DNA from: Anoxynatronum buryatiense
Lineage (GTDB): Bacteria; Bacillota; Clostridia; Peptostreptococcales; Tindalliaceae
Direction: 5' to 3'
DNA: 64,000 bases
Assembly (NCBI RefSeq): GCF_900182905.1
Contig: NZ_FXUF01000010.1
Coordinates: 1 to 64,000 of the forward strand
Below are positions 1 through 64,000 of the stretch, in pieces. Each line of letters opens with the position of its first letter. Positions within the stretch are counted from its first letter, which is position 1. The notes under the pieces were generated by a model that ran no database searches, had not been told where the DNA came from, and was given only the letters and a program-made list of their open reading frames with translations. The translations under genes were made by a program, and so were the position numbers.

Positions 1-80
1 TCATCAGCACAAGGAATCTGGTGATTTTGAGGAGTGGCTCACTTTTTCATCAGCACAAAGTATGTTTTTGGCTCACTATC
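1..80. repeat. Paired short direct repeats at window edge, possible IS end
   Basis: The motif TCATCAGCACAA occurs at 1-12 and again at 48-59. Each copy is followed by TGGCTCAC or GGCTCAC (36-43 and 70-76), so two imperfect units of about 40 bases sit in tandem. Multiple short direct repeats of this kind are seen at the ends of IS21-family elements, but no transposase reading frame is present here and the element would continue outside the window. The repeat is seen directly; its link to an insertion sequence is a guess. Confidence 0.35.
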
Positions 81-83
81 AGA

Positions 84-407
84 TTAGCATAGGCAATTAG
101 AACCAATAGTCGCATTTTTTTGTGGTGTATTTATTGGACTGGCTATACCTGGGATCTGATTCGTAAAAACAGACGGCTGCTGAAAATATTGCATGGGGTA
201 TATCCCAAATCGAGGCAATACCCAGGTTGAAATCGCAAAAATATTCCATAAGATGAAAATAGCACCTCCAATGGAATATCTGCCGAATGCGGACTTTTTA
301 TCCTCAAATCGGACTGTTCTTGTTCTGGGATTCTTGAAAGTGTAACCATCATTTTCTAATTCTTTTATCGCTCTTTTAAACTCTTTTTGCGTTTTCGTTT
401 CGCCCAT
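84..407 (-). CDS. Small single-pass membrane protein, unknown function
   Basis: 107-residue protein that I cannot assign to a named family. The N-terminal half is charged and soluble (about residues 1-42). It is followed by one hydrophobic segment (about 44-65, with IFILWNIFAISTWVLP) and a Gln/Pro/Asn-rich tail. The start is well placed: GGAGG lies 7 bases before the ATG. It stands alone, with repeats downstream and more than 500 bases of non-coding DNA upstream. A possible promoter lies at 754-781. The short length and clear ribosome site argue for a real gene; function unknown. Confidence 0.55.
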   Translation of the reverse strand: MGETKTQKEFKRAIKELENDGYTFKNPRTRTVRFEDKKSAFGRYSIGGAIFILWNIFAISTWVLPRFGIYPMQYFQQPSVFTNQIPGIASPINTPQKNATIGSNCLC

Positions 408-753
408 TATGATCCTCCAAAAAATTCAAAAAGAAATACATGACTGAACTCTTATGAATATTGTTCTTCCTTCTTTGTATGGCGGTCATGTAGTGTGATC
501 ACTTTCGATTCCATTTGCTTTCTTTTTGTTGTCATTTAGTATCTCCGCCCAAAACACAGCCTATCCGGTCAGCACTGCTTCCATCATCTTTACTCTACAA
601 TGAGATTGACTGACGAAATAGCTTTAAAGAAGTTAGCAAGTTATTTGAAGAACGGCAGCTGTGGTCACTCCCGTCGTTGGCATTTCAGTGGTATTTTAAG
701 TTGGCAGGTGATCTTCTCTCTGTTCTGATGCTCATGGTTAACTTACTTCTTCC

Positions 754-781
754 ATTATATAATAGCGATTCGACCTGTGAA
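754..781 (-). promoter_or_regulatory. Possible sigma-A promoter for the 84-407 gene
   Basis: On the minus strand TTCACA (781-776) is separated by 16 bases from a perfect TATAAT (759-754). It points toward the small membrane protein about 350 bases downstream. The -10 lies in a self-complementary ATTATATAAT, so a plus-strand reading is also possible. Confidence 0.3.
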
Positions 782-901
782 GGCATTTTTCTCTCTTTTT
801 TTGTTTTTTCTGAACTTTTTTCATGAATTGAACTGAAGATGTGGTTTAAGCCGGATGATCTGGGTAAAATTAACACATATCGCGAATGATTATCGAATTC
901 A

Positions 902-915
902 AATACATATGTATT
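902..915. promoter_or_regulatory. Perfect 14-bp palindrome AATACATATGTATT
   Basis: A perfect inverted repeat about 80 bases before the riboswitch core. It could be an operator for the downstream surface-protein transcript, but no binding protein can be inferred and short AT-rich palindromes also arise by chance. Confidence 0.25.
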
Positions 916-984
916 GCGGCACCCAGTGCAGTTTTCTCCCGCCCAGTAAGAACCCGGTTATTTGTAAGGATGAGTGAATCAGTA

Positions 985-1064
985 ACCATGGGCAAACCAA
1001 TCGAAAGGTTGGGACGCAAAGTTTTGGAGTCTGCCGTATCGCCAGATGCAATGATCGTCCAACT
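985..1064 (+). ncRNA. Cyclic-di-GMP-I (GEMM-I) riboswitch aptamer
   Basis: Bases 990-1021 carry the hallmark core of the GEMM-I class: GGGCAAACC, a GAAA tetraloop in a short stem (ATCGAAAGGT), then GGGACGCAAAG. This matches the order and sequence of the Vibrio Vc2-type aptamer (CAAACC, GAAA, GGGACGCAAAG). A second stem (TCTG/CAGA, 1030-1045) follows, then directly an intrinsic terminator at 1065-1092, the arrangement of a transcriptional switch. The downstream gene is a secreted multi-domain surface protein, a typical target of c-di-GMP control in Clostridia. Exact 5' and 3' edges are approximate. Whether ligand switches expression on or off cannot be told without folding. Confidence 0.85.
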
Positions 1065-1092
1065 GCCCCGAGCGGAACTCCGGGCTTTTTTT
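1065..1092 (+). terminator. Intrinsic terminator of the c-di-GMP riboswitch
   Basis: GCCCCGAG and CTCCGGGC form an 8-position stem with one C-C mismatch and a CGGAA loop, followed by seven T. It sits directly after the aptamer, so it is probably the expression platform. Confidence 0.8.
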
Positions 1093-1174
1093 GTGTTCAA
1101 CAGCAGCTTTTAACCGGCGGGAGACGTTTTTGGAGGAAGGAAGTATTGATTTGTTATCAGAAAGGAGGATGCTT

Positions 1175-1231
1175 GTGGCTGATCATCGGCTGATGGAAAG
1201 CATCGAGCAAAGTGAGGAGGAAATTCATTGA
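1175..1231 (+). CDS. Possible 18-residue leader peptide coupled to the surface protein
   Basis: A GTG codon 6 bases after a perfect AGGAGG (1163-1168) opens an 18-codon frame, VADHRLMESIEQSEEEIH. Its TGA (1229-1231) overlaps the TTG start of the next gene (1228-1230) as TTGA. The second ribosome site, GAGGAGG at 1213-1219, lies inside this frame. The geometry suggests translational coupling after the riboswitch. An in-frame ATG at 1169 exists but is too close to the ribosome site. The frame may still be fortuitous; no homologue can be judged by eye. Confidence 0.4.
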   Translation: MADHRLMESIEQSEEEIH

Positions 1232-2754
1232 AAAAACGCATTATTGTAGCAGTCACTGTTTTGATGATGGTGCTTGTGCTGGTGAGCGGCAGTGTCACCG
1301 CCAATGATCTGCAGCTGGCACCGCAACCTTTTGTCAACCTGACTTCGCCAACGGGCGGGGAAAGTTTTCAGGTTGGCAGCAACCAGTCCATTACCTGGCA
1401 GAAATCTTCGGCCGGGGGAACCACGCAAATCTATTTCTCGGCCAATGGCGGCACCAACTGGACTTATGTCACCTCTGTCATGGGTACCAGTTACAACTGG
1501 ACGGTGCCTGACCAGGTGACCAATCAGGGAAGAATTCGGGTGCGGTGGTCACCCAACAATGAGGCCTGGTACACCAACAACAGCGGCAACTTCACCGTTT
1601 TTAAGGCATTGGGTCCTCAGGATTTAAACCTGATTGCCGTGCCGCCGGCTCCCACTGATTTGGCGGCAAGTGCCGTTTCTGCATCATCCATTAACCTTAC
1701 ATGGCAAGACAATGCCACCAATGAAACGGGCTACAAGGTGGAACGCAGGGTGACCAACCAGGCCGGGGGCTTTAATGAAATAGCTGTGCTGGATGCCAAC
1801 ACCACTCAGTTTGCAGATACCGGCCTGAGCGCCATGACCAACTACACTTACCGGGTTAGGGCATATAATGGCATGGGAAATTCTGCCTTTTCAAATGAGG
1901 CGGCGGCCACAACGCAGGCTTTGGGGCTGGCACCTCCGCCGGCCAATGCACCTGCCGCTCCCACTGATCTGATAGCGGAAGCTGCCGACAGCCCGGCCTT
2001 TGCCTTAAGCTGGACAGATAATGCGGGCAATGAGCAGGCCTTTCACATTGAACGCCAGGTGAATGGCGGCAATTTCGATGAGATTGCTGAAGTGGGCGCC
2101 AATGTCACAGTTTATGTGGACGAGAATGTCATGTTCGACACCTTATACCTGTATCGGGTGCGGGCGCGGAATGCCAATGGTTTTTCTGCTTACAGCAATG
2201 AGATGGGTGGCATCATAGAGCAGGTTGCTGACCCTGAAGCTGAGGAGCCAGAGGAACCTGGAGAAATGGAAGAACCCGAAGTACCTGGAGAGCCGGAACC
2301 ACAGCCTGAAACCCCGGGACTGCCGCCTTCAACACCATCGGCACCATCGGGTGAGGGCATTGTGATTCGCTTCTTCATTAATCAGTCTGATTACTTTGTG
2401 AATGATTCACTGGAAACCATGGATACATCCCCCATTATCAGCGGCGGCAGAACCCTTTTGCCCATTCGTTATGTGGCAGAGGCACTGGGTGCCACCGTGG
2501 GCTGGGATGCCGGCGATCAGCGGGTGACCATTCAGTTCAATGAAACCACCATCGAGTTGTGGATTAACCGGAACAGTGCCCGGGTAAACGGTGTGATGCA
2601 GCAGATTGACGCCAATAATGCCCAGGTGACTCCGGTGATTATTCCTCCCGGCAGAACCATGCTTCCCCTGCGGTTTGTTGCTGAGAATCTTGGCAGCAGT
2701 GTTGACTGGGAGCCGGTGGGTCAGGAGGTTATCATCGTTTATCCTGCACCTTAG
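1228..2754 (+). CDS. Secreted surface protein: KNH-like, two Fn3, CuAO-like domain
   Basis: 508 residues starting at TTG with GAGGAGG 8 bases upstream. Residues 1-27 are a signal peptide. About 36-128 match the Ser-Thr-rich Kre9/KNH-type repeat (SPTGGESFQVGS, then ITW and NWTVP). About 140-230 and 242-332 are two fibronectin type III domains, each beginning APTDL. About 335-372 is a Pro/Glu linker. About 377-508 is a C-terminal copper-amine-oxidase-N-like pair with the GRTLLPIRYVAEALGA and GRTMLPLRFVAENLG motifs typical of Clostridia wall proteins. No sortase motif is seen; attachment may be through the last domain. It is controlled by the c-di-GMP riboswitch upstream, so an adhesion or matrix role is likely but inferred. 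Confidence 0.85.
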   Translation: MKKRIIVAVTVLMMVLVLVSGSVTANDLQLAPQPFVNLTSPTGGESFQVGSNQSITWQKSSAGGTTQIYFSANGGTNWTYVTSVMGTSYNWTVPDQVTNQGRIRVRWSPNNEAWYTNNSGNFTVFKALGPQDLNLIAVPPAPTDLAASAVSASSINLTWQDNATNETGYKVERRVTNQAGGFNEIAVLDANTTQFADTGLSAMTNYTYRVRAYNGMGNSAFSNEAAATTQALGLAPPPANAPAAPTDLIAEAADSPAFALSWTDNAGNEQAFHIERQVNGGNFDEIAEVGANVTVYVDENVMFDTLYLYRVRARNANGFSAYSNEMGGIIEQVADPEAEEPEEPGEMEEPEVPGEPEPQPETPGLPPSTPSAPSGEGIVIRFFINQSDYFVNDSLETMDTSPIISGGRTLLPIRYVAEALGATVGWDAGDQRVTIQFNETTIELWINRNSARVNGVMQQIDANNAQVTPVIIPPGRTMLPLRFVAENLGSSVDWEPVGQEVIIVYPAP

Positions 2755-2803
2755 CAACGTTGATGACATCAACCTGAGCAGCCTGCCCGGTGAAATTGCA
2801 TGT

Positions 2804-2831
2804 AAAAGCGGATGATCACTCATCCGCTTTT
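2804..2831. terminator. Bidirectional terminator between convergent genes
   Basis: Perfect 12-bp stem AAAAGCGGATGA / TCATCCGCTTTT with loop TCAC. It has A and T tracts on both sides, so it can end both the surface-protein transcript (+) and the lipoprotein transcript (-). Confidence 0.85.
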
Positions 2832-2860
2832 GTCATGCATCAGATCTGTTGGTTGGGTAT

Positions 2861-3673
2861 TCAGGAACCTGGTATGGCAGGCAGCCCCTGGAACATTTCG
2901 CTGAAGTCCATGATTTCGTAATCGGCGGGAACAACGAAAAGATCGTTGGAGATGCCACCAGTTTGGAAGTTGGTGACCTCCATCAAAAACTGGTCTTCAG
3001 GATTATTGCCCTGGCCTTCCATTTTCATGGGGAACCCGTAATCGGTATGCAGCCACATTTTCATCTGAACGCCGCTCTCACTGTCGACGGTTTGCACCAC
3101 ATGGCACTGAATGCCGTTGACCATTTCTGTTCCCAGGTATTCCATGGTTTCGGTATCGATATCTTCTGTCAGGTCTTCTGCGGTGATGGGTTCCATGGTG
3201 CCATCCATTCCCATGTCAACGGGCATTTTCATGGCGGTTTTCTCCTGGGGATCAAGGGTGTAGACGGCTTCGGTGTCGTAGATCATAATGAAGTTGATGC
3301 CCATGGCTTCACTTTCGCTGCGCATCCGCTCGCCTTTCAGCCAGATGCGGGTTTTCATGGTGTCCATGGTGGGGCCGGTGATGTTCATTTCGTAGGAGAC
3401 TTCGCTCATTTCCCTGCCGCCGCTGAAGAGGGCTGCGATTTGGCTTTCGCTCATGGTTTCGCCGGAGGATACCGGCGTCTCGGGGTCGGTTTCTGGTTCC
3501 TGGGAGGTTTCTGATTCAGCGGTTTGCGCAGGTGGTGCTTCTGCTTCGCCGGTTTCAGCCGGTGCAGAACCGCCACCGCCACAGGCCGTCAGCAACAACA
3601 TCAGCACAAGCAACAGGGCGAGGATCCATCGGGAATGCTGTTGGTTGAAAAAGAATTTTTTCATCACACTCAT
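2861..3673 (-). CDS. Lipoprotein with a probable LolA-like or DUF4412-like fold
   Basis: 270 residues. The N-terminus is a lipoprotein signal with lipobox LTAC (Cys31), then a Gly run and an acidic Pro/Glu/Thr linker to about residue 75. The C-terminal 190 residues resemble outer-membrane-lipoprotein-carrier-like or DUF4412-like beta proteins (YDTEAVYTLDPQEKTAMKMP, then VNGIQCHVVQ and MWLHTDYGFPMKMEG). Such domains bind hydrophobic or small ligands, but the ligand here is unknown. An alternative start at Met4 (3664) gives a more standard MKK signal. The protein is convergent with the surface protein and only 13 bases from the next gene upstream, so it may share a transcript with the GGDEF gene. 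Confidence 0.65.
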   Translation of the reverse strand: MSVMKKFFFNQQHSRWILALLLVLMLLLTACGGGGSAPAETGEAEAPPAQTAESETSQEPETDPETPVSSGETMSESQIAALFSGGREMSEVSYEMNITGPTMDTMKTRIWLKGERMRSESEAMGINFIMIYDTEAVYTLDPQEKTAMKMPVDMGMDGTMEPITAEDLTEDIDTETMEYLGTEMVNGIQCHVVQTVDSESGVQMKMWLHTDYGFPMKMEGQGNNPEDQFLMEVTNFQTGGISNDLFVVPADYEIMDFSEMFQGLPAIPGS

Positions 3674-3685
3674 CTTCTTTCGTTA

Positions 3686-4774
3686 TTATTTGATGCTTAT
3701 TGTGCCTATTCCCGTTTCGGCACCGGTTAAATCAGGGGATTTTGGCCTGATTGACGGCATCACCTGGTTTCTGCCGGCATCTTTTGCCTGATACAAAGCC
3801 TGATCGGCACGATTTACCAGCGAGGGGACTGTATCGGCAGACTGAACCACTGCCACGCCTGCACTAACGGTGACTTGTCGATCTTCCACCTGAAGATCTT
3901 GTTCAATGGCGTGGCGAATTTTTTCCCCTACCTGACCGGCCTGAGAAAGGACGGTTTCAGGAAGAATCACCATAAACTCTTCGCCTCCCCAGCGCCCGGT
4001 GGTATCCAGCTTGCGCACGTTGGACTTCATCAGCCAGGCAAACTGCACCAGCACTTCGTCTCCCACAGGATGCCCAAAGGTGTCGTTAATGGTTTTGAAG
4101 TGATCCACATCGATCATGATGATACTGAAGGCATTACCGCTTCGCCGGTAGCGTTCCATTTCCATTTCAAGCACTTCTTCTGTTTTGCTGCGGTTGTAAA
4201 GACCTGTGAGCTTATCGGTAATCATCGCCTGCTCCAGCTGCTGGTGGGTTTCTTCATAGGCCTGGGTGTAGTGCCTGACGACGAGAAACATGGAGCCCAG
4301 AATCACAGGTGTTTGAATGATTCGATCCATAAAAATGGCAAAAGCTGCATGTTGTCCAATGAACTGGGGGTAGCTGTACTCTAGAATCAGCAGCCCCTGA
4401 AAAACAGCCAGCAGCAGTAAAAAGAGCACCACACGACGCCGCCCCCGAAAGATGTACCCGATGAGAACAGCAGCCAGCATCACATACCCCAGGGCATTAT
4501 TGGCACTTCCCCCTGATTCAATGAACCCCATGGGGGTGAAATAGAGGATCAGTATCAGAAAGAAAGCGGTATGTAACCTGGTTTTATGACGGATTTTCCG
4601 ACGAAAGACCAATGCCAGCAACGAGCAGGTCAGCAGCACCAGCCATTTGATGTTCAGATTCATGGGAAGTCCTGCCGCCAGATTGCCGGCCATGCTGATC
4701 ACTGCCACCCCGATACAGTACAGCAGGGTAATGCGGAAAAGTTGGTGATGGATGAACTTTTTCTGTGTCGGCAT
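3686..4774 (-). CDS. Membrane diguanylate cyclase (GGDEF)
   Basis: 362 residues from the ATG at 4774, chosen because GGGAGT lies about 8 bases upstream; a GTG at 4783 is too close. Residues 10-180 contain five or six hydrophobic segments forming an uncharacterised membrane sensor. About 190-345 is a GGDEF domain with an intact active site GGEEF. An RKLD inhibitory I-site lies five residues before it, so the enzyme should make c-di-GMP and be product-inhibited. The N-terminal half includes DKLTGLYNR, the usual domain entry. It is downstream of the chemoreceptor gene and upstream of a lipoprotein. Probable source of ligand for the riboswitch at 985, by inference. Confidence 0.9.
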   Translation of the reverse strand: MPTQKKFIHHQLFRITLLYCIGVAVISMAGNLAAGLPMNLNIKWLVLLTCSLLALVFRRKIRHKTRLHTAFFLILILYFTPMGFIESGGSANNALGYVMLAAVLIGYIFRGRRRVVLFLLLLAVFQGLLILEYSYPQFIGQHAAFAIFMDRIIQTPVILGSMFLVVRHYTQAYEETHQQLEQAMITDKLTGLYNRSKTEEVLEMEMERYRRSGNAFSIIMIDVDHFKTINDTFGHPVGDEVLVQFAWLMKSNVRKLDTTGRWGGEEFMVILPETVLSQAGQVGEKIRHAIEQDLQVEDRQVTVSAGVAVVQSADTVPSLVNRADQALYQAKDAGRNQVMPSIRPKSPDLTGAETGIGTISIK

Positions 4775-4924
4775 GGCACTCACTCCCTGTTTCTAACATC
4801 ACGTAGGCTTTATGCCCTAATTTTGACGAATTATTCATCATGTCATAATAAAAGCTGTCGAGAACGGCAATCCTGTCGAAAGGATGGGTTGGCAAATCAT
4901 GATTTTGGACTTGACTCAAAAAAG

Positions 4925-4947
4925 AAAAAAGCCCCGGAGAGGGCTTT
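4925..4947 (-). terminator. Terminator after the chemoreceptor gene
   Basis: On the minus strand AAAGCCC / GGGCTTT forms a 7-bp stem followed by a T run, 38 bases past the stop of the chemoreceptor gene. Confidence 0.75.
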
Positions 4948-4984
4948 AAATCGATACTGGGTTTTGACTTCTTCTTCAGTTGTC

Positions 4985-6376
4985 TTATTTTTTATGAAAG
5001 GCACCGCGCATTTCATCAAGGCAGCGGAAGACTTCTTTTGAATATTCATCCATTTTATGCAGGCAGTTTTCAGCTTCTTTCATATTACCCGCCTTGTAGG
5101 CATCGGAGGCTTTTTTCGCCACCTGATGAAGATGCATATGGGGGGCATCCATCCCTTTAAAAGCAGGGTGCTTTTTCAGAGTTTCATCGCCCACACTGTA
5201 ATACCATTTGCCCAGGCGGCAGTCATGGTAGTTGCCAATCATTCGTTCATCCACCTGTTCGTAACCCATCAGCATGTTGTATACCCGCCAGCGCCAAAGA
5301 AGATGGTCTGTCTTGTAGACTTCAATGAGTTCGGTATCGGTGAGGCAGCTGCTGTGGTACAAGAGGGTGAGGCGCAAATCATCCATTTTTTTGCTGGTAT
5401 TGAAAATGGCCCGGCCGGTGTGATCACAGGTGCCTGACAAGAAGTCGGATGCCTGGGAAATCTGGGACATGTTTTCGTTGAGGGTTTCTGTGACGGCAGA
5501 CTGCTCTTGCATGTTGGCGGCCACCTGCATGGTGTGGTCATTCACCAAAGTGACTGAATCACTGATATCGCTGATGGATTTAACGGCTTCTTCAACGATT
5601 TGTTTGCCGCTGTCCAGCTTGGAGGCAGTGAGGGTCATGCTTTTGGACGTGTCATCGATGTGATGCTGTAACTCGGAAATGCTCATTTGAACTTTTCCCA
5701 CCGAGTCTTTGGTGTGCTCGGCCAGTTTGCGCACTTCATCGGCCACCACGGCAAAGCCCCGTCCCTGTTCACCGGCCCGGGCAGCCTCAATAGCGGCGTT
5801 GAGTGCCAACAGATTGGTTTGCTCGGCAATGCCTTTGACGATATCTATGATTTGATCAATATCCTGGGTTTTCAGTTTCACCTGCTGAATTTCACCATCA
5901 ATGCGTTTCACCTCTTCAAAAGACTGGGTGACAAATTCCATGGACTGGTTCATTTGAGCCACACTCTCCTGAACCTTGGCGTTGGTGGCACTGGTCTGGT
6001 CAGAAACCTCACTGGAAATGTTGGCAACTTCTTCAATGGAGGCGCCCAACTCTTCACTGTTGGCCAACATGGTATGAAGAGAGTCGGTTTGCTGGGTGAC
6101 ACTCTGAATCATTTCCCGCACTGAATCCATACGGGTAACTTCCTGCACCAGGCTGTTCACCTGCAATACCGCTGCCTGACGCTCTTTTGAAATTGTTTCC
6201 ATAAAATGGTTCCAGAGATCTGCCAGTTCCTTGGAACTGCAGTCTTCCGGGCTGATTTTGACACACTGACCGCCCGTGGCAGCCTGTATTGCCTCTATCA
6301 TTGCCTTTGTGGATGATGTTGTTGCCGGTACTTTTGTTGTTTTCTCTGCTGCTGGCTTTTTATCCTTGAAAAACAT
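4985..6376 (-). CDS. Soluble methyl-accepting chemotaxis protein with CZB domain
   Basis: 463 residues from the ATG at 6376, which has AGGGGGTG 6 bases upstream; an upstream frame to 6490 lacks a ribosome site. No membrane segment is present, so the receptor is cytoplasmic. About 90-345 is a coiled-coil signalling domain with the conserved hairpin tip [19 protein letters not shown]. About 355-460 is a C-terminal chemoreceptor zinc-binding (CZB) domain with the His/Cys pattern [24 protein letters not shown] domains bind zinc and can sense hypochlorous acid or redox state. Its partners (CheA/CheW) are not in the window. It is transcribed alone, with its own terminator. Confidence 0.92.
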
Positions 6377-6640
6377 CTCAGACACCCCCTTTATACTTGT
6401 ACATTTGGCATCTTGCCGATGATGATGCGTATGCCAGAATGTCATTTTATGGAATTGATAATTGTTCTTGTTAGTTATTCCTAACTTCATTTATAAAATC
6501 ATTCTATCTTGAAATGATCATATTGGCAAGGGTTGTTTTGGTAATTGAATACTTAATTCGTTGACGGAGAAGAAAATAATCCAAATGACCTATTTTCGAC
6601 ATATTTATGAGATGTCTTGGAGCAGGTTTTTTAGCCACAT

Positions 6641-6663
6641 AAAAAAGCCCCCGTTAGGAGGCT
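6641..6663 (-). terminator. Terminator of the 6672-11001 operon
   Basis: Minus-strand hairpin AGCCTCC-TAAC-GGGGGCT (one G-U pair) followed by TTTTT, just past the stop of the cyclase gene. Confidence 0.75.
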
Positions 6664-6671
6664 GGTAAAGA

Positions 6672-7313
6672 TCACAGTTGCAGGTAGATTCCGCGAACGG
6701 GAGAACCGTCAGCTCCCTTCAGTTTAAGGGGGAGAAACGCGTAGAGGCCTCTGGTTTCTTTAATCTGATCTAATCTGCAAAGATTTTCGACAATGAGGCA
6801 GTTGTTTTTCATGAGGATTTCATGGGCTGGGTAGATTTCTTTTCGAGTGGGGTCCACATTCAGGGCATCAATGGCAATCAGTGACATCTGTTTTTCCACC
6901 ACCATTTGTGCCGCCTCTGGTGTGAGGTAGGGGTGCCGCTGGTAGTGATCGTGATGATGAAAATAATGGTCCCAGCCCGTGTGGATGATGAGAAAATCGC
7001 CGGGAACAGCCTCTTGAAGGCTTGGTGCCAGCATGACCGGGGTGATGGGGGTCTCAGCTTTCAACTGGGTGAGCACCACTTTAACCCCCATGCCTACAAA
7101 GCGATGAATGGGGATGGTGTCAATGGGGTCACCCAAAGGGTCGATATGATAGGGGGCATCGATGTGGGTGCCGGTGTGGCTTCCCAGCAGGAGTCGGTTG
7201 ACATGAAAGCTGTCTTGTTCGTGGGTGAAGGCGCTTTCTATGGATGGTTCCGGGTCGCCGGGAAAAATGGGCATGCCCTTTTCAATGGCATGGGACAAAT
7301 CGATGACCTTCAT
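6672..7313 (-). CDS. Cyclase/kynurenine formamidase-like metal hydrolase
   Basis: 213 residues, start set by AGGAGG 7 bases upstream. The sequence begins IDLSHAIEKGMPIFPGDP and carries the metal-binding signature HTGTHIDAPYH (about 47-57) of the cyclase family (PF04199). That family includes bacterial arylformamidase/KynB and isatin or cyclic-amide hydrolases. A later ligand region IHTGWDHYF and a conserved IAIDALNVDP follow. It likely hydrolyses an amide or formamide, with Zn or Mn. It is the last gene of the operon with an APC permease and an M20 amidohydrolase, so it probably acts on the imported or released compound. Substrate unknown. Confidence 0.85.
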   Translation of the reverse strand: MKVIDLSHAIEKGMPIFPGDPEPSIESAFTHEQDSFHVNRLLLGSHTGTHIDAPYHIDPLGDPIDTIPIHRFVGMGVKVVLTQLKAETPITPVMLAPSLQEAVPGDFLIIHTGWDHYFHHHDHYQRHPYLTPEAAQMVVEKQMSLIAIDALNVDPTRKEIYPAHEILMKNNCLIVENLCRLDQIKETRGLYAFLPLKLKGADGSPVRGIYLQL

Positions 7314-7366
7314 GGCATTGCCTCCTTTGCTGGTTGAGGTGATATCCCCTGTGATACTCGCTGTGT

Positions 7367-8839
7367 TTATCCGGAACCAGTTTCACCTTTGGAAGCCTGG
7401 AGGGCGGCCCCTTCATACTTAAGAGAAGCACGGGCGTATTTTTCACCAAAAATCAGATACTCCCGGTCTTGATCTGAAACATCCGGATAGCTTCTTTTGG
7501 CCCAGACGGCCAGCACAAATCCGATGAGTGCCCAGCCGAATATCAGCATCCATTCATGGGGCCAGGCCAGGGATCCGGGCCCGACGGGAAGGTACAGGGT
7601 GATGAAGAGACCGGAGGTAATTACGGCGAGAACCCCCATGAGTTTTCCCTTCTTGATCAAGAAAGGGCGCTCAAGATTGGGTTCTTTTTTTCGAATCATC
7701 ATAAAAGAGATGGATACCATGAAATAGGCCACCACCGTTCCGAAGGCACTGGCATTCACAAACCAGATCAGGGCATTGCGCCCCAGAAAAGGTGCCAGAC
7801 AGCAGATGCCGCCTGATAACAGGATGGCTGCCGTGGGGGTTTTGTAGACGGGGTGCAGGCTGCCGAAGATCTGAGGCAGCATTTTGGCCCGCCCCATGGC
7901 AAAGAGCACCCGGGTGCCGCCAACGATAAAGCCGTTCCAGCTGGAGAGAATACCGCACATGGCACCCAGAATCAGCATTTTTCCAAAGAGAGGGGAGCCG
8001 TAGGCATAGGTCATGGCATCGGCCACTGGAACGGAAGCCGCTTCACGCACTGCCGGCGGTGCAGCCATGCTGATGCCCACGATCATGATGATGTACCAGA
8101 CCGCTGCCATCATAATGGAAATGACCAGAATGCCGGCAATCTGATTCAGGGGAATTTTCATTTCTTCTGCCGACTGGGGAATCACATCAAACCCGACAAA
8201 CATGGCCGGTGCCATGAGGAGTACGGAAATGATGCCGGCGCCGCCGGTGAATACCGGCACCATGTATTCTGTATTGCCGAAGGAGACGCTGCCAAAGAAG
8301 AAGGCAATGCCCGACAGCAGAAGCCCGGTGGTGGCCATGATCTGAAAAATGGCGGAGGGTTTCGTGCCAATGTAGTTGAGGTAGTGGAGGGCAATGGCAA
8401 AAACTATGCCGACGATAGCCCATGACAGATGCACATCGTACCCTGCCACCGTCCACAGATAGCCTGTTTCAGGCAGGGGGTAGAGGTAATTGATGGCCGT
8501 TGAAATGGCAATTCCCTCCCAGGCGGCCACGCCAAGATACGCCAGGCAAATGGCCCAGGCGGTCACCCAGCCCCATTTATATCCCAGACCCCGATAGGCG
8601 AACACCATCTCTCCGCCAGCCAGGGGCAGGGCAGGGGTAAGCTCTGCATAGGTGAGACCCACCAAAATACACATGGTGGTTCCCAGAATAAAAGCCAGAA
8701 TGGCCCCTGCGATGCCCGCTTCTGCCACCCAATAGCCAGCCAGCATCACCCATCCCCAGCCAATCATGGTGCCAAAGGCCAGTGCCAGCACGTCGGTTCG
8801 CGAGAGTACCTTGCTTAAACTGTACCGCTGCTCATTCAT
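7367..8839 (-). CDS. APC superfamily amino-acid/amine permease
   Basis: 490 residues, start set by AGGAGG 8 bases upstream. About 12 hydrophobic segments are seen. The N-terminal helix FGTMIGWGWVMLAGYWV and ELTPALPLAGGEMVFAYRGLG in segment 2-3 are typical of the APC (amino acid-polyamine-organocation) family. It would bring an amino acid, amine or related compound across the membrane with a proton or by exchange. It sits between the M20 amidohydrolase and the cyclase gene in a four-gene operon, so the substrate is probably related to theirs. The long soluble C-terminal tail (about 435-490) is ordinary. Confidence 0.88.
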   Translation of the reverse strand: MNEQRYSLSKVLSRTDVLALAFGTMIGWGWVMLAGYWVAEAGIAGAILAFILGTTMCILVGLTYAELTPALPLAGGEMVFAYRGLGYKWGWVTAWAICLAYLGVAAWEGIAISTAINYLYPLPETGYLWTVAGYDVHLSWAIVGIVFAIALHYLNYIGTKPSAIFQIMATTGLLLSGIAFFFGSVSFGNTEYMVPVFTGGAGIISVLLMAPAMFVGFDVIPQSAEEMKIPLNQIAGILVISIMMAAVWYIIMIVGISMAAPPAVREAASVPVADAMTYAYGSPLFGKMLILGAMCGILSSWNGFIVGGTRVLFAMGRAKMLPQIFGSLHPVYKTPTAAILLSGGICCLAPFLGRNALIWFVNASAFGTVVAYFMVSISFMMIRKKEPNLERPFLIKKGKLMGVLAVITSGLFITLYLPVGPGSLAWPHEWMLIFGWALIGFVLAVWAKRSYPDVSDQDREYLIFGEKYARASLKYEGAALQASKGETGSG

Positions 8840-8913
8840 CTGAATCCTCCTGCCATTGATTCCTTATCAGCTCTTCCAGTTAGCTGTCTTAAGATGAATG
8901 CTCTGATTAAAGT

Positions 8914-8949
8914 CATGATCATTGTTGTGATCAATGGCATGATCATTGA
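8914..8949. repeat. Direct repeat CATGATCATTG with inverted copy
   Basis: CATGATCATTG occurs at 8914-8924 and 8939-8949, with TGATCAATG between them (8929-8937). The repeats fill the gap between the M20 and APC genes. They could form alternative hairpins or an intra-operon binding site; no function can be assigned. Confidence 0.45.
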
Positions 8950-10176
8950 TTAGTTCTTGGATACCACCCGGCGAAACTCATCCATGGCCGCCTCCCGAAC
9001 TTCGGGCACCGCCAGAATTTCCCAGCCGGTGAGGGCAAGGGCCGCAACACTTTTCAGCATGGCATCGTCGCCCCGGAGAGAGGCGCTGGCAGCAGCAAAC
9101 TCCCGGGTGTGACCGACCACCGTTTCTGACGCAATGGCCACATAGGGGTGGATGGTGGGCATGGCCCGGGAAACGTTACCCACATCTGAGGAACCGGTGG
9201 GTTCATGGGGGTCGGCATAGCCCATGGGGATTCCCTCAACAGCCAGGTGCAGTTTAAACCGTTCTTCCAGCACCAGGTTGGGGTACCGTTCGCTGTAGGG
9301 TTCGTCGTGATCAGAATGGAAAGTGGCCCCGACTTTGGCCGCTTCTTCTTCGGCCACCTGTTTCAACTCTTCCATCACCATCACCACTTCTTCCCGGGTT
9401 TCGCCGCGAATGAGAAACTTGCCGCAGGCTTCATCCACAATGACGTTGGACGCGGTGCCGCCGGCAGTGATGATGCCGTTGACTTTCACTTTTGAGGGCC
9501 ACTTGGCCTGTCGTTCATCAATGGCATTGAACACCTGCAGGAGCGGACGCAGGGCGTTGATGCCCTGTTCCGGCTTAGAGGAGTGGGCGGTCTGCCCGCC
9601 AAAAGTCATCACCAGCTCACAGCAGGCGGTGCTCCCCCGGCCGATGACCGACTGGTTGGAGGGGTGGATCATGAGTGAAAAATCCACATCGTCAAAGGCA
9701 CCCGCTTTCAGGAGCAGTATTTTGCCGCCGCCGCCTTCTTCTGCCGGGGTTCCCATGAGCACCACCCGACCACCGGTTTCCCGTATCAGGCGGCTGAGTA
9801 CCAGGGCAGCTCCAACGGCACTGGCAGCAATGAGATTATGACCGCAGGCATGGCCGATTTCCGGCAGGGCATCGTACTCTGCCAGAAACGCCACGGTGGG
9901 CCCGGGTTTACCGCTGTCGTACACCGCTTTAATTGATGTTGTCATACCGCCGATCCCCCGGTTCACCTGAAACCCTTCCTGTTCCAGCAGCAGTGCCGTC
10001 TTTTCAGACGCCAGATGCTCCTGGAAGGCCAGCTCTGGTGTTTCATGGATGGTATGGCTGAGACTCACCAGTTGATCACCGTATGTCTTCAGCAGTTCCG
10101 TCACCTTCTGCCGGGGGGCCTTTGTTTCCCGGGGTGCTGTTGTGTCATTCATTTCAAGGGGTAATGTGCGATCCAT
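8950..10176 (-). CDS. M20 family amidohydrolase (AbgB/amidohydrolase type)
   Basis: 408 residues with AAGGAG before the ATG. Peptidase M20D-type fold: FLAEYDALPEIGHACGHNLIAAS (about 92-114) supplies the first metal Cys/His pair, GTPAEEGGGGK (about 140-150) the catalytic glutamate pair, and SSDVGNVS (about 322) plus a late HTREF the remaining ligands. The dimerisation domain lies between about 190 and 300. Close in type to p-aminobenzoyl-glutamate hydrolase subunit B and N-acyl-amino-acid amidohydrolases. Together with the APC permease and cyclase it suggests uptake and deacylation of an amidated compound. Substrate inferred only at class level. Confidence 0.88.
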   Translation of the reverse strand: MDRTLPLEMNDTTAPRETKAPRQKVTELLKTYGDQLVSLSHTIHETPELAFQEHLASEKTALLLEQEGFQVNRGIGGMTTSIKAVYDSGKPGPTVAFLAEYDALPEIGHACGHNLIAASAVGAALVLSRLIRETGGRVVLMGTPAEEGGGGKILLLKAGAFDDVDFSLMIHPSNQSVIGRGSTACCELVMTFGGQTAHSSKPEQGINALRPLLQVFNAIDERQAKWPSKVKVNGIITAGGTASNVIVDEACGKFLIRGETREEVVMVMEELKQVAEEEAAKVGATFHSDHDEPYSERYPNLVLEERFKLHLAVEGIPMGYADPHEPTGSSDVGNVSRAMPTIHPYVAIASETVVGHTREFAAASASLRGDDAMLKSVAALALTGWEILAVPEVREAAMDEFRRVVSKN

Positions 10177-10266
10177 GTGAGTTCTCCTTTTGACTGTCGT
10201 TTTTTTGACTGTTGATTGTTGCTCTGCATGGTGTAATACTGCCGATTCTTATTGATCCTATTGGTC

Positions 10267-11001
10267 CTACTTGATATTTTGGGCTGTGCAGTTTTTTCCG
10301 TGACAAAATGTCATTAGCGCGGGGCGGAACCACCGGGAAAAGAGGCCAATCACCCGGCCGATGCCAAGGGCCGCTATCAGGGTGCCTTCCCGAACGCCCA
10401 TCATGCCGTTGCCCGACAGAAATGAAAGCAATAAGGCAGCCGAAACGATGACACAGTCAAAAATGACCTTGACGCTTGAAAAGGGTCGGTCGATTTTTGT
10501 GGCGATGGTCATCACCAGACCTTCCGGCGGCTGCGGCACCAAATCACCCACCAAATAGAACATGATGCCCAGACCAATGAGAATCAGACTGACTGCCAGC
10601 AGGGATAGTTGCAGCAGGTAGCTTTCGGGGGCGGGGAAAACCAGCAGCCGGTTGGTGAGCGACACAAAAGTGCCAAAGAGGCTGGCCACCAGTACCTGAA
10701 ACAGGTTTTTCAGTTTGAAGTTTCGGCGTAGCAGTAAAATTTGAATGACCACATAGCTGGAAAAAATCAGGGTGGTGATGATGCCCATATCCACGTTGAT
10801 GATGCGGCTGATCACATAGGGCAATGAGTTCATGGGGGAGACGCCCAAACTGGATTTAATGGAGAATGAGACTCCCAGGGCCAGCAGAAACATCCCCAGC
10901 ACATAAATGCTGACTCGCCGCAACCAGAGTTGGATGCCCGGCGTCGACACCGGCACCGCCATTTCAGCGGCTAATGGTTGTGTTTTTTCCTGAACTGCCA
11001 T
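10267..11001 (-). CDS. YczE/YyaS/YitT-like integral membrane protein
   Basis: 244 residues with AAGGAAC before the ATG. Five or six hydrophobic segments are seen. The opening LALGVSFSIKSSLGVSPMNS and the following MGIITTL helix are typical of the YczE-like membrane family (DUF6198 and relatives). Function is unknown in the family; some members sit beside regulators or transporters. It is the first gene of the operon running to 6672. The C-terminal region has a GREG/IGRVIGLFSRWFRP stretch typical of the family. Confidence 0.75.
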   Translation of the reverse strand: MAVQEKTQPLAAEMAVPVSTPGIQLWLRRVSIYVLGMFLLALGVSFSIKSSLGVSPMNSLPYVISRIINVDMGIITTLIFSSYVVIQILLLRRNFKLKNLFQVLVASLFGTFVSLTNRLLVFPAPESYLLQLSLLAVSLILIGLGIMFYLVGDLVPQPPEGLVMTIATKIDRPFSSVKVIFDCVIVSAALLLSFLSGNGMMGVREGTLIAALGIGRVIGLFSRWFRPALMTFCHGKNCTAQNIK

Positions 11002-11203
11002 AGACTCGTTCCTTATATCGTGTATTTAGGTTGATAAAGGCCACCCATAAGCCTGTAAAGCCTGTCTGTTCATCTGTTTGGGGTGAATCACCGGCCAGCT
11101 CGACAGCGGTTGTCGTTTGTTCACCGTTTATCGTCTTATTGTACCACTTTCACCCTGATTTGCCTATGCAAGCTCATGATCGCTGATGGGTTGACAGCAC
11201 ATG

Positions 11204-11240
11204 AAAAACAGCCTCTCAGAAAAGGCTGAAGGCTGTTTTT
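11204..11240. terminator. Terminator of the sugar ABC operon
   Basis: AAAAACAGCC (11204-11213) and GGCTGTTTTT (11231-11240) are perfect inverted repeats with an inner GCC-rich loop. A and T tracts make it usable in both directions; on the minus strand it follows the permease stop by about 50 bases. Confidence 0.8.
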
Positions 11241-11291
11241 CAGTGGTGATGGGCAATGATTTCGAAAATGGTTTCGAAGGTATTTTAAGAA

Positions 11292-12476
11292 TTAGTGACC
11301 TCCGGCAAAGCGGTTGCGGGTCATGACATCAAAGATGACGGCGATGACTAGAATACCGCCCCTGATCATGTACTGATAGCTGATTCCCACACCCATGAGG
11401 TTCATACCACTGGTGAGGGAAGCCATCACCAGTGCGCCAATGATGGAGCCGGTGACTTTTCCCACGCCTCCGGCGGCGGAAACCCCGCCCACATAGGCGG
11501 CTGCAATGGCATCCAGCTCAAAGAGAGTGCCGGCAGTGGTGGTGGCCGACTGGAGCCGGGAGGTATAGAGAATGCCGGAGAGGGCCGCCAGCATGCTCAT
11601 GGAGGCGAAGACAAAATAGGTGATTTTGTTGACATCGATCCCCGAAAGGGCAGCGGCCTCCGGGTTGCCTCCCACGGCGTAGATGTACCGGCCCAGCACT
11701 GTTCTGTTGGTGATAAAGTGATAAATGGTTACCACGATCAGCACGATCACCACTGTCCATGAAAGCCCGTTGTACATGGCCAGAATGCGGGTGACATAGC
11801 CAATGAGAAAGGATATGAACAGCAGCTTTGCCACAAAAATGGGCAGGGAGGGAATTTCAAAATTGTACCGGATTTTGGTGTTTCGGTTGCGGATTTCCAT
11901 CAGCACAAAGGCGGCAATGGCCAGGGCGCCAACAAGCAAAGTGACAAAATGATAGCCCGGCAGAATGTTGATGTCGGGAATAAACCCGTTGCCAATGGCG
12001 TTGAACTGGCGGCTGGGAACGATGATGGTGCCTGTGCGGCTGGTGACCTGCAGCAGGGCACCCCGAAAGATCATCATGCCTGCCAGCCCCACCACAAAGG
12101 CGGGAATGTTAAGCCGCGCCACCAGAATACCGTTCACCAGACCCACCAGACCGCCCAGCAGCAGCACTGCAACAATCACCAGGGGAAGAGGTAGATTGGT
12201 GCGGGTAATGAGGATGGCTGCCACTGCGCCCAGAAATCCGGCCAAAAAACCCACGGAAAGGTCGATGTGCCGAATGACAATGACCAGTGTCATGCCCACC
12301 GCCAGCACGGCAATGTATCCCATGGAGTTGATCAGGTTGCTGATATTGCGCGGTGACATGAAGACCCCGTTGGTGAGCAGGGAAAAGGTGAACATAATCA
12401 CAAAGAGTGCAATGAACATCCCATAGGTGCGGATGTTTTTTTTCAGTATGGTTTTCAGCTCATTAAAGAAGTTCAT
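11292..12476 (-). CDS. Sugar ABC transporter permease (XylH/MmsB type)
   Basis: 394 residues, start fixed by TAGGAGGT 6 bases upstream. About ten hydrophobic segments. The family signature for branched-chain/ribose-type permeases appears near the end (AAAYVGGVSAAGGVGKVTGSIIGALVMASL). RHIDLSVGFLAGF near the start is typical of sugar permeases of the CUT2 class. It has the inserted loop region (about 190-225) found in XylH/GguB/MmsB-like permeases rather than in RbsC. It forms the membrane pore with the CUT2 ATPase encoded just upstream. Last gene of a three-gene operon. Confidence 0.92.
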   Translation of the reverse strand: MNFFNELKTILKKNIRTYGMFIALFVIMFTFSLLTNGVFMSPRNISNLINSMGYIAVLAVGMTLVIVIRHIDLSVGFLAGFLGAVAAILITRTNLPLPLVIVAVLLLGGLVGLVNGILVARLNIPAFVVGLAGMMIFRGALLQVTSRTGTIIVPSRQFNAIGNGFIPDINILPGYHFVTLLVGALAIAAFVLMEIRNRNTKIRYNFEIPSLPIFVAKLLFISFLIGYVTRILAMYNGLSWTVVIVLIVVTIYHFITNRTVLGRYIYAVGGNPEAAALSGIDVNKITYFVFASMSMLAALSGILYTSRLQSATTTAGTLFELDAIAAAYVGGVSAAGGVGKVTGSIIGALVMASLTSGMNLMGVGISYQYMIRGGILVIAVIFDVMTRNRFAGGH

Positions 12477-12504
12477 AGGCGACCTCCTACCCCGAAATCA
12501 ACCA

Positions 12505-14043
12505 CTACATGGTGGCCAGTTCCATGATTTTGTCCTGGGTGGCTTCAGCGGCATTCACTTCACCGGTGATGCGCCCTTCTGACACCACATAGATTCTGTC
12601 ACTCATGCTCAGCACCTCCGGCAGTTCCGATGAAATCATGATAATGCTCAAGCCTTGGTCTATTAGTTTATTCATGATGGTGTAGATTTCGTACTTGGCA
12701 CCCACGTCAATGCCTCTGGTGGGTTCGTCGAGAATCAGTATTTTAGGCTCTGTGAAGAGCCATTTTCCGATGGAAACCTTTTGCTGATTGCCGCCGCTGA
12801 GGTTGCCGATGGTTTGTTCCAGTGACGGTGTTTTAATGGTCAGGGCATTTTTGTATTGGACCGCTGTGTTGATTTCATCATTTTCATTCACGACGCCCCG
12901 CCGGGAAAGCTTTTTAAGATTGGCAAGGGAGAGATTGTTTTTCACGTCCTGTATGAGAATCAGGCCCTCCCGCTTCCGGTCTTCGGTGACATAGGCCAAC
13001 CCTGCCTGAATGGCTTCCCGGGGCTGGCGGAAGGTCACCGCCTGGCCATACATGAAGAGCTGTCCACTGATCTGATAGTGGCGGGGATTCCCAAAAAGGC
13101 TGTATGCCAACTCAGTGCGACCGGCACCTATGAGCCCGGCGACTCCCACCACCTCGCCTTTGTGAACCTTTAAGTTCATTTCCTTCAAGATGGAACGACC
13201 TGCAGCCGGATCATAGGCATTCCAGTTTTTCACTTCCAGCACCACTTCACCGCGCTCTTTGGGGGCGCGTTTGGGAAAGATATCGTGGATGGCCCGCCCC
13301 ACCATGTTGCGAATCAGTGCCTGTTCTGTTACTTCGCCGGCAGCGGCATCAAGGGAGCAAATGGTCTGGCCGTCCCGAATCACCGTCACCGTATCGGCAA
13401 TTTTAATGACTTCCCGCAGCTTGTGAGAGATCATAATGGAAGTGATGCCTTCGGCTTTCAGTTCCTTCAGCAGCATCATCAGATTTTCTGAGTCATCGTC
13501 GTTGAGGGCAGCGGTGGGTTCGTCGAGAATCAGCAGGTCAATGTTCTTGCTGAAAGCTTTGGCAATTTCCACCAGTTGCTGTTTGCCCACTCCCAGCTCT
13601 TTGACTTTCACTTCTGGATTCACCTTCAGGCGCACCCGTTCCAGCAGTTCCCCTGATTTAATGATGGTTTCGTTCCAGTCAACCAGGCCCCTTTTGTGAA
13701 TCTCATGACCCAGGAATATATTTTCATAGACTGATAATTCCGGGATGAGGGCCAGTTCCTGGTAAATAATGGCGATGCCTGCCTTTTCGCTATCCTGGGT
13801 ATGATAAAAGGTTTGCACACTGCCGTTCAGGAGAATGTCACCACTGTAACTGCCATGGGGCCATACCCCCGACAAGACTTTCATCAATGTGGATTTTCCT
13901 GCGCCGTTTTCTCCCACCAGGCAGTGTATTTCGCCTCTTTTAACTCTGAAGTTAACCTTATCGAGGGCTTTCACTCCTGGAAATTCCTTGGTGATGTCTT
14001 TCATTTCAAGTATATAGGGCGATTGTTGGGTTGTCTTGTCCAT
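12505..14043 (-). CDS. Sugar ABC transporter ATPase, duplicated (XylG/MmsA type)
   Basis: 512 residues from the ATG at 14043, with GAGGTG 7 bases upstream; a GTG six bases earlier is too close. There are two fused ATP-binding modules. The first has Walker A GENGAGKST, a DLLILDEPTAALN Walker B and the degenerate signature LGVGKQQ; the second has a degenerate Walker A (GLIGAGRTE), the signature LSGGNQQ and ILILDEPTRGID. This is the usual layout of CUT2 importers for xylose, galactose or related sugars. The partner permease is downstream by 28 bases and the binding protein upstream. Confidence 0.93.
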   Translation of the reverse strand: MDKTTQQSPYILEMKDITKEFPGVKALDKVNFRVKRGEIHCLVGENGAGKSTLMKVLSGVWPHGSYSGDILLNGSVQTFYHTQDSEKAGIAIIYQELALIPELSVYENIFLGHEIHKRGLVDWNETIIKSGELLERVRLKVNPEVKVKELGVGKQQLVEIAKAFSKNIDLLILDEPTAALNDDDSENLMMLLKELKAEGITSIMISHKLREVIKIADTVTVIRDGQTICSLDAAAGEVTEQALIRNMVGRAIHDIFPKRAPKERGEVVLEVKNWNAYDPAAGRSILKEMNLKVHKGEVVGVAGLIGAGRTELAYSLFGNPRHYQISGQLFMYGQAVTFRQPREAIQAGLAYVTEDRKREGLILIQDVKNNLSLANLKKLSRRGVVNENDEINTAVQYKNALTIKTPSLEQTIGNLSGGNQQKVSIGKWLFTEPKILILDEPTRGIDVGAKYEIYTIMNKLIDQGLSIIMISSELPEVLSMSDRIYVVSEGRITGEVNAAEATQDKIMELATM

Positions 14044-14173
14044 CTTCACTCACCTCTGCTGATCAGTGGTCTTTCACCAATGGCATAAGAGAATAGTGAA
14101 AGCAGTCTGCCTCCACTATTCTCTTGATCACTGCCATGGGCAAAGGTTTTCACTTTAGCCCGAAAGCCGCTCT

Positions 14174-15352
14174 TTACAACCCGGTAAACTGAGAAGCTTC
14201 ATAGTAGCCGGAATCGATGAGGGCTGCCTGCACATTATCCTGGTCAACCACAATGACCTCTGTCTGCTTGGCAGGTACATCGGTGACGCCGTTATCATAG
14301 CTGCCGGTGGTGTCAGGTGTCTGGCCATCCAGTACTGCCAGGGCCATTTCAATGGAATCTTTTACCAACGACCGGACATCCTTAAAAACAGTCATGGACT
14401 GACGGCCATCAATGATGTACTGAACCGAAGCAATTTCGGCATCCTGCCCTGTGACAACAAAGCTGGTCACATCGCCGTCGGTGGCGAAGGTATCGGCAAT
14501 GGAGCGGGCAGTACCGTCGTTGGGTGCCAGGATGTAGACATCGCCTTTATCAGCAGCACCGGCTGAAGTCAGGTGAGATTCTGCTTTATTGCGGGCTTCA
14601 TTGAAATCCCAGTTGGTGGTGACCTGGTTGATGATGCGACCCATTTCATCACGGGTAAGTGTGGCCTTGTCTTGAAGATTAACGGCCTCGGAAGAGTTGA
14701 TGATTCGGAAGGTGCCGTCTGCCACTTTGGGCTGCAGCACATTCCATGCACCTTCAAAGAACAGGAAGGCATTGTTGTCGGACGCTGCACCAGCATAAAG
14801 ATACAACGGATTGTCACTTCCCTGGGCTTGATCCACCAGGTATTGCCCCTGAGCGGCTCCCACGGCAATGGAGTCAAATGTGACATAGTAATCAACGGAT
14901 TCGGTTCCAGTGATGAGACGGTCATAGGAAATAACCGTCACCCCTTCGGCCCGGGCAGCGTCTGCTGCTGCTGCCGCCGCATCGCCGTCATGGGGGCAAA
15001 TGATCAGCACTTTGATGCCCTTGGTGAGCAGAGATTCCACGTTTTGCAGTTCGTTGGAGGAAGAACCCTGGCTGAAGAGAATTTCCACAGAGTAATCACT
15101 ATCTGCCAATGCTTCATTAAACCGGGTTTCATCCTGAACCCAACGGGGTTCATCTCTGGTGGGAAGAACAATGCCCACCTCAGGACCAGTGCTGGCAGAT
15201 GGCTCGCTGGGAGCAGCCGGTTCTGCCGGTTCTGCCGGTTCTGCCGGCTCACTGGGGGCTGCCGGTTCACTGGCCGGGGTGCAGCCTGAGAGGAGGGTTA
15301 ATCCCAAAAGAAATGCAACCAAAATCGCCATCATTTTTCTGTTTGTATACAT
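14174..15352 (-). CDS. Sugar-binding lipoprotein of CUT2 ABC importer (ChvE/XylF type)
   Basis: 392 residues from the ATG at 15352, with GGAAGGGG about 7-10 bases upstream. Lipobox LSGC (Cys24), then a Pro/Glu/Ala linker with EPAEPAEPAEP; the DNA here is a near-perfect 9-base tandem repeat (about 15217-15250) and may be slippage-prone. The periplasmic-binding-protein type 1 fold follows, beginning VGIVLPTRDEPRW, with VISYDRLI, YAGAASDNNAFLFFEG and LAPNDGTARSIADTF, as in ChvE/XylF/GguA-linked proteins. It would deliver an aldose or similar sugar to the permease. First gene of the operon; a palindrome and a TTGACA lie upstream. Sugar specificity cannot be read from sequence. Confidence 0.9.
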   Translation of the reverse strand: MYTNRKMMAILVAFLLGLTLLSGCTPASEPAAPSEPAEPAEPAEPAAPSEPSASTGPEVGIVLPTRDEPRWVQDETRFNEALADSDYSVEILFSQGSSSNELQNVESLLTKGIKVLIICPHDGDAAAAAADAARAEGVTVISYDRLITGTESVDYYVTFDSIAVGAAQGQYLVDQAQGSDNPLYLYAGAASDNNAFLFFEGAWNVLQPKVADGTFRIINSSEAVNLQDKATLTRDEMGRIINQVTTNWDFNEARNKAESHLTSAGAADKGDVYILAPNDGTARSIADTFATDGDVTSFVVTGQDAEIASVQYIIDGRQSMTVFKDVRSLVKDSIEMALAVLDGQTPDTTGSYDNGVTDVPAKQTEVIVVDQDNVQAALIDSGYYEASQFTGL

Positions 15353-15401
15353 ACATCTAACCCCTTCCTTAGACACTTTCCGTTAAAACGTTCAGGTTAA
15401 A

Positions 15402-15415
15402 TCGGAATATTCCGA
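15402..15415. promoter_or_regulatory. Palindrome TCGGAATATTCCGA, candidate operator
   Basis: Perfect 14-bp inverted repeat 50 bases upstream of the binding-protein start. It overlaps the likely -10 of a promoter whose -35 is TTGACA at 15431-15426. The position suits a repressor site for the sugar importer; the regulator is not in the window. Confidence 0.4.
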
Positions 15416-15802
15416 CTTTTGAAACTGTCAATAGACGCTCTTTCTGTTATCCTCTGCTCAGGTTATGGCGCCAAATGAACCACCTCCAATGGTTTCCTGT
15501 TTCCGGCGAACCAGCGTTACGATTCCTCAGCTATTAATTCCTGAACTTTTTGAGATTCCGCGATCTTTTTGAGTTTCCACCATCATCATACCCGCTTCCA
15601 TTGATTTTATTCATCATTTCATTTTATTGACAGATGTGTCTTCTGCTGATTTCAAATGCCATTTAGGGGTAATGAACGAATGAATATCTGCTGAAAATTT
15701 GTTGGATTTGGCTGGATGAGTGTTAAAGTTCTTCTCGAGTCTGCACATCCAAGAATCCACAAGATCAAGAACTTTAGAATTTGAGCAGTTAATATAGCTT
15801 GA

Positions 15803-15848
15803 GAGCTTAAGAGCTTAAGAGCTTAAGAGCTTAAGAGCTTAAGAGCTT
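15803..15848. repeat. 8-bp tandem repeat GAGCTTAA, 5.75 copies
   Basis: Five full perfect copies of GAGCTTAA and a sixth GAGCTT, ending 23 bases before the ATG of the Gfo/Idh/MocA gene. Each copy contains the self-complementary AAGAGCTT core, so the tract can form hairpins. Copy number could vary by slippage and alter the spacing between promoter and gene. Confidence 0.9.
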
Positions 15849-15871
15849 GAGAAATCAATAAAAGCGAGGCG

Positions 15872-16918
15872 ATGCAGATGATTCAGGTGGGTATTGTAGG
15901 ATACGGGCTCTCCGGTCAGATTTTTCACGGAGCATTGTTGGAGACGCTTCCCGCCTTTCAGGTTCAGGGAATTGCCACCAGCGACTCTGCCAAACAGCTC
16001 CTGGCTGCCAAACACTTTCCTTCTGCCAGAGTGTTTACTGATGCTGATCAACTTATTTCACTGAAAACCATTGATTTGGTGGTCATTGCCACTCCCAATC
16101 GATTTCACCACGCCCTGGCCAGGAAGGCCCTTTTGGCAGGCAAGCACGTGGTGGTGGAAAAGCCATTTACTGTTTCTGTTGCAGAGGCGGCTGATCTGAT
16201 GGAAACGGCCCAGCGAACCCAACGGTTGCTGACCGTCTACCATAACCGGCGGTTTGACAGTGATTTTTTGACCTTGAAGCAAGTGCTTTCAGGCGGTTCC
16301 CTGGGGGAAATTCGCCTTTTTGAAGCTGCCTATGACCGGTTTCGGCCAGACTTGAATCCTGACGCCTGGCGGGAACAGCCGCAGCCCGGTTCAGGTATCT
16401 TGTACGACTTGGGTTCACATCTCATAGATCAGGCCCTGGCTCTCTTCGGTATGCCTGAAAGTCTTTTTGCCGATATACGTTCCCTGCGAAGCGGGCAGGC
16501 TGACGACCATTTTGAAATCATCCTGGACTACCCGCAACTGAAGGTGACGCTGTTGTCACGCCCCCTGGTGAAAGAACCGCTGCCCCGGTTTGCCGTGCAT
16601 GGCACCCGGGGATCCTATGTCAAATACGGTCTTGATGTGCAGGAAGCAGCACTTCGGGCGGGCATGCGCAAAAAAAACGACTCATGGGGACAGGAGCCGG
16701 AAAGCCAGTGGGGCACATTGCATACCATTGATGAACGTCGACATGTTACCGCCCTGCCGGGAAACTACCACGCCTTTTACGAAGCTCTGGCTGCAGCCAT
16801 TCTCAAGGGTGCTCCTCTGCCAGTCACGGCCCAGGAAGGCAAACAGGTGATTCAACTTATTGAAAACGCCCGTGAAAGTCATGAAAGGGGATGCAGGGTA
16901 AAAATCGCCACCAGTTGA
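15872..16918 (+). CDS. Gfo/Idh/MocA family NAD(P)-dependent oxidoreductase
   Basis: 348 residues; GCGAGGCG precedes the ATG. The N-terminal Rossmann domain has GIVGYGLSGQIFHG and the conserved VVEKPFT motif (about 94-100). After YHNRRFDSDF comes the C-terminal alpha/beta domain with GSGILYDLGSHLIDQAL, where the Asp/His pair is catalytic in the family. It most resembles the scyllo-inositol or aldose dehydrogenases YvaA/IolW/YdgJ. It stands divergently from a CUT2 sugar importer, so the two probably handle the same sugar or polyol. Substrate and cofactor choice are inferred at family level only. Confidence 0.9.
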   Translation: MQMIQVGIVGYGLSGQIFHGALLETLPAFQVQGIATSDSAKQLLAAKHFPSARVFTDADQLISLKTIDLVVIATPNRFHHALARKALLAGKHVVVEKPFTVSVAEAADLMETAQRTQRLLTVYHNRRFDSDFLTLKQVLSGGSLGEIRLFEAAYDRFRPDLNPDAWREQPQPGSGILYDLGSHLIDQALALFGMPESLFADIRSLRSGQADDHFEIILDYPQLKVTLLSRPLVKEPLPRFAVHGTRGSYVKYGLDVQEAALRAGMRKKNDSWGQEPESQWGTLHTIDERRHVTALPGNYHAFYEALAAAILKGAPLPVTAQEGKQVIQLIENARESHERGCRVKIATS

Positions 16919-17035
16919 GTATTTACATTTTTTAACACCTTTATGCTCATTAATCGTTATTGGAGGGTGGGATGCAAACACCGCAAATGTCATCATGAAT
17001 CAGCCACTGCCTTAATTTTAAATTGGAGGTGCCCT

Positions 17036-17425
17036 ATGAAAAAGTTTTTTGCCGAGTTTAAAGCTTTTGCAGTAAAAGGAAATGTGATTGATCTGGCAGT
17101 GGCGGTGATCATCGCCGGTGCCTTTGGAAAGATTGTTGCGTCCTTCGTCAACGATCTGGTGATGCCTCTGATTGCTGCAGTTTTTGGCATTCCCAATTTT
17201 TCAGAGTTGGCTGTCACCGTTAATGGGAGCGAAATCATGGCGGGTCTTTTTATTCAAACACTGGTGGATTTTGCCGTCGTTGCCTTTGTGATTTTTATCG
17301 CCGTGCAACAAATCAATCGCTTCAAAAGGAAAGAAGCGGACGCACCTGCTCCGGTACCGGAACCCTCACCCGAAGAAGTGCTGCTTCAGGAAATTCGAGA
17401 CCTTTTGAAGGAAAACCGGCAGTGA
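17036..17425 (+). CDS. mscL: Large-conductance mechanosensitive channel MscL
   Basis: 129 residues from the ATG at 17036, with GGAGGT 6 bases upstream; upstream in-frame codons lack a ribosome site. It begins [20 protein letters not shown] and has the hallmark pore helix [21 protein letters not shown], a periplasmic loop, a second helix (about 66-88) and the charged C-terminal helix [17 protein letters not shown]. The normal family length is about 130-150. It forms a homopentamer in the membrane and opens on osmotic downshock. It is a single gene, 117 bases after the dehydrogenase gene and followed by a terminator. Confidence 0.97.
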
Positions 17426-17465
17426 ACCAGCGCATCTGAATGAGAAACATCTTCAAGGAATCCTG

Positions 17466-17510
17466 CGCCCGGAATACTGAAATAGTCCTGATTTCAGTAC
17501 CGGGCGTTTT
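17466..17510 (+). terminator. Terminator after mscL
   Basis: CGCCCGG / CCGGGCG outer stem and ACTGAAAT / ATTTCAGT inner stem form a long hairpin, followed by TTTT. Confidence 0.85.
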
Positions 17511-17581
17511 CTCTGATATTCTCCAATTTTGATGCATGCTGTCAGGGCTACCACGGGAAAATACATGTGGTGTATCTGCCA

Positions 17582-20500
17582 TTATTCGTTTTTTTGCAGG
17601 TTCTGAAACAGAATGAGCGCCTCTTCGTAATCAAATCGCTCGATATATGAGCGGATTTGTGCCAGCTGACTCTCTTCAATCAGATGAGCATCTGCCAGGT
17701 GATCCTTAATGTTGTCGAATTGCTGTATTGACAAGGTGTTGTTCTGTTTTAGGAGTTTAATTAATTGCTCAATTTCATTATTTAGTGTATTGGCATCAAG
17801 CTTTTGAAATGTCCCGGCATTTTCTTCCTCTTCAAGATGCAGTGCAGGTTGAAGCCATTCAATTGATTGTTGCAGCAAGTGATGCATTTGTTCTGCTTTT
17901 GCTTTCCATTTTTCAGTGTCGCTGCTCATGCGCAGGCTTTCTTCCAATTCTTGCACAGCCTGATGCAAGGCTTTCAGTCCCAGGCTTCCCGATATTCCTT
18001 TGTAGCTGTGTGCCATGTTCAGTACCTGATTATACTGTTCATTCAGTATGTACTCTCTCAGGCTGCAGACATCACTTCCTCCATGCTCGATAAACTGATT
18101 GAGTAATTTCACCAGGATTCGATGATCGCCTCCAACAGATCTGATTCCATGCTTCATATCCAACCCCTTATTATTTTTCAACTTCTTCAGAAAGTTGATT
18201 TCTGAGGCGGAGGCCTGTTTTTGTTGATTGTTTTTGATGACCGTTTCACAGGTTGCTTCTGAAACCTCCTGGTGGGTACTATTTTCCAAGCCACTACCGG
18301 GCAACCATTTCAACAGCATTTTGTATAAATCTTCTGGATCCACCGGCTTTGCAAGGTGGTCGTTCATGCCGGCTTCAAGGCATTTTCTGACATCCTTATC
18401 AAAAGCGCTGGCCGTCATGGCAATGATGGGAAGCTTCCGGCAGGATTCGTGCTCACGAATACGTCGCGTAGCTTCCAGGCCATCCATCACCGGCATCTGC
18501 ACATCCATCAGTATCATGTCATATTCACCCGAAATTGCTTCACTAACTGCTTCCAAGCCATTTTGTACTGTTTTATGATTTAATCCCACATTCTGTAAAA
18601 GTTGTGCGTTCACTTCCTGAATGATTTGATTGTCTTCCACCATTAACACGTTTCCCCTGCTTTGTTCCCGAAGTGCACATTCATAGCTCCCTTGTTGACC
18701 AACTGCCTGGCGTCCCTTTGGCACTGCATCTGTTTGGTACAGTAATTGATTAAGAGCATCAAAAAGGCGAGAAGGTGTGATGGGTTTTAATAACACGTGA
18801 TCGATTTTAGCACGCTGAAGCTCGTGTTCTTTAATTTCATAGCCGTAAGCTGTGATCATCAGGTATTGGGGAGGCTGGGACAAATGATGGGATTGTGCCA
18901 GCATAACGGTATCGACACCGTCCAGGCCCGGCATTTTCAAATCGACCACTATGAGGTGAAAAGGTTCGTTCTGTGCATCTGCCTGAGTCAATCGTTCAAT
19001 TCCCCGATAGCCGGATTCAACTGTTTCAACTTCCATCCCTAAGTTTTCCAACATGATATGCATGATTTCTCTTGCCTCTTCAGAGTCATCAATGACTAAG
19101 GTTCTCAGCCCGGAAAGTATTCGGTACTCTGCCGGCATTTCAAAGTAACAATATGATTTTTCAAAGGGTATTTCGATCCAAAAAAGGCTTCCTTTTCCAG
19201 GTACACTTGTCACACCAATGTGTCCACCCATGAGATCTGTGAGTTTCTTGCAGATTGCCAGCCCTAAACCAGTGCCGCCATAGCGCCGGGTAGTCGATTC
19301 ATCTGCCTGTTCAAACTCCCGAAACAAACGGTTCATCTGTTTTTCCGTCATGCCAATGCCGCTGTCTTCCACCTCAAAACGCAACCTTATTCGTGCGTTA
19401 TCATCGTTTTCTTTGCCCGTGATCCTCCCCCTGATTTTAATGCTTCCTGAATCAGTGAATTTAATCGCATTATTAACCAGATTGAGCAGTATTTGCCCCA
19501 GTCTGACCCCATCTCCTTTCAACATAAAAGGGATATGATCCAGGTCCACGACCAAATCAAGTTCTTTTTTATCAATTTGATTGGCAACCATGCTGCAAAT
19601 ATTGTCAACCATTCTGGCAGGTTCAAATTCATGAATATCCAACGTTAACTTATTGGCTTCAATTTTTGACAAGTCAAGCACATCGTTGATAATTTGCAAC
19701 AAGTTTTTTGACGCAATGGTCAGTTTATCCAGTTGATCCATTTGTCTGATGGAAAGCGGATCTCGTTTGATCAGGTGAGCGTATCCGATAATGGCATTCA
19801 TGGGCGTTCTGAGTTCGTGGCTCATGTTGGAAAGAAAAGTGCTTTTGGCCTGACTGGCTGTTTCAGCTGCTGCCTTTGCCTCTTCAAGTTCACAGGTGCG
19901 TTGTTCCACCATTTTCTCAAGATGAGTCCGATATTCTTCCAGTTCTCTCATAATAAGATGCTTTTCTGTGACATCCTGCACTGTGCCCACACTAATGGAA
20001 GGATTCCCTTCTTCATCAAACTCTATTTCTGCCCTGCCCTCCACCCACTTGATTTGTCCATTGACAATGATTCGATGATTGATACAAAAGGGGATGCCTT
20101 CCAGAGATCCCAAAACCGCGCTATCAACAATTTTCTTGTCATCCGGATGAATAAAACTCTTGAACAACTCAAGGCTAACAGACGTTCCAGGATCAAGCCC
20201 GTAGATGCGGCACGATTCATCTGACCACACCATTTGACTACTCTTCAAATCCACACGCCAGTGGCCTGTTTGAGAGACTTTTTGAGCCCTGGTTAGATTT
20301 GCTTCACTTTGCTGCAGTTCCTCAGTTAATTTCTCCCTGTCTTGTGCCATCATGGCCAATCCCAACTGATCAGCCACCTGATTGCAAAATATCATTTCTT
20401 CGGTCAGGCAAGCCTGCTGCCCGTTTATGTTTTCAAATGCAATAAGCCCCAGTTTTTTGCCTGCGGAAACAATGTGGCAAAACAACAATGAATGATTTTT

Positions 20501-21253
20501 CGCAGGCTTCAGGTATTGCTCTGCATATTGCTTTGTAACAGGATTCTTGAGTGCATCTTCCGTTCGAATGCATCGGTTGGTTTCCAGGTACTTGAATAAT
20601 GCTGGATAGGTGCCTGTGTCAAGATCATCCATAGTAACATGTGATTTTTGGGTTGATTCATAAAGATCCAAACACGACAGTACTTTTTCGTTTTCCTGGT
20701 ATTGCCAAACTGATATGCGACCTGATTTCAGCTGTGTCCCCAACAACTCGGTCACCCCTGAAACAAACTCCTTTAAATGATGGCCTGTCGATATTTGCAG
20801 TTTAATGATTTCTCCCATTAGGCGCTGATGCAAATCAAGAAGATCACGTTGCTTTTCAATATGCTTCTCCATCTCTTTTCGTTTGCTGATATCGTTAACA
20901 GAAACCAGGATGGCCGCCTGCTGGTCATATGTCACATGAGAGGCTGACAGTAACACCCAATATTGCCGGCCCTTCCGACTATACAGGGGCATCTCATAAT
21001 CACTGATCGCATCTTGGCCTTCCAGCATGTTTGATAATTTCTGGCGATCTTGAAAGTGAAGAAAAAGGGCATCTGCGTTTTGATCGGTTCCACCGTCTGC
21101 GTCGATTCCAAAGTATGATCTTGCATTTCGGTTTCCATAACAAAAAATGCCATCCTCTTCCCGAAGTATAATGATGGGAAATGGCGCATACTCCAATATG
21201 TGACGCAAGTCACTCTCGCTGATATTCAGCGCTTGATCTGTTAAGACAGCCAT
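17582..21253 (-). CDS. Hybrid sensor histidine kinase PAS-GAF-PAS-HisKA-HATPase-REC-REC-HPt
   Basis: 1223 residues; GGGGAGG precedes the ATG. No membrane segment, so cytoplasmic. Order: PAS (about 12-130), GAF-like (about 165-305), PAS (about 320-440), coiled coil, HisKA with SHELRTPMN (His about 478), HATPase with [14 protein letters not shown] and GGTGLGLAI, receiver 1 ([11 protein letters not shown], Asp about 772), receiver 2 ([12 protein letters not shown], Asp about 918), and C-terminal HPt with AHSYKG (His about 1081). All phosphotransfer residues are present, so a full internal phosphorelay is possible. It lies 15 bases downstream of the HD-GYP regulator, which is the likely partner. 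Confidence 0.93.
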
Positions 21254-21268
21254 GATTACACCTCCCCT

Positions 21269-22399
21269 TTACGCTTCATCTGCAACCTCACGCAGTACCC
21301 TTTTGAAAGCCTCCTTCTCCACTTCAAAAGCGCCCACCACATCGGGGGCAAAGTGTTTTCCTTTTTGCTGTATAATCATTTTCATGGCCTGTTCCATCGT
21401 CCAGGTTTCTTTATAGACTCTTGGTGCCGTCACTGCATCAAACACATCCGCCAATGCCATTAACTGAGCTGCAAGAGGAATTTTGTCTCCCTTAAGTCCC
21501 AGAGGATACCCAGTACCATCCCACTTCTCATGATGAAAACGAGCAATGGTTTCAGCTTCTTCCAGAAATAGAAGTGCTTGTGGTTTAAACTGGTCGCTGA
21601 TGACAGAGTTGATTTCCACCACTTGTCTGATGGCGTTTCGAATGGCATCACCTCCGATGGCCGAGTGTTTCTTCATGATTTCAAATTCTTCAGCCGTCAG
21701 TTTACCTGGCTTTAAAAGAATATGGTCAGGAATGCCAATTTTTCCAATGTCATGTAACGGCGCTGCTTTAACCATTCTGGCAATATAGTTGTCGTTGAGT
21801 ACTTCCTGATATTTGAAAATTTCTTTCATGCAATTGGCTAAAATCTCCACATACTTTTGTGTTCGCGTGATATGGTGAGCTGTATCAACATCCCGGGTTT
21901 CAGCCAGTTGGGAAATCATGCTGAGTGTAATATCCTGAATGATTACATTTTCCCGAATACGACGGGCAACTTCCATCTCCAGCCATTCTTTCTGGCTTTT
22001 CAATTGATCTCTTGCCTGTTTTAATTCAAGATGCACATTCACCCGTTTTAATACGATGGACGATATGAATGGTTTTATGATGTAATCAACCGCACCCATT
22101 TGAAATCCCCGCTCTTCGTCGATGCTGCCGTCAAGGCCAGAGATGAAAATAACAGGAATTTCTTTATGAACAGGATTTTTCTTAAGACGCTGTAACGTTT
22201 CATAGCCGTCCATTTCCGGCATCATAATATCAAGGAGAATCAGGTCGGGAACAGGATCTATTGAGGCGTTTTTCAATGCTGACAAGCCACTTTTACATGC
22301 ACGGACATGATAGGCAGGGCTTAGTAGCTCATTTAAAATGGTAAGATTGTTGGGATTGTCATCCACAATAAGAATTGTTGGTTTCTTCAGTTCTGACAC
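21269..22399 (-). CDS. Response regulator with HD-GYP phosphodiesterase output
   Basis: 376 residues from a GTG start. Residues 8-125 form a receiver domain (ILIVDDNPNN, phospho-Asp in LILLDIMMPEMDG, Lys in VDYIIKPF). After a coiled linker, about 165-370 is an HD-GYP domain with HDIGKIGIPDHILLKPGKL and HHEKWDGTGYPLGLKGD, keeping the HD and GYP ligands needed to hydrolyse c-di-GMP. It would lower c-di-GMP when phosphorylated or dephosphorylated. Transcribed between two hybrid kinases. A good TATAAT lies on the minus strand at 22458-22453, about 55 bases before the start. Confidence 0.93.
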   Translation of the reverse strand: MSELKKPTILIVDDNPNNLTILNELLSPAYHVRACKSGLSALKNASIDPVPDLILLDIMMPEMDGYETLQRLKKNPVHKEIPVIFISGLDGSIDEERGFQMGAVDYIIKPFISSIVLKRVNVHLELKQARDQLKSQKEWLEMEVARRIRENVIIQDITLSMISQLAETRDVDTAHHITRTQKYVEILANCMKEIFKYQEVLNDNYIARMVKAAPLHDIGKIGIPDHILLKPGKLTAEEFEIMKKHSAIGGDAIRNAIRQVVEINSVISDQFKPQALLFLEEAETIARFHHEKWDGTGYPLGLKGDKIPLAAQLMALADVFDAVTAPRVYKETWTMEQAMKMIIQQKGKHFAPDVVGAFEVEKEAFKRVLREVADEA

Positions 22400-22647
22400 C
22401 TCATTTCACTCTCTTCTGTAAATCAACTTAATTTATCGTTCATTTAGTCTTCATTATACCTCAATTCATGTGTTTTAATCGAAATATTCCGGCAGATCCA
22501 ACATCTACTTATCCATTCATGTTTATTGCAAATCCAACAGCCTGGGCGTGGCGTCGACAAACTGGCAAATCATGATTCATGGTCTCCGCCTGATATTTTG
22601 TCAAAGTATCTGAAGGCATACCCGACACTTTCATGACACTATTCGCA

Positions 22648-22684
22648 AAATAAAATCTACCAACACTTGAAAACGTTGGTAGAT
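22648..22684 (-). terminator. Terminator after the 22741-26916 kinase
   Basis: On the minus strand ATCTACCAAC / GTTGGTAGAT forms a perfect 10-bp stem with a 10-base loop, followed by TTTATTTT. Confidence 0.8.
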
Positions 22685-22692
22685 ATGACGTA

Positions 22693-22729
22693 CATGCAGA
22701 ACTTGAACCTGCAATCAATCTATTCGAAG
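22693..22729 (-). pseudogene. Degenerate tRNA-Arg 3'-half fragment
   Basis: These 37 bases align without gaps to 39690-39726 of the tRNA-Arg(TCG) gene, from the acceptor/T-arm through the anticodon loop. I count about 31 identities, including CATGCAG, GAACCTGCAA and TTCGAAG. The 5' half (D-arm and acceptor) is missing. Most differences are transitions. It lies between the kinase stop codon and its terminator, so it is probably co-transcribed with the kinase. It may be the scar of integration or duplication at a tRNA gene. Confidence 0.6.
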
Positions 22730-22740
22730 GTTGTCACATT

Positions 22741-25700
22741 TCACTTCATCTGTGACTCTTCAGCTTTCATACGGTCAAGAATGGTCCGAATTTCAGCCAG
22801 TGTCTCGCCCAGTTTTTCTCGGTCTTTTGCGGCGACCTGTACTTTTGCTTGCGAAGTCAGTTCTTTAAATATCACTGCCCGCAGATTAGCGGCCGACCCG
22901 GTGAAGTTGTGAAGTTTATGCTTGATTGCTTTCCAGTCTTCTACTTCAAGGGCAGATGCCATCTCATCAGCCAATTCCAACCAGGCATCCGTTCCCTGTT
23001 TCAGCAGTGTTTCTGTGGACGCTCCGTCAAAATCGGTTTCTTTCATCAGATTTTGTATGATTTTTGACCGAATACCCGGACTACTGGCAAGCGCGGCTTC
23101 AGGTTCAGTTGCTTCCGTCGGACCCGGCGAAAGCCCTTCATCCTCTTTTTTAATGGTCATGTTGACATCTTCCTGGAGCAGGACGTTGATTTCCATAAAG
23201 TCCAGCGGTTTGGCCAGGTAGGCGTTCATGCCGGCTTTCAGGCATCTGGTTTCATCTTCTTTCATGGCGTGGGCGGTCATGGCGACAATTCGGGGCTGTT
23301 TGATCCCTTTCAGTTGCCGAATCTGTCGGGTGGCTTCCAGGCCATCCATCACGGGCATCTGAATGTCCATTAACACCAAGTCGTAATTTTTTTGCCGGCA
23401 GGCTTCGATAGCTTCCAGGCCATTTTGAGCCACGTCACAGCTCATGCCCCGATTTTGCAGCAACTGCACTGCCAAAGCCTGATTGACTGGCTGGTCGTCC
23501 ACCACCAGCACCTTGATCCGCTCATTGTCGTGGGCTTCCCTGAGACTGTGGCGGGTGATGAGGGATGGGGTTTGGTGTCTTTTCAATCCCGTCACCAGAC
23601 TGGCCACGGTGTCCAGCAGATCACGCCGGCTGAGGGGTTTGGTCAGGTAAGCGCTGAAGCCTATATCACTTGCTGTTTTAGCACTGCCAGGTTCCATGAC
23701 AGAGGTCAGGAGGCACAAGGGAATATCTTTGGTGTCTGGTATGGCTTTCAAGGCAAAGGCCATGGCTTCTCCCGCCATACCAGGCATCTGCTGGTCCAGC
23801 AGGGCGCAGTGAATGTTTTCACGGTTGGCTGTCTTTGTGATAATCTGTTCCAGTGCCTGGGTGCCTCGCGCGCTCTCTGTCACCCGGCAACCGGCTTCTT
23901 CCAGGTAGGTGCGGATGATCTCCCGGTTTGACCCATCATCATCCACCACCATGATGTGCTTACCTTTTAATACCTGGTGACTGGCCAGCTGAGGTAAGGG
24001 CGTTCGGTCTTTTTCAAGTGGAAGGGTCAGAGTGAAGGTGCTTCCTTCTCCGGGAGAGCTGGCTACAGTGATGGTGCCCTTCATCAGGTGTGCCAGATCG
24101 CGGCTGATGGCAAGACCCAGACCGCTGCCGCCGTATTCCCGGGTATTGGAAGCGTCTGCCTGGGTGAAAGATTCAAAGAGACGGCTGACCGCTTCTTCAG
24201 AAATACCGATGCCGGTGTCTCTCACCTGAATTTCAACGGTACTGACGGTATCACTTTCATTTATCTGACTGCATTCCACGGCAATATTTCCGATTTCTGT
24301 GAATTTCACGGCGTTGCTCACCAAATTGGTGACAATTTGCCTGAGCCGGGTTGGATCTCCTTTCACCTGGAAGGGCAGACAGGGGCGCATTAAGAGATGC
24401 AGCTCCAGATTTTTGCTGTGAGCCCGGTGTGCCTGGGGAATCACGGCGGCTTCAAGGGCTGAACGCAGGTCGAAGGGGATGGTTTCCAGTTCCATTTTTC
24501 CTGATTCGATTTTACTCAGGTCAAGAATATCGTTGATGAGGCTCAGCAAAATTTCGCTGGAGGTTTTGATGTAGTTGATGTAGGTGGCCTGCTGCTTGTC
24601 TGTTTTAGTTTCTTGCAGCAACTGTAAAAACCCCAGGATACCGTTCATCGGGGTACGTATTTCGTGGCTCATGTTGGCCAAGAATTGGCTCTTGGTTCGG
24701 CTGGCCTGCTCTGCCTGGTGAGCGGCCACATCCAACTCCAGGTTTTTCATTTCCAGCATGGCAGTAAATTCCAGCAGTTTTTCTTCCTGCTTGAACTTTT
24801 TTGTGACGTCCCGCGCCACAGAATACATCACTTCTCCCACCGGTCTTGACCGCCATTCAATCCAGCGATAGGTGTTGTCGGCGCAACGGTACCGGTTGGT
24901 AAAACTGCTGACTTCCTCCTGGTTTTTCAGGTTCTGAATCACTTCCATGGTAGCCGGTAAATCTTCCGGATGAACATAATCCAGAAACTTTTTTCCTTCC
25001 AGCTCTTCCAGAGAATACCCCAGCACTTTTTCCCATTCCGGGTTTAAGCGGATGAAGGTGCCGTTTGTGTTGGCGATGCAAAGCAAGTCCAGACTGGAGG
25101 TGAAATATGTTTCCAACTCCTTTTGCTTGGACGCCAACGTTACTTCCATTTCCTTGCGCTCAGAAATATCTTCCACAATCCCCATGATTTCGTTTTCGTT
25201 AATGATGGAAATGTGGATGCGGCCCCAATAGCGTTCACCATTTTTTTTGAGCCCAATGAATTCTGCAGCGACAGTGCCTTTTTCTTCTGCTTCGTTTATT
25301 CGGGCTTGGTCCTGGTCTTTGAACTCCGGTGGTGTCAGATCATTAATGGTCAGTTTTATTAATTCTTCCTCTGTATAGCCCGTTAAGGTGCAGGCTGCCG
25401 GATTTGCCCGCAGATACTTTCCAGCTCTATCGGTAACAAAAATGGCCAGTGGCGATTGCTCTGTATAGGCCCGATACGCTTTTTCGCTTTCTTCAAGGGC
25501 CTTTTCCACCAGTTTTTTTTCAGTAATATCTGTATGGGTGCCGCTCATCAAAAGTGGTATGTCGTCTGCTGTCCAGGAAATGACGTTTCCCCGGTCCTGC
25601 ACCCAGACCCAGTGGCCATCCCGATGTTTCATACGGTATTCAATGTCGTAGTGGTCTCGCTGATGGCTGAACACTTCCTGCAACTGGGCTTCGGAAGCCT

Positions 25701-26916
25701 GCAAGTCATCCGGATGGACAAAGCGGTTCCTGGTGTTAATGCTGGTTGGTTCCAGTTCTGCCAGGGTGTATCCCACCATTTCGGCCCACCGCTCATTTAA
25801 CGTCGTCTTTCCGGTCTGCACGTTCCACTCCCAGGTGCCCACCCGGGTACCTTTAATAATGTCTGCCAACCGCTGCCGTTCTTTCGCCAGCAACTCCTGT
25901 GCTTCTTTCAACGGTGTCTGGTCCATCAGATACCCACGGTGTTCCAGAATTTCCCCTTCAGAATCGATGATGCACCGGGTCTGGTCATAAAACCAGTGGT
26001 ACGTACCGTATTTGGTTTTCAGACGGTAGGACTGGTTGAAATTTTTGATCTTCTGCTTCCGATACGCAACCGATTCGGCGCGAACCCTTTCCACATCTCC
26101 CGGATGAATCAGATTGTCATAGTTAAAAGTGTCATCCACCATTTCTTCGGGAGTGTACCCCAGTATTTCCACTACGTTTTCGGAAACCTGCAGAACATTG
26201 CCTGCGTCATGCGGGTTCCAGGCAATGGTCAAAACCGGACCCGAGACAAAGAGATCCCGCTCCTGCTGCAATCGGTGCATGACATTCTCCCGGTCCAGAT
26301 ATAATCCCACCTGTGTCGCATACAAGATCGCCAGTTCCGGATTTTTTAACTGGCCGCCCCTGGGCATGATCAGAGTGAAATCTCCTAACATTAGCTCTTT
26401 CTTCATGATTTTAACCAAGTTCACCGGACCAATATTAAATGCTTTTTCAATCAGACGGATCAACGGAATCGGAAGAACCTTTCCCGTTAAAGCTTCCATA
26501 CTATCAAATGTGGCCAGGGTTTCATTCTGGATCTTGGCCTGACGGACCGGATCATGGGGCCACTTTTTGTTAATGGGGTTAAATCCCATTATTTCAGTTA
26601 CCTTTAACAGATTCTCTGAGGTGCCGGTGATGGCCAGTGTGGTAAAGTCAAGCCCTTTATCATCAAACCGGTTGAAAACAACATAGGCCGCACCCGTGAG
26701 GTTACGCATATCTTCCGCTATTTTTTGAGGGGTGGTTGTATCTATTAAGTCAAACATGTTGTCAGTAATCAGCTGAAGCATTGCCGCTTTTTCTGCCAGT
26801 TCTATCTGTATTTTTCGGAGGTAGGCTTCCTCGGAACTGTTTTCGATTTCAGAAGTAAGTGTCTGAAGCTGTTTCTCCAAATGCTGCTGCACTTTGAGTT
26901 CTTTCATTCGTTTCAT
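22741..26916 (-). CDS. Very large hybrid sensor kinase: GAF-like, multiple PAS, HisKA, two REC, HPt
   Basis: 1391 residues; AAGGATG precedes the ATG. After a coiled coil, about 50-220 is a GAF-like sensor. Four PAS/PAC repeats follow (about 225-340, 350-470, 480-595, 600-720). Then HisKA with [10 protein letters not shown] (His about 750), HATPase with [10 protein letters not shown], receiver 1 ([11 protein letters not shown], Asp about 1039), receiver 2 ([11 protein letters not shown], Asp about 1182), and a C-terminal HPt-like domain with [11 protein letters not shown] (His about 1337). The HPt Lys of HxxKG is Thr here. No membrane segments. It has its own promoter at 27071-27099 and a terminator after the stop. 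Confidence 0.92.
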
Positions 26917-27070
26917 TTCCGTTCATCCTTTACATTTATCGAACCTCAACCGCTGTCATCCATTGGTGGCAGTGGTTTGCTCTTCTTAACCCATACTGTG
27001 GCGTTTTTGGGGAGACAGGGGTTTTTCACCATTTCCTGAACACGTGTTAATTCCTGTTGCGTGACAGATA

Positions 27071-27099
27071 AGTATACCATAAACACCGTGATTTTGCAA
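27071..27099 (-). promoter_or_regulatory. Sigma-A promoter of the large hybrid kinase
   Basis: TTGCAA (27099-27094), 17-base spacer, TATACT (27076-27071) on the minus strand, about 155 bases before the kinase ATG. Confidence 0.65.
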
Positions 27100-27144
27100 G
27101 AAATTTCTGAAATTTCTGGCACTTTCAGCGTCAACAGCCACCTG

Positions 27145-27174
27145 CTAAAAAACCGACCCGCTCAGCGGATCGGT
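27145..27174 (-). terminator. Terminator after the P-type ATPase gene
   Basis: Minus-strand CCGATCCGC-TGA-GCGGGTCGG (one mismatch or wobble) followed by TTTTTT. Confidence 0.85.
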
Positions 27175-27222
27175 CAGACTGTAGACAAAATACGATGAAG
27201 ACAAGGGGTTTGGTGTAGCAGG

Positions 27223-29901
27223 TTATTCCATTGCCCTGCGGATCAATTTGTACATTTCACTAACGCCCAGAGGAATAACCGCAAATAATAAGACCAGTGC
27301 CCAATGAAAACCAGAGAGCATCTGCAACTGAAATGCCCTGGCCAGAAATGGCACGGAAACAACCATCAACTGCAGTGCAAAACCGGTGAGCATGGCGCCA
27401 ATGAGGTAAGGGTTGGAGAGCAAACCAATTTGGAAAATGGACCTTGTTTTACTTCTCATTGCCAGGGCATAAAACAGCTGCGTGCCGGCCAGCACCATAA
27501 ATGCCATTGTTCGTGCATGGGCCATTACCTCCACGGGTATGTTTCGGGCATTCATATGATATCCATACTCATATAATCCGCAGTAAAAGGCTGCCAGGGT
27601 CAATGTGCCAATCATTAATCCTCCAAATAACACGCGAAACACTGCACCACCAGCAAAGATGCTTTCCCTGGGAGGTCGGGGAGGTTTATTCATCAGTCCC
27701 GGTTCTTCGGAATCCAACCCAAGGGCAATAGCCGGAAGGCTGTCTGTGATCAGGTTGATCCATAAAATCTGGGTTGGCAGTAGCGGCACCGGCCACGAAA
27801 TGAGAATCGCCACAAAAATAGCAACGACCTCACCCAGATTGCAGGTCAAGAGAAACAGAACGGATTTTCGAATGTTGTCGTAAATAGTTCGCCCTTCCCG
27901 CACAGCACGAATGATGGTTGAAAAATTATCATCTGTCAACACCATGTCACTGGCGCCCTTTGAAACATCAGTGCCAGTGATCCCCATGGCAACACCAATA
28001 TCAGCTGCTTTTAAAGATGGCGCATCGTTCACACCGTCTCCTGTCATGGAGACAACATGCCCGTGTGCCTGAAACGCCTGCACAATCTTCACTTTATGTT
28101 CCGGTGAAACACGGGCGAAAACACGGTATTGATGAATGTTCTGATTAAACTCCTCCACTGTCATTTGATCAATTTCTCTACCAGTGATGCTCTGGTCAAG
28201 TGATGCGGCAATTCCCAGTTCTTTACCTATTGCAACCGCTGTGTTCTGATGGTCGCCGGTGATCATCACCGGTGTGATGCCGGCGGCTTTTGCTTCGTTG
28301 ATGGAATCAATTACCTCTGGTCGCGGCGGATCAATCATGCCCACGAAACCAAGCAACACTAAATCCTGCTCCATCTCTTCTGGAGCAATCTGTATTTCCA
28401 CGTCTTTGTAGGCCGCTCCCAGCACCCGCAGCGCTTCATTGGACATCTTTTCCATCATGGCTTCAAACTCTTTTTGAATCTCCATGGTCAGTGGAATAAT
28501 TCTTTCGCCGTTGCGGACAAACTTTGAGATTTTAAGCAGATTGTCCATCGCACCTTTGGTGTGCACCCTATACCCCTCACCTTCACGATTCAGGGTAGAC
28601 ATGAGTTTTCGCTCTGAATCAAACGGTTTTTCTGAAACCCGCTCATGCGCTTCTGTCAACATTTTCCATGAAATATTATTTTTGCCGGCCCATACCAGAC
28701 CGGCTGCTTCGGTGGGATCACCTGTCATTGTGCCGTTCTCCCATGTGGCATCTGCGCAAAGCACAAGGGTTTTCATCAGATCCGTGCCAGCAGCTGCCAT
28801 GGACGTTTTGCCTTGCTCCTTTGTCTCCATTGGGTCGGTCAGTTCATTGGTTGCCCTTTTCGACATTTCATCGGTGTAGTATTGGGTTACTGTCATCCGG
28901 TTCTGTGTCAGGGTTCCTGTTTTATCTGTACAGACAACACTCACAGACCCTAACGTTTCGACCGCTGGCAGCTTTCGTACAATTGCATTGGCTTTTGACA
29001 TTCGGGTGACTCCCAGTGCCAGTACGATCGCCACGATGGCAGGTAACCCTTCTGGAATGGCAGCCACCGCCAGGCTGATGGCCGTCAGAAACATCTCAAA
29101 AATATCCCGTCCCTGGAACACTGAGATAGCCAAAATAAGCGAACAAATACCGACAGCCAGAAAGCCAAGTGTACGCCCCAGTTCCTCCAACCGTTTCTGA
29201 AGGGGGGTCAATGGCTCATGATCTTCATGGAGCATGCCCGCAATTTTTCCGATTTCTGTTTCCATGCCTGTTCTCACAACAATGCCTTCACCCCGACCAT
29301 AGGTCACTGTGGTGGACATAAAAGCCATGTTGCTCAGATCACCAAGGGATGGGTTGGTTTCTGCTGCAATCATATCAACCGTTTTTTCTGTGGCAACCGA
29401 TTCACCCGTCAGCGCCGACTCATCAATCTGCAGGTTAATGCTCTTTAACAAGCGCATATCTGCCGGAACCAGCCGCCCGGCTTCCAATATCACCAGATCT
29501 CCCGGCACCAGTTCTGTTGCGCTGATTTCCTTCACTTCGCCGTCACGCCTGACCAGTGTTTTCCCCTCTGTCATTCTTTTCAATGATTGGATGGCTTCTT
29601 CCGCTTTATGTGCCTGAAACACGCCAATTCCCGCGTTCAGGATTACGACCAGGAGAATAATCACCGCATCCACGTACTCCCCGATCACCATTGTCACCAC
29701 CACTGCTGCCAACAATACATAGATCATCACACTTTTCAGCTGATCAACAAACAGACTCAGCAGACTTACGGGTGGTTTTTCTTTCAGCTTATTGAAACCA
29801 TACTCTGTGAGCCGACGGGCTGCCTCTTCCTGTGGCAGCCCTGTTACATCGTCTGATTTTAAGTCGTCCAGAATTTTTTTCTTCGAATCTGAAAACCACA
29901 T
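27223..29901 (-). CDS. P-type Ca2+ (PII) ATPase
   Basis: 892 residues; AGAAGG 6 bases before ATG. Standard P2-type layout: N-terminal cation-ATPase domain, helices 1-2, actuator loop with LTGES (about 162-166), helix 4 with PEGLPA (about 290), phosphorylation site DKTGTLT (about 335), hinge TGDGVNDAP, and six C-terminal helices including [13 protein letters not shown]. Length and these motifs fit prokaryotic SERCA-like calcium pumps, which export Ca2+ using ATP. Residues in helix 6 (N-L-I-T-D) match Ca2+ ligands, although Mn2+ or mixed specificity cannot be excluded. It is a single gene with its own terminator. Confidence 0.93.
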
Positions 29902-30207
29902 GTATTAACCTTCTTCCGAGATGGATTTATTATGACTATGCAGCTTTGCAGTCATTTCTAATATACCCATTTATACCGTCATCCAGTTCAGATATTCAGA
30001 CACTATCAAATTCTCATCTTATCTATAAGGTGGAGACACAATGGGTTTTCTAAATCCTGGTGGCTTGAGATAATAATGTTCCAGATGCATGTCTTCGGTA
30101 ATGGTGTTCAGACAAACCCACGGGTGGCCTTGGTGCGGGAAGGCATTGAACTGTGCCAAAAGATAAAATTGTAAGAAGCTGACATCTGCAGTCTGCAGAT
30201 GCCTGTC
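29902..30207. other. Gap holding a possible decayed frame
   Basis: 306 bases between the DUF1003 gene and the ATPase gene. A short plus-strand frame at 30076-30174 looks codon-like (see that entry). An 8-bp hairpin CATCTGCA/TGCAGATG lies at 30183-30201, without a strong T tract, downstream of the DUF1003 stop on the minus strand. Confidence 0.4.
30076..30174 (+). pseudogene. Short orphan frame, possible gene remnant
   Basis: 32 codons, MFQMHVFGNGVQTNPRVALV then REGIELCQKIKL. The frame stays open upstream for tens of codons without a ribosome site. The composition looks protein-like, suggesting the tail of a lost gene. I cannot place the family, and chance is possible. Confidence 0.2.
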
Positions 30208-30939
30208 TCACCGGGAAAAGCCGGACTCCGACGAATCCTGCAACTGTTTTCTGATATCTTCCAATAAATCAGTCTGTAATTCAAGTATTTCGAGAGAACT
30301 CATTTCTTCCCGAGTCAGGTAATCCAGCTTCTGATTCAGAATGCGTATTTCCAATTCTGCTTTCAGGTTAACGAGATAATCATTTTGACCTCGCAACCGG
30401 TCTTTCGTTTCCTGCCGATTCTGACTCATCATAATAACTGGCGCTTGAATGGCTGCCAAACAGGATAAAATCAAGTTCAACAGGATGAAAGGATATGGAT
30501 CATATGCCCGGTTCATCAATATGACTGTATTGACCAGAATCCAGCTGAAAAGCATCAGTGCAAATACACCGATAAAAGACCAGCTACCGCCATACTGGGC
30601 CATTCTATCCGCCATCTTTTGACCAAATGTCAGTTTTTCACTGTAACTATCCTCAGCATTTTGCGAAACGATCTCACCTTCTCTCAGGCTTTTTAACGCC
30701 GCCTCTTCCGTCTCATCCAAATCACCACGTGCTGTCTGAATGATTTCGTGCAGCAACAGCGTCCTGAATCGGTTAAGATCCTCCAGGCACAGAACGCTGC
30801 TCTCGTTAATCTCCGGATAATCCTGCATAATTCGATGCAACAAAGAAGGTTGCAGGCTTCTAACTTTTACCATGTGTTGTACTTTGAAGTAGTTATTACA
30901 AATTTCACAGCGTTCATCACTTTTCTGTCTCGCATTCAA
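30208..30939 (-). CDS. DUF1003 family membrane protein
   Basis: 243 residues with a TTG start 7 bases after AAGGAGG. An N-terminal CEICNNYF motif may be half of a metal site. About 115-175 hold two hydrophobic segments in the DUF1003 pattern: MADRMAQYGGSWSFIGVF, then NLILSCLAAIQAPVIMMSQNRQ. After these comes DRLRGQNDYLVNLKAELEI and a C-terminal coiled coil. The family is widespread and of unknown function, sometimes linked to ion or metal homeostasis. It is between the dipeptidase operon and the Ca2+ ATPase and has its own ribosome site; co-regulation with either is not evident. Confidence 0.85.
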   Translation of the reverse strand: MNARQKSDERCEICNNYFKVQHMVKVRSLQPSLLHRIMQDYPEINESSVLCLEDLNRFRTLLLHEIIQTARGDLDETEEAALKSLREGEIVSQNAEDSYSEKLTFGQKMADRMAQYGGSWSFIGVFALMLFSWILVNTVILMNRAYDPYPFILLNLILSCLAAIQAPVIMMSQNRQETKDRLRGQNDYLVNLKAELEIRILNQKLDYLTREEMSSLEILELQTDLLEDIRKQLQDSSESGFSR

Positions 30940-31000
30940 GCGGATTCCTCCTTAGTAATCATTGATAATCCTGAAGGCAACTCTTTTGTAGTGTTATATT

Positions 31001-32449
31001 TTACGACTTCACCGCATCTGCCACCAGGTACCGGGCGTATATCTCCGCCGCTTTCATTAAACTCTCGATATGAATGCGTTCGTTTTCCTGGTGGCAGGTG
31101 TCTGTCTCACCGGGAAAAACCGGTCCCCATGAAACCATTTGGGGCAGCGCCTTGGCATAGGAGGTACCATCCGCCAGGGCAAATTCACTTTTTTGACCGG
31201 TAACATACTCATAGGCCTGGTGCATTTTCTCAAAAAAGGGGAGGTGACGAGACACATATAGGGGGTCCTGGTAGTTTCGAATCTGAAAGGTGAACCCGTA
31301 CTTCTGGGTCAATGCCTGAAATTCTCTTTCCAGATCCTGTAAGCTGACGCCGTACCGGTGGCGGATGTTCAGGTTCAGCTTGACTTTGTCTTCTTCAAAT
31401 AAAAGAACTGTTGGCACTACAATGTTTTCACCCATATACTCTCCCTGGTACAGGCAGAGACGATTATCAAATCCAAGGGTAGAGCCATCATGGCAGCCGT
31501 TGAAAAGATGGATGAAATCCATCACCCCCCTGAAGGACGGGTGCAGCAGCTGTTCTTTTTGGTCCAGTTCAGCCAGTATTTCCACGAGCAGGCTAATGGC
31601 ATTCACACCATTTTGGGGCAGTGAGCTGTGACTGGAAATGCCTTTCGCATTAAGCTGGAAGCGGTTCTCCTCGCACCTCACACTGACAGATGATGGTATG
31701 CCTCCCATGGGAACAGCCTTCGCCTGGCGACTGCCGATGACCCGTTGAGCCTGCCTGGATAGCCTGCGACACTGGTCTCCCGTATCTGTTTTGATCACCA
31801 ATAGCCCGCTGGAAGGAATGGTATTTTCACTGTCTCCTGCTCTCAGGGCGTCGATGCAAAACCGTGGTGACTGCTTCACCTGAAAGGTCAGCTGTACATC
31901 GGCATAGCCTTTTTCCATGTTGTGGACGGGAAAGGCTCCATCCGGTGTAAACCCGTAATCCGGCGGTGAAAAGGCCTGTCGGAAATGAGCCATGTCTTCC
32001 CAATTGCTTTCTTCTTGTGTCCCAATGATGAGTTGAATCCTTTTTTTCAGGGGCAGATTTAACTGATTCATCAGCCAGAGTATGGTATAGATGACGATGG
32101 TAGGCCCTTTATCGTCCATGGCGCCTCGGCCTACGATCCACCTTCCGTCATATACGCCGGTAAAGGGATCCGTCTGCCATTTGTGACGATCACCAACTCC
32201 CACCACATCCACATGAGTGAGAATGCCGACGGCCTCTTCTCCCTGGCCAATTTCAATGACACCGCAGTCTTCCTCTTGTGTATGGCTAACCTTCATTCCC
32301 TGTTGAGCTGCTTTTTCCAACAGCCAGAAAAGTGCCCGGCGGTTTTCCACCCGACTTCCTGTCACGCTGGGAAATCCGATCAGTTGAATCACATCCCTGA
32401 TGATTTCATCTTTCTCCGCCTGAAGACACTGAAGCAATTGGTTAATCAT
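31001..32449 (-). CDS. pepV: M20 dipeptidase, PepV/Sapep type
   Basis: 482 residues from the ATG at 32449, which overlaps the stop of the upstream ATPase gene by 8 bases and has CAGGAGAA before it. The metal site is complete: GILTHVDVVG (His), GAMDDKGP (bridging Asp), EESNWED (Glu pair), FTPDGAFPV (Asp) and CHQENERI (final His). The lid domain lies between about 190 and 370. PepV-type enzymes cleave dipeptides with broad specificity, some including D-residues. As the last gene of the LD-carboxypeptidase/peptide-importer operon it likely hydrolyses the imported peptides in the cytoplasm. Confidence 0.9.
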   Translation of the reverse strand: MINQLLQCLQAEKDEIIRDVIQLIGFPSVTGSRVENRRALFWLLEKAAQQGMKVSHTQEEDCGVIEIGQGEEAVGILTHVDVVGVGDRHKWQTDPFTGVYDGRWIVGRGAMDDKGPTIVIYTILWLMNQLNLPLKKRIQLIIGTQEESNWEDMAHFRQAFSPPDYGFTPDGAFPVHNMEKGYADVQLTFQVKQSPRFCIDALRAGDSENTIPSSGLLVIKTDTGDQCRRLSRQAQRVIGSRQAKAVPMGGIPSSVSVRCEENRFQLNAKGISSHSSLPQNGVNAISLLVEILAELDQKEQLLHPSFRGVMDFIHLFNGCHDGSTLGFDNRLCLYQGEYMGENIVVPTVLLFEEDKVKLNLNIRHRYGVSLQDLEREFQALTQKYGFTFQIRNYQDPLYVSRHLPFFEKMHQAYEYVTGQKSEFALADGTSYAKALPQMVSWGPVFPGETDTCHQENERIHIESLMKAAEIYARYLVADAVKS

Positions 32450-33458
32450 GGCTGTTCTCCTGTGAGGTTTCCTTTTCAATCAGGTGGCAGGCAGCCAGGT
32501 GGTTAGACCTGGCTGCCTGTAGTACCGGCTCCTCTTCACGGCACCGATCAAAGGCATGCGGGCATCGGGGATGAAAGCGGCAACCTGCGGGGATGTTTGT
32601 CGGGTTGGGCGTTTCGCCGGACAGAACTTTCCGCTGGCGATGCCGGTTGACCTCCGGAATGGGCATTACTTCAAGCAGTGCCTGGGTATAGGGGTGGACT
32701 GCCTGCTTGATGACGGTGTCTGATTCACCGATCTCCATGATTTTTCCCAGGTACATGATGGCGATCCGGTCAGAAATCAGCCAGGCCAGGGAGAGATCAT
32801 GGGTGATAAAGAGAAAAGTCAGACCCTTGGATTCTTTCAGCTCCACCAGAAGCTTCAGAATGCCGGTACGAATGGAAACATCCAGCATGGAGACCGGCTC
32901 ATCGGCCACAATGAATTCCGGGTTTAGGATCAGGGCGCTGGCAATGGCCACTCGCTGGCGCTGGCCTCCGCTGAGCTCATAAGGGTACCGGTAAAGATAT
33001 CTTTCCGGCGGATCAAGGCCGGCATCATGGAGGGCTTTCATCACCCGTTCATTCCGTTCTGCTTCTGTCTTGATCAGTCGGTTAACTTCCAAAGGCTCCG
33101 CGACAATGTCGATGATCAAACTTTTGGGGTTCAGCGACTGGTAGGGGTCCTGAAAAATCACCTGGGCTTTTTGACGGAACCGACGGACTTCCTGTTTATG
33201 GTGAAAATTCACCACCTGATTCTGGAAGAGAATTTCTCCATCAGCGATATCTACCAGGTTGAGGATGGCTTTCCCCAGAGTGGTCTTACCGCTGCCACTT
33301 TCCCCTACCAGCGAAAGAATTTCGCCTTTTTTTATGGTGACATTCACACCGTCAACGGCACGGACCAGTGGTTGCTCCTTCATCAGCAGTTCTTTCAGAA
33401 ATGACTGCTTTGCCACAAAGGTTACTTTCAGGTTTTTCAGCTCCACCACATTATCCAT
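32442..33458 (-). CDS. Peptide ABC transporter ATPase (DppF/OppF type)
   Basis: 338 residues from the ATG at 33458, which overlaps the upstream stop by 8 bases (ATGGATAA) with GGGGGTG upstream. Walker A GESGSGKTT, Q-loop FQDPYQSLNPK, signature LSGGQRQRVA, Walker B FIVADEPVSMLD, switch ITHDLSLA. The C-terminal oligopeptide-ABC domain has PAGCRFHPRCPHAFDRC, whose cysteines match the Fe-S or metal-binding tail common in peptide importer ATPases. Pairs with the next gene product to power the DppB/DppC-like permeases. Confidence 0.93.
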   Translation of the reverse strand: MDNVVELKNLKVTFVAKQSFLKELLMKEQPLVRAVDGVNVTIKKGEILSLVGESGSGKTTLGKAILNLVDIADGEILFQNQVVNFHHKQEVRRFRQKAQVIFQDPYQSLNPKSLIIDIVAEPLEVNRLIKTEAERNERVMKALHDAGLDPPERYLYRYPYELSGGQRQRVAIASALILNPEFIVADEPVSMLDVSIRTGILKLLVELKESKGLTFLFITHDLSLAWLISDRIAIMYLGKIMEIGESDTVIKQAVHPYTQALLEVMPIPEVNRHRQRKVLSGETPNPTNIPAGCRFHPRCPHAFDRCREEEPVLQAARSNHLAACHLIEKETSQENSHD

Positions 33459-34416
33459 TGAAAGCACCCCCGAAATGACAGGCATAGGAATGGCCGTTTC
33501 CAGCAGTGGTCATCCCCGGCTCCTGTTCCTGGCATATTTCTTGAGCATAGTCACAACGGGGATGGAACCGACACCCTGAGGGCGGTCGTATCAGGTCTGG
33601 CGGTGATCCAGGAATGGGTTCTGGCATCAATTTGGGCCGGTGAATATTTGGAAAACCCATGAGCAGCCGGTGAGTATAAGGATGCATGTGCCGGTCATAA
33701 ACATCCTCTGTGCTGCCGATTTCCACAATTTTTCCGGCATACATGACGGCAATCCTGTCGCAGGTTTCTCCCAGGATGGACAGGTCGTGGGTGATGATGA
33801 TCAGCCCCATTTTCAGGGTTTTGCGCAGCCTGTCCAGCAGGTTTAGGATCTGTGCCTGTACCATGACATCCAGGGCCGTGGTGGGTTCATCCCCTATGAC
33901 CAGCTTTGGGTCACAGGCGAGGGCCATGGCGATCATAGCCCGCTGTTTCATGCCGCCGCTGAACTCGTGGGGGTAACCGCCGATGCGGCCTGGCTCCAGC
34001 TCAACCAGTTCAAAGAGCTCTTTTGCACGGTTCCAGGCTTGTTGATGTGTCACCTGCTGGTGCCACACCACCGCTTCAGCTATCTGCTCACCGATTTTCA
34101 TCACCGGATTCATGGCGTTCATGGCTCCCTGAAAAACCATGGAAACATCTTTCCAGCGATGTTTGCGGATTTCCACATCAGACAATACTGTTAATTTCAC
34201 AGATTCCAGGTAGATCTCCCCGCCTTCTATGATGCCTTCCGGCGGCAGTAACCGGTTGATGGACAGAGCTGTGGTGGTTTTTCCACAACCTGATTCACCC
34301 ACCAAGCCCAGACACTGGCCGTCATCCAGAGAAAAGCTGACATCGTCCACTGCTTTGACGATCCCTTCCGATATATGAAAATAGGTCTTTAGGTTTTCCA
34401 CGCGCAGCAGTTTCAT
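33451..34416 (-). CDS. Peptide ABC transporter ATPase (DppD/OppD type)
   Basis: 321 residues with AAGGAG before ATG. Walker A GESGCGKTT, Q-loop FQGAMNAMNPVM, signature FSGGMKQRAMIA, Walker B LVIGDEPTTALD, switch ITHDLSIL. The C-terminal oligo_HPY region contains PPSGCRFHPRCDYAQEICQEQEP. The FQGAMNAMNP form of the Q-loop is typical of the OppD branch. Stop overlaps the DppF-like start by 8 bases and its ATG is 3 bases after the DppC-like stop, so the genes are translationally coupled. Confidence 0.93.
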   Translation of the reverse strand: MKLLRVENLKTYFHISEGIVKAVDDVSFSLDDGQCLGLVGESGCGKTTTALSINRLLPPEGIIEGGEIYLESVKLTVLSDVEIRKHRWKDVSMVFQGAMNAMNPVMKIGEQIAEAVVWHQQVTHQQAWNRAKELFELVELEPGRIGGYPHEFSGGMKQRAMIAMALACDPKLVIGDEPTTALDVMVQAQILNLLDRLRKTLKMGLIIITHDLSILGETCDRIAVMYAGKIVEIGSTEDVYDRHMHPYTHRLLMGFPNIHRPKLMPEPIPGSPPDLIRPPSGCRFHPRCDYAQEICQEQEPGMTTAGNGHSYACHFGGAFNG

Positions 34417-34419
34417 GGT

Positions 34420-35298
34420 TTATCTCCTTCTCAGCTTTGGGTTCAGGATTTCGTCAAAGGCATAGCCCAAAAAGGTGAAGCCCAGCACCACCAGCACCAC
34501 ACACAGCCCCGGTGGCAGAAAAAACCAGTAGGCACCGGAGCTGGCAGCGCCGGACTGGAAGGCATAGTGCAACATCATGCCCCAGCTGGGCCGTGTGGGA
34601 TCGCCCAGCCCAAGAAAACTCAGGGTGGTTTCGGAAATGATGGCCACTGCTGTCACCAGGATGGTGTTGGCGAACACCAGGGGGAATACATTGGGCAGGA
34701 TATGGTGCATCATAATGGTGCTGTGGTCAGCACCGATGGCCCGTGCCCGTTCTATAAAGGGGCGTTCCTTCACCGACAGGGTCTGCGAACGCACCACCCG
34801 GGCAGTGCCTGCCCAGCTGGTGAGCCCAATGACCAGAATGATGATCCAGACACTGGATCCCAGTATGGCGACCAGTACCAGCACCAGAGGCAGCCAGGGA
34901 ATCACCAGAAAAAAATCGGTGACACGCATGAGGACGCTGTCGATGGTTTTGCCGAAATACCCGGACATAATTCCGATGGACGTTCCCAGAAACATGGAGA
35001 TCAATGTTGCCAGAATGCCCACCATCAGGGAGATTCGGGCACCGGAGAGCAGGTTTCTGAAGATATCCCGTCCCAGGTTATCCGTCCCCAAATAATAGGT
35101 GGTGCTGGGTGGTTGCAGGATGGTTTCCACAGTGCCGAACTCCATGGGGTTATAGGGAAACAGCACTGGCCCGATCACTGCCGCCACTGAAAAAAACACC
35201 AGAATCACTGCTCCGGTGGTGGCCATCCGGTTGTTCTTGAAGCCGTTCCAGAACCGCTTTAGCTTTTTCCGTCTCATTACCCCATCAATTGAGCTCAT
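34420..35298 (-). CDS. Peptide ABC transporter permease (DppC/OppC type)
   Basis: 292 residues with AAAGGAG before the ATG. An N-terminal OppC-type helix (about 22-45), then LGTDNLGRDIFRNLLSGARISL (split here as LGTDNLGRDI and LSGARISL) and five further hydrophobic segments. The EAA-type loop is RARAIGADHSTIMMHHILPN, which contacts the ATPase subunits. Standard size for the family. It partners the DppB-like protein encoded 12 bases upstream. Confidence 0.93.
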   Translation of the reverse strand: MSSIDGVMRRKKLKRFWNGFKNNRMATTGAVILVFFSVAAVIGPVLFPYNPMEFGTVETILQPPSTTYYLGTDNLGRDIFRNLLSGARISLMVGILATLISMFLGTSIGIMSGYFGKTIDSVLMRVTDFFLVIPWLPLVLVLVAILGSSVWIIILVIGLTSWAGTARVVRSQTLSVKERPFIERARAIGADHSTIMMHHILPNVFPLVFANTILVTAVAIISETTLSFLGLGDPTRPSWGMMLHYAFQSGAASSGAYWFFLPPGLCVVLVVLGFTFLGYAFDEILNPKLRRR

Positions 35299-35309
35299 TG
35301 TATTCTCCT

Positions 35310-36278
35310 TTATTCACGCACACGAGGGTCAAAGTAGCCATAGGTCACATCTGCAATGAGGTTGGCAACAATCACGCTGAGGGTGATCAACAGAAAAATG
35401 CCCTGCAGCAGCGGATAATCCCTGGCTTTCAGCGCGTCAAACATCAGCCGGCCCAGTCCCGGCCAAGAAAAAATGGTCTCCACCTGGATCGTACCGCCGA
35501 TGACCAGCCCCAGATTGATGGCAATCAGAGTGATCATGGGGAGCATGGCATTGGGAAGCGCATGTTTCTTAATCAGATAGTTGTCATCGAAACCTTTTGC
35601 TTTGGCGGTGGTCATATAGTCTTCGGTAAGCACATCCAGCAGCGTGTTTCGCATGGTCAGTGTGTATTCTCCAATCAGCACCAAGCTCAGGGTTAATACC
35701 GGCAGCACCAGATGCCGGGCAGCATCCCTGACCATGGCAAAGGTACTGGAGAAAGATTGTCCCGGCGTCAACATGCCGGAGGTGGGAAACCAGCGCAGAC
35801 TGACACTGAACACAAAAATCAGGATAATACCCAGCCAGAAGGTGGGCATGGAGTAAGTCACCAACGAAAACCCGAGTGCCGCCACGTCGACCCGGCTCCC
35901 TCTTTTCCAGGCGGATATAACCCCCAGAAAAACACCGACAATGATGGCCAGGATCTGTGCCAATCCCACCATCAACACTGTGGGAATAATTCGGGCAACA
36001 ATGATTTCCGTCACTGGTTGACGGTAAAGAAACGATATACCCAGATCTCCAGTGAACAGGTGCTTCAAATAGATCCAGAACTGTACCACCCAGGACTGGT
36101 TCAGTCCAAAGAGCTCTCTGGTTCGTTCAATGGCTTCCTGCGAAGCCCGGGGATTGCGCATAATCATAGCCAGAGGATTCCCCGGCATCACCCGGAAAAG
36201 GATATAGTTGAAGACCAGCACAAAGAAGATGGTCACCAGTGACTGAATGATTTTCTTTGCCAGGTATTGTCGTTTCAC
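35310..36278 (-). CDS. Peptide ABC transporter permease (DppB/OppB type)
   Basis: 322 residues from a GTG start with GGGGTG 5 bases upstream. Six hydrophobic segments are seen. It has the N-terminal FNYILFRVMPGNPLAMIM, the DLGISFLYRQPV stretch, and the EAA loop YMTTAKAKGFDDNYLIKKHALPNAM. Ends in the conserved DVTYGYFDPRVRE tail of this family. Forms the pore with the DppC-like subunit. Confidence 0.93.
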   Translation of the reverse strand: MKRQYLAKKIIQSLVTIFFVLVFNYILFRVMPGNPLAMIMRNPRASQEAIERTRELFGLNQSWVVQFWIYLKHLFTGDLGISFLYRQPVTEIIVARIIPTVLMVGLAQILAIIVGVFLGVISAWKRGSRVDVAALGFSLVTYSMPTFWLGIILIFVFSVSLRWFPTSGMLTPGQSFSSTFAMVRDAARHLVLPVLTLSLVLIGEYTLTMRNTLLDVLTEDYMTTAKAKGFDDNYLIKKHALPNAMLPMITLIAINLGLVIGGTIQVETIFSWPGLGRLMFDALKARDYPLLQGIFLLITLSVIVANLIADVTYGYFDPRVRE

Positions 36279-36422
36279 GGAATCACCCCGTTCTGATGAT
36301 GCTGAAGCTCATTCCCTCAAGTTCATTAAATGCACTGCCCTTCAGATTACTGGGATCGGCTTCAGCGACCCTTTGCTCCCTGTCTCTGATAAACTGCTGA
36401 TGAGCCGCTGATGGACCGTTTA

Positions 36423-38156
36423 CTATTTTCGCCGCCGGAACATAAGGAAGCTGGCAACGCCAGCCACTATCAGGCCACCAATAATCATGCCGGCGAAACC
36501 AATGCCGCCACCGGCGTCGGGTGCCGCATCGACAACACCGGCCACAGGCTGCACATGCAAATAGTTATAATTGGTCAGGTTAAAGAAGTACCCGCCTTCT
36601 TCAGGAATCCGTGTCCATCCTGTCCACCGGGATGTGTTCACTGCCTGAAGGCTGTTGTCATAAAACAGAATGATATAGGGGGCTTCTTCATAGAGAATTC
36701 GTTGCATTTCCCACACCATTTCACGCCGCTCATCTGGGTCCATGATGGTTTGCTGTTCCAGAAACAGCCGGTCATAGGTTTTATTGGAATAATTGGAATC
36801 GCTCATGCTTCCGATCTGGGTTGTTGTCATGACGTTGAGGATGGTTGTGGGGTCAAGATCGGCGCCCCATCCCCAGATGAACATATCAAAATCACCGGCA
36901 TAGATCTTGTCGATGAGGGCACCATCGTCCACCGTCTCAATGTTGAACTTGATGCCTGCCTCCGCCACCATCCCGGCAATCATTTGACCTGCCTGCACTT
37001 CGTCGGCGTTATCCGCCCGCAGGGTCAGTAAAAAATCCAGGGGTGTCCCGTCGGATGCCTCCCGGATGCCGTCGCCGTTCAGGTCCATGTAACCCGCTTC
37101 TTCCAGCACCTGGTTGGCCCGCAGCACATCATAGACACGCAGCTCACTTTCCGACGGCTCATAGTGATAGAACCCTTCCGGCGGAACCAACGTGGTGCCC
37201 ACACTTCCCTGCCCGGAGTACACCATATCCAGAATCCGCTGTTTGTCGATGCTGTATTCAATGGCATGACGCACAGGAAATTCCTGCAGCAGGGGATGTG
37301 CGGTGGATGATGGATCGTCCCAGCTGTTAAAAGACAACTGCGTAAACCCCATCACCACAGCAGCGATGGCGTCGATGGTTGCATTGTTGTCCAGGGTATC
37401 CAGTTGACTTGGGCTGAAGTTGGTTGCCGCATCGATTTCTCCCAGGACTACAGATTGGGCCATGGTATCGGTGTTGGCGTAGAGCACGAAAATCAATTCG
37501 TCAATGCCGGGACGCCCGTGAAATGTGTTATCGCTGGCCACCAGTTTCAGATATTCTCCCGGACGAAACTCTTGAAATTTAAAGGGGCCGGTGCCAACTG
37601 GACTGCTGTTAGGCCAAGTGTCATATTCGTCGGGAGTGACTTCTGACCAGATATGGGCCGGCAAAATGGGACAGGCATTCATCAGCATGTTGGCTTTCGG
37701 CTGTTCTGTCCTGATCACCACGGTGGTCGCGTCGGGGGCGAGGATTTCTGTGATGCCTCCCAGGTAACCGGAATACATGCCCAGCTCATTTTCCAACAAC
37801 AGTTCATAGGTGAATTTCACATCTGCTGAGGTAAACGGCACACCGTCATGCCACTGCACATCATCCCGCAGCTGAAAGGTCCACTCCAGTTCATCGTCAC
37901 TGATTTCCCAGTCCCGGGCCAGCCCTGGGACGGTTTCCAGGTTTTCATCCAGCATCACCAGAGAGTCATATATCAATTGAAACACTTCAAACCCGATCTG
38001 GCTGTAAGAAATGAAAGGGCTGAGAGAATCCACCTCCACCGTGACACCGATCCGCATGGTTTGCGGCGACGCACCTGCATCTGTGGCAGAAGCTGACAAC
38101 ATCATCATTGACAAGACGAGGATCATCACCATGGACACTTTCCATTTTCTTTTCAC
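36423..38156 (-). CDS. Peptide-binding protein of ABC importer, C-terminally membrane-anchored
   Basis: 577 residues from a GTG start whose GTGA overlaps the stop of the carboxypeptidase gene. Signal peptide (1-25) ends ASA without a lipobox Cys. About 40-520 is a family 5 (SBP_bac_5) solute-binding domain with GLARDWEISDDELEWTFQLR, DVQWHDGVPFTSADVKFTYE and YSIDKQRILDMVY. About 545-577 is a Gly-rich stretch, a single hydrophobic helix (GMIIGGLIVAGVASFLMF) and RRRK at the end. The C-terminal anchor replaces the usual Gram-positive lipid anchor. It would feed peptides to the DppBCDF-like subunits in the same operon. Confidence 0.9.
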   Translation of the reverse strand: MKRKWKVSMVMILVLSMMMLSASATDAGASPQTMRIGVTVEVDSLSPFISYSQIGFEVFQLIYDSLVMLDENLETVPGLARDWEISDDELEWTFQLRDDVQWHDGVPFTSADVKFTYELLLENELGMYSGYLGGITEILAPDATTVVIRTEQPKANMLMNACPILPAHIWSEVTPDEYDTWPNSSPVGTGPFKFQEFRPGEYLKLVASDNTFHGRPGIDELIFVLYANTDTMAQSVVLGEIDAATNFSPSQLDTLDNNATIDAIAAVVMGFTQLSFNSWDDPSSTAHPLLQEFPVRHAIEYSIDKQRILDMVYSGQGSVGTTLVPPEGFYHYEPSESELRVYDVLRANQVLEEAGYMDLNGDGIREASDGTPLDFLLTLRADNADEVQAGQMIAGMVAEAGIKFNIETVDDGALIDKIYAGDFDMFIWGWGADLDPTTILNVMTTTQIGSMSDSNYSNKTYDRLFLEQQTIMDPDERREMVWEMQRILYEEAPYIILFYDNSLQAVNTSRWTGWTRIPEEGGYFFNLTNYNYLHVQPVAGVVDAAPDAGGGIGFAGMIIGGLIVAGVASFLMFRRRK

Positions 38157-39184
38157 CGGTCATTCTCCTTTTTCGATTTGCTCGTGGTTTTCCTCTCGTT
38201 TTCCATGGTCTTATGATTCTCTGCATGCTCTGCTGATAATGATTCCACCGCACTTTCCATTATTTCCAGTTCTTTCTTGTCGGCATTAAGCCGTGCCCGG
38301 ATTCCCATGGGCAATGTGGCCATGTCTTTTGTATGCCCGATGGGAAGACCGTATATCGCTGGTATTTTCAGTGGCTTCAGATACTCCTGAAAAAGATCTT
38401 CGGTGCTCAAATCCACATAGTATCCCGGATTATGCTGATTAGGCCGGCAGTTGATGCACTCCCCCACCACGATGCCCACCGTCTCTTGCAGTTTGCCGGC
38501 ATTGAACAAATGCGTGAGCATGTGATCGATGATCCATGGCTCCGTGTCCAACTCTTCGAGAAAAAGTATTTTACCGGCAGTTTCGATCTCATAGGGTGTT
38601 CCAAGGGTGGCACAAATCAGCGTTAAATTCCCCCCCGTTAATATACCTTCTGCTTTTCCCGGGTAAATGAGATCGATGTATTTTTTCTCATCTGCCAGGC
38701 GGATTTTTCCCATGGGCCCTGGCTGTGCCAGGGCTCTGAAAAGTGATTCCCTGGTATAGTCAGTGAGTTCTTCAGGATTAAAACGTGACATACTGGGTCC
38801 ATGGAAGGTGATTAGTCCGGTTTTTTTAAGGATTGCCAGATGCAGGGAAGTGATATCGCTGAACCCTATGAATATTTTAGGGTTTTGTCGCACAGCTTCA
38901 AAATCGATGTACTTAAGCATTCTGGCAGACCCATATCCGCCCTGTGTGATAAAAATAGCATCAATGTCCTTTCGGGCAAACATGTCATTGAAATCCTCCG
39001 CCCGCTCAAGGTCTGTACCGGCCACAAAGCCTTTGCGCTTGTTAAGGTTCTTGGATAGCTGAACCTTATAGCCCCATTTTTTTAGAGTTTCAATTCCCCG
39101 AATCACATCACTGTTCCGGTATGAAGGGCTTGCCGGGGAAATCACACCAATGGTATCTCCCGGTTGAAGCATTTTCGGTTTCAT
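38153..39184 (-). CDS. S66 family LD-carboxypeptidase (LdcA/MccF type)
   Basis: 343 residues from the third ATG of ATGATGATG (39184), 7 bases after GGAGG. The catalytic triad is visible: Ser109 in IGFSDITSL, Glu in LFLEELDTEP (about 205) and His in GLPIGHTKDM (about 275). The family removes the terminal D-Ala from muropeptide tetrapeptides in the cytoplasm, or cleaves microcin C-like aminoacyl nucleotides (MccF). No signal peptide. The C-terminus has an unusual 30-residue charged tail rich in Lys/Glu/Asn. First gene of the operon with a peptide importer and a dipeptidase, which favours a cell-wall peptide role over antibiotic resistance. Confidence 0.9.
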   Translation of the reverse strand: MKPKMLQPGDTIGVISPASPSYRNSDVIRGIETLKKWGYKVQLSKNLNKRKGFVAGTDLERAEDFNDMFARKDIDAIFITQGGYGSARMLKYIDFEAVRQNPKIFIGFSDITSLHLAILKKTGLITFHGPSMSRFNPEELTDYTRESLFRALAQPGPMGKIRLADEKKYIDLIYPGKAEGILTGGNLTLICATLGTPYEIETAGKILFLEELDTEPWIIDHMLTHLFNAGKLQETVGIVVGECINCRPNQHNPGYYVDLSTEDLFQEYLKPLKIPAIYGLPIGHTKDMATLPMGIRARLNADKKELEIMESAVESLSAEHAENHKTMENERKTTSKSKKENDR

Positions 39185-39304
39185 CATCATTCCTCCCATG
39201 GGTTTACCTGCCAGTTTTGCTGAAAATCAGTGGTGGCGTCGGTATAAATATCTGAATTTTCGCACTTTTTTTGCCAAAAAAAGCCCTTTTTATCTATATT
39301 CGTT

Positions 39305-39420
39305 AGCACCTGCCCGCATGGTCCCTTGTACCTGCTTATGGTCCCTTGTACCTGCTTATGGTCCCTTGTACCTGCTTATGGTCCCTTGTACCTGCTTATG
39401 GTCCCTTGTACCTGCTTATG
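39305..39420. repeat. 20-bp tandem repeat, five perfect copies plus one diverged
   Basis: The 20-mer GTCCCTTGTACCTGCTTATG is repeated without change at 39321, 39341, 39361, 39381 and 39401. A diverged partial copy (GCACCTGCCCGCATG) precedes them. The array lies 120-235 bases upstream of the LD-carboxypeptidase start. The two-turn period (20 bp) would put every copy on the same helix face. Either an expanded minisatellite or a multi-copy binding site. Confidence 0.95.
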
Positions 39421-39623
39421 ATGACTGACACTCAATGGACGAAACCGAGAGGCAGAAGAATTATCTCCAGAATAATCTCCTTTGCCTCTCCTCGATGGTA
39501 TTTTGACAGGGATGTCCACATTTGATTGGCAAGACGTATATACCCAAAGAAAGCAATGAAATAACACGGATTAACCTGACCTGCTTTGAAGATCGGCTTT
39601 CAACCGCATTGAATATTTTAATG

Positions 39624-39665
39624 AAAAAAGCAACATCCCTGGTTAACCAGGGATGTTGCTTTTTC
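39624..39665 (-). terminator. Terminator of the tRNA operon
   Basis: Near-perfect 19-base inverted repeat AAAAAGCAACATCCCTGG / CCAGGGATGTTGCTTTTT around TTAA. Works on the minus strand just past tRNA-Arg. Confidence 0.95.
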
Positions 39666-39681
39666 ATCATTTAATGCAGTT

Positions 39682-39758
39682 TGGCGCGGCATGCAGGACT
39701 CGAACCTGCAACCAACTGATTCGAAGTCAGGTACTCTATCCGATTGAGCTAATGCCGC
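39682..39758 (-). tRNA. tRNA-Arg (anticodon TCG)
   Basis: Acceptor GCGGCAT/ATGCCGC, T-arm GCAGG-TTCGAGT-CCTGC, anticodon loop CTTCGAA giving TCG, encoded CCA end. The anticodon stem has one C27-T43 mismatch. Last gene of the five-tRNA operon. A partial, diverged copy exists at 22693-22729. Confidence 0.95.
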
Positions 39759-39768
39759 AAAATAATAT

Positions 39769-39843
39769 TGGAGCGGAAGACGGGAATCGAACCCGCGACC
39801 CTCGCCTTGGCAAGGCGATGCTCTACCGCTGAGCCACTTCCGC
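39769..39843 (-). tRNA. tRNA-Gly (anticodon GCC)
   Basis: Acceptor GCGGAAG/CTTCCGC, anticodon stem TCGCC/GGCGA with loop TTGCCAA, T-arm GCGGG-TTCGATT-CCCGT, encoded CCA. Confidence 0.96.
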
Positions 39844-39872
39844 AAATTGGCGGGATCATTACCCGCCGGTTT

Positions 39873-39948
39873 TGGCTGGGATAGCAGGACTCGAACCTGC
39901 GCATGACGGAGTCAAAGTCCGCTGCCTTACCGACTTGGCTATATCCCA
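39873..39948 (-). tRNA. tRNA-Gln (anticodon TTG)
   Basis: Acceptor TGGGATA/TATCCCA, anticodon loop CTTTGAC giving TTG, T-arm GCAGG-TTCGAGT-CCTGC, encoded CCA. Confidence 0.96.
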
Positions 39949-39952
39949 ATGG

Positions 39953-40029
39953 TGGGGTGGATGATGGGATTCGAACCCACGAATACAGGAGCCACAATCC
40001 TGCGTCTTAACCACTTGACTACACCCACC
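39953..40029 (-). tRNA. tRNA-His (anticodon GTG)
   Basis: Acceptor GTGGGTG/CATCCAC with the extra G-1 paired to C73 typical of tRNA-His, anticodon loop TTGTGGC giving GTG, encoded CCA. Confidence 0.96.
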
Positions 40030-40092
40030 ACGCGTTGGTGTCCTGCACTGTCAATCTGGCTCGACAGCTGGATGATATAAGCTTGAATAAAG

Positions 40093-40166
40093 TGGAGCGG
40101 GCGAAGGGAATCGAACCCTCACGGTCAGCTTGGAAGGCTGAAGTTCTACCATTGAACTACGCCCGC
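40093..40166 (-). tRNA. tRNA-Gly (anticodon TCC)
   Basis: Acceptor GCGGGCG/CGCCCGC, anticodon loop CTTCCAA giving TCC, T-arm GAGGG-TTCGATT-CCCTT, encoded CCA. First tRNA of the operon, about 30 bases after the -10 of a strong promoter. Confidence 0.96.
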
Positions 40167-40197
40167 AATGTGGATACTTCGTTTTGTCACATCTACT

Positions 40198-40226
40198 AAT
40201 TTACCATCGATTGCCTCTATTGTCAA
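40198..40226 (-). promoter_or_regulatory. Strong sigma-A promoter of the tRNA operon
   Basis: Perfect TTGACA (40226-40221), 17-base spacer, TAAATT (40203-40198) on the minus strand, directly before tRNA-Gly(TCC). Confidence 0.8.
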
Positions 40227-40234
40227 GCACAAAA

Positions 40235-40744
40235 TTACTGAAATTGAAGTGGCTGATATACAACCGGCTGGCCGGTTGTCAGACTCAGCAAGGTGACTGC
40301 TGAATCAGTGCCCGTCTCCAGTATTCCGCAGGTACAACCGTGCTCACTGCGTGGTCGCGAGGTGCTGCCGGGATTAATGATGACCAGCCCCTGCTGCAGT
40401 ACCAGCGGAACGTGGGTATGACCAAAAATCACCACATCTGCCGTTTTTTCAAGCCCGAAGTAGTACAAACTCGTGAGGCTGTGCTGCACCCGCTGGATAT
40501 GGCCATGGCATAGCAGGATGTTCAGGTGGTCAAGCTTCAACAGTTGGTGATCTGGCCCGGCTGTTACCGGGTCACCATTGCCAATGACTGCTTCGATCTG
40601 CTGATGCGTTTGGGTTGACAGCCACCGGGAATCTTGATAAAGATCGCCCGCGTGGAGAATGCAGTCTGTGTCTCGGAGCAGCTCAAGCGCCTGCTGCATA
40701 CTGTGAAAATCGCCGTGGGTATCACTTATGAGTCCAATCTTCAT
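40235..40744 (-). CDS. YfcE/MJ0936 family metallophosphodiesterase
   Basis: 169 residues; GGGAGG before ATG. All calcineurin-like metal motifs are present: ISDTHGD (about 6-12), HAGDLY, VIGNGDP, LCHGHIQ and FGHTHVP, then INPGSTSRPR. The family hydrolyses phosphodiesters with Mn2+ or Ni2+; physiological substrate unknown. It follows rdgB by 18 bases, a frequent Firmicutes arrangement (rph-rdgB-yfcE/ysnB), so it belongs to the same operon. Confidence 0.93.
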   Translation of the reverse strand: MKIGLISDTHGDFHSMQQALELLRDTDCILHAGDLYQDSRWLSTQTHQQIEAVIGNGDPVTAGPDHQLLKLDHLNILLCHGHIQRVQHSLTSLYYFGLEKTADVVIFGHTHVPLVLQQGLVIINPGSTSRPRSEHGCTCGILETGTDSAVTLLSLTTGQPVVYQPLQFQ

Positions 40745-40762
40745 GATGTCAGCCTCCCAGGT

Positions 40763-41377
40763 TCAGGGTGTTTCTGCCAGCAGCGACACCAGTTTTTCTT
40801 TCATGACTTCAATGGCTTTGCCCCGGTGGCTCATGCTGTTTTTGATCACTGGCCCCAGCTCACCAAAGGTCTGCTGATAGGCGGGGATGAGGAAGAGGGG
40901 ATCGTAGCCAAACCCATGGGCGCCTATGGGTTCAAAGTCGATATAGCCTTCGACCGTGCCCCGAACCACCAGTTCCCGGCCATCGGGAAAAACAGCCGCC
41001 AGTGCGCAGACAAAACGCCCCTGTCGATTCTCCATGGGAACATCTGTAAGGGCTTCCAGCAATTTTTGATTATTGGCTTCGTCGGTGGCTCCTTCACCTG
41101 CATAGCGAGCGGAATATACGCCGGGAGCACCACCCAGGGCATCCACTTCGAGGCCGGAATCATCGGCCAGGGCCAGCATGCCGGTTTCTGCCATCACTTG
41201 CCGCGCCTTGATCAGAGCATTTTCTTCAAATGTAGTGCCTGTTTCTTCGATCTCCATACCGGCCAGCCCCACGTCTTTCATGGATCGAACAGTGATGTGA
41301 AAGTCGGCCAGCATGGTGCCGATTTCTTCCAGCTTGTGGGGGTTTCCTGTGGCAATGACGGCTGTCAGGTGCTTCAT
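40763..41377 (-). CDS. rdgB: XTP/dITP pyrophosphatase (RdgB/HAM1)
   Basis: 204 residues. Typical opening [14 protein letters not shown], catalytic region [26 protein letters not shown] (here split: [24 protein letters not shown]) and substrate loop GFGYDPLF with SHRGKA at the end. It hydrolyses non-canonical purine triphosphates (XTP, ITP, dITP) to monophosphates and pyrophosphate, keeping them out of DNA and RNA. Its ATG overlaps the RNase PH stop (ATGA), so translation is coupled. Confidence 0.96.
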
Positions 41378-42135
41378 GCCTTTCCTCCACCCTGGGAAGC
41401 AATGAGTTTTTCCCGGTAAATTTCGTTAACTGTTTCTTTCTGTGCTTCAATGAGGGCCGTGATGCCTTCCCGCGCCAGGGCAATCATGGTGTTCATTTCT
41501 TCAAGACTGAAAGTGGCTTCTTCGCCGGAACCCTGAATTTCCACCACTTGTTCATGCTCGGTCATCACCATGTTCATATCGACTGAAGCGCCGGAATCTT
41601 CTTCATAACACAGGTCAAGGAGGGGCACCCCTTCCACGATCCCCACACTGACAGCTGCCAGGTAGTGGGTCACAGGGATTTCTTTGATTTGCCTGGCATC
41701 CCGCAATTTAATCAGTGCCTCCATTAACGCCACGAAAGCGCCGGTGATGGAAGCGGTGCGGGTGCCGCCATCAGCCTGAATCACGTCACAGTCGATCCAG
41801 ATGGTGCGTTCACCCAGCTGGCTGAGGTCCACCACTGAACGGAGTGCACGTCCAATGAGACGCTGGATTTCCTGGGTACGGCCCTCCACCTTGCCACGGG
41901 TGGATTCTCTTACCTTTCGGGTATGGGTGGCACTGGGAAGCATGGCGTATTCGGCGGTAATCCAGCCTTTTCCGCTGCCCTTGAGAAAAGAGGGGACTTT
42001 TTCTTCCACAAAAGCAGTGCAAATGACTTTTGTATTGCCCATTTCTGTCAGTACTGATCCCATGGCGTGGGAGGTGAAGTTGCGGGTAAAGGTGACCGGC
42101 CGCAGTTGATTCTCTTTTCTTCCGTCTATTCGCAT
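41374..42135 (-). CDS. rph: Ribonuclease PH
   Basis: 253 residues; GAGGCG before ATG. Begins [14 protein letters not shown] and has [54 protein letters not shown] and [16 protein letters not shown]. These are the phosphate and RNA-binding motifs of the PDX fold. It trims tRNA 3' tails by phosphorolysis. In Firmicutes it is commonly followed by rdgB, as here. Slightly downstream of a UPF0316 gene. Confidence 0.97.
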
Positions 42136-42176
42136 CTATGTCGCCTCGTTTCAATTTGATAGGATTTGTGTTGGCA

Positions 42177-42698
42177 TTATTTGCGTTTCAGGCGGCTGAA
42201 AAATCCGCCCCTGATGGCTCGGGTGTCCATAACGGTGACAAAGGCCTTTTGATCGTGTTCGTCCAGCAGCTGGTTCAGCCGGCCCAGCTGTTTTCGCTGG
42301 ATGGTGACATTGAGCAAGTGATTGATACCGGTGCGGCCGTAGCCTTCCACCACGGTAACCCCATAGCCTTCATCCCGCAGGATGGTCACCAGTTCTTCTG
42401 CTTTTTTATAACTGATCACCTGAACCACCAAACTGCCCAGGGCCATTTTTTCTTCTATCATGATGCCCACATAGTTTCCGGTGGCAAAGCCGGAGGCGTA
42501 CATAATAACGTTAATGGGATCATCAAGATTGCTGAGTACCGATCCCACTGCCAGAATCCAAATACTGACTTCAAAAAAACCGATGACTGCCGCGTGGATC
42601 CGCTTTCCTTTCACCACCATGATCATACGAATGGTGGCCAGACTCACATCAGATACCTTTGCCATAAAGATTAACAGATAGCCGATCAGGCCTTCCAC
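42177..42698 (-). CDS. UPF0316 membrane protein (DUF5698-DUF2179)
   Basis: 173 residues from a GTG start at 42698, fixed by AGGAAGGAG 7 bases upstream; the frame extends further but without a ribosome site. Three hydrophobic segments (about 3-70) include YLLIFMAKVSDVSLATIRMI and FFEVSIWILAVGSVLSNL, the DUF5698 part. About 105-170 is a soluble DUF2179 domain with DEGYGVTVVEGYGRTG. Members are common in Firmicutes (YebE type); the DUF2179 domain is thought to bind small ligands such as nucleotides. Role unknown. Confidence 0.85.
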   Translation of the reverse strand: MEGLIGYLLIFMAKVSDVSLATIRMIMVVKGKRIHAAVIGFFEVSIWILAVGSVLSNLDDPINVIMYASGFATGNYVGIMIEEKMALGSLVVQVISYKKAEELVTILRDEGYGVTVVEGYGRTGINHLLNVTIQRKQLGRLNQLLDEHDQKAFVTVMDTRAIRGGFFSRLKRK

Positions 42699-42743
42699 AA
42701 TAATTCTCCTTCCTGTTTCCAAAAGGAACCAGACCACAGGGTG

Positions 42744-44969
42744 CTATGGTCTGGTTGATAAATGAGTCAAGCTTGCTTCAAAGTATCGGATGGTGGAGTT
42801 GACAATTCCCTGAGCCGCCAGACGGCGGTATTCATTGGTGCCCAGCAGCCGTTCTTCATCGGGGTTGGTGAGGAAGCCCATTTCTATAATGATGGCCGGC
42901 ATTTTGGTTTCCCGCAGTACCACCAATTTGTCACGGGCATTGATCCGGTGGCTGGCGGCCCCCAGGGTACGCACCATTTCATCCTGAAAAATTTCTGCCA
43001 GATACTTGTTGTTGCGGAAATCCATTGGGTTTTCTTCACTGGGGTAGTAGAGGGTTTCCACGCCCTTCAGATCTGATCGTGCAGCGGCATTGGCGTGTAT
43101 GCTGATGAACAGGTCTGCACCCAGCTGATTAGCCACGCCGGCACGGTCTTGCAGCCCCACGTAGACGTCACTGGTTCGGGTCATGTATACTCGGAAACCA
43201 GCTGCTTCCAGCAGTCTTCTGGCTTCCAGCGCTACTTCAAGATTCACATCTTTTTCATTCAATTTCAGGTTGGGCGAAATGGCTCCCGGGTCACTGCCTC
43301 CGTGTCCTGCATCAATCACGATCAGTTTTTCCCTGTATTTCAGGTCTCTGTTGGTAAACTGAAGAATCAGATCCTGCACATTTGACAAGGTGCCTGTTGC
43401 CACTTCCACTCCAGGTTTTACGTGAATGTTGGCCACCAAATTGCGGCCGTCATCGCTGGTGGTCATTTGGATGAACTCCAGCATCACATCATCCACATCC
43501 AGCAGTTCAAAGGGTATATCCATGTTATCTGAGGGCATGGTCACCTTGATGAGTTCACCGCCCACTTCTTTTGCCACCTGGTAATCCGCTCGTCCCTGGC
43601 CGAAGAAAGTAAGACGGGAAGTGGTCCAGCCTGTTTCTTCGTAGCGATAGCCGGTTTCCGGTTCGCCTTCCATGTGTATAATCAACTGACCGTTTCGCTG
43701 CTGCACATAGATGTCTTCGGCACTCACTTGTTTGTTCAGGTCTACCACAATGCGTACCATCATTTCTGAAAGACTGCGGTTATCATCGGGATCGACGCCA
43801 CTGACCCGGATGCTGTTGATAACCCGCCCTCCAATGGTGCGGTCGGCAATGGGTCTTCCCGGGTTCAGGATGGATTCCTTCACAAACACCTCCAGACGAC
43901 GGGAACCGTCCATTTGCAAGTGGTAATTTTCCAGGTGACTGCCTTCAATCACCAGTACGTCTTTGGTGTTAAACTGTTCAAAACGCACATCATCCACGTA
44001 GTTGACCAGCCGAATCACCATTTCGCCGGAAGCTTCGTCATAGGACATATGATAGCCGGTGGGGTCTGTCAGGTCCAGCACCACCCGCACCACATGTGGA
44101 TCGATTTCAAACTGGGATGAACGGACTGTCGATAAATAACTGTTGCCGGGAGCCGTCACCCGAACGGTCTTATCATCCCTGACTTTTGCCGGGTCATCCA
44201 TCAGAAGCTGGGTATTGTTCAAATCGAATATGAGTCGGTGGGGCTCTGTTAACCGGGCTGTGGCATAGTCCACCTTACTGTCGGTTTTAAGCCGAATCAC
44301 CGGCACATCGCCTTCAAGGGTGACGTTGATATCTTTCAGGGTTCCTTCAATCTTGTTGCCATTGGAGTCCAGGGGTTCGCCATAATGACCCGTGCTGTTG
44401 TCCGGCTGCCCTTGCGGTTGTTCCTGTGAAGGTGTTTCTGGTGTCGGTGTGTTCGTTTCTTCAGGCTCAGGAGTGGTGATTTTAACAGTGCGGGTGGCCT
44501 CATCCCAACCCACTTCCAACCCCAGTTCCTGTCCAACAAAAGCAACGGGCACCATGGTGCGTCCCCGGTTTTGATAGGTGACGATTTTTGCGGGTACCTG
44601 ACTGGGGAGAATTTTATCTTCACCATTCACCTTCACCACAGCGCTGTTAATGGTGAGCACAATGGTGGTATCATCCTTTTCGATGGTCACTTGCTGGGTG
44701 TCACCGTTCCAGTTCACCGTTGCACCTGCATAGCTGGCAATGGCTGCCACAGGCACCAGGGTACGGTATTGCTCCTGGTACTGAAACAGCACCGGCGGCA
44801 CGTCGGAAGCCAGGTATTGGTTGTCCAGCGTCAGGTTGACGGTGTACAAATTCACTTTGCGTTCATCCACTTCTGCGGCAATTTGCGGTTCATCTCCCCA
44901 TACGGCAACAGGAAAAGCCGACAGCAGCAGCAAAAATACCATTAACACCATTAGCATTCGTTTCATCAT
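42744..44969 (-). CDS. N-acetylmuramoyl-L-alanine amidase with CuAO-like and AMIN domains
   Basis: 741 residues; GGGAGG before a tandem ATG. Signal peptide 1-25. About 35-170 is a CuAO-N-like pair (RTLVPVAAIASYAGATVNW and GRTMVPVAFVGQELGLEV). A Pro/Glu/Gln linker follows, then AMIN domains over about 205-530 that bind peptidoglycan. About 540-735 is the Amidase_3 catalytic domain with IVIDAGHGGSDPGA, the second Zn ligands near NLEVALEARRLLEAAG and SIHANAA, and the catalytic Glu in IIIEMGFLTNPDEE. It cleaves the bond between N-acetylmuramic acid and L-alanine outside the cell. It has its own sigma-A promoter at 45032-45060. Confidence 0.95.
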   Translation of the reverse strand: MMKRMLMVLMVFLLLLSAFPVAVWGDEPQIAAEVDERKVNLYTVNLTLDNQYLASDVPPVLFQYQEQYRTLVPVAAIASYAGATVNWNGDTQQVTIEKDDTTIVLTINSAVVKVNGEDKILPSQVPAKIVTYQNRGRTMVPVAFVGQELGLEVGWDEATRTVKITTPEPEETNTPTPETPSQEQPQGQPDNSTGHYGEPLDSNGNKIEGTLKDINVTLEGDVPVIRLKTDSKVDYATARLTEPHRLIFDLNNTQLLMDDPAKVRDDKTVRVTAPGNSYLSTVRSSQFEIDPHVVRVVLDLTDPTGYHMSYDEASGEMVIRLVNYVDDVRFEQFNTKDVLVIEGSHLENYHLQMDGSRRLEVFVKESILNPGRPIADRTIGGRVINSIRVSGVDPDDNRSLSEMMVRIVVDLNKQVSAEDIYVQQRNGQLIIHMEGEPETGYRYEETGWTTSRLTFFGQGRADYQVAKEVGGELIKVTMPSDNMDIPFELLDVDDVMLEFIQMTTSDDGRNLVANIHVKPGVEVATGTLSNVQDLILQFTNRDLKYREKLIVIDAGHGGSDPGAISPNLKLNEKDVNLEVALEARRLLEAAGFRVYMTRTSDVYVGLQDRAGVANQLGADLFISIHANAAARSDLKGVETLYYPSEENPMDFRNNKYLAEIFQDEMVRTLGAASHRINARDKLVVLRETKMPAIIIEMGFLTNPDEERLLGTNEYRRLAAQGIVNSTIRYFEASLTHLSTRP

Positions 44970-45031
44970 TAATAAGCCTCCCGGCGTGTTTTTTGAATAT
45001 GATTCTCAATGTTGCTCTGTGTATCATTTCC

Positions 45032-45060
45032 TTTATAACACTCTTGACCGGGAGCGTCAA
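45032..45060 (-). promoter_or_regulatory. Sigma-A promoter of the amidase gene
   Basis: TTGACG (45060-45055), 17-base spacer, TATAAA (45037-45032) on the minus strand, about 65 bases before the ATG. Confidence 0.8.
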
Positions 45061-45107
45061 CGGATTTAGGTAAGCTGTAAAGAAGCTGTAACCTCATTGG
45101 CGGTTCG

Positions 45108-46094
45108 TCACACCAGCGCTTTATAGAGTTCATCCACATCCGGCGGGTTCATGGGCAGGGTTTTGCCGTCTTTCACCAGCACCCGATCACCCTGTGTGAC
45201 GGTTCCCAGTGTCGCCCAGGGAATCGCTGCTTCCGACAGGGCTTCTTCCATGGCTTTCTGTCGCCGGGGAGATACTGTTAATACCATGACGCCGCTGGAG
45301 ATCAGCCGGTAGGGGTCAATCTGAAACACCTGGCAGATGGCCCTGGTTTCCGGCAGCACGGGGATGTTGTCCAGCTCAATTCGAAGCCCCTTTCCAGAAG
45401 CTTCTGCCAGTTCCCAAAGCGCTCCCAGCACACCACCTTCGGTGGCATCGTGCATGCTGTTGGCACCCACTCTTCCGGCGATCATTCCCTCAGGCACCAC
45501 GCTGATCTGGTGTTTCAGTGCTTTGGCTCGCTCCAGGATTTCCAGTGGAATGTACTGTTTCAATTTATCTTCCATATCGCGAGCCAGAATGGCTGTGCCT
45601 TCCAGCCCGGCTGATTTGGTCATGAAGACCACATCACCTTCCTGCGCACCTGCGGTGGTGACCATGGCATCCCGGCTGTGCTTACCAAGAGCCACGGTGC
45701 TGATGAGCACCCGGTTCACCACGTCGGTGATTTCTGTATGACCTCCCATGATTTCCACATTGATCCGCTTGGCTGCTCCGGCGGCATCTTCCATGATTTG
45801 GGAAAGGTCTTCTGCGGTGGTGCCTTCCGGCGCCAGCACTGTCATCATGACCGCCACCGGTTCAGCGCCATTGGATGCAATATCATTACAGGCAATGTCG
45901 ATGGCCAGACTGCCAATTTCAGCCACGGCGCCGGTGATGGGGTCGGTGCTGATGACGCACAGTTCATCGCCAAAATCCAGGACGGCACAGTCTTCACCCA
46001 CGGCTGACCCCACCAGCACTTCTTCACGGCGGGTGGTGATGCGGCCAATGATCAGATTTTTCAGTATGTCCACTGGTACTTTGCCGATCTTCAT
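45108..46094 (-). CDS. AIR synthase-related protein (PurM/HypE-like fold)
   Basis: 328 residues. AIR synthase N-terminal half has VGEDCAVLDFGDELCVISTDPITG and DIACNDIASNGAEPVAVMMTVLAP. The C-terminal half has EGDVVFMTKSAGLEGTAILARD and MHDATEGGVLGALWELAEASG. These are ATP-dependent PurM-superfamily motifs close to HypE and ThiL. The C-terminal PRIC-type cysteine tail of true HypE is absent (it ends YKALV) and no hydrogenase genes are nearby, so it is not hydrogenase maturation HypE. Its start overlaps the stop of the TIGR01906 gene. Substrate unknown. Confidence 0.85.
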   Translation of the reverse strand: MKIGKVPVDILKNLIIGRITTRREEVLVGSAVGEDCAVLDFGDELCVISTDPITGAVAEIGSLAIDIACNDIASNGAEPVAVMMTVLAPEGTTAEDLSQIMEDAAGAAKRINVEIMGGHTEITDVVNRVLISTVALGKHSRDAMVTTAGAQEGDVVFMTKSAGLEGTAILARDMEDKLKQYIPLEILERAKALKHQISVVPEGMIAGRVGANSMHDATEGGVLGALWELAEASGKGLRIELDNIPVLPETRAICQVFQIDPYRLISSGVMVLTVSPRRQKAMEEALSEAAIPWATLGTVTQGDRVLVKDGKTLPMNPPDVDELYKALV

Positions 46095-46786
46095 GACATG
46101 GTCTCTCCTTTCCTCAGGCGTCTTTCCAGAATCCAGCCTGCCACTCCCAGCGCCAGCAGGGTTCCCATGGCCCAGAGGCCGATGGCAATGGCAGTGTTGA
46201 TAAAGAAGGTTTCCGGCAGCAGTTGTATGAGCACATGACGCGTTGGATCAAGAATCCAGAGGTCATTGTCAAACAGCAGCAGATGAAAATAGGTGAAATA
46301 CCTGGTGAAATCAAGCCAAATGAGAAGTCCCAGTAAGATCATCAGATCCACATTTGCAAGCCCGGTAAATAAAAGCGTTCGCAGCCAGTGATGCTGCCAG
46401 CGGGGATCTTTCAGGATCATCCAGCCGGAGATCAGCAGGATCCCTGCCAGTGACAGGCTGCGCAACAGCCGGGCCTGGTTAAACAGATCCAGCACATCTT
46501 CCATGTGTACCCGTTCCCTTTCATCATAGAGGGGCTGCAGCACGCCATCTTTCACGGCAGTCGTCTGAAAATCGTCTTTTTCACCTTTCAGGTATCGTAT
46601 AATTTCTTCTGCTGTATGTGCCAGGTTCTCCTGGTCCATTCCTGCCTGGGGAACCCACCCCTGTTTTTCAAACTGTGTCATGTAATGGTTCACATCGTAG
46701 GTGACCCATTCAAGGGCTGATACCCAGACGGTGATGGTGAGGCAGATGCCCAAAATCACATATAGCAGTCTCTTCCCCCAGGTCAT
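46091..46786 (-). CDS. TIGR01906 family integral membrane protein
   Basis: 231 residues from the ATG at 46786, with GGAGGAAG 5-6 bases upstream. Four hydrophobic segments (about 5-25, 122-142, 152-172, 200-222). A soluble extracellular loop contains YDVNHYMTQFE and HTAEEIIRYLKGE, then ERVHMEDVLDLFNQA, characteristic of this family (DUF1461). Function is unknown. Co-transcribed with the AIR-synthase-like gene, with overlapping stop and start. Confidence 0.85.
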   Translation of the reverse strand: MTWGKRLLYVILGICLTITVWVSALEWVTYDVNHYMTQFEKQGWVPQAGMDQENLAHTAEEIIRYLKGEKDDFQTTAVKDGVLQPLYDERERVHMEDVLDLFNQARLLRSLSLAGILLISGWMILKDPRWQHHWLRTLLFTGLANVDLMILLGLLIWLDFTRYFTYFHLLLFDNDLWILDPTRHVLIQLLPETFFINTAIAIGLWAMGTLLALGVAGWILERRLRKGETMS

Positions 46787-46823
46787 GTCACTTCCTCCTG
46801 TATCACTCATTTATCGCCAACTA

Positions 46824-47753
46824 TTATTCTTGTACCGCCGGCTTTTTCTCAATGGTTCGTACCAGCAACGTCAGTACCCGGTTCACGGGTGTTTCAACGC
46901 CCAACCGAAGACCTTCTGCCACAATGGCACCGTTGATGACGTCGATTTCTGTCCGGCTGCCCCGGGTAATGTCCTGAAGCATGGAAGATCGATTTTCTGC
47001 CGTTTTTCGGCAGACGCTTTTCACATAAGCCACCGGGTCTTCCTCTTTAATGGTAATGCCCTTGACCCGCGCCACTTCTCTGGCTTCCTGAACGGCTTTT
47101 TCCAGTAATTCTTCTGTCTCGGCATATTGTAACAGCTCACCATTTTGAAGCCCCGTGATGGCGGTGAGTGCATTGATGCCAATATTCGCCATGAGTTTTC
47201 CCCAGATCAGTCCCATCACATTGTCATCAACAACAGTTTCCAGACCCGCCTGTTGAAAGGCTGTGCAGATTTTTTCCAGACGATTGTCTTTTCGCGGTAC
47301 CAGGGAGCCTATCACCGTGGGGCCCTGACCGGCATGACGAACAGCGCCCGGCCCCAGCAGCGTGGACCCGTGGGCGGTTACGCCTGCGATCACTTTGTCT
47401 TCTCCCACTGATTCGCTGATGACCTCTGCATTTCCCAGCCCATTTTGAAGCGTCAATACCAGGGTATCCGCTCCGATGAGCGGCTGGGCATGCTGCACCG
47501 CCAGTCGGGTGGCCGTGGATTTGACGAAAATGATCACCAGGTCACAGATGCCCACATCCATGGCACTGGTGGTGGCGCGTATGGAGGTGATGCGCCGGTC
47601 GCCGCTGACACCGCTGATGCTGAGACCTTTTTGATTGATGACATCCACGTGCTCCTGCCATACGTCCACCAGAAATACCTGATTGCCTACGTCTGACAAC
47701 AGTCCGCCGTAGAGACATCCCATGGCACCTGCTCCAACCACTGCAATTTTCAT
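46824..47753 (-). CDS. Ketopantoate reductase family protein (PanE/ApbA)
   Basis: 309 residues from the ATG at 47753, with AAGGAG about 9 bases upstream. N-terminal NADPH fold with AVVGAGAMGCLYGGLL. Substrate-binding Lys and Asn are in VKSTATRLAVQHA and NGLGNAEVI, and the C-terminal helical domain has KLMANIGINALTAITG (catalytic Lys) and SSMLQDITRGSRTEIDVINGAIV. Family members reduce 2-ketopantoate to pantoate (coenzyme A synthesis) or related 2-ketoacids. Its position beside the thiamine-type ABC genes does not prove a pantothenate role. True PanE or a paralogue cannot be told apart by eye. Confidence 0.88.
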   Translation of the reverse strand: MKIAVVGAGAMGCLYGGLLSDVGNQVFLVDVWQEHVDVINQKGLSISGVSGDRRITSIRATTSAMDVGICDLVIIFVKSTATRLAVQHAQPLIGADTLVLTLQNGLGNAEVISESVGEDKVIAGVTAHGSTLLGPGAVRHAGQGPTVIGSLVPRKDNRLEKICTAFQQAGLETVVDDNVMGLIWGKLMANIGINALTAITGLQNGELLQYAETEELLEKAVQEAREVARVKGITIKEEDPVAYVKSVCRKTAENRSSMLQDITRGSRTEIDVINGAIVAEGLRLGVETPVNRVLTLLVRTIEKKPAVQE

Positions 47754-47794
47754 CGATCCATTCTCCTTCCGATGGTGACACTGGTTCATTAGCG

Positions 47795-48547
47795 TTATAC
47801 TTCCCGTTGAAAACAGTCTAAAATGGTTTCCTTTAAAGCAATATACGTGGCATCGGTGAAAAGGTTCATCTGCCGGGGGCGTTTCAGCGGAATTTCCACC
47901 ACTTTTTTCACCACCGCCGGCCGGCGGGAAAGAACGTATACCCTGTCAGACAGCCATATGGCTTCATCCACGTCGTGGGTAATGAGCAAAACAGACGCCT
48001 TCAGCTCCTGCACCACTTCCATGAGCCAGTGCTGCATGGATTGGCGTGTCATGGCATCCAGTCCACCGAAGGGTTCATCCAGTAGCAGAATGTCTTTTGA
48101 AAACAGGAAGGTTCGCAATAGTGCCGCCCGTTGCCGCATGCCGCCGGAAAGCTGGGCGGGATAGTAGTTTTCGAAGCCTGCCAGACCAAAAAGATGAAAA
48201 TACTGTTGTGCCCGTTCCCGGGCTTCACCGGTGGAAACGCCTTGTAAAAATAACGGCAGGGCCGCATTGTCGAGGATGGATTTCCAGGGTAAGAGCAGGT
48301 CTTTTTGATGCATGAAGCTCACCCGCCCCGGACGGCCGGTCACCGACTGCCCGTCGATCAGCACTTCGCCGGCATCGGGGGAGGCCAGCCCTGCAATAAT
48401 GGAAAAAAGCGTGCTTTTGCCACATCCGCTGGGGCCCAACACTGAAACAAACTGGCTTTCCGACAGTTCAAGAGAGATGTTCTGAAGGGTTGGCAGATTG
48501 GGAAACGCCTTTCTAATCTGATTCACCTTCAGCTTTGTTTCTTTCAT
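47795..48547 (-). CDS. ABC transporter ATPase (ThiZ/SsuB/TauB type)
   Basis: 250 residues; GGAGAGG upstream. Walker A GPSGCGKST, Q-loop MHQKDLLLPWKS, signature LSGGMRQRAALLR, Walker B ILLLDEPFGGLD, switch THDVDEAIWLSDRV. These are the family traits of nitrate/sulfonate/taurine/HMP importers. The ATG overlaps the permease stop (ATGA). The adjacent MTH1187-type gene points to thiamine precursors (ThiXYZ-type) rather than sulfonates, but this is inferred from context. Confidence 0.9.
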   Translation of the reverse strand: MKETKLKVNQIRKAFPNLPTLQNISLELSESQFVSVLGPSGCGKSTLFSIIAGLASPDAGEVLIDGQSVTGRPGRVSFMHQKDLLLPWKSILDNAALPLFLQGVSTGEARERAQQYFHLFGLAGFENYYPAQLSGGMRQRAALLRTFLFSKDILLLDEPFGGLDAMTRQSMQHWLMEVVQELKASVLLITHDVDEAIWLSDRVYVLSRRPAVVKKVVEIPLKRPRQMNLFTDATYIALKETILDCFQREV

Positions 48548-49347
48548 GAATTTTCCACCTCTCCTTCAGGCAGTGTTTCCGTTGGCAAGGCGGTTTTCAT
48601 CCAGGGCATGGCTTTTCTTTCCAGCCACTGGATTAACTTCAGCACCAGAATGCTCAGTGCCACAATCACCACAATGACGGCAAATACTCTGTCGGTGGCG
48701 AAAGACTGGCGCACCCGGAGCATATAAACTCCCAAACCCATACGGCCGCCAATCCATTCACCAATAACGGCACCCATGATACTGTAGGTGCCGGAGATCT
48801 TTAATCCGGCAAAAAAGGAAGGAAGTGCCGCCGGCAGTTTGACCCAGCGGTATCGTTGCCAGGGGGTGGCTCCCATGGAACGCATCAGGTCTATTAGTTC
48901 CTGATCGACGGAAGCCAGGCCATCCAGAAGGCTGACGGTCACCGGAAAAAAGCAGACCAACACGACGATGAGAATTTTGGGCAGCAGTCCAAACCCAAAC
49001 CACATGGCAAAAAGAGGTGCCAGGGTGACGATGGGAATGGTTTGAGACGTAATGAGATAAGGGTAGAGTACCCGGCGAATCAGCGGGGAGTAGTCCAACA
49101 GGAGGGCCAGGCTGCCGCCGGCAACAATGGCAATGCCAAAACCAACCGAAGCAGCCGTCAGCGTTACCCTGGCGTGCTGCCAGAGAAGCCCCGCATCTCT
49201 TCCAAGTGCCTGTATCACCCGGGAAGGGGGCGGCAGCAGGTAGGGAGGCAGCCACTGGAAAAACCCCACTGCTTCCCAGAAAAGCAGCAACAACCCGCCT
49301 GCCAGCAGGGGAAGGGCTTTATCCCCGATATTTACCCACTTTTTCAT
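48544..49347 (-). CDS. ABC transporter permease (ThiX/SsuC/TauC type)
   Basis: 267 residues, six hydrophobic segments. It has the BPD_transp_1 EAA loop around LIDLMRSMGATPWQRYRWVKLPAALPS and an earlier LITSQTIPIVTLAPLFAMWFGFG, both typical of the taurine/HMP permease class. Its ATG lies 29 bases inside the end of the thiamine-binding gene, in another frame, so the two genes overlap. It forms the membrane part for the ATPase encoded next. No matching extracellular binding protein (ThiY) gene is in the window. Confidence 0.9.
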   Translation of the reverse strand: MKKWVNIGDKALPLLAGGLLLLFWEAVGFFQWLPPYLLPPPSRVIQALGRDAGLLWQHARVTLTAASVGFGIAIVAGGSLALLLDYSPLIRRVLYPYLITSQTIPIVTLAPLFAMWFGFGLLPKILIVVLVCFFPVTVSLLDGLASVDQELIDLMRSMGATPWQRYRWVKLPAALPSFFAGLKISGTYSIMGAVIGEWIGGRMGLGVYMLRVRQSFATDRVFAVIVVIVALSILVLKLIQWLERKAMPWMKTALPTETLPEGEVENS

Positions 49348-49624
49348 GGATGGTCACGCCCTTTGGCTTGTAGTGAATTTTAACAATGGACATCACACTG
49401 CCGGCGCCGGCTTCGATGCAGAGTTCCTGGGCTTTCTTCACCAGGTCCAGCAAGGTGTCCAGCTCGCCCTCCATGGTGGTTTCCATGGGTCCCACTTCGT
49501 AGGTGACACCTGAGGCGGCAATCATTTCAATGACCCTGTCCACCACTGGATAAACGTCATCCGGTGGAACACTGGGCAGTACCTGTAAGCTGACATTGGC
49601 GGTGCTGAGAGATGCTTGACTCAT
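49319..49624 (-). CDS. MTH1187-family thiamine-binding protein (PF01910)
   Basis: 101 residues; AAGGAGG before ATG. Small ferredoxin-like alpha/beta protein: NVSLQVLPSV, then VYPVVDRVIEMIAASGVTYEVGP, METTMEGELDTLLDLVKKAQE and SIVKIHYKPKG. These match the MTH1187/YkoF-like family whose members bind thiamine or HMP in the cytoplasm. It precedes and overlaps the ABC permease gene, a common arrangement. It may act as a sensor or delivery partner for the transporter. No TPP (THI-box) leader was seen in the 70 bases upstream. Confidence 0.88.
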   Translation of the reverse strand: MSQASLSTANVSLQVLPSVPPDDVYPVVDRVIEMIAASGVTYEVGPMETTMEGELDTLLDLVKKAQELCIEAGAGSVMSIVKIHYKPKGVTIHEKVGKYRG

Positions 49625-49694
49625 GTGAATATCCTCCTTCGATGATGTATCAAAATGACTCTGTTAAGTGGTGTCGGGTGCTGTTGCTGACCGC

Positions 49695-51734
<2,040 letters not shown>

Positions 51735-51770
51735 TCAATCGGCATCTGGCTTCGACTGATCGTTCATGAT

Positions 51771-54209
51771 TTATCCTTCGATGGTCAGACTCACATAGCC
51801 CAGCGTGATTTTTTTGATTCCCTGATCGGGAAAGGCGATGGTGACCACTTCACCCTCTTTAGCCACCACAGTTCCCTTGCCAAAGGCGGGATGCCGTACC
51901 TGTGCACCTGCCTGCAGATGACCGTCACCGCCAGATGACGCGGCTCCTCCGGCAGAAACAGCCGGTATGGCGGGCGGGGGTGCCGTCAGCGAGCTTCCTC
52001 CAAAACCACCGGCGGTTCCCATTCGGGGCCCGGGTCGGCGGTTACGATCCCAACGCTCTTTTCGGGCAGGTGCAGAACTGCTCCCCAGACTTTCCTCCTG
52101 CTCCAGATGGAGACAGGTTTCAGGAATTTCTTCCAGAAACCGGGAGGGGGGATTGGTGCTGAGGCGTCCAAAAATGGTGCGCTGCCGGGCATTGGTGAGG
52201 TACAGTTTTGTTTCTGCACGGGTGATTCCCACGTAACAGAGGCGGCGCTCCTCTTCTTCATTCCCTTCATTCAGGGACATGGACGAGGGAAAAATGTTTT
52301 CTTCCATCCCCGGCATGAACACAATGGGAAACTCCAATCCCTTGGCGCTGTGCAGGGTCATCAAAAGGACGCCGGTGTCACTTTCATCAAGGCCGTCAAC
52401 AGCCGCTTCCAGCGAGGTGCCTGCCAGAAATGCTTCCAGGGTTTTTTCATCTGAGGTTTCGTCAAATTCTTTGGTGAGCGACAGAAACTCCAGCAGGTTC
52501 TCCACCCGCCCCATTGATTCCACTGAGTTTTCCCGTTTTAATTGTTCCACCAGGCCGGTTTCATCATAAATCAGCTGGGTCAGCTGAGTCACAGTGATAC
52601 TGTTTTTCAGATCAATCCATCCCTGAAGCAAACCTGTGAACTCTGTCAGTTTTTTCACTGCACGCCCACCAGCCTCCAGCAACAGGCGGGGATCTTTAAG
52701 AACATCGAAGACAGCCACTTCATTGGCAGCCGCAACGGTTTCCATGGCTTCCACTGTTTTGTCGCCAATTCCCCGACGGGGAACGTTGACAATGCGCTTC
52801 AGGTTGATTTCATCACTGGGGTTTTCGATTACCTTTAGATATGCCAGAATATCGCGAATCTCTTTGCGGTCATAGAACCGGGTGCCGCCATAAATGCGGT
52901 AGGGAATCTGCTGCTTCAGGAGAGCTTCTTCCAGTACGCGGGACTGGGCATGGGTACGGTACAGCACCGCCACTTCACTGCTGGCGTGGCCCTCGTCCAG
53001 TAATTTTCTGATGGTACCGGCAAGATAGGCAGCTTCTTCGTATTCGTTGCCACACCTGCGGTAAATCAGCAATTCTCCCGTTTCTCCCTCAGTGAACAGC
53101 TTTTTGTCTTTCCGCATTTTATTGTTGCCCACCACGGTATTTGCCGCCTCCAAAATGGTGGCAGTGGAGCGGTAATTTTGTTCCAGCTTCACCGTGCGGG
53201 TGTTGGAGAAATCCTTTTCGAATCCCAGAATATTGCCGATGTCGGCACCGCGCCAGCCATAAATGGACTGGTCGTCGTCTCCCACCACACACAGATTGCC
53301 GTGGGCACCTGCAAGGGCTTTCACCCACAGGTACTGGGGTCGGTTGGTATCCTGAAACTCATCCACCAGAACATACTGAAACCGGTTCTGATAATAGGCC
53401 AGCACCTCTGGCGCTTCTTTGAAAAGAGCGAGGGTTTTGAGAATCAGGTCATCAAAATCCAGGGCATTATTGCTTTTCAGCTTTTTCTCGTAGTGTTGAT
53501 ACAGTAGTGCCATCTGGCGATTCCAGTAGTCGCTGCCTGCCGCCTTCAGGCAGTCCTCCGGCGTCAGCATCTGGTCTTTTTGTTTGCTGATCCAGCCGCT
53601 GACCATCCCGGGGGCAAATTGCTTTTCATTCACGTTCAGGTCTTTCAGGCATTCTTTCATAAGAATTCGCTGGTCTTGAGTATCGTAAATGACAAAATTA
53701 CGCCCGTAGCCCAGGCGCTCGATATCCCGGCGCAGCATACGGGCGCAGGCGGCATGAAAGGTGCTGAGCCACATGGCGTCATATCTTCCCTGCAACCGTT
53801 TTTGCACCCGCTCTTTCATTTCCCGGGCGGCTTTATTGGTAAAGGTGATGGCCAGGATTCGATAAGGGTCCACACCTTCGTTTTCAAGCAGGCGGGAGAG
53901 GGGCAGCGGCAGGGGAGCCCCCAGGTCTTCGGCATTGGCCGTCATCCACTGCTCCAGTTCCTTCACGTTATTTTCTGTCACATTTACCGGCAATGTCTCG
54001 TTTTCATAGACCGGGCCAAAGCGGATCAGATGGCCAATGCGGTTCACCAGCATGGTGGTTTTCCCGGAACCGGCACCGGCCAGCACCAGCGACGGGCCCT
54101 TGACGTGGATCACCGCCTCTCGCTGGGCTTCATTCAGGTGAGGGTATTGGGCCTCTATAAACTGGCTGCGCAGTCTTTGAAAAGTCTGCTGCCATGATGA
54201 TTCACTCAT
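51771..54209 (-). CDS. pcrA: ATP-dependent DNA helicase PcrA/UvrD
   Basis: 812 residues from the ATG at 54209, with AAGGAGAG about 8 bases upstream; a TTG six bases earlier is less likely. Superfamily 1A motifs: LNEAQREAV, Walker A AGAGSGKTTML, ITFTNKAAREMKERV, VDEFQDTN, VVGDDDQSIYGWRGA, EQNYRST, LMTLHSAKGLEF and YVGITRAE. The C-terminal 60 residues form the PcrA tail domain (QVRHPAFGKGTVVAKEGE) that binds RNA polymerase. A flexible Gly/Ser/Pro region precedes it. 3'-5' helicase in repair and replication restart. An extended -10 (TGCTATACT) lies upstream at 54287-54295. Confidence 0.96.
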   Translation of the reverse strand: MSESSWQQTFQRLRSQFIEAQYPHLNEAQREAVIHVKGPSLVLAGAGSGKTTMLVNRIGHLIRFGPVYENETLPVNVTENNVKELEQWMTANAEDLGAPLPLPLSRLLENEGVDPYRILAITFTNKAAREMKERVQKRLQGRYDAMWLSTFHAACARMLRRDIERLGYGRNFVIYDTQDQRILMKECLKDLNVNEKQFAPGMVSGWISKQKDQMLTPEDCLKAAGSDYWNRQMALLYQHYEKKLKSNNALDFDDLILKTLALFKEAPEVLAYYQNRFQYVLVDEFQDTNRPQYLWVKALAGAHGNLCVVGDDDQSIYGWRGADIGNILGFEKDFSNTRTVKLEQNYRSTATILEAANTVVGNNKMRKDKKLFTEGETGELLIYRRCGNEYEEAAYLAGTIRKLLDEGHASSEVAVLYRTHAQSRVLEEALLKQQIPYRIYGGTRFYDRKEIRDILAYLKVIENPSDEINLKRIVNVPRRGIGDKTVEAMETVAAANEVAVFDVLKDPRLLLEAGGRAVKKLTEFTGLLQGWIDLKNSITVTQLTQLIYDETGLVEQLKRENSVESMGRVENLLEFLSLTKEFDETSDEKTLEAFLAGTSLEAAVDGLDESDTGVLLMTLHSAKGLEFPIVFMPGMEENIFPSSMSLNEGNEEEERRLCYVGITRAETKLYLTNARQRTIFGRLSTNPPSRFLEEIPETCLHLEQEESLGSSSAPARKERWDRNRRPGPRMGTAGGFGGSSLTAPPPAIPAVSAGGAASSGGDGHLQAGAQVRHPAFGKGTVVAKEGEVVTIAFPDQGIKKITLGYVSLTIEG

Positions 54210-54286
54210 ATACAACTCTCCTTATCACTTTTTTGCCATCCACGTTGCTGTCCAATCAGCATCAATGGCGATTCTTTCCATACTAC

Positions 54287-54295
54287 AGTATAGCA
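54287..54295 (-). promoter_or_regulatory. Extended -10 element of pcrA
   Basis: TGCTATACT on the minus strand, a TGN-TATAAT-type extended -10, 78 bases before the pcrA start. No clear -35. Confidence 0.4.
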
Positions 54296-54330
54296 CATCC
54301 CCCCTGTGAAATGCGTGATCAGTCCCAAAC

Positions 54331-54356
54331 AAAAAGACCCCGGTGAGAGGGTCTTT
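54331..54356 (-). terminator. Terminator of the REC-PAS-GGDEF gene
   Basis: Minus-strand AAAGACCC / GGGGTCTTT hairpin with loop TCTCACC followed by TTTTT. Confidence 0.85.
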
Positions 54357-54403
54357 GAAGATGCTGAGAATGAAGCAGTCAGGAGTCTGATGAATCACCA
54401 TGT

Positions 54404-55726
54404 CTATTTGCTGACACCGTCTCTGTAGCGGTTGATTCGGTTCCAGTATGTTTCATCTGCTTCCATATTGTAGCGGGGATGCGTTCGCATCATTTCCAGC
54501 AACTCATTGAGGCGCTGTTCCCGGTTGGTCATTTTATTCAGGTACATGGCATCATCCGCTTCCTTCACCAGCTGAGACCGTTTCTTTCCGGGAGAGGTTT
54601 TACAGCTGGCTCCCAGGGAAAGGCTGGTGAGGCACCCTTTTTTCATCCCTTCCTCACATTTACGTTTGATGCGACGCATGATTTTCCGGGCATCTGCTTC
54701 GGTAGTTTGAGGCAGCAGCACCGTAAACTCATCACCGCCGGTGCGGCAAATAATATCTTCTTCCCGACAGCTGTCCTTCAAAATATCGGCAATTCTGACG
54801 GCCACTTTATCGCCTTCCAGGTGTCCCAGCACATCATTCACCAGTTTCAGACCGTCGATATCGCACAAGATCAGGCTCAGGGGATATTGGCGTTCGGTAT
54901 CCAGCCTGTCAATTTCTTCTTCAAAAAAATCCCGGTTATAAAGCCCGGTGAGCCGGTCTCGAAAACGAAGAAAGACGAGTTCTTCTTCTGTCCGCTTTCG
55001 CTGGGTGATGTCCCGGACAATGGCCATTACTTCATTTTCATTGCTGGCTATGATGCGCATCTCGAAATACACATCTTTCTCATTGAGGAGAAGCCTGTAT
55101 TCGATGGTTTGCATTTCATCAGTTTCCAATGCTGTGTGAATGGCTGTCAGAATCGTCTCTGCCAGGGCCTCCTGAAAAACATCATGTAACCGGCGGCCTT
55201 TCTGCCATTCAGCATCTTTAATGAGGAGGGATGTGTCAGAGGTGAACATCTCCAGATGCACCCCCTCGTGATTTAAAAAAATCAGGATGTCAGGCATTAC
55301 CTGGATCATGGAGCGGAATCGTTTTTCAGTTTTTCTCAACTGTCGTTTCATCTCAGACTTGTACAGGGCCAGCTCTATGTTGATGTATAACTCTTTTTCA
55401 TTGAAGGGTTTCACCAGAAAGCCACTGGGCTCTGCCGCCAGAACACGTGCCATCATATCTTCATTCAGCAGCCCCGATACAAACAGCACCGGTATTTCAA
55501 GGGTGTTCTGCACCTGGCCGGCTGCCCAGATCCCGTCCTTTTCACCTTTTAACGTGATGTCCATCAACACCAGATCCGGTTTTCGTTTCATGATCATCGG
55601 CATGGCTTCTTCCACAGAGTGAGCCACTCCCACGACACGATAGCCCCGCTGAAGCAGTGCGTCTTTTGTGATCTGCACGTCCAGGGGACTGTCTTCCACG
55701 ATGAAAATTTTTCCTGACCGGGCCAT
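54404..55726 (-). CDS. Response regulator diguanylate cyclase REC-PAS-GGDEF
   Basis: 440 residues from the ATG at 55726, with GGGGGTG about 7 bases upstream. Receiver (about 5-120; IFIVEDSPLD, phospho-Asp in LVLMDITLKG, LVKPFNE). A PAS domain (about 135-260) is followed by a GGDEF domain (about 268-430) with an intact active site GGDEF and an REED I-site five residues before it. The linker has RDRLTGLYNRDFFEE. Makes c-di-GMP, probably under control of a histidine kinase outside or inside this window. An extended -10-like TGGTATGAT lies at 55787-55779. Single gene. Confidence 0.94.
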   Translation of the reverse strand: MARSGKIFIVEDSPLDVQITKDALLQRGYRVVGVAHSVEEAMPMIMKRKPDLVLMDITLKGEKDGIWAAGQVQNTLEIPVLFVSGLLNEDMMARVLAAEPSGFLVKPFNEKELYINIELALYKSEMKRQLRKTEKRFRSMIQVMPDILIFLNHEGVHLEMFTSDTSLLIKDAEWQKGRRLHDVFQEALAETILTAIHTALETDEMQTIEYRLLLNEKDVYFEMRIIASNENEVMAIVRDITQRKRTEEELVFLRFRDRLTGLYNRDFFEEEIDRLDTERQYPLSLILCDIDGLKLVNDVLGHLEGDKVAVRIADILKDSCREEDIICRTGGDEFTVLLPQTTEADARKIMRRIKRKCEEGMKKGCLTSLSLGASCKTSPGKKRSQLVKEADDAMYLNKMTNREQRLNELLEMMRTHPRYNMEADETYWNRINRYRDGVSK

Positions 55727-55800
55727 ATTTAACACCCCCGCTCCACAAGGCTTTGCGTTTACCCTAAATGTTTGATCTATCATACCATACTTGTATCCTT

Positions 55801-57084
55801 CTATTGTAACTCATTTTGTGATTTTTTCCAGCAATTAAAAAAATGAAGGATTGCTTCTTTTTCCACGCCTTCCAGCTGCATTTGATAAGCAACCGCCAGC
55901 CAGGTACCCATGGTGCTGTCGGCAGGGTAATCCAGTTCTTTCAAATCATTGCCAGATATGCAGGGCTTGGGGAGTGCCTCCGGCCGCCATTTTTGGAAAC
56001 GTCGGAGGGCAGCCATCATTTCCCACCGGTGATGTTTGTTATGCCAGAGAGGTTGAAGGGCATGAAGCAGGGCTTCCAGCAGGGAGGGCTCAGTTAAGAG
56101 GCACAGTCGCATCACACCCGGCTGTTGATGGGATAAAAGGAGAAAATCATTCAAGGCTTGAAAGAGACCATTCAACTGGTTTGTTCGCCCATGATGCCGA
56201 CTGAGGTTTTGAAACCATTGAACCAATGTATCCCTTCTTTTAACTGCCTCAGCGGTCGGCAGGCGCTCTGCTGCCAGCATGGGGGCCATGAGCACAGCCC
56301 ACATCAACAATCGGCTGTCGGAAACGGTATGCCGCAGGGGCAGGGCAGCAGCAAGCACCGCCGGAATTTGATGGCGCCATCCCGTCACCGGAAAAAGCGG
56401 TTCAAAAGATGTTGGGGCCTGTGGCACGGGTAGTCGATGAGTAGCCAGCATGGCTTCCCAGCCTTTCAGCGGGTCTTCTGCCAGTAACCATTTATCCAGC
56501 TCCTCCATGATTCGCTCCAGTGGCAGATGGCTGGTAGTGGTTGATTTCATGGCTGCCAGTGTTTCAGGTTCGATGGTGAGTCCCAGTCTGGAAATCAACT
56601 GGTACGCCCGGTAAACCCGCAGGGGGTCTTCTTGCAGACAGCCGGACGCGGTCATGCGTAACCGTCGCGCCTGCAGGTCTGCCAAACCGGAGAGGGGGTC
56701 CATGAGTTGTTGGGTGAGGGGATGACGGTAGAGGGCGTTGACAGTGAAGTCACGATGGCGGGCATCAATGGCAACAGCCTCTTCCAGCGGCATGGCTGTT
56801 TCGACGTCACTGTTGGTGCGTGGCAGTGAGAACTCCACCGCCAGTCCTCTGATCTGGTAAATGGGGAAGCTTTTTCCATAGAAGAGTACCTGACCGAAGG
56901 GATCCAGCGCCTCACGCAGCCGGGCATGATTCAACCCAAAAATCACCACATCAAGGTCTTTCACCTGACGATGAAGCAACTGGTCACGCACACACCCGCC
57001 CACCAGCAGCGGTGTGGCTCCTTCTGCAATCAAATGGCGAAACAAGGGCATCAGTATCGAAGCATCTGTGGGATTGGTTTTCAT
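55801..57084 (-). CDS. CCA tRNA nucleotidyltransferase / poly(A) polymerase family
   Basis: 427 residues from the ATG at 57084, 6-7 bases after AGGAGGG; the frame continues upstream without a ribosome site. Class II nucleotidyltransferase head with PLLVGGCVRDQLL, metal pair DLDVVIF, RHRDFTVNALYRHP, then DPLSGLADLQARRLR and DPLRVYRAYQLISRLGL. The C-terminal half is helical and poorly conserved, without an HD motif that I can see. Adds or repairs CCA ends on tRNA. All tRNA genes in the window encode CCA, so a repair role is sufficient. Confidence 0.92.
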   Translation of the reverse strand: MKTNPTDASILMPLFRHLIAEGATPLLVGGCVRDQLLHRQVKDLDVVIFGLNHARLREALDPFGQVLFYGKSFPIYQIRGLAVEFSLPRTNSDVETAMPLEEAVAIDARHRDFTVNALYRHPLTQQLMDPLSGLADLQARRLRMTASGCLQEDPLRVYRAYQLISRLGLTIEPETLAAMKSTTTSHLPLERIMEELDKWLLAEDPLKGWEAMLATHRLPVPQAPTSFEPLFPVTGWRHQIPAVLAAALPLRHTVSDSRLLMWAVLMAPMLAAERLPTAEAVKRRDTLVQWFQNLSRHHGRTNQLNGLFQALNDFLLLSHQQPGVMRLCLLTEPSLLEALLHALQPLWHNKHHRWEMMAALRRFQKWRPEALPKPCISGNDLKELDYPADSTMGTWLAVAYQMQLEGVEKEAILHFFNCWKKSQNELQ

Positions 57085-57150
57085 TAGTACCCTCCTGGCG
57101 CCAGAGCTCATGTGCTGCAATTTTTTGCAGCATATAGGCGACGGTATTGT

Positions 57151-57184
57151 AAAAAATCCTCCCGACAACAGGTTGCGGGAGGAT
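57151..57184 (-). terminator. Terminator of the 57246-57665 lipoprotein gene
   Basis: Minus-strand ATCCTCCCG / CGGGAGGAT perfect 9-bp stem followed by a T run. Confidence 0.9.
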
Positions 57185-57245
57185 GACGATTTAACATATG
57201 CTAATACATGATGTGAAAGCTGCCATGCAGGTCAATGTGATACAA

Positions 57246-57665
57246 CTATTTGATTTCCAGCGATTCAATAACAGGCTGACCCTGAACAGAAAGTGTGAAA
57301 ACAATAACAACGGGTGTTCCAGGCTCAGGTTCATTGTTTTCCAACTGTGCCTGTACTGTCTGAGACAGCTGAAAAACCATAAAGTCATGCTCACTGTTCA
57401 CCAATTCAATTTCAAGGGATCGGGCATCTGCGAACCCCACGTACCGTCCTTCAGCCTGGATCAGCTCTGACTCTGATGTTTCTTCGCCTTCGGGAACTTC
57501 TGTTTCTTCATCTTGCGGTTCAGGTTCTTCCACTAAAGGCGGTTCAGGTTCAACGGCCTGACGGCAGCCCGCGAAGGTGAACAGCGTTACCACCAGTAAC
57601 AGGATCAATATCAATTTAAACGTTGTCACCGGACGCGACGATAAGGTGGTGTTCATTGGCAGCAC
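57246..57665 (-). CDS. Small lipoprotein, unknown function
   Basis: 139 residues. N-terminal lipoprotein signal with lipobox FAGC (about Cys33), an acidic Pro/Glu linker (about 38-68) and a C-terminal beta-rich domain of about 70 residues (GRYVGFADARSLEIEL, then DFMVFQLSQTVQAQL and PGTPVVIVFTLSVQGQPVIES). The same residue style (DARSLEIE, MVFQLS) resembles the C-terminal domain of the anti-sigma protein encoded upstream, which has RFAEFDINGRLIVMALSQ. They could share a fold. It has its own terminator and lies 68 bases after the anti-sigma gene. Confidence 0.7.
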   Translation of the reverse strand: MLPMNTTLSSRPVTTFKLILILLLVVTLFTFAGCRQAVEPEPPLVEEPEPQDEETEVPEGEETSESELIQAEGRYVGFADARSLEIELVNSEHDFMVFQLSQTVQAQLENNEPEPGTPVVIVFTLSVQGQPVIESLEIK

Positions 57666-57733
57666 TTCCTTTCCGGCAAATCACAGGGTCCATATGACTC
57701 CTGTTCTTATTATACCCGGTCTCAGCCTAATAA

Positions 57734-58921
57734 TCACTCCCCAATTTTTTCTGCCCCAATCACCAAACCGGCAGCACCGTCGGAGACGGCTTCAATCACC
57801 AGTTGCACCTGCTGTTCAGATGCCCCGGCATCCATGGACTCATCCCACTCCCCAAAGACTTGCTGCATTTCTTGAGACAATGCCATGACAATGAGACGGC
57901 CGTTGATGTCAAACTCAGCAAACCGGTTGTCAATTCTGCCAAGGTACCGCGCCTGCAGCACGGCATAATCCACTGGCATCAGCATGGTTACCAAAGGTAT
58001 TTCGCCTTCTTCTGCTTCAATAATGACCAGAAAAAGCTGGCCCTGCTCAGGCTTTAAGTCCTGAAACTGCTGACTGGCACTATCGGACAGCCGGAACTCC
58101 TGATAAGGGACTGCCAGATCCAGCAGCCGCAGTTCCACGTAAAGGTCATCGGTCTGTCGTACCATCACCGCAGTGGCTTGCTGCCCCAGAGGTGCCTCCA
58201 GGCTAAACATGGTCACTTGCTCTTCTTCAGGGTCTGCCGCATCTTCCGAGGGTGGCATCATGCGAATACCCACTTCTGATGGTTCAGTCTCTTCAGATGT
58301 ACCGTTTTCCCCGGTTGCAACAGGAGATTCCACAATGGCCGCCGGTTCATCCTGCAGGGCTGTTGTCTTCGGCATGGCTCCCGGTTCCGGTTCAGCGTCT
58401 GACTCTCTCACCGAAGCCGACTCAGGCTCCAATTGGCCGGATTCTTCCGGCGCAATTGCTGCACCCATCATTTCCTCTGTTCCATCGACAGGATCGTCCT
58501 CTTCTGCTTCGTCGGCACCGGCGGCTGCCATGGAAAGAGGCTCCTCTGGAGCATCAGCCGGTTGGGCAGAACGCATCATGAATGGGGCAGAATCAGGCGC
58601 TTGTGTCAGTTGCGGCATACGTTGAATCAGAGATACCACTCCCACCAGAAGAAAAAGGGCGGCGGCGGCAGATGTCCACTTCATCCATGGTTTGCGGCGG
58701 GCAGCCACGCGGCGGCGCTGGCTGACGTCACCGTTTGTCAGCATTTCATCCAGTAATTCTTTATCGCTGCGCAGTCTTTTGACGCCGCGCACTGTTTCAA
58801 GCAAATCAGCCATTTCCTGATTCATCGAAGAAGGCGCTGCAGGGCTGCATTCCATGATCAGCGAATCGATAAAGTCGTTCACATATTCTTCCTGTTCTTG
58901 TCTGTTCATTACTTTAACCAC
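57734..58921 (-). CDS. Probable membrane anti-sigma factor for the adjacent ECF sigma
   Basis: 395 residues from a GTG start overlapping the sigma stop by 8 bases, with GGAGG 8 bases upstream. About 1-75 is a cytoplasmic helical region that could clamp the sigma factor. There is no His/Cys ZAS motif, so it is not a zinc-binding anti-sigma. One membrane helix follows (about 80-98; KWTSAAAALFLLVGVVSLIQ). Then comes a low-complexity acidic Pro/Glu/Ala stretch (about 100-225) and an extracellular C-terminal domain of about 165 residues. The layout suits a sensor of envelope stress that releases the sigma factor. Function is inferred from position and topology. Confidence 0.75.
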   Translation of the reverse strand: MVKVMNRQEQEEYVNDFIDSLIMECSPAAPSSMNQEMADLLETVRGVKRLRSDKELLDEMLTNGDVSQRRRVAARRKPWMKWTSAAAALFLLVGVVSLIQRMPQLTQAPDSAPFMMRSAQPADAPEEPLSMAAAGADEAEEDDPVDGTEEMMGAAIAPEESGQLEPESASVRESDAEPEPGAMPKTTALQDEPAAIVESPVATGENGTSEETEPSEVGIRMMPPSEDAADPEEEQVTMFSLEAPLGQQATAVMVRQTDDLYVELRLLDLAVPYQEFRLSDSASQQFQDLKPEQGQLFLVIIEAEEGEIPLVTMLMPVDYAVLQARYLGRIDNRFAEFDINGRLIVMALSQEMQQVFGEWDESMDAGASEQQVQLVIEAVSDGAAGLVIGAEKIGE

Positions 58922-59438
58922 TGAAATAGCCTCCTTCCTCCAAAATTTCTTTTAATTTCTGTACCCCTCGAAACTGGAGGCTTTTCACGGTTCCAACGGG
59001 TTTTGACAGTTCATCGGCCACTTCTTTCAAAGGTCTGCCTTCAACGATGCGCCAAATGAGTATTTTGCGGTATAACTCCGGCAGTTTCTGAAGGGCTTCC
59101 CGTAATACCAGGTTTTCTTCAATCATGTGGGTTTCTGACACTGCCAGATTTTTTTCGCTGACCTGGTTGAGTTCCACCACTTTCGGGCTGCGTCCCCGCT
59201 GTCTCCATGTATCGTAGATGGTGTTGCGGGCAGCAGTGAATATATAGGCCCGCATCTTCTCCTCTTCCACATTTCCCTTTTTTACCTGCTGAAAAACCTT
59301 TTGAAAAACATCCTGCGTCAGTTCCTCTGCCTCTTCCTTGTTTTGCAAACGATAGTAGGCATACTGATAAACCTGTGGCCACAGGGTTTCATATACTTCC
59401 TGGAACATGCCGTTCCAGGGGGATGAGGCAGATTTCAT
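58914..59438 (-). CDS. ECF-type RNA polymerase sigma factor
   Basis: 174 residues from the ATG at 59438 with GAGGGT 7 bases upstream. Region 2 has YAYYRLQNKEEAEELTQDVFQKVF (split: YYRLQNKEEAEELTQD, VFQKVF) and AYIFTAARNTIYD. Region 4 has LPELYRKILIWRIVEGRPLKEVADEL and GTVKSLQFRGVQKL. No regions 1 or 3. Controls a small regulon together with the membrane protein encoded downstream. Probably autoregulated, but no clear ECF promoter was found upstream, where a 9-bp tandem repeat lies. Confidence 0.92.
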   Translation of the reverse strand: MKSASSPWNGMFQEVYETLWPQVYQYAYYRLQNKEEAEELTQDVFQKVFQQVKKGNVEEEKMRAYIFTAARNTIYDTWRQRGRSPKVVELNQVSEKNLAVSETHMIEENLVLREALQKLPELYRKILIWRIVEGRPLKEVADELSKPVGTVKSLQFRGVQKLKEILEEGGYFSG

Positions 59439-59472
59439 GGCATGCACCCTCTTTTCATCGTATGGTCAGTTC

Positions 59473-59499
59473 GATCTGTTTGATCTGTTTGATCTGTTT
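59473..59499. repeat. 9-bp tandem repeat GATCTGTTT, three copies
   Basis: Three perfect copies followed by a diverged GATGCACCT, 35-62 bases before the sigma-factor start. On the minus strand the unit reads AAACAGATC. It could tune promoter spacing or bind a regulator. Confidence 0.85.
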
Positions 59500-59641
59500 G
59501 ATGCACCTGATCATCCTATGGTGATTATCTGTCATTCTACAGGTTAATACGCAGAATAGGAAAAAGGGTTGCATTCTTAAAGGAGAAATCTTATGATGAA
59601 CATAGGTTTTCCCATCACATATGGTCAACGGAGGAGTGTTC

Positions 59642-61009
59642 ATGGTACAGCATTCAGAATCGTCCGCAGAATCAACCAGCTTCACGGGGGGCGCAACATC
59701 GGGTTATCGTTGGGTGGTATGGGGAGTTCTGATTCTGGCTTATCTGGTGGTTTTTTTTCACCGGCTGGCACTGGGTGTGGTACGGGACGACCTCACCCTT
59801 GCCTTTGGAATCAACGCCACCACCTTCAGTAATCTGGGCGCCACCTATTTTTACGCCTATACGCTGATGCAGATCCCCTCCGGTATATTGGCAGATTCTC
59901 TGGGTGCCCGGAAAACCGTCACTTATGGCACCCTCATGGCTGCCTTCGGTTCGCTTCTTTTCGGTCTTTCTCCCAGCATTGGCTGGGCTTTTGCCGGTCG
60001 GTTGCTGGTGGGTATTGGTGTGTCGGTTGTACTCATTGCCATTTTGAAAATTCTTTCCCAGTGGTTTCCTGAAGACCAGTTTGCCACCATGTCAGGCCTG
60101 ACAGCTTTTATGGGAAATGTGGGCGGCATGCTGGCCCAGACGCCCCTGGCCCTGATGGTGGTCTGGTTCACCTGGCGGTCCACTTTTGCAGGTATTGGAG
60201 TTGCAAGCCTCTTCATCGCCCTGTTGTGTTATGTGCTGGTGCGCAATACCCCTCAGGAGATGGGCCTGCCATCCGTGGGAATCTCCTCTTCTACAGCCCA
60301 CAGCCGCCCCATCAGCCGCGAAACTCTCTCAAGGGGATTGGCAGCAGCGATGAAAAACCCGGGTACTTGGCCAGGTTTCTTTGTGTTTATGGGAATGTTT
60401 GGTACTTACGTAGCCATGACGGGCGCCTGGGGCAACAGTTATTTGCGTGAGGTGTTCGGCTTTTCAGCCACCAAAGCTTCCAATCATCTGATGCTTGCCA
60501 TTTTGGGCCATGCTTTGGGCTGTATCTTTATTGGCAAACTGTCTGATCAAATGAAACGTCGGCGACGCCCCATGGCTTTGTTCACACTAATTCACGTGGT
60601 TTCATGGGGAGTGCTGCTGTTTGGGAATGGCGGCCGCTTGCCGACATGGGCGCTGCCACCGTTGCTTTTTGTGCTGGGCTTCAGTTCATCGGCGGTGATT
60701 CTCTCCTGGTCATGCAGCAAGGAAGTGAATGATCCAGCCATAGCCGGTATCGCCACTTCCATTGTGAACATGGGTGGTTTTGTAGGGGCTGCCTTTCTGC
60801 CGGTGATTCTGGGCAGCATCATTGACCGTTACGGCCATCTGCTGGAGGCAGACGCCCTGTATCGCCGGGCATTCTTTTTCTGCCTCTTATCCGCCGTTCT
60901 CAGTTTGGTGGGTTCATTGCTGGTGAAAGAGACTCATTGCAGGAATATTTATCATCAGATGCACACCGCAGCCAAAAGTGCCAAAAGTGGTGCTTCAACG
61001 GATCTTTAG
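59642..61009 (+). CDS. Major facilitator superfamily transporter
   Basis: 455 residues from the ATG at 59642 with GGAGGAG 5 bases upstream; the earlier ATG at 59621 has no ribosome site. Twelve hydrophobic segments. The loop 2-3 signature is ADSLGARKTVTYG and the repeated one in the second half is KLSDQMKRRRRPMALF. The opening half, FHRLALGVVRDDL, and YAYTLMQIPSGILAD resemble the family of sugar-phosphate/oxalate/nitrate-type MFS proteins. Substrate not recognisable. It is divergent from the sigma gene and followed by a bidirectional terminator shared with the HPr gene. Confidence 0.9.
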   Translation: MVQHSESSAESTSFTGGATSGYRWVVWGVLILAYLVVFFHRLALGVVRDDLTLAFGINATTFSNLGATYFYAYTLMQIPSGILADSLGARKTVTYGTLMAAFGSLLFGLSPSIGWAFAGRLLVGIGVSVVLIAILKILSQWFPEDQFATMSGLTAFMGNVGGMLAQTPLALMVVWFTWRSTFAGIGVASLFIALLCYVLVRNTPQEMGLPSVGISSSTAHSRPISRETLSRGLAAAMKNPGTWPGFFVFMGMFGTYVAMTGAWGNSYLREVFGFSATKASNHLMLAILGHALGCIFIGKLSDQMKRRRRPMALFTLIHVVSWGVLLFGNGGRLPTWALPPLLFVLGFSSSAVILSWSCSKEVNDPAIAGIATSIVNMGGFVGAAFLPVILGSIIDRYGHLLEADALYRRAFFFCLLSAVLSLVGSLLVKETHCRNIYHQMHTAAKSAKSGASTDL

Positions 61010-61014
61010 CCATG

Positions 61015-61043
61015 AAAAAACCTGATTCCTTGTGGGAATCAGG
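61015..61043. terminator. Terminator shared by HPr gene and MFS gene
   Basis: CCTGATTCC / GGAATCAGG 9-bp stem, loop TTGTG. On the minus strand it is followed by TTTTTT and ends the HPr transcript, whose stop codon TGA lies inside the stem. On the plus strand the T tract is weaker. Confidence 0.85.
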
Positions 61044-61305
61044 CCTCTTTAAAATCATTTTCAATAAGTGCTGTGATGGTGCGAAAGGCTTCGGCTTCGT
61101 CAGGACCATTCACCTTTAAATGAACTTCCTCACCCTTGCGCACACCCATACTCATGACATTCATAATGCTCTTGGCATCATATTCGTTGCCGCTTCGGTA
61201 AACGAATATATCGGAATCGAACCGCATGGCCACTTTCACAAGAATTGCGGCAGGCCTGGCATGGATGCCGGTTTCGTTTGTCACTTGAATCACTTTTTCC
61301 AACAT
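61039..61305 (-). CDS. ptsH: HPr phosphocarrier protein
   Basis: 88 residues, typical length. His15 in TGIHARPA is the site phosphorylated by enzyme I. Ser46 in AKSIMNVMSMGV is the regulatory site of HPr kinase in Gram-positive bacteria. Both are intact, so it can serve in sugar PTS transfer and in catabolite control. No ptsI follows, so it is a stand-alone copy. A possible TTGACC promoter-like element lies about 100 bases upstream. Whether it is the main HPr or a second copy cannot be told from this window. Confidence 0.94.
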   Translation of the reverse strand: MLEKVIQVTNETGIHARPAAILVKVAMRFDSDIFVYRSGNEYDAKSIMNVMSMGVRKGEEVHLKVNGPDEAEAFRTITALIENDFKEA

Positions 61306-61521
61306 CAGTCATCACCCTTTCAGAAGGATATGGTGTCTTGTGTTTGGCATTCCTTTAACAAAATCATCTATAAGGGTCAACCCAGATCCCTTTACAACTG
61401 AAGGATGTACCTCCAAGAAGACAAATGCGACGAATCTTCTGAACGCTTTCTCATTTATTGTACCTTAAACCCCGACAGAAAAAAAGCTTTATATCAAAAC
61501 TTTTTATAAAGGAGTGACAAA

Positions 61522-62706
61522 ATGACAGCTTTTGATTTCAATACTGTTCATCAACGCAAGGGGACTCATTCCATCAAATGGGAATTCAACCGCACCATGT
61601 TTGGGTCTGACGACCTGCTGCCCATGTGGGTGGCCGATATGGACTTTGCCTGCCCGCCTGCGGTGACAGCGGCTGTGCAGCAGCGGGCCGCTCATGGGAT
61701 TTATGGCTATACAGGGATTTCCGATGCTTATCTGAAGTCGGTGGTCACCTGGATGCAGCAGCGCCATCAATGGACCATTTCACCGGAATGGATTGTTTTC
61801 ATCAATGGGGTGGTGCCCGCTCTCAACATGTTGCTGCAGACCTTTTCTCACCCGGGAGATTTTGTGGTCATCCAGCCGCCGGTGTATTACCCGTTTTTCA
61901 ATGCCATCAATAATAATGGCCGTCATCCCCTGCTGAACACACTCAAAGAGGAAAACGGCCGCTATGTGATGGATCTTGAGGATTTGGGCGAAAAACTTAA
62001 AAACCCCCGCACCAGTGTCATGATTCTCTGCAGCCCCCACAATCCTGTTGGACGTGTCTGGAGCCGCAGTGAAATTTCAAGGGTGGCAGAACTGTGCCTG
62101 GCCCATGATGTACTGCTGATTTCAGACGAAATTCACCATGATCTGGTTTTTGCGCCCCACCGGCACCAGATTACCGCCATGCTGTCCGATGAAATTGCCC
62201 ACAACACCATTACCTGCACAGCTCCCAGCAAGACCTTTAATCTGGCAGGCTTGCAGGCTTCCAACATCATTATTACCGACGAGAAAAAAAGACGCCGTTT
62301 TACCCAAACACTGGAGCGCAACGGAGTCTTTGGCATTAATCCCTTTGGCAGCGCAGCCACCATTGCCGCCTATGAGTCAGGGGCCCCCTGGCTTGATGCC
62401 CTGCTGGATTACCTGACGGAGAACCTGGACTATCTGGAAAACTTTGTGAAGGAACATCTGCCCGAGGTGCGTCTGTTCAGACCCGAGGGCACCTACCTGG
62501 CCTGGATGGATTTCAGGGCTCTCGGCCTTGATCAGACCGCTTTGGAAGCATTGATTGAAAAGGATGCAGGCGTCGCTCTGAATCAAGGTTACATCTTTGG
62601 CGATTCAGGCATTGGCTTTCAGCGGATGAATGTGGCCTGCCCACGCAGTCTGCTTGAAGAAGGCCTCAACCGCATTACCAGAGCAGTGGCTGCCCAGCGA
62701 AGATAA
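61522..62706 (+). CDS. MalY/PatB-type PLP-dependent C-S lyase (cystathionine beta-lyase)
   Basis: 394 residues; AAAGGAG 6-7 bases before ATG. Fold-type I aminotransferase family. Begins FNTVHQRKGTHSIKW, with LPMWVADMDF and the PLP Lys in TAPSKTFNLAGL (about Lys237). Asn/Asp contacts are in CSPHNPVGRVW and ISDEIHHDLVF, and the C-terminal Arg region is ERNGVFGINPFG. The MWVADMDF and GGIYGYT-like motifs place it in the MalY/PatB group that cleaves cystathionine or cysteine to pyruvate, ammonia and a thiol. In E. coli MalY also represses MalT. Substrate here unknown. Confidence 0.92.
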   Translation: MTAFDFNTVHQRKGTHSIKWEFNRTMFGSDDLLPMWVADMDFACPPAVTAAVQQRAAHGIYGYTGISDAYLKSVVTWMQQRHQWTISPEWIVFINGVVPALNMLLQTFSHPGDFVVIQPPVYYPFFNAINNNGRHPLLNTLKEENGRYVMDLEDLGEKLKNPRTSVMILCSPHNPVGRVWSRSEISRVAELCLAHDVLLISDEIHHDLVFAPHRHQITAMLSDEIAHNTITCTAPSKTFNLAGLQASNIIITDEKKRRRFTQTLERNGVFGINPFGSAATIAAYESGAPWLDALLDYLTENLDYLENFVKEHLPEVRLFRPEGTYLAWMDFRALGLDQTALEALIEKDAGVALNQGYIFGDSGIGFQRMNVACPRSLLEEGLNRITRAVAAQRR

Positions 62707-62735
62707 GCCGCTCATTTGGCCGGAAGCCAGGAATG

Positions 62736-63344
62736 TCAGCGGTTCAGCTGAAGGTGCTGAAGCAGGACTGTTGCCGGATCATCAGTCACCTGCTGATAGA
62801 GTCGTTCCCCCTCAGGGGAATAGATGACAACACCCCGGTGTACTGTGCTGGCCTGGGGTTGAATGATCCCCGCTTCCCGATAAAACATGATTTCAGGATC
62901 GGACATCAGTGGATAGCTGAGTCCGATTTTTTCTGTCAGCGCTTCATGCGCGGCTGGTGTATCGGCACTGACGCCGTAAAGGGCGTAGCCTAAATCTTCA
63001 ATTTCTTCGATCACTTCGTTCAGCTGACCCAGCTGCTGCGTACAGATGGATCAGCCGGCGCCCAGAAAGAAAACGAAAATAGTGCCGGTGTCACCGGCAG
63101 CCAGCAGATCGCCCACACGCTGGGTTTCTCCCCGGTGATCCAACAGTGCCAGATTCTCTACAACACCGCCTGCCCCATCTGTTTCAAGAGTGGGGGCTTG
63201 TGCTGTATTCCGAAACCCCAGAATGGCAACGACAATCACCAGGATCACGGCCATAACGGCCATCCAGATCATTACCTGTCTTCCTTTTGCCGGCGTGCCC
63301 TGAGCTTTGCTGTTTTTCCGCTTGATTTTTCTAATCTGTGACAT
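62736..63344 (-). CDS. Putative selenocysteine-containing membrane-anchored redoxin (AhpC/TSA-like)
   Basis: A single frame of 202 residues interrupted only by TGA at 63053-63051, read here as selenocysteine 98. GGGAGGG precedes the ATG. N-terminus basic, membrane helix 25-44, then a linker and a thioredoxin-fold AhpC/TSA domain. The motif is [16 protein letters not shown], so UxxC takes the place of the CxxC found in peroxiredoxin-like relatives. The downstream part ([27 protein letters not shown], then REAGI) continues the fold in the same frame. A hairpin with GGGTC loop follows the TGA. An alternative is two separate frames or a pseudogene. The protein would face outward and reduce thiols or peroxides. 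Confidence 0.75.
63021..63035 (-). promoter_or_regulatory. SECIS-like hairpin after in-frame UGA
   Basis: On the minus strand CAGCT-GGGTC-AGCTG forms a 5-bp stem with a GGGTC loop, beginning 15 bases after the TGA at 63053-63051. Bacterial SECIS elements lie just after the UGA and carry a G(G)U in the apical loop, as here. Suggestive, not tested by folding. Confidence 0.6.
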
Positions 63345-63400
63345 GGCTTATCCCTCCCGTATTGTATGGATTCACAAAAACGACTGTCGGCAGCTGCCAC

Positions 63401-64000
63401 TTAAGGCATCAACGACTGTCCGGTGTCTGTCCATGTGAAATTTTCGAGAATAACATGAGCTCTGGCTTCAAGTCCATCGCCGTATTCCCAGGGGTAATGA
63501 ATATCAATGTGAAAGAACCGACCGTCATGCTGCCCTGCATAGATGGCTCCTGTATACGCATCGTCCATGAAAAAGTATTCCCGCAGTGTCCAGTCATACA
63601 TCAGCTCTTCCGGAAGCTTTTTTTCAACCCATTCCACTTCCCGGGATACAAGAAGCCCATTATCTCCCGTCAAAAGATCAAAGAAAGCCTCAGAAGTCAC
63701 CACTGCATCGGCATGATAGAAGGTGACGGCCACATACGCTTCAGGATTTGGGTTGCCGCCATAGTTGGTGATAAAGCGAACGCCATCGGCTTCACCTGAG
63801 TCTGCTGTTTCAGCCACCATGTCTTCTGTATAATAGGTGTGGAAGGGGAGGCCTGATTCCCTGAACAAATGAATCACCACCGGTTCTTCCATTCCTTCAA
63901 TGAGAAACACCGTTTCGATGGTTTCCGGTAATTCTGCCGGTGTTTCTGCAACGGGTTCAACCGGGGCCGGTTCTTCCGCCGGCATCTCTTCGGTTGGTAT
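63401..64000 (-). CDS. Partial exported/lipoprotein-like protein, unknown function
   Basis: The frame is open to the window edge (I-P-T-E-E before the first Met at 63985), so the 5' end is missing. The visible 199 residues begin with a Pro/Glu/Ala-rich linker (about 25 residues), as after a lipoprotein or signal anchor. The rest is a mixed domain with HLFRESGLPFHTYYTED, NYGGNPNPEAYVAV and DAYTGAIYAGQHDGRFFHID. I do not recognise the family. It lies 56 bases upstream of the redoxin gene and could share its transcript. Confidence 0.6.
   Translation of the reverse strand: MPTEEMPAEEPAPVEPVAETPAELPETIETVFLIEGMEEPVVIHLFRESGLPFHTYYTEDMVAETADSGEADGVRFITNYGGNPNPEAYVAVTFYHADAVVTSEAFFDLLTGDNGLLVSREVEWVEKKLPEELMYDWTLREYFFMDDAYTGAIYAGQHDGRFFHIDIHYPWEYGDGLEARAHVILENFTWTDTGQSLMP

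Follow-up and report, generated by a model that had tools for sequence, protein, structure and literature searches.

A c-di-GMP-I riboswitch whose 3' end is shared with an intrinsic terminator, a predicted transcriptional ON switch of a probably secreted Fn3/Cu_amine_oxidN1 protein in Anoxynatronum buryatiense

The first 64,000 nucleotides of contig C10 of the Anoxynatronum buryatiense genome (4.16 Mb, 47 contigs; this stretch is hereafter called the window) carry a c-di-GMP-I aptamer that overlaps an intrinsic terminator ahead of a gene for a secreted-type protein, and a riboswitch also precedes a related gene in a second species. We consider it likely, with a probability of roughly 0.73, that the element is a class I c-di-GMP riboswitch through which the ligand turns on transcription of the gene for that protein; ligand binding, the direction of control and a role in attachment are what we infer from this arrangement. 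The features concerned are as follows.

981 to 1070, forward strand: c-di-GMP-I (GEMM-I) aptamer found by cmscan with RF01051, with G991, a GAAA loop at 1003-1006 and the conserved C1066/C1067
1065 to 1092, forward strand: intrinsic terminator found by folding, with a 7-pair stem containing one C.C mismatch (1065-1085) and seven T's (1086-1092)
1175 to 1231, forward strand: possible 18-codon leader ORF read from the sequence, starting with GTG, with a strong Shine-Dalgarno sequence AAAGGAGG at 1161-1168
1228 to 2754, forward strand: gene for the probably secreted protein of 508 residues, with a signal peptide (by eye), Kre9_KNH/Big_7, two fn3 domains, an acidic Pro-rich linker and Cu_amine_oxidN1 (Pfam)
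3686 to 4783, reverse strand: GGDEF protein (Pfam GGDEF, 159.1 bits), context
21269 to 22399, reverse strand: receiver-HD_5 protein of the HD-GYP type (Pfam HD_5, 100.6 bits), context
54404 to 55783, reverse strand: receiver-PAS-GGDEF protein (Pfam GGDEF, 124.2 bits), context

The sequence-only reading had called a GEMM-I core from the letters and proposed a covariance search with RF01051, which bears it out: cmscan, run over all 64 kb, places an RF01051 match at 981-1070 of the forward strand, scoring 56.8 bits (cut-off 35) and covering 87 of 87 model positions. Five tRNAs are the only other Rfam matches at gathering score in the window, and beside the RF01051 match cmscan omitted two weaker ones to families belonging to its clan. 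The element is therefore confirmed as an RF01051 match, and hence as a member of the c-di-GMP-I class with c-di-GMP as its presumptive ligand. Its P2 and P3 helices contain standard pairs throughout, with zero non-standard pairs marked in the cmscan alignment, and the ligand-contact core is kept, GGGCAAACC, GGGACGCAAAG and CUGCC aligning to the RF01051 consensus with G as the first-position residue. We take the ligand-contact positions to be G20 (the G before GC), A47 (the A after GACGC) and C92 (the C near the 3' end). Position 20 guides the choice between c-di-GMP and cGAMP; G991, the residue before the conserved GC, presumably occupies it and fits a c-di-GMP sensor, and a cGAMP-type aptamer is disfavoured by the same residue. 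The GNRA loop of c-di-GMP-I aptamers docks into a receptor in P3; in the window the tetraloop-receptor side reads UCUGCC in the cmscan alignment, compared with the consensus CUAAg, and this degenerate-looking receptor of the GAAA loop may lower ligand affinity.

A terminator following the aptamer had also been proposed from the letters, and folding finds one, placed so that it overlaps the aptamer and does not merely lie downstream of it. A consensus terminator scan detected no terminator downstream of the window aptamer, probably because of the single C.C mismatch, and direct folding revealed the stem, with the stem-loop 1065-1085 at -10.6 kcal/mol. Its 5' arm shares the last 6 positions of the aptamer, and the segment 1065-1068 takes in C1066 and C1067, two conserved C's among which the ligand-pairing C lies. 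When these two residues are blocked in the folding calculation, the terminator, at -10.6 kcal/mol when free, retains -3.3 kcal/mol. As far as base pairing goes, it can form together with the P2/P3 helices (-30.1 kcal/mol), so that mutual exclusion depends on the ligand-contact C's. In the apo state, a GGGCA:UGCCC pairing also blocks the terminator; at -29.3 kcal/mol compared with -31.1 kcal/mol for the terminator fold it is only 1.8 kcal/mol less stable, and basal read-through may therefore be sizeable. As the transcript grows, this pairing gives the most stable fold for 3' ends from 1068 to 1083; among the lengths tried the terminator fold becomes the most stable only from nucleotide 1085, so that the ligand would need to act within about 18 nucleotides past the last conserved C.

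That the terminator is partly built from aptamer sequence suggests an ON direction. Without ligand, GCCC at the 3' end of the aptamer (1065-1068) would pair with GGGC (1082-1085) to form the terminator, and transcription would stop short of the gene. With c-di-GMP bound to the nascent aptamer, C1066 and C1067 would be held in the ligand pocket, the lower stem of the terminator would be lost, and the polymerase would read through into the KNH-like/Fn3/Cu_amine_oxidN1 gene. At high c-di-GMP the cell would then secrete more of this envelope or matrix protein, in parallel with the response of the genome's other c-di-GMP-responsive envelope genes.

The regulated gene starts with a TTG at 1228, preceded by GAGGAGG at 1214-1220. 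Pfam searches of 1228-2751 give 101.8 bits for Cu_amine_oxidN1 and 66.9 bits for fn3 over two stretches, while Kre9_KNH (26.1 bits, cut-off 24.6) and Big_7 (25.1 bits, cut-off 24.1) match overlapping N-terminal stretches barely above their cut-offs, which makes the label "KNH" marginal; with that reservation, the domains and signal peptide listed in the sequence-only reading (KNH-like, two Fn3, CuAO-like) are right. No Pfam match to a catalytic amine oxidase domain was found in the 508-residue protein, and since only the N-terminal domain Cu_amine_oxidN1 was matched, we do not call it an amine oxidase. It also has no Pfam match to an SLH domain, and neither an LPXTG sorting signal nor a C-terminal membrane segment is seen by eye, the C terminus being ...VIIVYPAP. 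With a signal peptide and no anchor seen, the protein is probably secreted and may also be retained at the surface. The earlier description of "one defined surface factor" is in line with the signal peptide but exceeds the data on the anchor and on the word "one," because this riboswitch is one of ten in the genome, which precede several different genes. A structure model built from two sequences had low confidence (mean pLDDT 47, pTM 0.28) and was set aside. In the leader, the TGA of the short ORF at 1175-1231 overlaps the TTG of the main gene, which suggests translational coupling; the signals of this candidate leader peptide are plausible, no counterpart is seen by eye in the related leader described below, and we keep it as a possibility.

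Relatives of the whole protein were sought in seven genomes of the family, the window genome included, at an E value of at most 1e-40, and close relatives were found in two of the seven, namely, the window genome and the same-genus genome G002; a second other genome of the genus (75% complete) has no match at this threshold. The G002 relative (best hits of 55% and 66% identity, 61% in a pairwise alignment) has one fn3 domain fewer than the window gene and is led by an RF01051 match of 66.3 bits at C61:1540-1629. The 5' arm of its terminator likewise begins inside the aptamer, with a stem sequence that differs from that of the window and the same layout. In G002 the arm further draws in nucleotides aligned with P3a, and there the bound aptamer and the terminator should therefore exclude each other.

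The same layout was surveyed more widely. RF01051 sites in 60 genomes, the window genome included and under stricter filters, sum to 175. The sample analyzed comprised 124 sites (the ten sites of the window genome, the top-scoring one from each of 29 relatives and additional listed sites, with a few unlisted tandem partners) and is a nonexhaustive convenience sample in which sites of one genome are not independent. The motif search gave 141 matches, 17 of which were dropped as repeats or false, a step that also left out a real second site of L134; the fetched loci L104, L105 and L147 had no motif match. A site was counted as overlapping when a short hairpin with at least 7 pairs, an energy of at most -10 kcal/mol and a T-rich tail had an arm starting at least 5 nucleotides before the aptamer end. 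This layout was found in 15 of the 124 sites, whereas 40 rounds of dinucleotide shuffling of the downstream sequence gave 0.5 on average and never more than 2; a looser rule (at least 6 pairs) at -10 kcal/mol again gave 15 of 124, with a shuffled mean of 0.6 and a maximum of 4 in 30 rounds. Under this looser rule, thresholds from -6 to -13 kcal/mol in steps of one returned 23, 19, 17, 16, 15, 14, 13 and 11 of the 124 sites, compared with shuffled means of 3.7, 2.7, 2.0, 1.2, 0.6, 0.4, 0.3 and 0.2 (30 rounds), and the layout thus exceeds chance at every threshold tried.

The window site lies at the edge of this class. Its hairpin (-10.6 kcal/mol) is the weakest of the 15, counted down to the -10 threshold and lost from -11 kcal/mol, and its overlap is the shallowest, the arm beginning 7 nucleotides ahead of the aptamer end compared with 10 or 11 in the 13 other members listed. 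The strict rule was written after the first genes were known, and was therefore not blind; an earlier looser rule had flagged 21 sites. Five of its six near-misses were scanned, giving a PAS/HisKA sensor kinase (L088), Cu_amine_oxidN1 (L115 and L132), GH113 (L067) and no match (L103). The Cu_amine_oxidN1 genes at L115 (G013:C77) and L132 (G024:C11) are led by c-di-GMP-I elements with weaker overlapping hairpins of -9.9 and -8.2 kcal/mol. Across the sample, the residue before the conserved GC is A, not G, in 21 of the 124 sites (20 of the 109 others and 1 of the 15 overlap-layout sites) and T or C in two; the A-type sites include L001 (C18:72692), L003 (C6:199315) and many sites of relatives.

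To assign first genes we used a same-strand ORF rule, some proteins being cut at the locus end; L050 and L151 yielded no gene, and L154 and L155 were excluded from the Pfam count for unreliable gene picks. The first genes of the 15 overlap sites, by Pfam, include SpaA (3), Cna_B (2), a sortase, a prepilin peptidase, a PilB-type ATPase (T2SSE with MshEN), a polysaccharide-synthesis protein, an SdrD_B protein and two Cu_amine_oxidN1 proteins (window and G002), together with an AAA protein (L122) that lies 1.4 kb from its riboswitch and is probably not its target, and two proteins with no Pfam family (L121, with an LPxTG motif, and L002, with LPQTGE by eye). Most of them encode pilin-like proteins, sortases, or parts of type IV pilus or polysaccharide systems, and GGDEF, HD_5 and MCPsignal are absent among the 25 of 27 families listed for them. 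For the 91 other first genes, 25 of 85 families are listed, so that a lone pilin domain could be hidden; those listed include Transglut_core (15), GGDEF (8), HD_5 (8), HAMP (7), Cu_amine_oxidN1 (7), MCPsignal (4) and SLH (3). Several targets speak against a clean split: L129, among these other sites, has an LPxTG motif, L133 is type IV pilin-like by eye, and the transglutaminase-like, NlpC/P60 and SLH targets outside the overlap class are envelope genes too. Cu_amine_oxidN1 occurs in 9 of the 106 sampled targets, as a raw count. It is a tentative generalization, to which we give somewhat less than even odds, that the platform divides the c-di-GMP-I switches of the order, with aptamer-strand terminators (ON) serving filaments and envelope and the others serving chemotaxis, flagella and c-di-GMP turnover, that the platform alone would predict the target class, and that noncatalytic Cu_amine_oxidN1 proteins would form a recurrent, unrecognized arm of the c-di-GMP regulon.

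These observations bear on the direction of control at the window site. In a transcriptional OFF switch, GGGCA:UGCCC would serve as the antiterminator without ligand, and binding would break it and let the terminator form. The stability of this pairing in transcripts with 3' ends from 1068 to 1083 and its closeness to the terminator fold at full length (1.8 kcal/mol) are in line with such a scheme, as is the description in PMC6366702 of the functional class I switches of C. difficile as OFF switches. We nevertheless regard it as improbable, because ligand binding would tie up C's required for the terminator, leaving -3.3 kcal/mol when both are blocked, because the P3a-aligned nucleotides used by the G002 arm should make bound aptamer and terminator exclusive, and because the first genes of the overlap class are mostly filament and envelope genes. 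It is similarly unlikely that the element is a decayed or nonresponsive switch, that is, a recognizable aptamer binding weakly through its degenerate tetraloop receptor ahead of a constitutive or leaky gene: it has the lowest score of the genome's ten, UCUGCC in place of CUAAg and the weakest terminator of the 15, and PMC6366702 reports function for only 11 of the 16 such switches in C. difficile 630, but no nonstandard pair is marked, the conserved core is unbroken, and a second species has the same layout although its stem sequence differs.

A further alternative leaves the ON mechanism in place and concerns only what it controls. The regulated protein may have no role in attachment and serve, for example, in wall processing or substrate binding, a reading to which we give about one chance in three and under which the link to motility and attachment drawn in the sequence-only reading would be wrong. 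No anchor or known adhesin domain is seen in the protein, and Cu_amine_oxidN1 is widespread in the order (34 hits in the window genome; present in 49 of the 60 genomes searched, that genome included); against this, most targets that share the layout belong to the envelope or to filaments.

The two GGDEF genes and the HD-GYP-type gene that the sequence-only reading placed in the window are present according to Pfam. Its proposal that these local genes make and break the ligand is weak, because the genome has 36 GGDEF hits (the weakest partial) and 14 HD_5 hits spread throughout, so that proximity within 64 kb carries little weight, and we rejected ligand supply by neighboring genes as evidence. 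Beside the GGDEF gene lies a chemoreceptor gene (MCPsignal; 4985-6490, reverse strand) with a C-terminal zinc-binding CZB domain. Elsewhere in the genome, locus L012 (G000 C16:37198-51290) holds three c-di-GMP-I riboswitches within about 5 kb, all on the reverse strand (C16:47198-47290, 42139-42214 and 42028-42103): an overlap-layout switch precedes an LPXTG-type pilin-like gene followed by a sortase-like gene (both by eye), and a tandem pair of switches on C16 lies ahead of a transglutaminase-like secreted protein, an arrangement already published (PMC12452182). At L015 (C4:144674), a terminator-like stem downstream, GCGACCCG...CGGGTCGC, lies clear of the aptamer, whose 3' strand it could pair with in an OFF-switch-like manner; the next ORF is short and resembles an HD-GYP N terminus by eye. 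L016 contains CRISPR-like arrays at 5447-6277, with units of 66 to 67 bases carrying GTTTCAATCCACGC, just downstream of an HD-GYP gene led by the riboswitch at C20:46823.

Comparable systems are known. The pilM GEMM-I riboswitch of Geobacter metallireducens is described in PMC9262584 as an ON switch whose terminator takes up the ligand-pairing C75, making aptamer and terminator mutually exclusive. The window terminator arm likewise includes the C's with the ligand-pairing C, and the ON direction is predicted by analogy of layout; unlike the window element, whose G991 fits c-di-GMP, pilM senses cGAMP and is tied to pili in that text. Bc2 of Bacillus thuringiensis, a class I ON switch of the collagen adhesion protein gene cap (PMC4933901), resembles the window by description in its aptamer class, its ON control of transcription (predicted for the window) and its exported envelope target, whereas the window protein belongs to another family and the Bc2 target is described there as wall anchored. 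Cd1 of flgB in Clostridioides difficile shares the aptamer class with the window and is an OFF switch in which the terminator can stand next to the aptamer and competes with a separate antiterminator, according to PMC9262584 and PMC6366702. Closer to the window, the overlap layout is shared by switches of pilin-like targets at L064, L069, L074, L108, L111 and L121 of the same order and L002 of the same genome; these targets have Cna_B/SpaA (L064, L069), LPxTG (L074, L108, L111, L121) or LPQTGE by eye (L002), which the window protein lacks.

Class I ON switches of adhesion proteins and terminator-overlap ON platforms are thus already known, and the window holds a genuine, ordinary further example; a search of the open-licence literature found no report linking Cu_amine_oxidN1 to c-di-GMP riboswitches. 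For A. buryatiense, the element would add a probably secreted protein to the c-di-GMP regulon and gives its control a predicted direction (ON). If the pattern of targets holds in an unbiased sample, the sign of c-di-GMP-I regulation would be readable from sequence in clostridia-like genomes.
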